Below, piece by piece: positions 1-40,630 of a DNA stretch of 40,630 nt. Below the pieces are notes generated by a model that ran no database searches, had not been told where the DNA came from, and saw only the letters and a list, made by a program, of their open reading frames with translations. The translations under genes were made by a program, and so were the position numbers. Numbering within the stretch: position 1 is the first letter of the stretch; each line of letters begins with the position of its first letter. Where the stretch lies: positions 1-40,630 of the forward strand of contig JAEIOF010000006.1 in assembly GCA_016342445.1 (NCBI GenBank), written 5' to 3'. The DNA comes from Verrucomicrobiota bacterium (lineage in GTDB: Bacteria > Verrucomicrobiota > Kiritimatiellia > Kiritimatiellales > Tichowtungiaceae).

Positions 1-5
1 AAAAC

Positions 6-620
6 ATGCTGATCTCACTAAACACAAAATTTCCGCGCCTCGCGCGCGTCGGCGTCTACGCCAACGGCGCCTCCATTCTGGCCAAAACGGACGAGCAACT
101 CCGCCGCCTCAAAGAGCTGAAGCTCAACACGCTCTACATGGGACTCGAAAGCGGCGACGAGCAAACGCTTAATGCGATGAACAAGCAGGAGTCCGCAGAG
201 AACATGATCGAGGCCGGACAGCGCGCGCAGGCCGCCGGCCTGCGGATGTCGGTGATGGTGCTGATCGGCCTTGCCGGAGCCGAAGGCTCCTCCCGGCACG
301 CGCGCGCCACCGCCGATGCGTTGAACCGGATGCAGCCGCGCCTGCTCTCCGCCCTGCGACTGGTGACCACGCCCAACACACCGATCTACAAAACCTTCAA
401 GATGGTGACTGAATTTGAAGCGGTCACCGAAACCCGCGAACTGATCCAGGGGTTGGCGCTCGAACAAACCGTCTTCCGCGCCGACCATTCGTCGAACATC
501 ATCCCGCTCGAAGGACGCTTCCCGAAAGATAAGCCGCACCTGCTCGCCCAGCTCGACGCCCTGCTCGCCAGCGGCCAGCTCGACACCACCTCCCCCGGCC
601 GCCTGCCGTGGAGCTTATGA
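6..620 (+). CDS. Radical SAM family protein, C-terminal part (probably continues upstream of window)
   Basis: ORF with VGVYANGASIL...LKLNTLYMGLESGDEQTLNAMNK, typical of the radical SAM TIM-barrel C-terminal half; frame is open to the window edge. Confidence 0.6.
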   Translation: MLISLNTKFPRLARVGVYANGASILAKTDEQLRRLKELKLNTLYMGLESGDEQTLNAMNKQESAENMIEAGQRAQAAGLRMSVMVLIGLAGAEGSSRHARATADALNRMQPRLLSALRLVTTPNTPIYKTFKMVTEFEAVTETRELIQGLALEQTVFRADHSSNIIPLEGRFPKDKPHLLAQLDALLASGQLDTTSPGRLPWSL

Positions 621-766
621 GCGGATCAATTCTCCTGCGCAAAGCTCGCGAAGGCCAGATCCCTGATTCACATCCCTCTGCGCCTCTGCGTGAAATACTC
701 TTCCTGCCGGATAAATTCTTGTTCAAATGAACCCCTGTCATTAGTCTGCGCGTAACGGAGGGCGTT

Positions 767-1744
767 ATGGATCATCTAAAGAAGGTGAATGCGATTCTGT
801 TGGCGGGCGACCGGCGGGCGAGTGTCAAAGTCTGCGACGACAACAAGGCGTTTCTGCTTCTGAAAAACGAACCCCTTCTGATTCACATTCTGCGCGCCCT
901 CAAGCAGTCCCGCTTCGTGCAGGACATCACAATCGTCGGCCCGGCGGACCGCATCTCTGAGGCGCTGCAAAACCATGCGGATCGGCTGACTGGCGACGGA
1001 AAGATTATTGTGGTCGAGCAGCGCGACAACATGATTGAAAATTTCAAGGCGGGCTACGTCTCCACGCTCGGCCTGCCCGAAAGCGTTGCCTTCGCCGGTC
1101 TGCGCGGAACGGAACACGATGAAACCCCCGTACTGGTCGTACCGTGCGACATTCCCCTTCTCACCCCGTGGGAAGCGGACGAATTCATCAGCCAGAGCAA
1201 CATGCACGAGTATGACTATTCCATCGGCATCACCTCGGAAAAAGTGCTGTCGCACTATCACCCGACCGGAACCCGCCCCGGCATTCAGATGATCTATTTC
1301 CATCTGCGCGAAGATCTGATGCGCCAGAACAACCTGCATTTGGCCAAGCCGCTCAAGTTCGGCCATCTGGACTACATCGAAAAAATGTATGAGTGGCGCT
1401 ACCAGACGCACCTGTTCAACGTGCTGCGGATGATGTTCGCGCTGTTGCTGGTGAGCTGGCGGTTCATGACCGCTCTGCGGATTTTCATTCTCCTGCAACT
1501 CTCGCTCTACTACGACCGGCATGGCCACCCGCGCCTCTCCGAAACCATTCGCATGCACGCGCCGCTCGAAACCCTTCAACGGGGTGTCGGCAAAATCCTC
1601 GGCGCGCGCACACAGCTGACCTACACCCATCTCGGCGGCGCCGCCCTCGATGTCGACCACGACGAAAACCTCGACGTCATGGAAGAAATGTACGACGACT
1701 GGATGGCGCACCAGCAATCTCTTCGCGACGCAAAAACCAGCTAA
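767..1744 (+). CDS. Nucleotidyltransferase family protein (MobA-like NTP transferase fold)
   Basis: N-terminal VNAILLAGDRRAS...KAFLLLKNEPLLIHILRAL, later VLVVPCDIPLLTPWEADEF; ATG after GGAGGGCGTT. Confidence 0.65.
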   Translation: MDHLKKVNAILLAGDRRASVKVCDDNKAFLLLKNEPLLIHILRALKQSRFVQDITIVGPADRISEALQNHADRLTGDGKIIVVEQRDNMIENFKAGYVSTLGLPESVAFAGLRGTEHDETPVLVVPCDIPLLTPWEADEFISQSNMHEYDYSIGITSEKVLSHYHPTGTRPGIQMIYFHLREDLMRQNNLHLAKPLKFGHLDYIEKMYEWRYQTHLFNVLRMMFALLLVSWRFMTALRIFILLQLSLYYDRHGHPRLSETIRMHAPLETLQRGVGKILGARTQLTYTHLGGAALDVDHDENLDVMEEMYDDWMAHQQSLRDAKTS

Positions 1745-1746
1745 GT

Positions 1747-1761
1747 TTCCAACCCTTGGAA
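1747..1761. repeat. TTCCAACCCTTGGAA palindrome
   Basis: Perfect 6-3-6 copy, intergenic. Confidence 0.95.
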
Positions 1762-1776
1762 CTTTTAGAGCCGTTT

Positions 1777-1791
1777 TTCCAAACATTGGAA
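1777..1791. repeat. TTCCAAACATTGGAA palindrome
   Basis: Perfect copy, 30 bp from previous. Confidence 0.95.
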
Positions 1792-1798
1792 ATTTTTC

Positions 1799-1813
1799 TT
1801 CCAATGTTTGGAA
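1799..1813. repeat. TTCCAATGTTTGGAA palindrome
   Basis: Perfect copy, 22 bp from previous. Confidence 0.95.
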
Positions 1814-1832
1814 AACTATATGCCTGCCAGTG

Positions 1833-3515
1833 CTACTGGCCGCACTGGGATTTCAGCACGGCGCCGTTGCTGGCGTTGGTGGCGAGGCTGGCGTAGCGGG
1901 CGAGCCAGCCGGTGGTATAGCGCGGCGCGGGCTTCTTCCACGATTTTTTGCGCTCGGCAAATTCAGCATCCGACACATCGGCTTTCAAACTGCGGTTCGG
2001 AATGTCGATTTCGATGATGTCGCCTTCTTTGAGCAATCCGATCGGTCCGCCCTCGGCGGCTTCCGGCGACATGTGGCCGATGCAGGCACCGTGTGTTCCG
2101 CCACTGAAGCGACCATCGGTGATCAGCGCGACTTTGTCGCCGAGATCCTGACCCATAATATAGGAAGTCGGGGCGAGCATTTCCTGCATGCCGGGGCCGC
2201 CTTTGGGGCCTTCGTAGCGGATGACAACGACATCGCCCGCTTTGACTTTGCCGGCCAGAATTCCCTCACAGGCTTCTTCCTGCGATTCGAAGATCACGGC
2301 CGGCCCTTTGTGGACGAGCATTTTCGGGTCAACACCCGCGCTCTTCACAACCGACCCTTCCGCCGCGATATTGCCGCGCAGAATGGCGAGTCCGCCCTGC
2401 TGGCTGTAGGCGTTTTCGACGGTGTGAATGCACTTTTCGTTCAGGATTTTCGCGCCGGCGATATTTTCACCGAGGGTTTTGCCGCTGACAGTCGGGCAAT
2501 CCAATTTGAGCAGGCCGTCGATCTTGCTGATTTCACCGAGGATCGCGCTGATGCCGCCCGCGTCGCGGACGTCTTCGATATGCCAGCTCGACGACGGCGA
2601 GACCTTGCAGATATTCGGCGTGGTTTTAGAGAGCTGGTTGATCCGTTCGAGGTCGTAGTCGATCCCCGCCTCATTCGCCACAGCCAGCGTATGCAGTACG
2701 GTGTTGGTGGAACCGCCCATGGCCATATCGAGAACAAAGGCATTGTCGACAGACTCAACGGTAATGACATCGCGGGGTTTCGGGCCGTTGGCGAGCGCCA
2801 TTTCGACAGCGCGCTTCGCAGCGGCCTTCCAGAGTTCGTGACGGGCCGGTTCGATGGCAAGCAGCGTGCCGTTGCCGGGCAACGCCATACCGATCGCTTC
2901 GCAGAGGCAATTCATGGAGTTGGCGGTGAACATACCGGAGCACGATCCCGCGCCGGGGCAGGCTTTGCATTCGAGTTCCAACAGATCGTCTTCGGTAATC
3001 TTTCCCGCCTTGAGCTGGGCGACGCCCTCGAAGACGCTGATCAGGTCGATGACGGTTCCGTCGGCTTTGCGTCCGGCGGCCATCGGGCCGCCGCTGGCGA
3101 AGATGGTCGGGATATTGGCGCGGATCGCGCCCATCAGCATGCCGGGAACGATCTTGTCGCAGTTGGGAATGCAGATCATCGCGTCGAAGGCGTGCGCGTT
3201 GATCATGGTCTCGACGCTGTCGGCAATCAGCTCGCGACTGGGCAGGGAATATTTCATCCCCTCGTGGCCCATGGCGATGCCGTCGCAGACGCCGATGACG
3301 TTGAACTCGCGCGGCGTTCCGCCCGCTTCGCGGATCGCTTCGCAAATGAGACGTCCGACCTGATTGAGGTGAACGTGACCGGGAATTACTTCGTTGAAGG
3401 AGTTGCAGACGGCAATGAATGGTTTTTTGATGTCGGCATCGGTCAGGCCGGTGGCATGCATCAGGCTGCGGTGGGGTGCGCGTTCGATTCCTTTTTTGAC
3501 TCTGTCGCTGTTCAT
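1833..3515 (-). CDS. ilvD: Dihydroxy-acid dehydratase
   Basis: [47 protein letters not shown]...[11 protein letters not shown]...; start chosen at ATG preceded by AAGGAG rather than the longer ORF start at 3626. Confidence 0.95.
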
Positions 3516-3638
3516 AAGGTCTCCTTTTTTTAAATTCGTGAGCCGGAGCTTATCTAAAACCGCCCTGCAAAAGAAACGAAAATTGCCTGTCGAATCACCT
3601 CGAAACAGACCGCCACCCGACCTCACCCGCCCCGCGGA

Positions 3639-4604
3639 TCAGTGTGTAGAAACAATCTGAAGACCCAGGCTATCGATCATTTCAAGATCGGCCTGATACT
3701 GAGAGCCAGCAACCGTAAGATAGTTTCCGGTCATCATACCATTGGCTCCGGCGGCAAACAGCTCACGCTGCCGGTCGCCAAGCACGTGGGTGCGGCCTCC
3801 GCAAATACGGAGCGTGGTCTTAGGAAGCAGGAATCGGTACAACGCAATAATCCGCAGTGCTTCGGCGGCAGCAAGGGGCGTCATTTCCGCGAGCGGCGTG
3901 CCGGGGTGCGCATACAAGAAATTGATCGGAACACTATCAACACCCAGCTCGCGGAGCGTGATGGCCAGGTCGATGCGATCGACCCAACTCTCCCCCAGGC
4001 CGAAAAGTCCACCGCTGCAAACATGAAGCCCGACATCTAAGGCGGCCTTAACGGTGTCCAGACGCTGAGACCACTGCTGGGTAGAACAGATTTCCGGATA
4101 ATAGTTTTGGGACGTCTCAAGGTTGTGATGGTAACGGGTGATGCCTGCCTCTTTGAGCTTCTGCAAATCATCCTTCGGCAATCTGCCAAGGGATGCACAG
4201 ACAGGCACGCTCTCTCCTTCGCCAATCCTGAGAACCGTCGTCGCCAACTCATTGAGCTCTCCGGCGGAAAGTTTCCCCCCGCTGGTTACAATCCCGCAAA
4301 GACATTCGCCGGGATCAATCGCCTCATGGATCAGCGCTTCCAGCTTTTCTTCACCCATAAAGGGGTACATTTCAATTTCAGTCGAATTAACACCGCTCTG
4401 AGAACAGAAGCGACAGTCCATATCGCACCGACCGCTTTTGGCGTTAATGATTGAACAGAGCTGAACCCGTTTGCCGAAAAACGCCTCACGAATGCGGGTT
4501 GCCCCGTCAAACAGCTCCTGTTCATCGCAATGAATGAGCTCAAGAGCCTCTTCCGCAGAACAACCCTTGCCGTCCAACGCACCATCTGTTAGTTTGTTGA
4601 TCAT
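3639..4604 (-). CDS. bioB: Biotin synthase (radical SAM)
   Basis: CDMDCRFCSQSG cluster motif, SGGLFGLGESWVDRIDLA, NFLYAHPGTPL. Confidence 0.95.
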   Translation of the reverse strand: MINKLTDGALDGKGCSAEEALELIHCDEQELFDGATRIREAFFGKRVQLCSIINAKSGRCDMDCRFCSQSGVNSTEIEMYPFMGEEKLEALIHEAIDPGECLCGIVTSGGKLSAGELNELATTVLRIGEGESVPVCASLGRLPKDDLQKLKEAGITRYHHNLETSQNYYPEICSTQQWSQRLDTVKAALDVGLHVCSGGLFGLGESWVDRIDLAITLRELGVDSVPINFLYAHPGTPLAEMTPLAAAEALRIIALYRFLLPKTTLRICGGRTHVLGDRQRELFAAGANGMMTGNYLTVAGSQYQADLEMIDSLGLQIVSTH

Positions 4605-4664
4605 ATTTTATGATATATACACGCGCCCCCCTCGCCGAAGCAACCCCCAACCCCACAATTCTCA

Positions 4665-4731
4665 TCACGGCTCAGAGGAATTTCATGACACGCTCAATAA
4701 TCGGAGAACGCCCTTAGCAACCGAGCCGTGA
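4665..4731 (+). promoter_or_regulatory. Candidate structured leader of the bioF operon (9-bp closing stem TCACGGCTC/GAGCCGTGA)
   Basis: Perfect 9-bp arms 4665-4673 and 4723-4731 enclosing 49 nt, upstream of the bioF start. Confidence 0.3.
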
Positions 4732-4819
4732 CTCGCTGTTGGCACCCATTGAGCGCAACGACAAACAAAGCCCGCTATTCAAGATTGCACCCATCCACCA
4801 ACTCGAACAAACTGTCCCG

Positions 4820-5983
4820 ATGAAAGAAGACTGGATCAGCATAATTCTTGAAGAGGCCCGCTCGCAGGGGCTGACGCGACAGGCTCTCGCCTTTCCGGCG
4901 TGCGGCGGGAAAATCGATATCGACGGCAAAGAAATCCTCAACTTTTCCAGCAACGACTACCTCAACCTCGCTCATCACCCGCACGTAGTCGATCGGTCGC
5001 GGCAAGCGCTCGAAAAATACGGCGTCGGCGCAACCGGCTCGCGGCTGGTCACCGGAACCCTGCCGATCCACGAAGAGCTCGAAGCGCGGATCGCCAAAGA
5101 AAAGGGCTATCCCTCCGCGCTCGTCTTCGGCTCCGGCTACCTCGCCAACGCCGGAACCATTCCCGTACTCGCCGGGCGCAATGACACCATCTTTGCCGAC
5201 AAGCTCGTCCACGCCAGCATGATCGACGCCTGCAGGCTCAGCGGCGCCAAACTCGTCCGCTTCGCCCACAACGATTTCCAATCATTGGAAAGCAGGCTTC
5301 AAGAGTTTCCAAACCTTGGAAACCGTCAGCTCATCCTCACCGAATCGGTCTTCAGCATGGACGGCGACCTCGCCCCGCTGAAGGAAATCGCCGCGCTGGC
5401 CGACCAATACGGCGCGATGCTGATGGTCGACGAAGCGCACGCCTCCGGCACCTTCGGGCCGCACGGTGCCGGGTTGATCCGCGAATGCGGACTCGAAAAC
5501 GCCGTCACCGTCTCCATGGGCACGATGAGCAAGGCGTTCGGCGGCTACGGCGGTTTTATCGCCTGCTCCGAAAATCTGCGCAAACTCCTGATTCAGTCCG
5601 CGCGCGCCTTCATCTTTACCACCGCGCCGCCGCCCGCCGTCATCGGCGCGGCGCTTGGAACCCTGGACGTGCTCGAAGCCAGCCCCAACCTCGGGGCGTG
5701 CCTGCAAGCCAACGCCGCCTACTTCCGCGAGCTGCTTCAGGCGGGCGGGCTCGACACCCTGCAAAGCGAAAGCCAGATCATCCCTGTCGTCATTGGCGAC
5801 AACAAAAAAGCGCTGGCCGTTTCGCAGAAACTGCGCGAGCAGGGCATCATCGCCGCCGCCATCCGGCCGCCGACCGTCCCTTCCGGAACGGCCCGCCTGC
5901 GCCTTTCGGTCAGTCTGGCCCACACCCTCGACGATCTGGAACGGGCGGCCGAACTGATCAGTAAGGCGGTGAAGAATTCATGA
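4820..5983 (+). CDS. bioF: 8-amino-7-oxononanoate synthase
   Basis: NFSSNDYLNLAHHP, GVGATGSRLVTG, SVFSMDGDLAPL, VDEAHASGTFG; start taken at ATG 4820. Confidence 0.93.
   Translation: MKEDWISIILEEARSQGLTRQALAFPACGGKIDIDGKEILNFSSNDYLNLAHHPHVVDRSRQALEKYGVGATGSRLVTGTLPIHEELEARIAKEKGYPSALVFGSGYLANAGTIPVLAGRNDTIFADKLVHASMIDACRLSGAKLVRFAHNDFQSLESRLQEFPNLGNRQLILTESVFSMDGDLAPLKEIAALADQYGAMLMVDEAHASGTFGPHGAGLIRECGLENAVTVSMGTMSKAFGGYGGFIACSENLRKLLIQSARAFIFTTAPPPAVIGAALGTLDVLEASPNLGACLQANAAYFRELLQAGGLDTLQSESQIIPVVIGDNKKALAVSQKLREQGIIAAAIRPPTVPSGTARLRLSVSLAHTLDDLERAAELISKAVKNS
5276..5290. repeat. TTCCAATCATTGGAA palindrome
   Basis: Perfect copy inside bioF (FQSLE). Confidence 0.95.
5307..5321. repeat. 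TTCCAAACCTTGGAA palindrome
   Basis: Perfect copy inside bioF (FPNLGN), 31 bp from previous. Confidence 0.95.
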
Positions 5984-6621
5984 AGCCCTCTCTGACCCTC
6001 ATTACGGGCTGGGCGCACGGCACAGAATCGCTGCAACCGCTCGCCGAACAGCTCTCCACCGAATTTGACGTCCGGATTTTGACCGGCGCACAGGTGCTGG
6101 CGGAGAAGAAAATCCCGGACGCCGATTTTGTGATCGGCTGGTCGATGGGCGGCATGCTGGCGATTGAATACCTGCCCGCCCGTTGTAAAAAACTGGTTCT
6201 AATCTCCTCGACCGCCAGGTTCTGCGCCGCAGAAAACTATCCCTGCGGCGTCCCTGAAAAAGTGCTGCGCCGCATGATTGTGCAGCTCAAGCGCGACCCC
6301 GGCACGGTGCTGGCGGAATTCTATAAAAACGTCAGCCACCCTCACCCGCCGAAACCGGGTTCGTGCGCATACGAACACCTCGCGGAAGGGCTCGACTACC
6401 TGCGAACCGCCGATCTGCGCGAAAAAGTTCCAACCATTGGAAACCCCGTTCTGCTTCTGCACGGCGAAGAGGATCTCATTATTCCGCCCGCCGCATCCGA
6501 CTGGCTCGCGCAACACCTGCCGACAGCGAGAAGCGTTCGGCTGGCCGGCGAAGGTCATCAGCCAGATCCCCTTGCCATTGCTCCGCACATCCGTCATTTT
6601 CTGACCCCGGAAAAACCATGA
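5980..6621 (+). CDS. Alpha/beta hydrolase, pimeloyl-ACP methyl ester esterase-like (BioH/BioG role)
   Basis: GWSMGGMLAIEYLP nucleophile elbow, C-terminal GEGHQPD; ATGA overlap with bioF, located between bioF and bioC. Confidence 0.75.
   Translation: MKPSLTLITGWAHGTESLQPLAEQLSTEFDVRILTGAQVLAEKKIPDADFVIGWSMGGMLAIEYLPARCKKLVLISSTARFCAAENYPCGVPEKVLRRMIVQLKRDPGTVLAEFYKNVSHPHPPKPGSCAYEHLAEGLDYLRTADLREKVPTIGNPVLLLHGEEDLIIPPAASDWLAQHLPTARSVRLAGEGHQPDPLAIAPHIRHFLTPEKP
6428..6442. repeat. TTCCAACCATTGGAA palindrome
   Basis: Perfect copy inside hydrolase gene (VPTIGN). Confidence 0.95.
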
Positions 6622-7388
6622 TCGAAAAAAGATTTTCAGCCGCCGCCGAAACCTATGACCGCCACGCCCGCCCGCAACTCTCGCTGGCGCGGTCGGTCTG
6701 CGATGTCCTGCCCGAAATTTATCCCGAGCAGATTCTGGAGCTGGGGTGCGGAACCGGACAGCTCACCCGCCTGCTGTTCGACCGGTTTCCCGACGTCCCG
6801 ATCGACGCCGTGGACCTTTCCGAAAAAATGGTGGAATACAGCCGCAATAAATTCAAACGGTTCAATCAGGCCACCTGGATTCAGGGCGATGCACAGACGT
6901 ATCGCGGACAAGACCCTTACCCGCTGATTGTTTCGAGCGCCGCGCTGCACTGGGTTTCCGACCTTCGGAAAACATTCGAGAATATTTTCCAATGTCTGGA
7001 AAAAGACGGCTTCTTCGCGCTCGGCATGATGCTCAGCGGAACCCTCAAAGAACTGCTCGCCGTGCGACAGGAAGTTGCGCCGCAAAAAACGCCGGCGAGC
7101 GCGCTCCCCGCGCTGGAGGAACTGATGGAAAACCTTCACGCCGCCGGCTTTAAAATCCTGCGCAAAAAGCTGAGCGAGGAGGAGGTCTCCTATCGAAGCG
7201 CGACCGACTTTCTGCGAACCATCCACGAACAGGGGGTCACCGGCGCGAAAGTCGCCTCGGGCCGCGAGCCCCTGAACCGCAGCGAAATCGACCGGCTGAT
7301 CGAACTCTATCAGGATCGTTACAGCTCCGCCGACGGCGTAACCGCCACCTACGAAACCGCTACCCTCCTGCTGACGAAAACATCATGA
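6618..7388 (+). CDS. bioC: Malonyl-ACP O-methyltransferase
   Basis: FSAAAETYDRHARPQ...ILELGCGTGQLTRLL; ATGA overlap with upstream gene; position in bio operon. Confidence 0.88.
   Translation: MIEKRFSAAAETYDRHARPQLSLARSVCDVLPEIYPEQILELGCGTGQLTRLLFDRFPDVPIDAVDLSEKMVEYSRNKFKRFNQATWIQGDAQTYRGQDPYPLIVSSAALHWVSDLRKTFENIFQCLEKDGFFALGMMLSGTLKELLAVRQEVAPQKTPASALPALEELMENLHAAGFKILRKKLSEEEVSYRSATDFLRTIHEQGVTGAKVASGREPLNRSEIDRLIELYQDRYSSADGVTATYETATLLLTKTS
6987..7001. repeat. TTCCAATGTCTGGAA near-palindrome
   Basis: One mismatch; inside bioC (FQCLE). Confidence 0.8.
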
Positions 7389-8098
7389 AGGGATTCTTCA
7401 TCACCGGAACGGATACCGGCATCGGCAAAACCGCGCTCAGCGCACTGCTGCTGGCCGAGCTTCGCCGCCGCAGAATCAACGCGGCGCCGATGAAGCCCGC
7501 CCAGACCGGCTGCGAAGGCGACGGTGTTCCGGATTTGGACTACTCCCTTTCCATGGCCGGGATGACTGTTTCGGATGAAGACTATGCCCTGATGTCGCCC
7601 TACCGCTTTGAGCCGGCCTGCTCGCCGCACCTCGCGGCGGAACTGGCCGGAACGGAAATCGAACTCGCCAAAATCGTGGGCGCGGCACGGGAACTGGCGG
7701 CGGAATACGACTCGCTGATCGTCGAAGGCGCGGGCGGCATTCTGGTTCCAATTAACCGTAACAAAACGATGCTTGATCTCATGAAGGCGCTCGGCCTGCC
7801 GGTTCTGCTCGCCGCCCGCCCCGGCCTCGGAACGATCAATCACACCCTGCTCTCCATCCGCGCGTTGCGCTCCGCCGGACTCGACATCGCAGGCATCGTC
7901 TTCGTCGCCAGCGAAGCCGATGAACCCGGCTTTATCGAAGACGACAACGGCGCCACCATCGAACAGTTCGGCAAGGTTCCAATCCTTGGAACCATTCCCT
8001 TCTGCCCGCACCTCCGCAACCCCGCCCCCGTTTACTCCGCTCTTCCCCTGCCCGTCGCAGCCGAAGTGGAAAAAATTACAAATCAACTGACTCTATGA
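7385..8098 (+). CDS. bioD: Dethiobiotin synthetase
   Basis: MKGFFITGTDTGIGKTALSALL, KPAQTGC, VEGAGGILVPI. Confidence 0.95.
   Translation: MKGFFITGTDTGIGKTALSALLLAELRRRRINAAPMKPAQTGCEGDGVPDLDYSLSMAGMTVSDEDYALMSPYRFEPACSPHLAAELAGTEIELAKIVGAARELAAEYDSLIVEGAGGILVPINRNKTMLDLMKALGLPVLLAARPGLGTINHTLLSIRALRSAGLDIAGIVFVASEADEPGFIEDDNGATIEQFGKVPILGTIPFCPHLRNPAPVYSALPLPVAAEVEKITNQLTL
7977..7991. repeat. TTCCAATCCTTGGAA palindrome
   Basis: Perfect copy inside bioD (VPILGT). Confidence 0.9.
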
Positions 8099-9360
8099 AA
8101 AACCGGATTTTCCACCCCTACACGCCGTTTTCGGCAATCGAAAAAGGCTTCCCGAACATGGTGCGCGGCGAGGGGATCTACCTCTTTGACGATGCAGGCA
8201 ATAAGTATGTCGATATCGTGTCGAGCTGGTGGGCCTGCGCACTGGGGCACGGCCATCCAAAGGTGGTTGAAGCAATTCAGAAACAGGCGGGGGTTTTGCA
8301 GCACAGCATTACCGGCAGTCTGACCCATCCGGGGGTGATGGAACTGGCTGACCGACTAGCGCACTTGATGCCGACGCCGGAGCGGCACTCCGTTTTCGCC
8401 AGCGACGGGTGCAGCGCAGTCGAGGCCGCACTGAAGGTCGCGATCCAATACTGGTACAACCTCGATCGGCCCGAAAAAACCTGGCTGATCGGAATGGATC
8501 AGGGCTATCACGGCGATTCGCTCGGCGCGCTCGGCGCGGGCTTTGTCGACGGGTTCCACAAGCCTTTTGAGCGGATTGTTTCCCACCCGGCAAAACTTCC
8601 GTTCCCTGTTTCGTCCGATGACGATCCCGATGGATTCGAACCGTCGCGCAAAGTGATTGAGGAGCATGCGGACCAGCTGGCCGCCGTGATTGTCGAGCCG
8701 CTCTGTCTCGGCTCGGCCGGGATGAAAATCTATTCGGCAGGCTACCTCAAACAACTGGCCGACTGCTGCGCGGCCAACGATGTGCTGCTGATCATCGATG
8801 AAGTCGCCATGGGCTTCGGGCGCACCGGCAAACTTTTCGCCTTCAATCACGCTGGAATTGATCCCGACATGGTCTGCGTCGGCAAGGCGCTGACGGCGGG
8901 CTACATGCCGCTGAGCGCCTGCATCGTGAAGGATGAAATCTACAACACCTTCTCCGACACGCCGGAAGATCACACCTTTTACCACGGCAACACCTTTGCC
9001 GGCCACCCGATCGGCTGCGCCGCCGCGCTGGCTGCGCTCGACATCTACGAAGCGGAAGATACCGTTGAGCGCGCGGCGGAGATGGCCGAAAAAATGAAAC
9101 AGTGGATGCAGCCGATGGCCGGAATGGAGTGCGTGGCAGAACTGCGTTTTCTCGGCATGATCGGCGTGGTGGAACTGAAACCGGAAATGAAGCCGCTGAT
9201 CGCCGCAATCAAACAGTCGCTCTTTGAACAGGGCTATCTGTTCCGCCCGCTCGGCACCATGTTCTATCTGATGCCGCCGCTGGTGATCAGCGATGACGAG
9301 TTGAAAGCGGCGGTTGACGCACTGCATGCGACAATTCATGATGTTGCGCTATGCAAATAA
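8095..9360 (+). CDS. bioA: Adenosylmethionine--8-amino-7-oxononanoate aminotransferase
   Basis: IFHPYTPF, SSWWACALGHGHP, IIDEVAMGFGRTGKLFAFNHA; ATGA overlap with bioD. Confidence 0.95.
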   Translation: MKNRIFHPYTPFSAIEKGFPNMVRGEGIYLFDDAGNKYVDIVSSWWACALGHGHPKVVEAIQKQAGVLQHSITGSLTHPGVMELADRLAHLMPTPERHSVFASDGCSAVEAALKVAIQYWYNLDRPEKTWLIGMDQGYHGDSLGALGAGFVDGFHKPFERIVSHPAKLPFPVSSDDDPDGFEPSRKVIEEHADQLAAVIVEPLCLGSAGMKIYSAGYLKQLADCCAANDVLLIIDEVAMGFGRTGKLFAFNHAGIDPDMVCVGKALTAGYMPLSACIVKDEIYNTFSDTPEDHTFYHGNTFAGHPIGCAAALAALDIYEAEDTVERAAEMAEKMKQWMQPMAGMECVAELRFLGMIGVVELKPEMKPLIAAIKQSLFEQGYLFRPLGTMFYLMPPLVISDDELKAAVDALHATIHDVALCK

Positions 9361-11099
9361 AGATATTTCTGATTTCCGCCATTTTCACCGGGGCTCTGAC
9401 CGCTGCGGCCGAAACCAATATTCCGACCATCACGGTGACCGCCTCCGCGCAGACGAGCGAAAACGCCGCCATCCACGAGGTGCTGCGCGCCGAGCCGGGC
9501 GTCGTGCTCAACTCACAGGGCGGCTCGCAAAACGACCTGTCGGTTCGCGGCAGCTCCTTCAGCGGCGCGGGCCTCTCGCTCGGCGGGCTGACGCTGCGCA
9601 ACCCGCAGACCGAACATTTTAATGCCGAACTGCCCCTGCCCGCCGCGATGCTGTCGCGCCCCTCGGTCCGGACCGGCCTCGACAATCAGGGCGGCCACCT
9701 CGTCGGGACGGTGAATTTCGATCTTCTTCCAATCATTGGAAAAAAACAGATGGAAGCCGGATTCGGGGCCGACCACCGCGACTGGCAGAGCCTGCTGGTT
9801 CAGCAGATGCTCACCGACACCCTCGGCATCGGCGTGTTTGCCGGGCGCGAATCGGCCAATGGCGTCGACTATTCCGATAACGACTACGATCGCGAATATG
9901 TTGGCGGTCACTTGCAGTTCCGCCAAGACGACACACAGGTAGACTTACTGATTGCCCATCAGGAAAAAGAGTTCGGCGCGCGCGGCTACTACGGTGTAAC
10001 CGATGCCTTGCCGGCAACGGAGGCCACTGAAGATACATTGATCTTCCTGTCGGCAACCCGAGGCGATCTGAACGGTGCCTACCTGCGCGGCGGCATTTCG
10101 TGGCACGAATTCAACGACGACTATCAGCTCCCGACCATCAGCTACCGCAACCAGCATCGCTCCCGTATCAGCTCGGCCTTTTTTGACGGCCGCACGCTGG
10201 AAGTCAACGGGTTCGCGCTCAGCTGGCGCGCCGATGTGGATGAGGAACGCGTCGCCAGCTCTGGGCTCGGATTCCACCACCGCACCCGCGGCGGCGTTTC
10301 GCTGCTGCCGCAGTGGCGCGGCGACCGCCTGAAAATCACCGCCGGAATACGCGGCGAATTTTTAGCCGGCAACCCGCCGGAGTACCTCCCGCAGCTCGGC
10401 GCGGAATACCTGCTCTCCGACAATCTGACCGCATTTGCCTCCTATACCGAAACCGTCCGACTGCCCTCCTACACCGAGCTCAACTACAACTCTCCGTCCA
10501 GCCTCGGCACCGCCGGCCTCAAGCCGCAGACCACCGAGCAAGTGGAAATCGGGTTCAAGGGCATTCCGTCGGAGTCGATGGACTGGAAAGTCTCCGCCTT
10601 CCACCGCCGCTCGAAAAACACGATCGACTGGATGAAAACCAACTCCGTCGCGCGCTGGGTTGCCGCCGACATCGGCAATCTGGATGTGTACGGACTGGAA
10701 GCCCAGCTCGGCTGGTATCCGGCGCAGAATATCGAAATGCAGTTTGCCTACACCTGGATCTATAAAGATCGGGAAGCATCAGACTTCGGAGGCTATGCCT
10801 CCCGTTACGCACTCGACTATCCGGAGCATCTCGCGCAGGCCTCACTGCTCTGGCGTCCGGTGGACGCGGTGGAAATCGGAACCGTACAAACCCTTCGGCT
10901 ACAAACCGAAAACAACGCCCGGACCAGCAGCGACTTTGGTGCCGACAGCTCCTTCGTGGTGCGCTTCACGCCGCCCAAGGCCGACTGCGCCACCCTCTCC
11001 CTGCTGATCAACAATGCGTGGAACGACAACTTCCAGGCCTTCCCCGGCCAAAAGCCGCCAGAGCGGTTCGCCGGAATCTCCCTGACTCTGACGTGGTAG
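9351..11099 (+). CDS. TonB-dependent outer-membrane receptor
   Basis: Signal peptide; plug-like ITVTASAQTSENAAIHEVLRAEPGVVLNSQGGSQNDLSVRGSSFSGAGLSLGGL; C-terminal beta strands ending LTLTW; starts inside the bioA 3' end. Confidence 0.85.
   Translation: MQIKIFLISAIFTGALTAAAETNIPTITVTASAQTSENAAIHEVLRAEPGVVLNSQGGSQNDLSVRGSSFSGAGLSLGGLTLRNPQTEHFNAELPLPAAMLSRPSVRTGLDNQGGHLVGTVNFDLLPIIGKKQMEAGFGADHRDWQSLLVQQMLTDTLGIGVFAGRESANGVDYSDNDYDREYVGGHLQFRQDDTQVDLLIAHQEKEFGARGYYGVTDALPATEATEDTLIFLSATRGDLNGAYLRGGISWHEFNDDYQLPTISYRNQHRSRISSAFFDGRTLEVNGFALSWRADVDEERVASSGLGFHHRTRGGVSLLPQWRGDRLKITAGIRGEFLAGNPPEYLPQLGAEYLLSDNLTAFASYTETVRLPSYTELNYNSPSSLGTAGLKPQTTEQVEIGFKGIPSESMDWKVSAFHRRSKNTIDWMKTNSVARWVAADIGNLDVYGLEAQLGWYPAQNIEMQFAYTWIYKDREASDFGGYASRYALDYPEHLAQASLLWRPVDAVEIGTVQTLRLQTENNARTSSDFGADSSFVVRFTPPKADCATLSLLINNAWNDNFQAFPGQKPPERFAGISLTLTW
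9727..9741. repeat. TTCCAATCATTGGAA palindrome
   Basis: Perfect copy inside TonB-receptor gene (LPIIGK). Confidence 0.95.
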
Positions 11100-11248
11100 A
11101 GTCGACCCCGCTCCTCCGCCCCATGCCCTCATCTTTGCCCGCGCAAGAGCTAATCTTTTAGGTCCGGCCCGGTGCGAAATAACGCAACAAATGTCACCGC
11201 ACGGTGCCCAGAGCATGTGGCTCTAACAAATTTCTAACATTTAACCCG

Positions 11249-11276
11249 TTGACATCCCGAACAATAAGAGTACATA
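11249..11276 (+). promoter_or_regulatory. Sigma70-type promoter, copy 1 (TTGACA-16-TACATA)
   Basis: -35/-10 boxes conserved in the second module copy. Confidence 0.5.
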
Positions 11277-11293
11277 TGGCCGCACATTAATTT

Positions 11294-11308
11294 TTCCAAT
11301 GGTTGGAA
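11294..11308. repeat. TTCCAATGGTTGGAA palindrome
   Basis: Perfect copy in leader of the 48-aa gene. Confidence 0.95.
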
Positions 11309-11368
11309 AAGTAAACCCGGCGACGGCACAGGGCTGATCGCCAAAGAAATGAAAGAAGGAGGAACAGA

Positions 11369-11515
11369 ATGATTCCTTATAACTACGGACTCGGTTTCGA
11401 ACCGAACGGCTACGATGCGATGCTTGCTCTTCATGACGAGTTCAAAACATTGGGTCGCAACTGCAAAGCCATCGCCAAAAAGATGAGCCGCAGAATCCAG
11501 CGCAAAACGAAATAA
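11369..11515 (+). CDS. Small basic protein, 48 aa, unknown
   Basis: ATG after AGAAGGAGGAACAGA; MIPYNYGLGFEPNGYDAMLALHDEFKTLGRNCKAIAKKMSRRIQRKTK; promoter upstream, terminator downstream. Confidence 0.5.
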   Translation: MIPYNYGLGFEPNGYDAMLALHDEFKTLGRNCKAIAKKMSRRIQRKTK

Positions 11516-11583
11516 CCCCCGCAAAGCGGGAGGCCCCTCGCGGGGCACAACGAAAGTACGAAACCCGTATTTTCTCAACTTAC

Positions 11584-11613
11584 GGCGGCGCATCAAAAAT
11601 GCGCCGCCTTTTT
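11584..11613 (+). terminator. Rho-independent terminator
   Basis: GGCGGCGCAT-caaaa-ATGCGCCGCC followed by TTTTTG. Confidence 0.75.
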
Positions 11614-11767
11614 GTTTAGATAAATGCAGTGACCGGATGCCATGGAGGAATGATTCAATCAGTAAAAAGGTTTGAGAAACAGAACGCTTTCCGCTGGATT
11701 ACCAGATTACGGGACTGATCACTTTCCTGACCTCCTCCCCCTTTCCCGGGCGCTCCCCGGGGAGCGC

Positions 11768-12035
11768 CCCGCAGAACGTTTCGCCGGAAACTTCCCGACT
11801 CTGACGTGGTAGAGTCGCCCCCTCCCCCCTCCGCTCCATGCCCTCATCTTTGCCCGCGCAATAGCCGATCTTTTCGGTCTCGTTTAGTGCGAAATAACGC
11901 AACAAATGTCATTGCATGGCGCTCAAGGCATATGGTTCTAACAAATTTCTAACATTTAACCCTTTGACATCCCGGACAATTAGAGTACATATGGCCGCAG
12001 ATTTACTTTCAAAAGGTTGAAAATAATCTGGCGAA
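11768..12035 (+). repeat. Direct repeat copy 2, including remnant of the TonB-receptor 3' end
   Basis: GAACGTTTCGCCGGAAACTTCCCGACTCTGACGTGGTAGAGTCG parallels 11057-11104; offset about 713-715 bp throughout. Confidence 0.8.
11964..11991 (+). promoter_or_regulatory. Sigma70-type promoter, copy 2 (TTGACA-16-TACATA)
   Basis: Same boxes and spacing as 11249-11276. Confidence 0.5.
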
Positions 12036-12143
12036 GGCCTCCGCGGTAAGCGGGCTCGTCGAACAAGCCGGGCACAACGCCGGCAAAAACAGATGGCTAA
12101 CAGAGCTTTTGATGCCATCTGAGTTTAAGAAAGGAGAAATAAA

Positions 12144-12269
12144 ATGGATCTCACAAACAGGCCAAAAAGTACGCGACGCAAAAGGACGTTGGCGGCGACG
12201 ATGCGTGACAGCATGCGCTGTAGCAGTTTTAAAAACCCGATATCGTGGTCTATTGGCGGAAATTTGTAA
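12144..12269 (+). CDS. Small basic protein, 41 aa, unknown
   Basis: ATG after AAGAAAGGAGAAATAA; MDLTNRPKSTRRKRTLAATMRDSMRCSSFKNPISWSIGGNL; terminator downstream. Confidence 0.4.
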   Translation: MDLTNRPKSTRRKRTLAATMRDSMRCSSFKNPISWSIGGNL

Positions 12270-12332
12270 TCCCACCAGTTGACCCGCAACGGGTCGCGTC
12301 AGGATGCGGCAAAATCCGCAGTCCAATCTTTC

Positions 12333-12368
12333 GGGGGCGGTGCAATAAAAGCACCGCCCCCTTTTTTT
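12333..12368 (+). terminator. Rho-independent terminator
   Basis: GGGGGCGGTGC-aataaaa-GCACCGCCCCC then T7. Confidence 0.8.
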
Positions 12369-12393
12369 CAGAAAACAAACCCTTCTCTGAAAC

Positions 12394-12430
12394 AAAAAAA
12401 CCGCTCTTCGGTTTCCGAAGGCGGTTTTTT
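12394..12430 (-). terminator. Rho-independent terminator of tRNA-Phe (bidirectional)
   Basis: AAAAACCGC-t-CTTCGG-ttt-CCGAAG-GCGGTTTTTT. Confidence 0.75.
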
Positions 12431-12461
12431 ACTTTTCTTCACCCTCGCGCTGAACGAAGAA

Positions 12462-12537
<76 letters not shown>

Positions 12538-12645
12538 TTCGGTGAAAGAAGCGCGCATTTTACGTAAAAGATAATTGATGTCAAACGGAACTGTTCACAG
12601 CCTTTCCACTTGTTTCACACCCTCGGCCTCTTTACTCTTCCCGCC

Positions 12646-13581
12646 ATGTACGTACTCAACAGCCTCATGCCTGTTTTTCTGATCATCGCCCTCGGCAAAC
12701 TGCTTTGCCGAACCGGCTTTTTTTCTGAAAACCTCGCCAAGGGCCTCAACCGACTGACCTACTGGGTGGCACTGCCCGCCCTGCTGCTCGATAAAGTCAC
12801 CAACGCCACCTTCAACTCCGGCGATGTGATCCGCCTCTCGATGCTCTTGGTTCTGGCCACCCTCGGCTCGGTGCTGGCTGCCTACCTCGCCGGCTTTATC
12901 CTTAAACTGAAGCCCCGCGTCATGGGGGCCTTTATCCAAGGTTCCGCCCGTTCCAACAATGCCTTTATCGGACTGCCGGTCATCCTCTACTCCCTCTCCA
13001 GCCTCACGCCTGATATTGAAGCCCTGGCGACAGTCGCACTGGCTCCGGCCATTGTCTTTTATAATATCCTGTCGGTCTCTGTCCTGCTCGCACACAGCGA
13101 CCGGAAAGAACAGGGCAAAAGAAAAACCGCCGAACTGTTCGTCAAGCAGTTGCTGACCAACCCTCTGCTGATCGCCTGTGTGATCGGGCTCCTGTTCAAC
13201 TTTTTCGGGATCGTCTTCCCGGTGGCCATCCAGCGCTCGCTCGCCTCGCTGGGCAATGCGGCACTCGCACTGGCGCTCCTCAGCATCGGCTCCTCCCTCT
13301 CCTTTAAAGGAATCGGCAACGGTCTGCGCCTCTCGCTGACGGCCTCCGGCATCAAGGTTTTCATCCAGCCGCTGATCGGCCTCGGTCTCGCCCTTCTCTG
13401 GAAACTGCCGCCCGTTGAGCGGCAGATGCTGCTCATCTATCTGGCCTGCCCGACCGCAGTCGTCAGCTACGTCCTCGCCGACATCTTCGATAGCGACAAA
13501 GAGCTGGCCGCTCACATCATCGTCGTCAGCACGGTGTTGTCAGCCATTTCGCTAAGTATCATCGTCGCCTTTGGAGGTTAA
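12646..13581 (+). CDS. AEC family (auxin efflux carrier-like) transporter
   Basis: MYVLNSLMPVFLIIALGKLLCRTGFFSENLAKGLNRLTYWVALPALLLDKV; ten-TM-like hydrophobic pattern. Confidence 0.8.
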   Translation: MYVLNSLMPVFLIIALGKLLCRTGFFSENLAKGLNRLTYWVALPALLLDKVTNATFNSGDVIRLSMLLVLATLGSVLAAYLAGFILKLKPRVMGAFIQGSARSNNAFIGLPVILYSLSSLTPDIEALATVALAPAIVFYNILSVSVLLAHSDRKEQGKRKTAELFVKQLLTNPLLIACVIGLLFNFFGIVFPVAIQRSLASLGNAALALALLSIGSSLSFKGIGNGLRLSLTASGIKVFIQPLIGLGLALLWKLPPVERQMLLIYLACPTAVVSYVLADIFDSDKELAAHIIVVSTVLSAISLSIIVAFGG

Positions 13582-13584
13582 ATT

Positions 13585-14772
13585 ATGAGTGTACCCAAAC
13601 GACGTTTTGGAAAAACGGAACTGCAAATGCCCGTCCTCACCTGCGGCGGCATGCGCTACCAGCAATCGTGGCAGGACGACGAAGCGGCGCGCAACTCCGT
13701 CACTGAAGAAAACCAGAACAACCTCGAGGCCACCGTCCGCTACGCACTCGACCTCGGCATCAACCACATCGAAACCGCGCGCGGCTACGGCACGTCCGAG
13801 TACCAGCTCGGAAAACTTCTGCCGTCCCTGCCGCGCGACGAAATCATCGTCCAAACCAAAGTCAGCCCCAAAGACACCCCCGCTGAATTTCTCGAAGCCT
13901 TCGAAACCTCCATGGCCGCGCTCCAGCTCGACTATGTCGACCTGCTTGCCATCCACGGCATCAACAACGAGGAAACTCTTCAGCAGGCAATCAAAAGCAT
14001 GCCCGCGCTCGATCAGCTCAAAAAAGAGGGCCGGTGCCGCCATATCGGCTTTTCAACGCACGGCCCGTCCGATCTGGTTGTCAAGGCCATCGAAACCGGC
14101 CTCTTCGACTACGTCAACCTCCACTGGTACTTCGTCTATCACCCGATCAACTGGGCTCCGGTCGAAGCCGCCGCCAAACACGACATGGGCGTACTCATCA
14201 TCAGCCCGGTCGACAAAGGCGGCATGCTCTACCAGCCGCCACCGAAGCTGATCGACCTCTGCCAACCGCTCACCCCGATGGCCTTCAACAATCTCTACTG
14301 CCTGCGCCGCCCCGAAGTTCACACGCTGTCCATCGGCGCCGCGCGTCCGTCCGACTTTGTCGAGCACGTCGCCGCCGTCCAGGGTTTGGAAGAAAAGTTT
14401 CCAATGGTTGGAAGAATCGAAGCCAAAATTTTCCAATGGTTGGAAAACGCCCTTGGAGCCGACTGGATGCACCACTGGCACGAAGGGCTTCCGCGACAAG
14501 TCGATACGCCCGGAGAACTCAACATTCCCGAGATTCTTCGCCTCTGGACCTATGCCAAAGGGCTCGACCTGGTGGCGTTCGGAAAGATGCGCTACAACCT
14601 CATGGGACAGGCCGAACACTGGTTCCCCGGACAGCCCGCCACCGACATCGACGACGAAGTGCTCAAGCCGTTTCTTAAAAACAGCCCCTTCGCCGACCGG
14701 ATCCCGGACATCCTGCGCGACGCCCACCAACTCCTTTTCGACGAACCGAAAAAACGACTCAGCGAATCATAA
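13585..14772 (+). CDS. Aldo/keto reductase family protein
   Basis: RRFGKTELQMPVLTCGGMRYQQSW...GINHIETARGYGTSEYQLG...LDYVDLLAIHGIN. Confidence 0.85.
   Translation: MSVPKRRFGKTELQMPVLTCGGMRYQQSWQDDEAARNSVTEENQNNLEATVRYALDLGINHIETARGYGTSEYQLGKLLPSLPRDEIIVQTKVSPKDTPAEFLEAFETSMAALQLDYVDLLAIHGINNEETLQQAIKSMPALDQLKKEGRCRHIGFSTHGPSDLVVKAIETGLFDYVNLHWYFVYHPINWAPVEAAAKHDMGVLIISPVDKGGMLYQPPPKLIDLCQPLTPMAFNNLYCLRRPEVHTLSIGAARPSDFVEHVAAVQGLEEKFPMVGRIEAKIFQWLENALGADWMHHWHEGLPRQVDTPGELNIPEILRLWTYAKGLDLVAFGKMRYNLMGQAEHWFPGQPATDIDDEVLKPFLKNSPFADRIPDILRDAHQLLFDEPKKRLSES
14399..14413. repeat. TTCCAATGGTTGGAA palindrome
   Basis: Perfect copy in aldo/keto reductase gene (FPMVGR). Confidence 0.95.
14431..14445. 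repeat. TTCCAATGGTTGGAA palindrome
   Basis: Perfect copy, 32 bp from previous (FQWLE). Confidence 0.95.
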
Positions 14773-14846
14773 GGGCATTGATGTGTTCCGGCTGATGATT
14801 TATGAATGCCGCTTCCTGTTAACTTTTAACCAAGCCGGAGGTCCCC

Positions 14847-15161
14847 GTGTCTGAATTCAAAAACGTAACGATTGTAAAAAAAGCCAACGTCTACTTTGAC
14901 GGAAAAGTGACCAGCCGCACGGTTCTGCTTGCCGACGGAACCAAAAAGACGCTCGGCATCATGATGCCCGGCGATTACGAATTCGGCACCGAATCCGCCG
15001 AAATCATGGAAATGCTCGGCGGCCAGATGGACGTGCAGCTCGCCGGCGAAACCGAATGGAAAACCTATAAAGAGGGCGAGTCCTATCAGGTTCCGGCCAA
15101 CAGCAAATTCAAACTCAAAGTCCCCGTCGTCGCCGACTACTGCTGCTCTTACATCCAATAA
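14847..15161 (+). CDS. ppnP: Pyrimidine/purine nucleoside phosphorylase (DUF1255/PpnP)
   Basis: [35 protein letters not shown]...[26 protein letters not shown] start. Confidence 0.85.
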
Positions 15162-15167
15162 TTTGGA

Positions 15168-15491
15168 ATGAACAATTTTATGAAAACCTACCGCCGCGAA
15201 GAATCCACCGAAGTGTTCCGCGCCGGGAAATCGACGGGGCATCTCGTCGCCACAGCGGAACAGGCCGATGTGGTTCTATTGAATCTGGAACCGGGAGCCC
15301 ACATTCCAGCGCATGCGCTGGAGGTGAACGTCCTGTTCGCCGTCGCCTCCGGTTCCGCAACGCTCACTGCGGGCGGAGAGTCCAGCGAGCTGGCCGCCGG
15401 CGATGTGGCCGAAGTGCCGCCAGGCGAGCGGCGGGAATGGGAAAACACGACCGGTCAACCCTGCCGGATTTTTGTTGTGAAACAAAAATAG
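15168..15491 (+). CDS. Cupin-domain protein
   Basis: LNLEPGAHIPAHALEVNVLFAVASGSATLTAGGESSELAAGDVAEVPPGERREWEN. Confidence 0.75.
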   Translation: MNNFMKTYRREESTEVFRAGKSTGHLVATAEQADVVLLNLEPGAHIPAHALEVNVLFAVASGSATLTAGGESSELAAGDVAEVPPGERREWENTTGQPCRIFVVKQK

Positions 15492-15542
15492 GTCGCCCGC
15501 CGCTCGGCGCAACACAGATTTACCGCCGTTGGTGTTATAAAT

Positions 15543-15557
15543 TTCCAAACATTGGAA
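15543..15557. repeat. TTCCAAACATTGGAA palindrome
   Basis: Perfect copy, intergenic upstream of DUF1566 gene. Confidence 0.95.
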
Positions 15558-15610
15558 ATAAAGCGGTGCTCCTTTCCGTTAGATGGATAATCAACCCAAG
15601 GAACGCACGC

Positions 15611-16762
15611 ATGAAATGTCTGTTTTTCTGTTCTCTGCTGATTGCCACCGCCGCGCTGGCGGGCGACCTCACCTATCCCATCGTCGATACCGGCCAGACC
15701 GTCTGCTACGATAACAGCGCGCAAATCAGCCCGCCGCGTGAAGACCGCGCCTTCTACGGTCAGGATGCGCAGGTTGACGGCAATCAGCCGTCGTACACCG
15801 ACAACGGCGACGGCACCGTCAGCGACAACGTGACCGGCCTGATGTGGGTCAAGAGCCCGTCCAAAACGCTCTCCACCTTTGACGACGCAGTGAAGAACGC
15901 ATCTGAATGCCGCGTTGGCGGCTATGCCGACTGGCGGTTGCCGACCATCAAGGAGCTCTATTCGCTGATTCTTTTCAGCGGCGAGACCGGCCAGTCCGGC
16001 GACAGCTCAGTTCCGTACATCGACACGAAGGCTTTCGCCTTTTTCTACGGCGACGAAATCGACCAGCCGCGCTTCATCGACGTGCAGTGCTGGACCACCG
16101 CCGAATACACCGGCGCCACCATGGGCGGCAACCCGACGGTGTTCGGTGTCAATTTTGCGGATGGCCGCATCAAGGGCTATCCGAAAACCAGCCCGCGCGG
16201 CGAAAAGGAACTCGTTGTGCGCTATGTGCGCGGCAATCCTGAATACGGAAAAAACAAATTCGTCGACAACGGCGACGGTACCGTCGCCGACGAGGCGACC
16301 GGCCTGATGTGGCAGCAGTCCGACAGCGGCAAGGGGATGAACTGGGAGGATGCGCTGGCCTATGCTAAAAACATGAACCTGGCCGGACACAGCGACTGGC
16401 GGCTCCCGAACGCCAAGGAATTGCAAAGCATTCTGGACTATTCACCCATCCCCGCGATTGATCAGAAGTTTTTCAACATGAGCGATCCGGATGCGTGGTA
16501 CTGGAGCGGCACGACGCATCTCGACGGCCCGCCCGACCGGCGCGGTCAGGCGGCGGTCTATGTCGCCTTCGGCGAAGCCACCGGCTGGATGCAGATGCCG
16601 CCCAACTCCGGAAACTACAGACTGCTCGACGTGCACGGCGCGGGCGCGCAGCGCAGCGATCCAAAGGCCGGAAACCCCGATGGCTTCCCGCATGGCCGCG
16701 GCCCACAGGGCGATGTGATCCGGATAACCAACCTCGCTCGCTGCGTCCGCGACTTGGACTGA
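15611..16762 (+). CDS. Secreted DUF1566 (Lcl C-terminal) domain protein
   Basis: Signal peptide; two YTDNGDGTVSDNVTGLMW / FVDNGDGTVADEATGLMW repeats each followed by DWRLPT/NxKEL. Confidence 0.85.
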   Translation: MKCLFFCSLLIATAALAGDLTYPIVDTGQTVCYDNSAQISPPREDRAFYGQDAQVDGNQPSYTDNGDGTVSDNVTGLMWVKSPSKTLSTFDDAVKNASECRVGGYADWRLPTIKELYSLILFSGETGQSGDSSVPYIDTKAFAFFYGDEIDQPRFIDVQCWTTAEYTGATMGGNPTVFGVNFADGRIKGYPKTSPRGEKELVVRYVRGNPEYGKNKFVDNGDGTVADEATGLMWQQSDSGKGMNWEDALAYAKNMNLAGHSDWRLPNAKELQSILDYSPIPAIDQKFFNMSDPDAWYWSGTTHLDGPPDRRGQAAVYVAFGEATGWMQMPPNSGNYRLLDVHGAGAQRSDPKAGNPDGFPHGRGPQGDVIRITNLARCVRDLD

Positions 16763-16764
16763 TT

Positions 16765-16779
16765 TTCCAACCATTGGAA
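16765..16779. repeat. TTCCAACCATTGGAA palindrome
   Basis: Perfect copy just after DUF1566 stop codon. Confidence 0.95.
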
Positions 16780-16794
16780 CTTTTCGCCCGCCTT

Positions 16795-16809
16795 TTCCAA
16801 TGTTTGGAA
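16795..16809. repeat. TTCCAATGTTTGGAA palindrome
   Basis: Perfect copy, 30 bp from previous. Confidence 0.95.
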
Positions 16810-16825
16810 AAATCAGGCGGAACTT

Positions 16826-16840
16826 TTCCAATGTCTGAAC
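16826..16840. repeat. TTCCAATGTCTGAAC degenerate copy
   Basis: 31 bp from previous; left arm intact. Confidence 0.6.
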
Positions 16841-16918
16841 CCCATCTGTGCAGGTTGCCCGGCGAGTACCCGCGGCGCTTTCATTTGAAGTCTGCCTTTT
16901 ATTCGCTATTCTCGCGGC

Positions 16919-17377
16919 ATGGTTGTCAGAAAAGTTACGCTCAACGGGAACCGGGGCGAACCCGCCATCGCGGCGGAGTGGATCCGGGCGCTGAATGACG
17001 GGCTCATCCTGACGAAAAAAGCGGGCTTTCTGTTTAAAGCATCATGGGACGAAGACCATTTGATGCTGGCGGTTGCCCCCTGCCTGATCAACGGTGAGCG
17101 GAGCTACCATTACAACCAGCATCTGGAAAAGGAAGATGCGTTTACGCTGATCGGTGAAGTCAGTGCGCAGGGCGTTTTCACGATTCTGTTTAAACCGGAA
17201 AGCCGCGAATTTGCAATACAACAGGCCGGGCGCTACATAGACCTCTTCCGCCGGTTTGCGGAATTCCTGCGTCAGGGCGGATATGCCGGAGAGGGGAAAC
17301 TGGATGATGTCACGCAAGGCGTTCTGAAAAGCCTCGGCATGAACTGCCCGCCGGAAACCCTCGACGAACTATTATAA
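16919..17377 (+). CDS. Hypothetical protein, 152 aa
   Basis: Complete ORF between palindrome array and terminator; no recognised family. Confidence 0.55.
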   Translation: MVVRKVTLNGNRGEPAIAAEWIRALNDGLILTKKAGFLFKASWDEDHLMLAVAPCLINGERSYHYNQHLEKEDAFTLIGEVSAQGVFTILFKPESREFAIQQAGRYIDLFRRFAEFLRQGGYAGEGKLDDVTQGVLKSLGMNCPPETLDELL

Positions 17378-17381
17378 AAAA

Positions 17382-17405
17382 AGCGCTCCGGAACCGGAGC
17401 GCTTT
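17382..17405. terminator. Bidirectional Rho-independent terminator
   Basis: AAAAAA-AGCGCTCCGG-AA-CCGGAGCGCT-TTT between convergent genes. Confidence 0.75.
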
Positions 17406-17427
17406 TCCCAAGGCTTGGAAACCCAGT

Positions 17428-18594
17428 CTAGAAGTTATAGGTGACGAACAGGCGGGCGTCGCTGGCGAAAGTATCAGCCCTCCCGGTGCGGCTGTCGCGG
17501 TAACCCGCACCCACCTTGAGCGCGACGGTAAGGCGATCACCAATCGGCTGTTTCACCACCACATTGAGCTCCTGCCCGTTGTACGGGGTTTTGTCGTTCC
17601 ACGTGCAGTTGTAGAGCGCATAGAGAACTGTTTTGTCGATTTTGGCGCCCGCTTTGAGGTAGGCCGTTTTCGCGCCGCCTTCAAACTGTCCGGAATAGAT
17701 CATCATGGATGAACCGAGAGGATGGTTGATGCCGGTTCCCAGTTCGGAAAACGCGAGTGTGTCGCCGCCGACAGAAAGGAAACCCGGCTCGAGGGTGACG
17801 CCGCCAATTTTCTGCCGAACGGATGCGCCGACCATATCCGAGCTGTGGTTCGCGCCCCGGCCGACATCGTTTTCGTGACGGTAATAGCCATGGAGAGCCG
17901 TGGTGTCGGACAACGTGTATTTAACACGCCCCCCGGCCAGATTCACCCAGTCATACGCATACGCATCGAAAACCGCCACCTCGAGATTGGTGATGCCGGT
18001 GTAGACCGCTTCGACCCAGGTAACGCCGTCGCCAAGATCCTGAAACTTCCATGAATCCTCATTATCCCAAACGTTACTGATCCGTTCAGCGTGACCGATC
18101 ATTAATGTCGTGTCCGGAATATCTTTCGTAACCAAAATCGCGGCTTCGAAGGCTCGCTGTTTCTGGCGAAACTCGTCGGCGCGGAAGACCTCGCCGTTGA
18201 CAACCTGCCGTCCGACTTTGATGAAGGTGTTGGTCAGCCCCAGGCTTTCGAGGCGGTATTTCAGCCAGACTTCATTCAACAGATTGACGCGCCCGTTGCT
18301 GAGCAGGGTTTTTCCGTTGTTGCTGTAGCGGCTGGAATCGAGCGGCTCGACATAACTGTAAACCGCGCCGAAGCTGAGTCCGGCCATCTCCGGAGACTCA
18401 TAGCCCAGCTGAACGCCCAGTGTGGTGGAATGAGCGTTGCCGGGGGTGTTATTCTCATAGTCCCGGTACATGCTAAGGGTCTGCGCACGGAGAGCCCAGG
18501 TTCCGTAGCCGAGATCGTTAACGGGTTTGAGCAGGCTGTCGGATGCCGAGCAGGTCAGCGCGGCGAAAACGAGTAGCAGTATATATTTTTTAAT
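17428..18594 (-). CDS. OprD-type outer-membrane porin, apparently using an ATT start codon
   Basis: Beta-strand-rich protein ending ASDARLFVTYNF; frame extends upstream of the ATG ORF start at 18471 to AAGGAAACAGC-ATT-AAA-AAA-TAT giving signal peptide (M)KKYILLLVFAALTCSASDS; in-frame TAA lies just upstream. Confidence 0.7.
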   Translation of the reverse strand: MKKYILLLVFAALTCSASDSLLKPVNDLGYGTWALRAQTLSMYRDYENNTPGNAHSTTLGVQLGYESPEMAGLSFGAVYSYVEPLDSSRYSNNGKTLLSNGRVNLLNEVWLKYRLESLGLTNTFIKVGRQVVNGEVFRADEFRQKQRAFEAAILVTKDIPDTTLMIGHAERISNVWDNEDSWKFQDLGDGVTWVEAVYTGITNLEVAVFDAYAYDWVNLAGGRVKYTLSDTTALHGYYRHENDVGRGANHSSDMVGASVRQKIGGVTLEPGFLSVGGDTLAFSELGTGINHPLGSSMMIYSGQFEGGAKTAYLKAGAKIDKTVLYALYNCTWNDKTPYNGQELNVVVKQPIGDRLTVALKVGAGYRDSRTGRADTFASDARLFVTYNF

Positions 18595-18609
18595 GCTGTT
18601 TCCTTTTTA

Positions 18610-18640
18610 ACAAAACAGGCCGGAAAAATCCGGCCTGTTG
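18610..18640 (-). terminator. Hairpin/terminator between actP and porin gene
   Basis: AACAGGCCGGA-tttt-TCCGGCCTGTTTTGTT on minus strand. Confidence 0.6.
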
Positions 18641-18647
18641 GTTTTAA

Positions 18648-20546
18648 TTAAGCTTTTTCCCGGAGTCCGATGTTTTCCTTCTGCGTCAGCAGCGACACGA
18701 CGATCAGCGTGATGAAGCTGAGCGGAATCGAGATGATGCCCGGGTTGTCGAGGCCGTGCAGGGCCTCGGCGGCGGTGCGGCCATACTGCACAAACATGCT
18801 CGGGGAGGTGAGGATGATGCCCAGCGCAGAGATCATGCCGACGCCGATCGACCAGGCAATTCCCTTGGCCGTGGTTTTCTTCCAGAACAGAAGCATGATG
18901 ATCGACGGCAGGTTAGCCGAGGCGGCTACCGCGAAGGCCCAGCCGACGAGGAACGAAACGTTCATTCCCTTGAAGGCAATCCCCAGGATGATGGCAATAA
19001 TTCCGACCACAACGGCGGCGATCTTACCGGCTTTCACTTTCTGCTGATCGGTCATCTGAACGTTCATGAACTTGTCCATCAGATCGTGCGCCACGGCGCC
19101 GGATGCCGCAACGATCAGGCCGGAAACGGTTCCGAGAACGGTCGCGAAAGCGACTGCGGAGATGATGGAGAAGAGCACCAGACTGAAGGTTTTAGCCAGC
19201 AACGGAGCTGCCATGTTGCCGTCGGCCACATCCATCACCCCGAGGGTCATAGCACCGAGGCCCATGAACAGGGTCAGGATGTAGAAGAAGCCGATGGCCC
19301 CGATCGCCACGATGGTCGATTTGCGGGCGTCGCGCTGCGAGGGAACGGTGTAGTAGCGGATCAGAATATGCGGCAGAGCAGCCGTACCGAAGAAGAGCGC
19401 CAGCATCAGCGAGATGAAGTTCAACTTTTGAATCGGCGTCTTGGTTTTAAACTTCTGGCCGGGAATCAGCAGATCCGATCCCTTGGTGACCGTCGGGCAG
19501 AACAGCGTCACGTGGGCTTCGCCATCCGTCAGCTTAACCTGCGCCCCTTTGGGGTAGCGCACCACGTCGGAGCGATCCACTGCCGCCAGATAGCTGAAGA
19601 CGCCGAGCTTTCCGGTTTTTTCAATTTCATTGCCGTCCTTATCGCGCAGGGTCGCGATGTAACCAACCGGTTTGAAGAGATTGGCCTCTTTCGGCGCGCC
19701 GTTATAAAGTGTGCCATCAGCCGTTTCCGTTTTGGACTGAACTTCTTCGAGCGAAAGGCCCGTGACCAGCCACCAGCTTTCGATGCCTTCTTTGGCCAGC
19801 TTGACAAAGCTCTGTTCGGATTTCTCGTCATCGAGCTTGGTCACAAAGGTATAGCCGTCCGCGCCGGTCGCCATCACCGTTGCCGCATTGAGCTGTTTCG
19901 GGGCAAAGGCCTGTTCCGACGGAGCGGTCGAAAGGCCCTTATTCAGCACAGCTACAACCAGAACCGTTGAGAAGATAATCAGCAGTCCGCCTTTAAGGAA
20001 CTGAACGTAGGTGGTGGAGGTCATGCCCGCCGTAGCCACAATCGTGATCACTACCGCGCCGACCATAATCACACCGACCCAGTGCGGCAGACCCAGCAGC
20101 GGCGTAACGAGCACCCCGGCGCCGACCATCTGCGGAATCAGATAGAAGACCGAAACGGCCAGCGTGCTGACGGCGGCCATCAACTGAATGTTTTTCGAGT
20201 TGAACTTGGAGTCCAGCGCGTCGGCGAAGGTGTACTTGCCGAGACGCTTCATCGGTTCTGCGACCACGAACAGAGCCACGATCCAGCCGGCCAGATAGCC
20301 GATCGAATAGAGGAACCCGTCAAAGCCCATGGTGGCGATCATCCCGCAGATTCCGAGGAAGGAAGCGGCGGAAAGATAATCACCCGCAAAGGCAATCCCG
20401 TTCACAAACCAGTGGATGGTTCCGCCGGCGGCAAAATAGCCGGCTGCGGACTTGGCTTTGCGGGCGTAATAAAAGGAGAGTCCGAGGACGAAGCCGACAA
20501 ATGCCAGGAAAATGACAATGGCAATGGGACTGGCGATGTAATTCAT
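18648..20546 (-). CDS. actP: Sodium:solute (cation/acetate) symporter, ActP-like
   Basis: YYARKAKSAAGYFAAGGTIHWFVNGIAFAGDYLSAASFLGICGMIATMGFDGFLYSIGYLAGW. Confidence 0.85.
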   Translation of the reverse strand: MNYIASPIAIVIFLAFVGFVLGLSFYYARKAKSAAGYFAAGGTIHWFVNGIAFAGDYLSAASFLGICGMIATMGFDGFLYSIGYLAGWIVALFVVAEPMKRLGKYTFADALDSKFNSKNIQLMAAVSTLAVSVFYLIPQMVGAGVLVTPLLGLPHWVGVIMVGAVVITIVATAGMTSTTYVQFLKGGLLIIFSTVLVVAVLNKGLSTAPSEQAFAPKQLNAATVMATGADGYTFVTKLDDEKSEQSFVKLAKEGIESWWLVTGLSLEEVQSKTETADGTLYNGAPKEANLFKPVGYIATLRDKDGNEIEKTGKLGVFSYLAAVDRSDVVRYPKGAQVKLTDGEAHVTLFCPTVTKGSDLLIPGQKFKTKTPIQKLNFISLMLALFFGTAALPHILIRYYTVPSQRDARKSTIVAIGAIGFFYILTLFMGLGAMTLGVMDVADGNMAAPLLAKTFSLVLFSIISAVAFATVLGTVSGLIVAASGAVAHDLMDKFMNVQMTDQQKVKAGKIAAVVVGIIAIILGIAFKGMNVSFLVGWAFAVAASANLPSIIMLLFWKKTTAKGIAWSIGVGMISALGIILTSPSMFVQYGRTAAEALHGLDNPGIISIPLSFITLIVVSLLTQKENIGLREKA

Positions 20547-20827
20547 TATTCAGCCCCCTTTTGGTTCATCTCGTTTTCTTTCTTCGTGCAGGCGTGGTTA
20601 TAAACCAAGCCGAGGATGATCGCAAAAATGATCAGCCCCATTCCGTAAATGATGGCGAGGTTTACTCCGGCCAGCGCCGGCGTTTTGAGCGTTTCGGTGG
20701 CGAAAACCGCCAGCGCGACAAAGCCCATATAGATTATGCAATAAAGCCAGAACAGCTTAATGCCCAGTTTCGCTTTCCAGTCGGACGCGTTGTCCGCCTC
20801 CTGCTTCGCTGCCGGTTCGTGTAACAT
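20546..20827 (-). CDS. DUF485 membrane protein (YjcH-like)
   Basis: Two-TM protein with NLAIIYGMGLIIFAIILGLVYNHAC directly upstream of actP. Confidence 0.8.
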   Translation of the reverse strand: MLHEPAAKQEADNASDWKAKLGIKLFWLYCIIYMGFVALAVFATETLKTPALAGVNLAIIYGMGLIIFAIILGLVYNHACTKKENEMNQKGAE

Positions 20828-20909
20828 AACGCTCTCCTTTTATTGAACTGATAAAATAAAGCTGAAATTTTTACCGCTAAACAGGGGGGAAGGGAAGGGA
20901 TTTGCTCGT

Positions 20910-22268
20910 CTATCTCAACTCATCAAGCCGACCGGTCAGGATGAAATCATTAAAGATTTGGATGAGCCCCTGACGGGCGAGCGCCGTCCGGTAGAGCTTC
21001 GGCGAATGGTCGGGGCCGAAAAGCGTGTAAGCCGTTTCGCGGATCACACTGTTCATCGGCTCAACCAAAAGGTTTTCCAGCGCGGTTTCATCGCCCTTCG
21101 CCAGCCGGTACGGCACAAACACATTCAGCTCGATCGCTTTCAAACGGTCTTTGCCGACGAGCTCCGCCTTTTTCTCTTTTCCCGTCCACCCAACATGCTC
21201 CGTCCAAAAGCATTTTTCCAAACATTGGAACCCGGCTGCGTTGGGGCGTGTTGTCTTTTCCAATGTTTGGAAAACGCCGTCGGCAATCCACTGCGCAAGC
21301 GCGCAGAGACGCCGGACGGGATGGTTGAGCGGGCGCAGGCCGGAAAAATTCCAGTCGGCGCGGGTCAGCGGCTCGACCTCTTCCCACTTGTGCTCTTCAC
21401 GCCACCAGAGATCCCACAACGAACGCAACTCGGTCTTGGATGCCTGCGGCCACCTGGCCCCGGGTTGCTTGGGGAGCAGTCCGGAGAGCCCGAGCAACAC
21501 GGCATAAACGGTTTTCCAATCGGCTCCGTACTGGGCAAGCGATTCAAGCGGAAGGCGTTGCGACAACCTCCGGAACGGGCCCTTGTTGTGCTTGTAGCCG
21601 AGCGCGGCGGCGGTCTCTTCGTAGAGCGCCTGCGCCTCGCCGCGCTGTTGCATCAGCCACGCAAGGCGCAGCGTCTTCTGCCGAAGCCGTTCTTCGCCCG
21701 CACTTTCCAGGCAACTGCGTTGCATTTCAGCGCTTCGCGTCGCAAGGGCTGACGTTTTGGATGCCCTTGGTTCACTGTATGGATACGCCGTTAGATCGAT
21801 GCTTTCGAGGTCGGTGGTGCACCTATCGCAAACCGATATGTGCACCGTGCCGGGAGGGAAGAGGGATTCATCGGCGGTTCCGGGGAACCAGGTGATGTGA
21901 AAGCGGACGTTGGTATAGAGCGGGTCGGTGTGGTGCCCGTGGTTTTTCCAATCATTGGAAAAAATGTGGATCTCGGCGTCGCCCGCGACGCGACGCTTTT
22001 CCCGGCCAATCAGCAAAACCGCACCCCGAAAGTCCGGCCCGGCCTCGAGGTTCCAGCGCCCTGGATTTTCAACAGCCACCGGTTCTCCGCGCGAGGTTTT
22101 CAGCTTCTGCGGGCGGAGAGAGTCGTCAAACCAAAGGGCGTGCAGGTGGCGCTCCGTGTAGGGAAAATAGCGTCCAGCGGTTTCGCGCACTTCGCCGGGC
22201 GAAATAAGTGTACGGTACGCCGCGGCCCTCGGGAACAATGCGTCCTGAATGGGCGGTGCGGCATACAT
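20910..22268 (-). CDS. DUF2851 family protein
   Basis: YTERHLHALWFDDSLRPQKLKTSRGEPVAVENPGRWNLEAGPDFRGAVLLIG...GDAEIHIFSNDW. Confidence 0.75.
   Translation of the reverse strand: MYAAPPIQDALFPRAAAYRTLISPGEVRETAGRYFPYTERHLHALWFDDSLRPQKLKTSRGEPVAVENPGRWNLEAGPDFRGAVLLIGREKRRVAGDAEIHIFSNDWKNHGHHTDPLYTNVRFHITWFPGTADESLFPPGTVHISVCDRCTTDLESIDLTAYPYSEPRASKTSALATRSAEMQRSCLESAGEERLRQKTLRLAWLMQQRGEAQALYEETAAALGYKHNKGPFRRLSQRLPLESLAQYGADWKTVYAVLLGLSGLLPKQPGARWPQASKTELRSLWDLWWREEHKWEEVEPLTRADWNFSGLRPLNHPVRRLCALAQWIADGVFQTLEKTTRPNAAGFQCLEKCFWTEHVGWTGKEKKAELVGKDRLKAIELNVFVPYRLAKGDETALENLLVEPMNSVIRETAYTLFGPDHSPKLYRTALARQGLIQIFNDFILTGRLDELR
21216..21230. repeat. TTCCAAACATTGGAA palindrome
   Basis: Perfect copy inside DUF2851 gene (FQCLE on minus strand). 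Confidence 0.95.
21258..21272. repeat. TTCCAATGTTTGGAA palindrome
   Basis: Perfect copy, 42 bp from previous (FQTLE on minus strand). Confidence 0.95.
21946..21960. repeat. TTCCAATCATTGGAA palindrome
   Basis: Perfect copy inside DUF2851 gene (SNDWK on minus strand). Confidence 0.95.
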
Positions 22269-22272
22269 CGGC

Positions 22273-22557
22273 TTATCCCACTTTGGCCGCATCGGGAAAG
22301 TCGAAGTTCGTTTCGAATAGCTTTTGAAACTGCATAGCAGCGGCCTCTTCGTCGGATCCGTCGGCCTGCAGGGTAACCAGCGTGCCTTGTTCAAGGCCAA
22401 GCATCATCAATTCAAGCGCCGAGCCAAGCACCGCCGAGCCGGCGGGCGCAAGAACGGTAATGACCGAGCTGACCTCCGCGGCGGCCTGGGTGATCACAGC
22501 GGTGGGACGGCAATGGATTCCTGCCTCATTTTTAACAACTGCTTTTAGTTCCACCAT
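22273..22557 (-). CDS. HPr-family phosphocarrier protein
   Basis: VVKNEAGIHCRPTAVITQAA...ALELMMLGLEQGTLVTLQADGSDEEAA. Confidence 0.8.
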   Translation of the reverse strand: MVELKAVVKNEAGIHCRPTAVITQAAAEVSSVITVLAPAGSAVLGSALELMMLGLEQGTLVTLQADGSDEEAAAMQFQKLFETNFDFPDAAKVG

Positions 22558-22655
22558 AAAGTCCATCCCTTTTGCTTGTGCCAAACAGGCCCGCTCGGTT
22601 ATACAAGCCGCTACCCGTTTGAGCAAAATAGAAGGAACAACGGAGCTTGGCAAAT

Positions 22656-25049
22656 ATGAAATTTCCGATCAGCTGGTTAAAGGAACTTGTGGATTTTGAG
22701 GATAGTCTGGAGGGACTTTCCGACAAACTGACGTTTGCCGGCCTCGAAGTCGAAAACATTAAAACCACCGGCGGAACCTTTGAGGGCGTTGTCGTTGGCG
22801 AAGTGCTCGCCATTGAGCCGCACCCGGACGCGGAAAAGCTCCGCCTCTGCACCGTCGAATACGGCGCGGCCGAAACCCTGCAAGTGGTCTGCGGCGCGCC
22901 GAATGTTCAGATTGGCGGAAAGTATCCCTTCGCCACCGTCGGCACCACCCTGCCGTGCGGCATCACCCTCAAGAGAGCTAAAATCCGCGGCGTCGAATCG
23001 CTCGGGATGCTCTGCGCCAAAGACGAGCTGGGGCTCGGCGAGGACCACTCCGGCCTGCTTAACCTCGACGCAGAAGCCGCGCCCGGCACCCCGCTGGCCG
23101 AACTGATGGACCCGCCCGAAAGCGTCTTTGAGCTCGAAATCACCCCGAATCGCCCCGATTGCCTCAGCCTGATCGGCGTCGCCCGCGAAGTCGCCGCCCT
23201 CTACGGCACAGACCTTAAACTGCCCGCGATTGACCTGAAAGAAACCGACGAACCCGCGGACTCGCTCGTGCAGGTTTCCGTCGAAGATGGCGAGCGCTGC
23301 CCGCGCTACACCGCGCGCGTCCTGAAAAACGCCAAGGTCGGCCCGTCGCCCGACTGGATGAAAAACCGTCTCGAAGCCTGCGGCATCCGCCCGATCAACA
23401 ACCTCGTCGACATCACCAACTATGTTTTGCTCGAAACCGGTCATCCGCTGCACGCCTTCGACGCCACCTTGATTCAGGGCGGGAAAATCATCGTCCGCCG
23501 CGCGGCGCAGGGCGAAAAGTTCACCACGCTCGACGGAATTGAGCGCGAACTGACCCAAGAAATGCTCGTCATCGCCGACTCCGAAAAAGCCATCGCCCTC
23601 GCCGGCGTCATGGGCGGAGCCAACACCGAAATCAAAGACGACACCCAAACCGTTCTGCTCGAAGCCGCAACCTTCGAGCAATCGGGCATTCGCCACACCG
23701 CCAAAGCGCTCGGCCTCTCCACCGACAGCGCCTACCGCTTCCAACGCGGCGTCAACGCCGAAACGGTCGAATGGGCGAGTCGCCGCGCCGCAACCCTCAT
23801 GGTCGATCTGGCCGGAGCTGAAATCTGCTCCGGCGTGATCGACGTCTGCCCCGCCCCGAAAACCAAAACACAGATCACGGTGCGCTGGGCGAACATCTGC
23901 AAACTGATCGGCCTCGACATTCCGGCCGACACCATGAAACAGATTTTCCAAACATTGGAAATTTCCGTCCTGTCCAGTGACGCCGACGGCGCGCTCCTCG
24001 AAATCCCGACCTTCCGCGATGATCTCACCCGCGAGGTCGACATCATCGAAGAAGTCGCCCGGATGCATGGCGTCGACCGGATTCCCGAAAAACTGCCCTC
24101 CGCACACGTAATCGGCGGCGCACACGACGACCGCACCCGCGCCGTGACGGTCTGCCGCAAAAATCTGGCCGGACTCGGCGCGCGCGAGATTCTGAACTAC
24201 ACGCTGGTCAACCACCCCCTGCTCGATCTCTTCGGCAAAAGCGACGACCGCGAAGAGCTGCCCCACCCGATCAGCGCCGAGCAGTCCGTTCTGCGCACCT
24301 CACTCATCCCGCAAATGGTCGAAAGCCTCGGCCGCAACAAATCGCGCCAGATCAACGACGCCGTCTTTTTCGAAATCGGCCGCACCTTCACGAAGGGTGG
24401 AGTTCAGACCGAAAAAGTCTGCCTCGGACTGATGGGCACCGCCGGACGCGGTGCGCTCGACCAGCAGCGCGGTGTTAGCGAAGAAGAAGTATTCCTCTGG
24501 CTGAAAGGTTTAGTCATCAACCTGCTCGCCGCCCAAAAAGTAACGAAGGTTAAATTCCAAGCATTGGAAAAAGCTCCCGCCTTCGAAGAAGGCCGTGCGC
24601 TAAAGGTGCTTTCCGGAAAAACTGAAATCGGGGTGATCGGGCTGATCAATTCCAAAGCCCGGAAAGAGTGGCGCCTGAACGACCCGGTCGCCGCCGCCGA
24701 GCTCGATCTGGAGCCGCTGGTTTCCAATGTTTGGAAAACCGGAACCGTTCAAGACATCCCGCTCTACCCCGCTACCGAGCGTGACTTCGCCTTCATCGTC
24801 GATGAATCGGTGCGGCACGAGGAAATCCTCAAAACGATCAACGGCTCCGCTCCGGCCGAACTCGAAAAGGTAGCGCTGTTCGATATCTTCCGCGGCAAAT
24901 CGATGGAAAAGGGAAAGAAGAGCCTCGCCTACAGCTTTGTCTACCGCTCGACAAAAGGCACGCTAACCGATGAGAAGGTTAATAAATTCCACGAAACCAT
25001 CGGTAAAAAAGTCTGCGCTGCCGTCTGCGCCGTTATCCGCGAAGGCTGA
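22656..25049 (+). CDS. pheT: Phenylalanine--tRNA ligase beta subunit
   Basis: MKFPISWLKELVDF, VVVGEVLAIEPHPDAEKLRLC, NRPDCLSLIGVAREVAALYG, B3/B4 and C-terminal anticodon-binding domain. Confidence 0.95.
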   Translation: MKFPISWLKELVDFEDSLEGLSDKLTFAGLEVENIKTTGGTFEGVVVGEVLAIEPHPDAEKLRLCTVEYGAAETLQVVCGAPNVQIGGKYPFATVGTTLPCGITLKRAKIRGVESLGMLCAKDELGLGEDHSGLLNLDAEAAPGTPLAELMDPPESVFELEITPNRPDCLSLIGVAREVAALYGTDLKLPAIDLKETDEPADSLVQVSVEDGERCPRYTARVLKNAKVGPSPDWMKNRLEACGIRPINNLVDITNYVLLETGHPLHAFDATLIQGGKIIVRRAAQGEKFTTLDGIERELTQEMLVIADSEKAIALAGVMGGANTEIKDDTQTVLLEAATFEQSGIRHTAKALGLSTDSAYRFQRGVNAETVEWASRRAATLMVDLAGAEICSGVIDVCPAPKTKTQITVRWANICKLIGLDIPADTMKQIFQTLEISVLSSDADGALLEIPTFRDDLTREVDIIEEVARMHGVDRIPEKLPSAHVIGGAHDDRTRAVTVCRKNLAGLGAREILNYTLVNHPLLDLFGKSDDREELPHPISAEQSVLRTSLIPQMVESLGRNKSRQINDAVFFEIGRTFTKGGVQTEKVCLGLMGTAGRGALDQQRGVSEEEVFLWLKGLVINLLAAQKVTKVKFQALEKAPAFEEGRALKVLSGKTEIGVIGLINSKARKEWRLNDPVAAAELDLEPLVSNVWKTGTVQDIPLYPATERDFAFIVDESVRHEEILKTINGSAPAELEKVALFDIFRGKSMEKGKKSLAYSFVYRSTKGTLTDEKVNKFHETIGKKVCAAVCAVIREG
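23946..23960. repeat. TTCCAAACATTGGAA palindrome
   Basis: Perfect copy inside pheT (FQTLE). Confidence 0.95.
24555..24569. repeat. TTCCAAGCATTGGAA palindrome
   Basis: Perfect copy inside pheT (FQALE). Confidence 0.95.
24722..24736. repeat. TTCCAATGTTTGGAA palindrome
   Basis: Perfect copy inside pheT (SNVWK). Confidence 0.95.
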
Positions 25050-25083
25050 TGCGGGAAAATCCCCCGCTTTTTAGATCGTCATC

Positions 25084-25112
25084 TTGACCCTCCCCGCATA
25101 CGGGTGTAGCAT
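25084..25112 (+). promoter_or_regulatory. Candidate promoter TTGACC-17-TAGCAT for the ncRNA
   Basis: Sigma70-like boxes with 17-bp spacer upstream of a terminator-ended non-coding interval. Confidence 0.35.
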
Positions 25113-25117
25113 TCCGT

Positions 25118-25320
25118 TGTGGGGAGAGGAAAGCGAGACCCTCACCACCTTGTTCTTTAACAATTTAGCCCTCCCGGTTCATGAGAAGTAAATTTTCCGA
25201 TCCGATAAACATATAATTAAAGGGAGCTCAGGACGGTCCGGCCAATGGTTTGGTCGTTCAAAAGGGCACCCACCTTGTCATTCAGGGTTCGGAAAAGCAC
25301 TTCTCCGGGTTGGGCCTTTT
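25118..25320 (+). ncRNA. Candidate 6S RNA-like transcript (about 200 nt)
   Basis: Non-coding interval between promoter-like boxes and terminator; GGAGAGG (25123-25129) pairs with CTTCTCC (25300-25306), GACCCT pairs with AGGGTT; located directly upstream of rarA-fau. Confidence 0.4.
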
Positions 25321-25324
25321 TCCA

Positions 25325-25356
25325 GCCGCTTCGGTGAAAACCGGAGCGGCTTTTTT
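25325..25356 (+). terminator. Rho-independent terminator
   Basis: GCCGCTTCGG-tgaaaa-CCGGAGCGGC-TTTTTT. Confidence 0.8.
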
Positions 25357-25393
25357 GTGTTCCGATTCCCGTTTCCTGCTTACACTGCGCGCC

Positions 25394-26710
25394 ATGGAAT
25401 TGTTCGAAGAAAAACCGGAACCCGGAACCAAACGGATCGGCGCGGGCACTGCGCCGCTGGCGGCGCGGATGCGTCCGCGCACGTTGGATGAAATCTGCGG
25501 GCAGGAACACATTCTCGGCGAAGGCAAGCTGCTGCGCCGCGCAATTGAGGCCGACCGCATGTCGAGCATCATTCTCTACGGCCCGCCCGGTTGCGGAAAA
25601 ACATCGCTCGCCGAAGTGATCGCCCTGACCACCGACCGCCGCTTCGAACGCACCAGCGGCGTGCTCGCCAATGTGGCCATTCTGCGCGAACTGCTCAAAG
25701 CGGCGGGCGGATGGAAAAAACTCCACAAACAGGACACGATTCTCTTTATCGACGAAATCCACCGCTTCAATAAAGCGCAGCAGGACGTCCTCCTGCCCTA
25801 CGTCGAAAGCGGAGACATTATTCTAATCGGCGCGACCACTCACAACCCGTTCTTCTTCATCAATACGCCGCTCAACTCCCGCTCACAGATTTTTCAGCTC
25901 AACCCGCTCAGCGAAGAAGCGATCAAAACGGTTCTGCAACGCGCAACGGAACATCCGGCGGGGCTGAACGGACTGGTCACCGCAGACGACGACGCGCTGG
26001 CCCATCTGGCTCGCGTCTGCGAAGGCGATGCGCGCCGTGCGCTCAACGCGCTGGAGATCGCCGCGCTGACCACCCCTCCCGGCGACGACGGCCTCGTTCA
26101 TTTGACGAAGCATGAGATTGAGGAGTCGGTGCAGAAAAAAGCAGTGGCCTACGATCACGATGAAGACGAGCACTACGACACCATTTCGGCCTTCATCAAA
26201 AGCGTGCGCGGCTCCGACCCGAACGCGGCGATCTACTGGCTGGCTAAAATGATTTATGCAGGCGAAGACCCGCGCTTCATCGCACGGCGGCTGGTCATCC
26301 TCGCGTCCGAAGATATCGGCAACGCCGACCCGCGCGGGCTGACGCTGGCAACCTCGGCGATGCAATCGGTCGAATTTGTCGGCATGCCGGAGGCGCGTAT
26401 TATTCTGGCGCAAGCCACGACCTATCTCGCCAGCGCACCAAAAAGTAACGCGAGCTATCTGGCCATCGATGCCGCGCTGGCCGATGTGGAAAACGGCCGC
26501 ACCCTGCCGGTTCCAAAACATCTGCAAAGCGGGCCGAAGCCGGACAAGGGCACGGTGAAATATCAGTACGCCCACGACGGCAAAGACCATTTCGTCGATC
26601 AGGAATATGTCCCGACCGACAAGGTCTATTACCAGCCGACGGATCAGGGCTACGAAGAAACCATCGGCAAACGGCTGGCGTTCTGGAAATCGCGGCGGGG
26701 AAAAAAATGA
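25394..26710 (+). CDS. rarA: Replication-associated recombination protein A (AAA+ ATPase)
   Basis: LAARMRPRTLDEICGQEHILGEGKLLRRAI...SIILYGPPGCGKTSLAEVIA...DEIHRFNKAQQDVLLPYVE. Confidence 0.95.
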   Translation: MELFEEKPEPGTKRIGAGTAPLAARMRPRTLDEICGQEHILGEGKLLRRAIEADRMSSIILYGPPGCGKTSLAEVIALTTDRRFERTSGVLANVAILRELLKAAGGWKKLHKQDTILFIDEIHRFNKAQQDVLLPYVESGDIILIGATTHNPFFFINTPLNSRSQIFQLNPLSEEAIKTVLQRATEHPAGLNGLVTADDDALAHLARVCEGDARRALNALEIAALTTPPGDDGLVHLTKHEIEESVQKKAVAYDHDEDEHYDTISAFIKSVRGSDPNAAIYWLAKMIYAGEDPRFIARRLVILASEDIGNADPRGLTLATSAMQSVEFVGMPEARIILAQATTYLASAPKSNASYLAIDAALADVENGRTLPVPKHLQSGPKPDKGTVKYQYAHDGKDHFVDQEYVPTDKVYYQPTDQGYEETIGKRLAFWKSRRGKK

Positions 26711-27249
26711 CCAAGGCCGAAATACGCGCACAAATCGCCGAAAAACGCCCCGATTTCCAAACATTGGAAAAACTGAGTGCCGCCGTGGTTAAAAAGTTCC
26801 AAACCTTGGAACTTTTTCAGCAGGCCAAGACGGTCGGAGTGTATATCCCCCTGCCCGACGAGGTCGATATCACCCCGCTTTTCCAATGGTTGGAAACCAA
26901 CTGCGTTGGGGCACAGACTTTTTACATTCCTGCTTATGATGAAGCTCTCGGTGTTTACCGGCTGGCGGAATACAGCGGCGAGCTGAAAAAAGGGAAGTTT
27001 GGCATTCCGGAACCGGCGAACCCGATTTTTGCACCCGAAGAGATTGACCTCATCCTCGTGCCGGGCGTCGCCTTCGACCATTCCGGAAACCGAATCGGGC
27101 GCGGCGGCGGTTTTTACGACCGCCTGCTGCCGCAGTACCGCGCCGTGCGCGCCGGAATCTGCTTCGGCTTCCAATGTTTGGAAAGAATTCCGGCCGAACC
27201 TCACGACTGCAAAATGAATCTCATCGTGACCGAGTCGCTAATTTCTTAA
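26707..27249 (+). CDS. 5-formyltetrahydrofolate cyclo-ligase
   Basis: LILVPGVAFDHSGNRIGRGGGFYDRLLPQY motif; ATGA overlap with rarA; contains four palindromes. Confidence 0.9.
   Translation: MTKAEIRAQIAEKRPDFQTLEKLSAAVVKKFQTLELFQQAKTVGVYIPLPDEVDITPLFQWLETNCVGAQTFYIPAYDEALGVYRLAEYSGELKKGKFGIPEPANPIFAPEEIDLILVPGVAFDHSGNRIGRGGGFYDRLLPQYRAVRAGICFGFQCLERIPAEPHDCKMNLIVTESLIS
26755..26769. repeat. TTCCAAACATTGGAA palindrome
   Basis: Perfect copy inside cyclo-ligase gene (FQTLE). Confidence 0.95.
26797..26811. repeat. TTCCAAACCTTGGAA palindrome
   Basis: Perfect copy, 42 bp from previous (FQTLE). Confidence 0.95.
26881..26895. repeat. TTCCAATGGTTGGAA palindrome
   Basis: Perfect copy, 84 bp from previous (FQWLE). 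Confidence 0.95.
27169..27183. repeat. TTCCAATGTTTGGAA palindrome
   Basis: Perfect copy inside cyclo-ligase gene (FQCLE). Confidence 0.95.
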
Positions 27250-27332
27250 ATTTGCGACGAACGTTAGACAAGCGGGTCTGTCAGAGTTATGCTCCGTCTA
27301 TAAAAATAAAATTCTGAAACGAAGGATCTTTT

Positions 27333-28904
27333 ATGGACAGCATGGCAATTTGGTGGAGCGGTGTGCAGGATATGGTGGTGAATGTCGGGTTTGTGGTACT
27401 CGGTTTTTTCTTTAACGCCTACCTTTCACGAACCAATGCGATCGCCGCCAGCAACCGCGGCTCAGTCATTCTTGAAGAAGCCAAGAAACAGGCGGAGGCC
27501 ATCCGGTACGAAGCCGGCGTGGAAGCCCGCGAAGAGGTTTTGAAGGCCCGCGAAAAAGCGGAACACAGCCTCGATAAAAAACGGCAGAGCATTATCGAAC
27601 TCGAAGACCGCGTGGTCGCCCGAGAAAAGGATATTTCCCGCAAGCTGGAACTCCTCGAGGCCAAAGACCGCACGCTAAGCGAAAAGCTGGAAACCATCGA
27701 ACAACAAAGCCTCGGACTGAAGGGACAAAAAGAAGAACTCCAGGCGCGTATCGAAGAGGGAATTAAGCAGACTCAACATGTCGCAAACCTCTCGGAGGAG
27801 GAGGCTCGCAAGCTGATCATCGGCCGGATGGAAAAAGAGCTTGAGGGCGAAATCAGCGGACTGATCCGTCACCAGCAGAAACGGGCGTTTGAACTCGCCA
27901 AGGCGGAGGCCCGCGACATTGTCTGCACGGCGATCCAACGCTATGCCGGAGAGCACGTCGCCGACATCACCGCCACCCAAGTTCGCCTCCCCTCGGAGGA
28001 CATGAAGGGACGCCTCATCGGCAAGGAAGGCCGCAATATTAAATCGTTCGAAATGGAGTCGGGCGTCAACCTGATCATCGACGAAACCCCCGGCATGGTG
28101 ATGCTCTCCAGCTTTGATCCCGTCCGGCGCGAAGTGGCCCGTGTATCTCTCGAACGTCTGATGGAAGACGGACGAATTCACCCCGCCAGCATCGAGGAAA
28201 CCCTCAACAAGGTCCGTTCTGAAACCGATGAAATCATCCGTCAGGCGGGAGAAGATGCCCTGTACGGCCTTGGGATATCCGGCGTAGCACCTGAGTTGGT
28301 AAAAGTACTCGGCCGCCTTAAATACCGCACCAGCTATAGACAAAATGTGCTCGACCACTCCGTCGAAATGGCTTCCCTTATGGCAATGATGGCCGCCGAC
28401 CTCGATCTGGATATCGACACCGCCAAACGCGTCGGGATCTTCCACGACCTCGGCAAAGCGCTCGACCACGATGTCGAGGGCTCTCACGCTGAAATCGGCG
28501 CGAACCTGCTCCGCAAATACGGCGAAGATCCGCTGGTCTACAACGCAGTCGCCTCACATCACGATGAGGTTGAAAAGAGCAGCGTCTATGCCGTGCTCGC
28601 CGCGGCCGCCGACGCCATGACCGCCGCCCGCCCCGGCGCGCGAATGGACACCACGGATCTCTATCTCGAGCGGCTCGATAAGCTCGAAAAGATCGCCGGC
28701 TCCTTCAAAGGTGTCGAGAAGAGCTATGCCATTCAAGCGGGCCGCGAACTGCGCGTGATCGTCGAAGGCAAGCTGATCGACGACAACCGCGCGCTGGTGA
28801 TCGCCCGCGAAATCGCCAACCGAATTCAGGCCGAAGTCCGCTACCCGGGCCAGGTCAAAGTGACGGTGATCCGCGAAACACGCGCCATCGAATACGCCAA
28901 ATAA
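27333..28904 (+). CDS. rny: Ribonuclease Y
   Basis: N-terminal TM + coiled coil, KH motif LPSEDMKGRLIGKEGRNIKSFE, HD domain FHDLGKALDHDVEGSHAEIGA. Confidence 0.95.
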   Translation: MDSMAIWWSGVQDMVVNVGFVVLGFFFNAYLSRTNAIAASNRGSVILEEAKKQAEAIRYEAGVEAREEVLKAREKAEHSLDKKRQSIIELEDRVVAREKDISRKLELLEAKDRTLSEKLETIEQQSLGLKGQKEELQARIEEGIKQTQHVANLSEEEARKLIIGRMEKELEGEISGLIRHQQKRAFELAKAEARDIVCTAIQRYAGEHVADITATQVRLPSEDMKGRLIGKEGRNIKSFEMESGVNLIIDETPGMVMLSSFDPVRREVARVSLERLMEDGRIHPASIEETLNKVRSETDEIIRQAGEDALYGLGISGVAPELVKVLGRLKYRTSYRQNVLDHSVEMASLMAMMAADLDLDIDTAKRVGIFHDLGKALDHDVEGSHAEIGANLLRKYGEDPLVYNAVASHHDEVEKSSVYAVLAAAADAMTAARPGARMDTTDLYLERLDKLEKIAGSFKGVEKSYAIQAGRELRVIVEGKLIDDNRALVIAREIANRIQAEVRYPGQVKVTVIRETRAIEYAK

Positions 28905-28914
28905 GGAGGGTTTC

Positions 28915-29541
28915 ATGCAGAAGGTGTTCGAGCTCAATCATCCGCTGGTTCAGCACCATCTCACCCACCTGAGAAGCAAAGAGACTGCGCCGCACATCTT
29001 CCGCGCGCAGATCCGGCGTCTGGCGATTTTGCTCGCAGCCGAGGCCACGCGCGACCTGCCGCTCAAACCCGAAGTCATCGAAACCCCGCTGGTTGAAATG
29101 GAAGGCGTCGTGCTCGACGTACGTATCGGTCTCGTTCCGATCCTGCGCGCGGGGCTCGGCATGACCGACGCCCTGCTCGACCTGCTTCCCGCAGCCGAAG
29201 TGTGGCACCTTGGCTTCTACCGCGATGAGGAAACGCTTCAGCCCGTTGAGTATTATCAAAAATTTTCCAGCAATCCGCCCGACCTCGTCTTCGTGCTCGA
29301 CCCCATGCTCGCGACCGGCGGCTCCGCCTGCGCCGGCATCCAGCGGGTCAAAGACTGGGGCGCCGGAGAGATTCGGATGCTCTCGATTATCGCCGCCCCC
29401 GAAGGCATTGCAACCGTCCGCGAAGAACACCCCGATGTGAAAATCTACGTCTGTAAAATCGACGAGGAACTCAACGACGACGCCTACATCCTGCCCGGCC
29501 TCGGCGACGCCGGCGACCGCATCTTCAACACCCTCGGCTGA
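28915..29541 (+). CDS. upp: Uracil phosphoribosyltransferase
   Basis: LVPILRAGLGMTDALLDLLPAA..., VLDPMLATGGSA, CKIDEELNDDAYILPGLGDAGDRIFNT. Confidence 0.95.
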   Translation: MQKVFELNHPLVQHHLTHLRSKETAPHIFRAQIRRLAILLAAEATRDLPLKPEVIETPLVEMEGVVLDVRIGLVPILRAGLGMTDALLDLLPAAEVWHLGFYRDEETLQPVEYYQKFSSNPPDLVFVLDPMLATGGSACAGIQRVKDWGAGEIRMLSIIAAPEGIATVREEHPDVKIYVCKIDEELNDDAYILPGLGDAGDRIFNTLG

Positions 29542-29543
29542 TT

Positions 29544-30152
29544 TCACTCAAACTCAAACTGGAACGGGAACTCCTGCGCTGCACCCAAGGGGCGACCGAA
29601 CCGCCGACCGACAATCTTTCTCATCATCCGCTCCAGCGCTTGACGCAAAATCCCGTGGCCCTTGCCCGGCAGCACCTCGGCAGAACGAATCATTCCGTCG
29701 GCCCCCATCGTAATCAGCAGCTCAAACGTACCGGAAATGCCCATGCGCTCCGCCGCCGCCGGATAATATTTCTCGCGTTCAATCTGCTCCTGGATCCAGA
29801 CGAGCAAGGCGTCGGCGTCAACCGCCGCCTCGGGCGCGGCAGCCTCCTGATTCACAAGAGCCTCGGCCCGAACCGGTTCTGGCTCAGGCTCTTTAATGAT
29901 TTCTTCGAGTGCCACATCCACCTCTTCAGGCGGAGGCAGAATTTCCGGCGGGGGCGGCGTTTCCTCAGCCGCCATCAGTTCCATCTGCGCAAAACTTAAA
30001 TTAACCGCCTTCATGGAAATCAGAACGGGATCTTTTTTTAGCAGGTTTTCACTCCAGCGATAAACGCCGACGACTCCGGCCGCATACAGCAACAGACTGA
30101 GGAAAAATGCCGCCAGCCGGATCCATCGCTCAGATGGACGGAGCTTATTCAC
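29544..30152 (-). CDS. TonB-family energy transducer
   Basis: Single N-terminal TM, Pro/Glu-rich region, C-terminal YYPAAAERMGISGTFELLITMGADG. Confidence 0.8.
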   Translation of the reverse strand: MNKLRPSERWIRLAAFFLSLLLYAAGVVGVYRWSENLLKKDPVLISMKAVNLSFAQMELMAAEETPPPPEILPPPEEVDVALEEIIKEPEPEPVRAEALVNQEAAAPEAAVDADALLVWIQEQIEREKYYPAAAERMGISGTFELLITMGADGMIRSAEVLPGKGHGILRQALERMMRKIVGRRFGRPLGAAQEFPFQFEFE

Positions 30153-30546
30153 GACCGGGCAGCGTGGTGATGGAAATATTTTCGCGATTCAGCAGGCGCG
30201 CCTCGTCGATCACGGAGAGAAACGCGTCGAACGGCGCGGCACGGTCGACAAACAGGTTGATCCCGAGTTCGGGGTTGGCCTTGAGCAGCGCAGGAATCTC
30301 CTCGCGAACCAGCGGACCCCCGTCGTTAAACAGTTCGCCGTCGGCATCGATGGTGATCACGAGCTGCTCTTTGCGCTCAGCGGAAGCCGCCGCCGAGGCC
30401 GCCTTCGCCAGATTTACCGGAAGCGACGGACGGATAAACGTCGAGGTGATAAAAAAGAAAATGAGCAAAATGAAAACCACATCGATCAGCGGCGTCAGAT
30501 CGATCTCCTCATCAAACTCTTTATCTAAAGAAAAATCCTCGAACAT
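30145..30546 (-). CDS. ExbD/TolR biopolymer transport protein
   Basis: EIDLTPLIDVVFILLIFFFITSTF. Confidence 0.9.
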   Translation of the reverse strand: MFEDFSLDKEFDEEIDLTPLIDVVFILLIFFFITSTFIRPSLPVNLAKAASAAASAERKEQLVITIDADGELFNDGGPLVREEIPALLKANPELGINLFVDRAAPFDAFLSVIDEARLLNRENISITTLPGRE

Positions 30547-30548
30547 GA

Positions 30549-31121
30549 TCAGTCTCGCATAAGGTCGCGGGTGCTTTCGATACACTCAATCATCAGGGCG
30601 CGGGTGCGCAGGCGGAGCAGGTAATAAAAGACCAGCGTCGGAATGGCGACGCTCATCCCCATGATGGTGGTGATGAGCGCCTCCCAGATTCCGCCGGCCA
30701 GCGCGGCGTTATCCACCGCCGCCTGAAGCGAAATCTCGCGAAAGACGCGGGTGATGCCCAGCACGGTTCCGAGCAGACCGAGCAACGGAGAGATGACAGA
30801 AATCAGCCGGAGAATGGTGAGCGATACATAGGTGGTGCCGAAGTTGCGCTGAAAGAGATACTGGATTTCGCCTTGAAGTTCCGCACGCGGGGTTTTGTGT
30901 TCCAGCGCGGTCCAGACCACGGAGCTGATCGGGTTTTTGTGCGCCTGCTCTTCAGTCATCGGGGGCTGATCTTTTTTTAGTGCCGCCAGAAACAACCGGA
31001 AGCCGCGCGGCACCCACGCGAGATAGATCACACTCGCCAGAAACAAATAGAGACTGACAAATGAAAGAACGGCGATCACGGAACCCGCCGGACCGATTTT
31101 TGCATAAAGGGCTTCAATCAT
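30549..31121 (-). CDS. ExbB/TolQ/MotA proton channel family protein
   Basis: TM pattern and [48 protein letters not shown]. Confidence 0.88.
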
Positions 31122-31194
31122 AGTTTTTCTCCAGGCCCCGGAGCATAGGCCAGCCCGTCGGGAATGATCAATGCCCAATCCTCAATGTTCAGCG

Positions 31195-31209
31195 TTCCAA
31201 CCATTGGAA
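31195..31209. repeat. TTCCAACCATTGGAA palindrome
   Basis: Perfect copy in exbB/DUF134 divergent intergenic region. Confidence 0.95.
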
Positions 31210-31236
31210 AAACCCCGCGCTCTGACGCAATCAGAA

Positions 31237-31251
31237 TTCCACTGATTGGAA
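31237..31251. repeat. TTCCACTGATTGGAA near-palindrome
   Basis: One mismatch; 42 bp from previous. Confidence 0.7.
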
Positions 31252-31302
31252 AAAAGGAAATGCCGGTTGCTTTTTGTTTTTGGCATATGCTATTAACCAA
31301 CC

Positions 31303-31650
31303 ATGCCAAGACCCCCCATAGAACGACGGATCGGCCAGTGCGCGCCGGTGACTTACTTCAAGCCGCAAGGAATTCCACTGCGAATGCTCGAAGCAGTTGA
31401 GCTGGCCGCCGATGAGCTGGAAGCCATCCGGCTGGCCGATTTTGAAGGGCTTTATCAGGAACAAGCCGCTGAACAGATGGGCGTGTCGCGCCAGACATTT
31501 GGACTCATTGTCACCCGGGCGCATAAAAAAGTGGCGGAAGCGCTGACGCAAGGGAAAGCGATCTGCGTCGAGGGAGGCAACGCCCCGGTGATCACAGAGC
31601 AACCGGGGAACGGATGCGGACGGGGTCGCCACGGTCGCGGCTGCCAGTAG
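31303..31650 (+). CDS. DUF134 family protein (HTH)
   Basis: MPRPPIERRIGQCAPVTYFKPQGIPL...VELAADELEAIRLADFEGLYQEQAAEQMGVSRQTFG. Confidence 0.85.
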   Translation: MPRPPIERRIGQCAPVTYFKPQGIPLRMLEAVELAADELEAIRLADFEGLYQEQAAEQMGVSRQTFGLIVTRAHKKVAEALTQGKAICVEGGNAPVITEQPGNGCGRGRHGRGCQ

Positions 31651-31674
31651 ATTTGAAAGAAAAGGAGGCATATT

Positions 31675-31932
31675 ATGCCAAGAGGAGACCAAACAGGCCC
31701 GGCGGGCGCAGGCCCGATGACCGGACGCGGCGCAGGTTTCTGCGCCGGATTCAACCCAGCCGGATTTCAAACCTCCGGCAGAGGCTTCGGACGCAGATGC
31801 GGACGGGGCATCGGAATGCGCAACGGGTTTGCACAACCCGCTCCATCGCCGCAAAACGCTGAAATCAATGCGCTGAAAGAACAGACGATCCGTATCGAAC
31901 AGAAATTGGAAGAGCTTCTAACCCGGTCATGA
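31675..31932 (+). CDS. DUF5320-like Gly/Arg-rich small protein
   Basis: MPRGDQTGPAGAGPMTGRGAGFCAGFN; strong AAAGGAGG RBS. Confidence 0.7.
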   Translation: MPRGDQTGPAGAGPMTGRGAGFCAGFNPAGFQTSGRGFGRRCGRGIGMRNGFAQPAPSPQNAEINALKEQTIRIEQKLEELLTRS

Positions 31933-32270
31933 AAAAGTCAGCCACAGAACACTTCACAAGCCGCCGGGGCAACTGCGCACAAGCCGTTGCTATGGCGTGG
32001 AAAGACAAACAACAACCGGAATCCGATCATCACGACCGGTTTTCCGGCGCCGGGCGCGGGCAGGCCCCGGAAGGAATCTGCGGAGCTCTGCACGCCGCCT
32101 GCGAAATCGCCGGTGAATCCCGGAAAGACATGTTGGAAGAAAAATTCCGGCAGCAGACGTCCGGCCACACAACCTGCCGGGACATCCGCCGCAACCGGAT
32201 TATGCCCTGCGCCGACTGTGTCGCTACCGCCGCCGGACTGCTCGACGAACTGATAAAGGAACCCAAATGA
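31929..32270 (+). CDS. C_GCAxxG_C_C-type Cys-rich protein
   Basis: GNCAQAVAMAW...GICGALHAACEIAG...CRDIRR...CADCVATAAGLL; ATGA overlap. Confidence 0.65.
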   Translation: MKKSATEHFTSRRGNCAQAVAMAWKDKQQPESDHHDRFSGAGRGQAPEGICGALHAACEIAGESRKDMLEEKFRQQTSGHTTCRDIRRNRIMPCADCVATAAGLLDELIKEPK

Positions 32271-32629
32271 AAATTGCCATCTCAACATCCGGTAACGACC
32301 TGAATGCTCCGCTCGATCCGCGCTTCGGACGTGCCGCCCGCTTTCTGATATACGATACAGAAAGCAAAACCTTCGAACTGGCCGGCAACGAACAAAACCT
32401 GAATGCGGCGCAAGGCGCAGGCATTCAGTCGGCGCAAAATGCCGCCGCGACCGGTGCCAAAGCGGTGATCAGCGGCCACTTTGGCCCCAAGGCCTTTCGC
32501 GTGTTGAGCGCGTCGAAGATTGCTATGTACGCCTCAACCGCCACCACCGTACAGGAGGCGCTGGATTTATATGTAGCCGGAAAACTGACCGCCGCACAGG
32601 AAGCGGACGTGGAGGGACACTGGCTATGA
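32267..32629 (+). CDS. NifX/NifB-associated (dinitrogenase Fe-Mo cofactor) domain protein, copy 1
   Basis: MKIAISTSGNDLNAPLDPRFGRAARFLIYD...GAKAVISGHFGPKAFRVL. Confidence 0.85.
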   Translation: MKIAISTSGNDLNAPLDPRFGRAARFLIYDTESKTFELAGNEQNLNAAQGAGIQSAQNAAATGAKAVISGHFGPKAFRVLSASKIAMYASTATTVQEALDLYVAGKLTAAQEADVEGHWL

Positions 32630-33114
32630 GTCAAAAAAAAATCTGCTTTCCCCCGATTGGAGTGATTCACAGCGAACATACAGAGACGGCCAGCACTCCG
32701 ATCCAGCCGGTTTATGCACCCTCCTGCACCGGAACGGTCGAGGTTTTTCCCGAATACGCCGAAGGGCTGGATGATCTGGACGGATTTTCCCATATTTACC
32801 TGATCTATCATCTCGACCGGGCGGGGGAACCCCGCCTGAAGGTGAAGCCGTTTCTTCAGGATGTCGAACGCGGCGTTTTCGCCACGCGCGCGCCATGCCG
32901 CCCGAACGGAATCGGTCTGAGCATAGTCCGGCTCATCCGGCGCGAAGGTGCCGTTCTGTACGTACAAGGCCTTGATGTTCTGGACGGAACACCATTACTC
33001 GACATCAAACCCTATGTCTCACGATTCGACTGCGTCCAGACGGATCGCAACGGATGGCAGGATGAGGTGAACGAAGAGGATGCTCAGGTTCTCGGAAAAC
33101 GAAATTACCGATGA
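32626..33114 (+). CDS. TsaA/TrmO-family tRNA methyltransferase
   Basis: IGVIHSEHTE...YAEGLDDLDGFSHIYLIYHLDR...GVFATRAPCRPNGIGLSIVRL. Confidence 0.88.
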   Translation: MSQKKICFPPIGVIHSEHTETASTPIQPVYAPSCTGTVEVFPEYAEGLDDLDGFSHIYLIYHLDRAGEPRLKVKPFLQDVERGVFATRAPCRPNGIGLSIVRLIRREGAVLYVQGLDVLDGTPLLDIKPYVSRFDCVQTDRNGWQDEVNEEDAQVLGKRNYR

Positions 33115-33971
33115 ACACCACGCTCCACTGCATCCCCTGTTTTGTCCGCCAGACGCTCGATGCCTCCCGCAAGGTGGCGAATGATCCGGCGGTTCACGAA
33201 CAAATCATGCGCGAAGTGCTGCGCTGGATGAGCGATATGGACATGAGTCTGTCGCCGCCCGCGCTGGCACAACGCATCCACCGCCGTCTGCGCGAACTGA
33301 CCGGCGTCGCCGATCCGTACCGGGAAGAAAAGGATCTTCACAACCAGATGGCGCTAAAGTTGCTACCCGAACTGCGCGCGCAGGTTGCCGCCTCGAACGA
33401 CCCACTGATGACAGCGGCCCATCTGGCCATTGCGGGCAACATTATTGATCTGGGCCCCAAAAGCGGACTGGATGAAAACGAGATCCACGACGCCCTTCGG
33501 CACGCCTCGGAGAAACCGCTGGAAGGCGATCTGATTGCCTTTCGCGCCGAAGTCGCGCAGGCCAAAACCATTCTCTATCTGGCCGACAACTGCGGCGAAA
33601 TTGTTTTCGACACCCTACTGATCGAACAGCTCGGGCCGGAGCGGGTTACTCTGGCCGTGCGCGGGATGCCGATCATCAACGACGCGACCCTGGAGGATGC
33701 GGTCACCGCCGGACTCGATAAAATGGTTCCAATGATTGGAAACGGATCAGACGCACCCGGCACCATTCTCGACGATTGCAACGAGGAATTCCGCCAAGCC
33801 TTCGAGTCCGCCGATCTGATCATCTCCAAAGGTCAGGGAAATTTTGAGACGCTCAGTCCTTGTGGGAAAAATATTTTCTACCTGCTCAAAGTCAAATGTC
33901 CGGTGGTGTCCGAATCCGTTTGTCTACCGGTCGGCACACATGTTTTGTGTCACGGAAGGAACTTTTCATAA
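33111..33971 (+). CDS. DUF89/ARMT1-like domain protein
   Basis: CIPCFVRQTLDASRKV, LYLADNCGEIVFDTLLIEQL, LIISKGQGNFETLS. Confidence 0.85.
   Translation: MNTTLHCIPCFVRQTLDASRKVANDPAVHEQIMREVLRWMSDMDMSLSPPALAQRIHRRLRELTGVADPYREEKDLHNQMALKLLPELRAQVAASNDPLMTAAHLAIAGNIIDLGPKSGLDENEIHDALRHASEKPLEGDLIAFRAEVAQAKTILYLADNCGEIVFDTLLIEQLGPERVTLAVRGMPIINDATLEDAVTAGLDKMVPMIGNGSDAPGTILDDCNEEFRQAFESADLIISKGQGNFETLSPCGKNIFYLLKVKCPVVSESVCLPVGTHVLCHGRNFS
33727..33741. repeat. TTCCAATGATTGGAA palindrome
   Basis: Perfect copy inside DUF89 gene (VPMIGN). Confidence 0.95.
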
Positions 33972-34795
33972 TGAAAGTCGCCATTGCATCCGGAAAAGGG
34001 GGAACCGGGAAAACGACGCTGTCCGTCGCTCTAGCGCAGGCCTGGGACGGGCCCGTTCAGCTGCTGGACTGCGATGTGGAAGCGCCGAATGCTTCGCTTT
34101 TTCTGAGTCTGGAAACGGCGACGGAGCAAGTCGTTACCGTACCGATTCCTGTCGTTGATTCATCGCGTTGTACTGGATGCGGAAAGTGCGCGGCGATCTG
34201 TGAATTCAATGCGCTGGCCGTAGCCGGAAACTCCGTGCTGGTGTTTGAAGAGCTGTGCCACAGTTGCGGCGGATGCGTACGAATCTGCCCCGAACAGGCG
34301 ATCACCGAACAGCCGCGAAAAATCGGAACGATCCGAACCGGATCAATCGAAACCATTCGCCTGACGGAAGGCCGGTTGGATATCGGTCGCGCCATGGCCC
34401 CGCCGCTGATCCGCGCGGTCAAAAAAAGCGCCGATCCAAAAACACCTGTTTTGATCGACTGTCCGCCGGGAACCTCCTGCCCGATGATCACCGCCGTAAA
34501 AGATTCCGACTACGTCATCCTCGTCACCGAACCGACCCCGTTCGGACTGCACGACCTGACGCTCGCGGTTGAAACGATGCGTTTGCTGAACCTTCCGTTC
34601 GGCGTGGTAATTAACCGCGCCGACAGCGGAGATGACCGCGTCGTCACCTTCTGCCAACAGGAAGCCATCCCCCTGTTGTTGCAGATTCCTGAATCGCGAA
34701 AAATCGCCGAGGCCTGTTCGCGCGGCGAGACGCTGTTATCCGCCGACCCGTCGCTGAAAGAAGCGCTGCAAAACCTCGCAAGGAGCTTCCAATGA
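33971..34795 (+). CDS. MinD-superfamily P-loop ATPase with inserted ferredoxin domain, copy 1
   Basis: IASGKGGTGKTTLSVALAQ; CTGCGKCAAICEFNAL; CHSCGGCVRICPEQAI. Confidence 0.92.
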   Translation: MKVAIASGKGGTGKTTLSVALAQAWDGPVQLLDCDVEAPNASLFLSLETATEQVVTVPIPVVDSSRCTGCGKCAAICEFNALAVAGNSVLVFEELCHSCGGCVRICPEQAITEQPRKIGTIRTGSIETIRLTEGRLDIGRAMAPPLIRAVKKSADPKTPVLIDCPPGTSCPMITAVKDSDYVILVTEPTPFGLHDLTLAVETMRLLNLPFGVVINRADSGDDRVVTFCQQEAIPLLLQIPESRKIAEACSRGETLLSADPSLKEALQNLARSFQ

Positions 34796-35661
34796 AAGAG
34801 CTGGTCATTATCAGCGGGAAAGGCGGAACGGGCAAAACCAGTGTAACCGCCTCTTTTGCCGCTCTGGCAAAAAATGCGGTGCTGGTCGACTGCGATGTCG
34901 ATGCGGCCGACCTGCATCTGATATTAAATCCGCAGATCCGCTACCGGAATGATTTCTACAGCGGGCACGAGGCGATCATCCGCCCGGCGGACTGCACCGC
35001 CTGCGGATTGTGCCAAACGCTTTGCCGCTTCGACGCCATCCATGAGTCCGGCGAACGCTTTCAGGTGGATTCCGCGTCCTGCGAAGGGTGCGGCGTTTGC
35101 GTAGAATTCTGCCCGGCGAAAGCGATTAATTTTCCGGATCGGCTATGCGGCGAGTGGTTCCATTCGCAAACCCGCTTCGGCACGCTACTGCATGCGCGAC
35201 TGGGAATCGGCGCGGAAAACTCCGGGAAGCTGGTCAGCACGGTGCGCGGACAGGCCAAACAGTTTGCTCAGGCGATTCAGGCCAAGTGGATTCTGGTAGA
35301 CGGCCCGCCCGGCACCGGCTGTCCGGTGATCGCTTCGATCACGGGCGCGGATGCTGTGCTCGCGGTTACCGAGCCCTCCCTGTCCGGGAAGCACGATCTG
35401 CTGCGCGTTCTCGAACTGACCCGCCACTTCAAAATCCCCGCCTTCGTCTGTATCAACAAATGGGATATCAACCCGGAAATGACCGGACAAATTGAAGCGG
35501 CCGCAACAGAGGCCGGGGCCACCGTTTTAGCGCGAATTCCGTATGATCAATCCATTACAACGGCTCAGATCAACGGGCAAAGCGTAGCGGAACTCAACAA
35601 CGGCTCCGCGTCACAATCCATTCAAACCTTATGGGAGAAATTATGTCAGACCCTGCAATAG
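34792..35661 (+). CDS. MinD-superfamily P-loop ATPase with inserted ferredoxin domain, copy 2
   Basis: IISGKGGTGKTSVTASFAAL; CTACGLCQTLCRFDAI; CEGCGVCVEFCPAKAI; ATGA overlap with copy 1. Confidence 0.92.
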   Translation: MKELVIISGKGGTGKTSVTASFAALAKNAVLVDCDVDAADLHLILNPQIRYRNDFYSGHEAIIRPADCTACGLCQTLCRFDAIHESGERFQVDSASCEGCGVCVEFCPAKAINFPDRLCGEWFHSQTRFGTLLHARLGIGAENSGKLVSTVRGQAKQFAQAIQAKWILVDGPPGTGCPVIASITGADAVLAVTEPSLSGKHDLLRVLELTRHFKIPAFVCINKWDINPEMTGQIEAAATEAGATVLARIPYDQSITTAQINGQSVAELNNGSASQSIQTLWEKLCQTLQ

Positions 35662-36878
35662 ATGCACAACCCACCCTACCCGGCGTATTCGGACCGATGC
35701 GTGGTGCCAACGGGAACGTCCGGATCACCGGTCCGTGCGGCGATACCATGGAATTCTGGATTAACATTCAGGACGGACGAATTCACCGCTGTACGTTCAC
35801 GACCGATGGATGCTCCAGCTCCCTCGCCTGCGGAACCGCCACCTGCACGATGGCATCCGGAGCCCCTGAAGCGGTCGCATTTGAACTGCAACCGGAGGAT
35901 GTGCTCGCACTGCTCCCCGGATTCCCCGAAGCCGAAAAACACTGCGCCCTGCTGGCAACGAATACGCTCAAAGCCGCCATCTCAGATTATCGCAAAAAAA
36001 ACTGCCCTGCCGAATCGTGCGCCAGCTGCGCAAAAGAATGTGATACGCAAAAAGTTCCGCCCGCCACAGGCCCGGTCCCCGTTCCGCCGGTTCCGACCGA
36101 AAGCGGCCTTTCCGGTGTGAAGCATAAAATCGTGGTGCTCTCCGGCAAAGGCGGCGTCGGCAAAAGCACGGTGGCTGCCAATCTGGCCATGTCGCTGACA
36201 GCCCAAGGGTTCAAGGTCGGCCTGCTCGACGCCGACCTGCACGGACCGAGCGTTCCAATGCTGTTCGGTCTCGTCGGGGCGCACGTCGAACAGATCGGCG
36301 AGTGGGTTCAACCCGCAGAAGCCAACGGCATAAAACTCATGTCGGTCGGCTTCATGCTGGAGCACCCCGACCAGGCCGTCATCATCCGCGGCCCGCTCAA
36401 AATCAAAATGCTCGAACAGATGCTGCACGAAGTGAGCTGGGGCGAGCTGGACTATCTGGTTGTCGACTGCCCGCCCGGCACCGGCGACGAACCGCTCTCC
36501 GTCTGCCAGCTGATCGGCTCGCCGGACGGCGCGGTGATTGTCACCACGCCGCAGGAAATCGCCGCCGCCGATGTGCGCAAATCGGTTCAGTTCTGCCGCA
36601 AACTGGATCTTCCAATCCTTGGAATTCTGGAAAACATGAGCGGCTACGCCTGCCCAAAATGCGGCGAAACCGTGCACCTGTTCGGACAGAACGGCGGATT
36701 TAAAACGGCTGAAAAATACAACCTCGCCTTTCTCGGCCGCATCCCGATTGATCCGTCCGTCGGAATCTGCGCTGATGCCGGACGAAGCTTTCTGGCAACG
36801 CACGGCGAATCGGTCTCCGCAAAAGCATTTGAGACGGCAATTGAACAAATCCTATTCGCCCTGAAAAAGGAGTTTTAA
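35643..36878 (+). CDS. Fusion: IscU/NifU-N-like scaffold domain + Mrp/ApbC Fe-S carrier ATPase
   Basis: N-term GPCGDTMEFWINIQDGRIHRCTFTTDGCSSSLACGTATC...HCALLATNTLKAAI; C-term VVLSGKGGVGKSTVAANLAMSL...CPPGTGDE...LPILGILENMSGYACPKCGE. Confidence 0.88.
   Translation: MSDPAIDAQPTLPGVFGPMRGANGNVRITGPCGDTMEFWINIQDGRIHRCTFTTDGCSSSLACGTATCTMASGAPEAVAFELQPEDVLALLPGFPEAEKHCALLATNTLKAAISDYRKKNCPAESCASCAKECDTQKVPPATGPVPVPPVPTESGLSGVKHKIVVLSGKGGVGKSTVAANLAMSLTAQGFKVGLLDADLHGPSVPMLFGLVGAHVEQIGEWVQPAEANGIKLMSVGFMLEHPDQAVIIRGPLKIKMLEQMLHEVSWGELDYLVVDCPPGTGDEPLSVCQLIGSPDGAVIVTTPQEIAAADVRKSVQFCRKLDLPILGILENMSGYACPKCGETVHLFGQNGGFKTAEKYNLAFLGRIPIDPSVGICADAGRSFLATHGESVSAKAFETAIEQILFALKKEF
36610..36624. repeat. 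TTCCAATCCTTGGAA palindrome
   Basis: Perfect copy inside IscU-Mrp fusion gene (LPILGI). Confidence 0.85.
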
Positions 36879-37717
36879 TGAACGTTCTGAACCTCACCGT
36901 ACTGGTTGAGAACACTGTCCGGGAGCGCGGCCTGCTGGCCGAGCACGGATTGTCATTCCTGATTGAAACCGGCGGCGAAAAGATTCTGTTCGATACCGGA
37001 CAGGGAGACGTACTGGAACAAAATGCTCGGAAGCTGGGCATCGACCTGAGCGACATCCATACGGTCGTGCTGAGTCACGGTCACTACGACCACACCGGCG
37101 GAGTGGCCTCCGTATTGAAGTCCATGCAGCACCGCCCGCGCCTGATTGCCCATCCGTCCGCATTCCTGCCAAAATTCACCCGCAACCCGGACGGCAGCTC
37201 GCGACCCATCGGCCTCTCCGAAGCCAATCGGCAGGCCATCACTGATGGCGCCGAATGGATTACCGCAGAAGGGGTGATAGAAATCGCGCCGGGGCTCTTC
37301 CTGACCGGCCCCGTTCCGCGCACCGCAGATTTTGAAGACACCGGCGGCCCGTTTTTTAAAGATGCCGCCTGCACGATCCCGGACGATCTTCCAGACGATC
37401 AAGCCGCATTTATAGAGACCCAAAACGGCACGATGGTGATTCTGGGCTGTGCCCATTCAGGGATTATCAACACCCTGCGGCACATCCAGACGCACACCGC
37501 AAACCGTCCGATCCACACCGTCATCGGCGGGATGCATCTGCTCCATGCAAACCAAAACCGGATGGATCAAACTATCACCGAGCTCCGCCGTTTCAACATT
37601 CAACACCTGCACCCCTGCCACTGCACCGGCTTTGATGCCACGATCCGGCTGTGGAATGAATTCCCCGGAAAATGTGAACCCTGCCCGGTCGGCACGACCA
37701 TAAAAATAAGGAAGTAA
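36878..37717 (+). CDS. MBL-fold metallohydrolase
   Basis: LIETGGEKILFDTGQGDVL...VVLSHGHYDHTGGVASV...VILGCAHSGIINTL. Confidence 0.9.
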   Translation: MNVLNLTVLVENTVRERGLLAEHGLSFLIETGGEKILFDTGQGDVLEQNARKLGIDLSDIHTVVLSHGHYDHTGGVASVLKSMQHRPRLIAHPSAFLPKFTRNPDGSSRPIGLSEANRQAITDGAEWITAEGVIEIAPGLFLTGPVPRTADFEDTGGPFFKDAACTIPDDLPDDQAAFIETQNGTMVILGCAHSGIINTLRHIQTHTANRPIHTVIGGMHLLHANQNRMDQTITELRRFNIQHLHPCHCTGFDATIRLWNEFPGKCEPCPVGTTIKIRK

Positions 37718-37718
37718 T

Positions 37719-37973
37719 ATGAGCCCGATCAAACTGTACACCAGCCGCAACTGCCCGATCTGTGACCAGGTCAAAACCGCACTGAAACCGCTGCCTCATC
37801 AGGTTTTATCCGCAGAAGAAAACATGGACGATCTGATTGCAGAAGTCACTCGCCGCGATCTCGACCACCGTCAAATCCGCCACGCCCCGGTGATGATTGT
37901 CCCGGACTGCAATCTCGTCTGGACCGGCGCGGACTGCCTGATTGCGATCGAAGACAAAGAGTGGGAAGACTGA
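37719..37973 (+). CDS. Small glutaredoxin/thioredoxin-like protein
   Basis: KLYTSRNCPICDQVKTAL...HAPVMIVPDCNLVWTG. Confidence 0.65.
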   Translation: MSPIKLYTSRNCPICDQVKTALKPLPHQVLSAEENMDDLIAEVTRRDLDHRQIRHAPVMIVPDCNLVWTGADCLIAIEDKEWED

Positions 37974-37978
37974 ATACC

Positions 37979-38773
37979 ATGAAAACACACACCCTTTTCT
38001 TTTCACCAACCCAGACCGGCGCAACGATTGCAAAAACGGTTCAGAACGCGCTGGAAACGGAAGCCGGCGAATCCTTTGACATCACCAAAACAGCGATTGA
38101 AAAAACCTTCGGCGCAGACGATGTGGTCATCATCGCCATGCCGATCTACAGCGGACGCCTGCCTCCCATTGGGGCCGAACGCTTTAATGCGGCTCGCGGG
38201 AACGGTGCCAAAGCCGTCGCGATCACGATGCGTGGCAACGCCAACACGGGCGATGCCCTGCTGGAGTTGACCGACCTCTGCACAGAACAGGGATTTGAGG
38301 TGATCGCCGCAGCGACATTCATCGGCGAACACTCCTTCACGATGAAAGAGTTTCCGATCGCCGTCGGACGCCCTGATGCTGCCGACCTGCAAAAAGCCGC
38401 GGACTTCGCGCAGCTCATTCAGGAACGACTCCATACGGAAGGGCCGCTGGCCCCGCCCGCCGTACCGGGAACCCGCCCTTATAAGGACGCAATGAACCCG
38501 CCCGGCACAGCGGCAACAGGAACAAATCCGGAAAACTGTACCCGCTGCGGCCTGTGCCAAACCTTCTGCCCGACCGGAGCCATCACCCTGACCGCCGACG
38601 GCCCGCAAACGGATGACAGCAAATGCATCTGGTGCGCGGCCTGTGTCAAAGTCTGTACCAGCCACGCCCGCGCATTCACTCTGCCCAAAATTAAAGAAAT
38701 CGCCGAACGCCTTTACCAAACCTGTCAAACCCGCCAGAAACCGGAATGGTTTCTGGCACAAAAAGGAAACTGA
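37979..38773 (+). CDS. EFR1-type flavodoxin-ferredoxin fusion protein
   Basis: Flavodoxin-like N-term LFFSPTQTGATIAKTV; two 4Fe-4S motifs CTRCGLCQTFCPTGAI and CIWCAACVKVCTSHA. Confidence 0.85.
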   Translation: MKTHTLFFSPTQTGATIAKTVQNALETEAGESFDITKTAIEKTFGADDVVIIAMPIYSGRLPPIGAERFNAARGNGAKAVAITMRGNANTGDALLELTDLCTEQGFEVIAAATFIGEHSFTMKEFPIAVGRPDAADLQKAADFAQLIQERLHTEGPLAPPAVPGTRPYKDAMNPPGTAATGTNPENCTRCGLCQTFCPTGAITLTADGPQTDDSKCIWCAACVKVCTSHARAFTLPKIKEIAERLYQTCQTRQKPEWFLAQKGN

Positions 38774-38775
38774 AA

Positions 38776-39114
38776 ATGAAAATTGCCATTCCCATCGCGA
38801 ATGAAAAACTGTGCATGCACTTCGGCCACTGCGACACCTTCGCGGTGCTGACCGTCGATGAGCAAACAAAAAGAATCACCGGACGTGAAGACCTCGTCCC
38901 GCCGCCGCACGAGCCGGGCGTTCTGCCCGCATGGCTGGGCGAACAGAAAGTAAACGTCATCATCGCCGGCGGCATGGGCCAGCGGGCTCAGCAATTGTTT
39001 GCCGATCAGGGAATCTCCGTGGTTGTCGGTGCGCCCGCCGCATCCTCCGACATGCTGGCCAATTCCTGGATGAACGGAACGTTAGTTTCCGGCACCAACG
39101 CCTGCGACCATTGA
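38776..39114 (+). CDS. NifX/NifB-associated domain protein, copy 2
   Basis: MKIAIPIANEKLCMHFGHCDTFAVLTV...NVIIAGGMGQRAQQLFADQGISVVVGA. Confidence 0.88.
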   Translation: MKIAIPIANEKLCMHFGHCDTFAVLTVDEQTKRITGREDLVPPPHEPGVLPAWLGEQKVNVIIAGGMGQRAQQLFADQGISVVVGAPAASSDMLANSWMNGTLVSGTNACDH

Positions 39115-39119
39115 CATCG

Positions 39120-39134
39120 TTCCAATGGCTGGAA
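39120..39134. repeat. TTCCAATGGCTGGAA near-palindrome
   Basis: One mismatch; between convergent nifX-like and feoC genes. Confidence 0.8.
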
Positions 39135-39161
39135 GCAGGCTGAGTCTGCATCCATTTAGTT

Positions 39162-39176
39162 TTCCAGTCATTGGAA
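39162..39176. repeat. TTCCAGTCATTGGAA near-palindrome
   Basis: One mismatch; 42 bp from previous. Confidence 0.8.
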
Positions 39177-39182
39177 AAATTT

Positions 39183-39197
39183 TTCCAGGGCTTGGAA
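39183..39197. repeat. TTCCAGGGCTTGGAA near-palindrome
   Basis: One mismatch; 21 bp from previous. Confidence 0.75.
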
Positions 39198-39213
39198 AAG
39201 TTTGCCCCTCGCG

Positions 39214-39459
39214 CTAGGAAACGCTGTGTCCTGACACAGTCGGTTCCAATGCCTGGAAAATGGCGGCGTCCTCGGGTTTTACTTCAACGCACCCTTTGCA
39301 CTTGGAGCATTTGGTGTCGAGCCGTCCGATACGGCCTTTGGCTTCGAGCACGGCGAGCATCCCTTCCATGGCGGAAATCTCGGACTGAAAATGCCGGGCG
39401 ATTTCCGCGAGCGACATCGGCCCGCGTTCCGCGAGGAGCTTTAGAATTTCTGTGAGCAT
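39214..39459 (-). CDS. FeoC-like transcriptional regulator
   Basis: MLTEILKLLAERGPMSLAEIARHFQSEISAMEGMLAVLEAKGRI..CSKCKGC next to feoA. Confidence 0.8.
   Translation of the reverse strand: MLTEILKLLAERGPMSLAEIARHFQSEISAMEGMLAVLEAKGRIGRLDTKCSKCKGCVEVKPEDAAIFQALEPTVSGHSVS
39244..39258. repeat. TTCCAATGCCTGGAA near-palindrome
   Basis: One mismatch; inside 3' end of feoC-like gene (FQALE on minus strand). Confidence 0.8.
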
Positions 39460-39743
39460 TATCGCACCTGTACTTTTGCCGCGGCCTCTTTGGAAATGAT
39501 GTAGCGGCTTTCGCCGGCGGCGACGACCATGTTGGCGTCGTTCGGCCGGTTATTCATAACTTTGACCAGCGCGCCGGTAAAGAGTCCCATCTCGAGGGTT
39601 TTTTTATCACTATTAGAAATCACAACCACACTCGCGCCCTGCGCGAAGTCGCTGAGCGGATGGGCACAACACATTCCGTTGCCGCCGCCGTGTCCCTGTC
39701 CGCAGCGTTGGGGTTGCCGCCGTCTATAAAACCGTCCAAACAT
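39459..39743 (-). CDS. feoA: FeoA domain protein
   Basis: HPLSDFAQGASVVVISNSDKKTLEMGLFTGALVKVMNN. Confidence 0.8.
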   Translation of the reverse strand: MFGRFYRRRQPQRCGQGHGGGNGMCCAHPLSDFAQGASVVVISNSDKKTLEMGLFTGALVKVMNNRPNDANMVVAAGESRYIISKEAAAKVQVR

Positions 39744-39746
39744 AGA

Positions 39747-40630
39747 TTATCCCCTCTTCCGTGAAACTATTTTAAGGCCGGTTACAAATGAAAGCATTGC
39801 CAAAAGAATCCCTCCGGCCCAGAACGCGGACGAAACCGGATGCTTCGGCGCGGTGGCGAGCTGATAGAAGAGCGTTGAGCCGCTCCATGCGAGCGCGGTG
39901 AGATAGCCCACGCTAAAGGCCATCCACTTCCATCCGGTTTGACGCTGAATGGCGGCGATGGCGGCGACGCACGGGGCATAGATGAGTACGAAAAGCAGGT
40001 AGGCGAACGCGCCGATTTTCCCATCGAACGCACTAAGCATGCTGGCTTCAGGATCCGCACCATCCGCTCCATAAAACGTATTGAGTGTTCCAACCACCAA
40101 TTCTTTCCCGAATATTCCGGTGACCAGCCCGAGCGTGGCGGGCCAGTTTTCATCGGTGATGCCCATCGGATGGAACACGGGCGTGATGACCCGGCTGGCC
40201 GCGCTGAGCACGGAGTGTTCATTATCCTGATTTCCGAAACTGCCGTCGGTTCCCACCGACCAAAGAAGACTGAGGACCACCACGAGAATCATGATGATTT
40301 TCCCGGCGCGCAGGATAAATTCTTTGAGTCGATCCCAGGTGTTATTGAAAATCGCAGCCACGCGTGGCAGGTGATACGGCGGCAGCTCCATGACAAAGCT
40401 GGACGCATCCCCCTTCAGGATTGTACGACGAAACAATAGACCGCTGAACACGGCCAACAGGATCCCGATGAGGTACAATGCAAAGATAACCGCCCCGCCG
40501 GTTTTCGGGAAAAAGATTCCGGCAAACAACGCGTAGACCGGCAGGCGCGCGCCGCACGACATGAAGGGGTTGAGCAAAACCGTCAGCGTCCGGTCGCGCT
40601 CGTTTTCCAGCGTGCGCGCGGCAAGAATCC
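39747..40630 (-). CDS. feoB: Ferrous iron transporter FeoB, C-terminal part (truncated at window end)
   Basis: LNPFMSCGARLPVYALFAGIFFP, FVMELPPYHLPRVAAIFNNTWDRLKEFILRAGKIIM, LGLVTGIFGKELVVGTL. Confidence 0.92.
   Translation of the reverse strand, partial: ILAARTLENERDRTLTVLLNPFMSCGARLPVYALFAGIFFPKTGGAVIFALYLIGILLAVFSGLLFRRTILKGDASSFVMELPPYHLPRVAAIFNNTWDRLKEFILRAGKIIMILVVVLSLLWSVGTDGSFGNQDNEHSVLSAASRVITPVFHPMGITDENWPATLGLVTGIFGKELVVGTLNTFYGADGADPEASMLSAFDGKIGAFAYLLFVLIYAPCVAAIAAIQRQTGWKWMAFSVGYLTALAWSGSTLFYQLATAPKHPVSSAFWAGGILLAMLSFVTGLKIVSRKRG

Follow-up and report, generated by a model that had tools for sequence, protein, structure and literature searches.

Whole-turn spacing of a TTCCAA-N3-TTGGAA palindrome in coding and intergenic DNA of a Verrucomicrobiota bacterium

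The bioF pair and its motif

The window, by which we mean the whole 40,630-nucleotide stretch of DNA that was analysed, carries a series of genes that begins with bioF and continues with an alpha/beta hydrolase gene, bioC, bioD and bioA. Within bioF are two short palindromes, TTCCAATCATTGGAA and TTCCAAACCTTGGAA, both of them perfect matches to TTCCAA-N3-TTGGAA, with a start-to-start distance of 31 bp, or 3 helical turns (Table 1). The BioF translation across the pair is FAHNDFQSLESRLQEFPNLGNRQLILTESVFSMDGD, and the two copies are thus read in two frames. The sequence, the coordinates, the spacing and the two frames were all as the first-pass annotation had given them. It had also stated that the pair forces a change of reading frame. 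The frames do differ, because 31 is not a multiple of 3, but this merely follows from the spacing and serves no purpose in itself; pairs that are 42, 63 or 84 bp apart keep the frame and are as acceptable as those 31 bp apart. The bioF pair is an ordinary example among hundreds of sites, with nothing about it that is particular to bioF.

Table 1. bioF and the palindromic sites of the window (spacings are start to start)
Feature	Position	Strand	Remarks
bioF, 8-amino-7-oxononanoate synthase, PLP-dependent	4820..5983	+	Host of the pair; 387 aa, aminotransferase class I/II domain
Palindrome copy 1 in bioF	5276..5290	.	TTCCAA-TCA-TTGGAA; codons F-Q-S-L-E
Palindrome copy 2 in bioF	5307..5321	.	TTCCAA-ACC-TTGGAA; codons F-P-N-L-G-N, other frame
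Perfect copy in alpha/beta hydrolase gene	6428..6442	.	Gene next after bioF
Degenerate phased pair in bioC	6956..7001	.	2 and 1 mismatches; 31 bp apart
Perfect copy in bioD	7977..7991	.
Perfect copy in TonB-dependent receptor gene	9727..9741	.
Triple between convergent genes	1747..1813	.	Spacings 30 and 22 bp
In-gene pair	14399..14445	.	Spacing 32 bp
Pair directly past stop codon	16765..16809	.	Spacing 30 bp
In-gene pair	21216..21272	.	Spacing 42 bp (4 turns)
pheT copy	23946..23960	.	Same codons kept in G001, G003, G008; also in G018 (another family)
pheT copy	24722..24736	.	Same codons kept in G003, G006, G008
Triple	26755..26895	.	Spacings 42 and 84 bp (4 and 8 turns)
Four in-phase copies with one mismatch each	39120..39258	.	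Spacings 42, 21, 61 bp; adjoins dinitrogenase-cofactor-like and FeoC-like regulator genes

The window contains 27 perfect copies of TTCCAANNNTTGGAA, where 0.01 would be expected (mean of dinucleotide shuffles). The whole 2.09-Mb genome has 793 (402 of them within the 1.03 Mb of genome sequence examined), against 2 copies of the reversed pattern that served as a control. As a consensus the copies give (T)TTCCAA-N3-TTGGAA(A), in which the left shoulder is T-rich and the right shoulder A-rich. The middle base of the N3 core is nearly always C or G (NCM, or its complement KGN). Only the arms are common to the copies; the core is not, and the flanks beyond the shoulders are unrelated from copy to copy. 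A search of a literature collection containing only a minority of subscription journals found no description of a genome-wide system of helix-phased palindromes, and nothing relevant on the motif sequence or on palindromes in this bacterial group.

By approximate gene calls, site density is 1.22 per kb between genes and 0.21 per kb inside them, a roughly six-fold difference. Density is highest where genes converge and over the first 150 bp past stop codons, and few sites fall in the last 30 bp ahead of start codons; 45% of them are inside genes, and some also lie between divergent genes.

Helical phasing in and between genes

Distances between perfect sites peak at 22, 31 (30-32), 42, 52/53, 62/63, 73, 84, 94 and 105 bp, and the relative G003 has the same distance spectrum. 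Phase coherence at 10.5 bp, calculated for adjacent sites with at most one mismatch, is R=0.92 at 15-60 bp (n=194) and R=0.76 at 60-110 bp; it is about 0.55-0.6 up to 450 bp, where numbers are small, and nil farther out. Perfect pairs in 30 related genomes number 1,967 at 30-32 bp versus 0 at 35-37 bp, a distance that is out of phase by half a turn. In the long arrays of G057, spacings of 31 and 32 bp alternate, with a mean of 31.5 bp, or 3 x 10.5.

The first-pass annotation had proposed that conservation concerns DNA phasing and not a repeated peptide. For pairs within genes we took adjacent sites of the same gene, with at most one mismatch per site, in the 1.03 Mb of genome sequence, and counted a pair as in phase when its spacing was no more than 1.5 bp from a multiple of 10.5 bp (33% by chance). 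By this measure 61/65 in-gene pairs are in phase (p about 6e-25), as are 171/179 adjacent intergenic pairs. The in-gene distances fall 18/31/16 modulo 3; pairs a multiple of 3 apart (18/65, chance being about one third) are thus far from the rule. DNA phase therefore matters, and codon phase plays no visible part. The proposal is upheld: the in-gene spacing spectrum equals the intergenic one, and the count of pairs at opposite phases in the related genomes agrees with it. Core orientation has no clear pattern with respect to spacing or gene direction.

Origin, conservation and distribution of the sites

The bioF pair lies in the loop between FAHND and SVFSMDGD, whose variability the first-pass annotation had proposed to check. 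Among 29 BioF homologues the loop is variable in sequence, while its length is constant to within one residue, and palindromes are present there in 0/29. Homologous bioF DNA already has near-matches, such as GTCCAGGCCTTGGAAA, and few point changes therefore suffice to make a palindrome. In bioF, then, it was point substitution within a loop of variable sequence, and not insertion, that gave rise to the palindromes.

Full-length bioF is 72-79% identical to that of a sister family, and in the 13 same-genus genomes bioF is absent or represented only by a paralogue 35-38% identical; for pheT of the same contig, identity with same-genus genomes is 78-83%. The biotin operon (4820-9357) was probably either transferred or lost in the same-genus genomes, with the palindromes gained since.

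Sites are conserved at orthologous positions. Several same-genus genomes have the pheT sites at identical codons, and one of these sites is also at the same codons in a genome of another family. On aligned DNA, 14/30 sites have perfect arms in G003, as against 70/642 neighbouring control windows that are unchanged (p=2e-6); for G010 the figures are 8/25 and 16/620 (p=8e-7). Identity of the core at orthologous sites is 62%, below the background of 79%. The core has switched from the NCM to the KGN type in 6/35 conserved sites, and 2 of the 6 are exact inversions. Such flips of the core triplet, for example ACA to TGT, are seen between orthologous sites of, for instance, the window and the locus L249. 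Although the numbers are small, such switches may hint at inversion of the spacer through a hairpin intermediate or template switching.

The sites are spread around the chromosome. In the single-contig relative G010, 18/20 evenly spread stretches have sites, which rules out a region-restricted site of the matS type. No site is present in the stretches L018 1-20000 and L043 1-18334, where genes for TonB/ExbD, fucosidase, GDSL-lipase, secretin and sulfatase are plentiful; in the vicinity of sulfatase or fucosidase genes, sites are about half as dense as elsewhere. In a public viral contig, IMGVR_UViG_3300035698_006241 (L167, L168), palindrome arrays occur towards either end of L168 and enclose a phage-like stretch of 13.6 kb that is without perfect sites. 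The contig probably represents a prophage whose host is site-rich.

Of about 97 genomes sampled from the window's class, 30 have phased pairs; of about 190 sampled elsewhere in the phylum, none does. A gene content rich in sulfatases, together with the make-up of the phylum, would place the bacterium in Kiritimatiellae, in Verrucomicrobiota. Within one genus, copy number differs several-hundred-fold, from 1,177 in G018 to 3 in G015. A de novo search of 100 kb from each of the site-poor genomes G016, G046, G053 and G054 found no replacement palindrome; in G046 there was a trace of TCCAA-N3-TTGGA. A minimal regulon in site-poor genomes was considered and rejected, the few sites there adjoining unrelated genes (CD-NTase-like, HsdR-like, sulfatase).

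A putative dimeric reader and the alternatives

We think it probable that the palindromes are sites, all on one face of the helix, for cooperative binding by a putative dimeric DNA-binding protein whose role is architectural or global. Such a sequence-specific protein would bind the palindromes on double-stranded DNA as a dimer, with each (T)TTCCAA arm contacted by one subunit, in successive major grooves. Neighbouring dimers would touch, either directly or through DNA wrapping or short-range bending, and sites would therefore be favoured only at whole helical turns (2, 3, 4, 5 and so on). We favour dimers on double-stranded DNA because of the symmetry of the sites, their phase lock, their indifference to strand and coding, the conservation of their arms while the core is free to vary, and the lack of any polarity of the type expected for RNA. 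Sites would be made by point mutation where the local sequence permits and then be retained by selection. Those in genes would evolve within the available codons, and helical spacing would dictate the reading frame of each copy. Hundreds of sites are found around the whole chromosome, whether the DNA is coding or not and whether upstream of, downstream of or between genes; for this reason we infer an architectural or global role, as of a sequence-specific nucleoid-associated protein, over control of one regulon. A point against the architectural reading is that site number ranges from more than 1,000 to 3 among members of one genus, a fast change if the system is essential. Some sites may have a regulatory role.

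Several known systems have features in common with these sites. The sites of matS/MatP, Noc, SlmA and parS are palindromic and dispersed, lie in and between genes, and have a dedicated dimeric reader. To our knowledge, they number tens, occupy restricted regions of the chromosome and are not locked in helical phase, whereas here about 800 sites are found all round the chromosome. NrdR boxes consist of two palindromes about three turns apart, a spacing also seen here, but they are of even length (16 bp) and restricted to a few nrd promoters. REP/BIME and Rickettsia palindromic elements are short, many-copy, inserted units of similar sequence; the sites described here, in contrast, come from point substitution and have only their arms in common. 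It is scarcely conceivable that short mobile elements of these kinds were inserted round the genome: the many copies, the clusters and the intergenic enrichment would fit, but the BioF loop is equally long with and without palindromes and contains no insertion relative to homologues, the copies do not have core or flanks in common, and the pheT sites are built from existing codons. We also find it extremely improbable that the motif acts in RNA, as an intrinsic terminator or a post-transcriptional hairpin. Enrichment up to 150 bp past stop codons and in convergent gaps would be expected of such an element, and the sequence can form a short hairpin (DNA -3.7 to -6.4 kcal/mol). However, an intrinsic terminator needs a hairpin followed by a T-run, and here the T-run is upstream and the A-run downstream, the reverse of that order; a 10.5-bp spacing is irrelevant to RNA; and nearly half of the sites are inside genes, with others between divergent genes. 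A signal for DNA uptake or self-recognition, comparable to uptake sequences or Chi, would agree with a dispersed density of about 0.4 per kb, with the phage-like stretch that has no perfect copies between its arrays, and with the site-poor glycan-degradation loci. Palindromic symmetry and helical phasing of neighbours, though, are not known as features of such signals, and we regard this possibility, too, as extremely remote.

HIP1 of cyanobacteria (PMC4390886) is likewise a palindrome in very many genomic copies and is patchy among relatives. It differs in that it is 8 bp long and linked to orphan methylases, whereas the sites here span 15-17 bp, vary in their core and are strictly phased; the HIP1 paper contains neither the word 'helical' nor the word 'spacing' (PMC4390886). 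HIP1, for which methylation-directed mismatch repair has been proposed, is the precedent for a mutational or repair process that makes palindromes without any binding function. Very many copies, an origin by point substitution and fast gain and loss between relatives would all follow from such a process. We nevertheless consider it highly unlikely, as it does not predict 10.5-bp phasing of separate sites over at least 100 bp, the presence of pairs at one phase and their absence at the opposite one, or conserved arms around a fast-changing core. Closer in architecture are the operator arrays of Lrp/AsnC-family regulators, such as Ss-LrpB (PMC2995911, PMC4046817), and the sites could belong to a DNA-wrapping member of that family that, as Ss-LrpB does, occupies 15-bp palindromes on one helical face. 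The Ss-LrpB consensus, TTGCAA-AAT-TTGCAA, has the same 6-3-6 layout as TTCCAA-N3-TTGGAA and is bound by a dimer (PMC4046817). Lrp sites are clustered two or three helical turns apart on one face, with wrapping (PMC2995911), and some are in genes; the layout and these spacings are found here as well, and nearly every genome has one Lrp/AsnC gene. Lrp arrays, however, are few, degenerate and at particular targets (37 ChIP peaks for Ss-LrpB), as opposed to hundreds of perfect copies here. Moreover, site-rich and site-poor genomes alike have the Lrp/AsnC protein, and its recognition helix is highly variable within the genus while the motif is constant, which is unexpected for the reader of hundreds of sites. 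We therefore judge an Lrp/AsnC regulator an unlikely reader.

A comparison of phylogenetic profiles between site-rich and site-poor genomes gave no candidate among the single-copy Lrp/AsnC, ParB, HU, Crp and LexA families, none of which tracks site number. The ParB-family HTH protein (parS/Noc type) is present in one copy almost everywhere, with no extra copy in site-rich genomes, and the profiles of Crp HTH, HU/IHF and LexA fail to separate rich from poor genomes. The single-copy Lrp/AsnC gene is at about 16894-17373 of L031 (G000:C17; Pfam match 17083-17307); in several genomes of the genus a palindrome or near-match is situated about 53 bp ahead of the start of this gene. The reader is likely to belong to some other family, or to a subgroup that paralogues conceal.

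The known nucleoid proteins of bacteria mostly bind loosely, and the known sequence-specific organisers of the chromosome have tens of sites. We tentatively suggest, as a possibility about as easily doubted as believed, that a class of bacteria has a sequence-specific, helically phased chromatin code, in which palindromes of high information content, about a thousand in all, lie both in genes and outside them and place a putative protein in same-face arrays, overlying codons regardless. If this is true, hundreds of nearly invariant, helix-locked sites would be a readable map of bacterial chromosome packing, and they would provide a clear case of a DNA-level code superimposed on protein-coding sequence. 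A palindrome pair could be used as bait, giving a simple assay for the missing protein.
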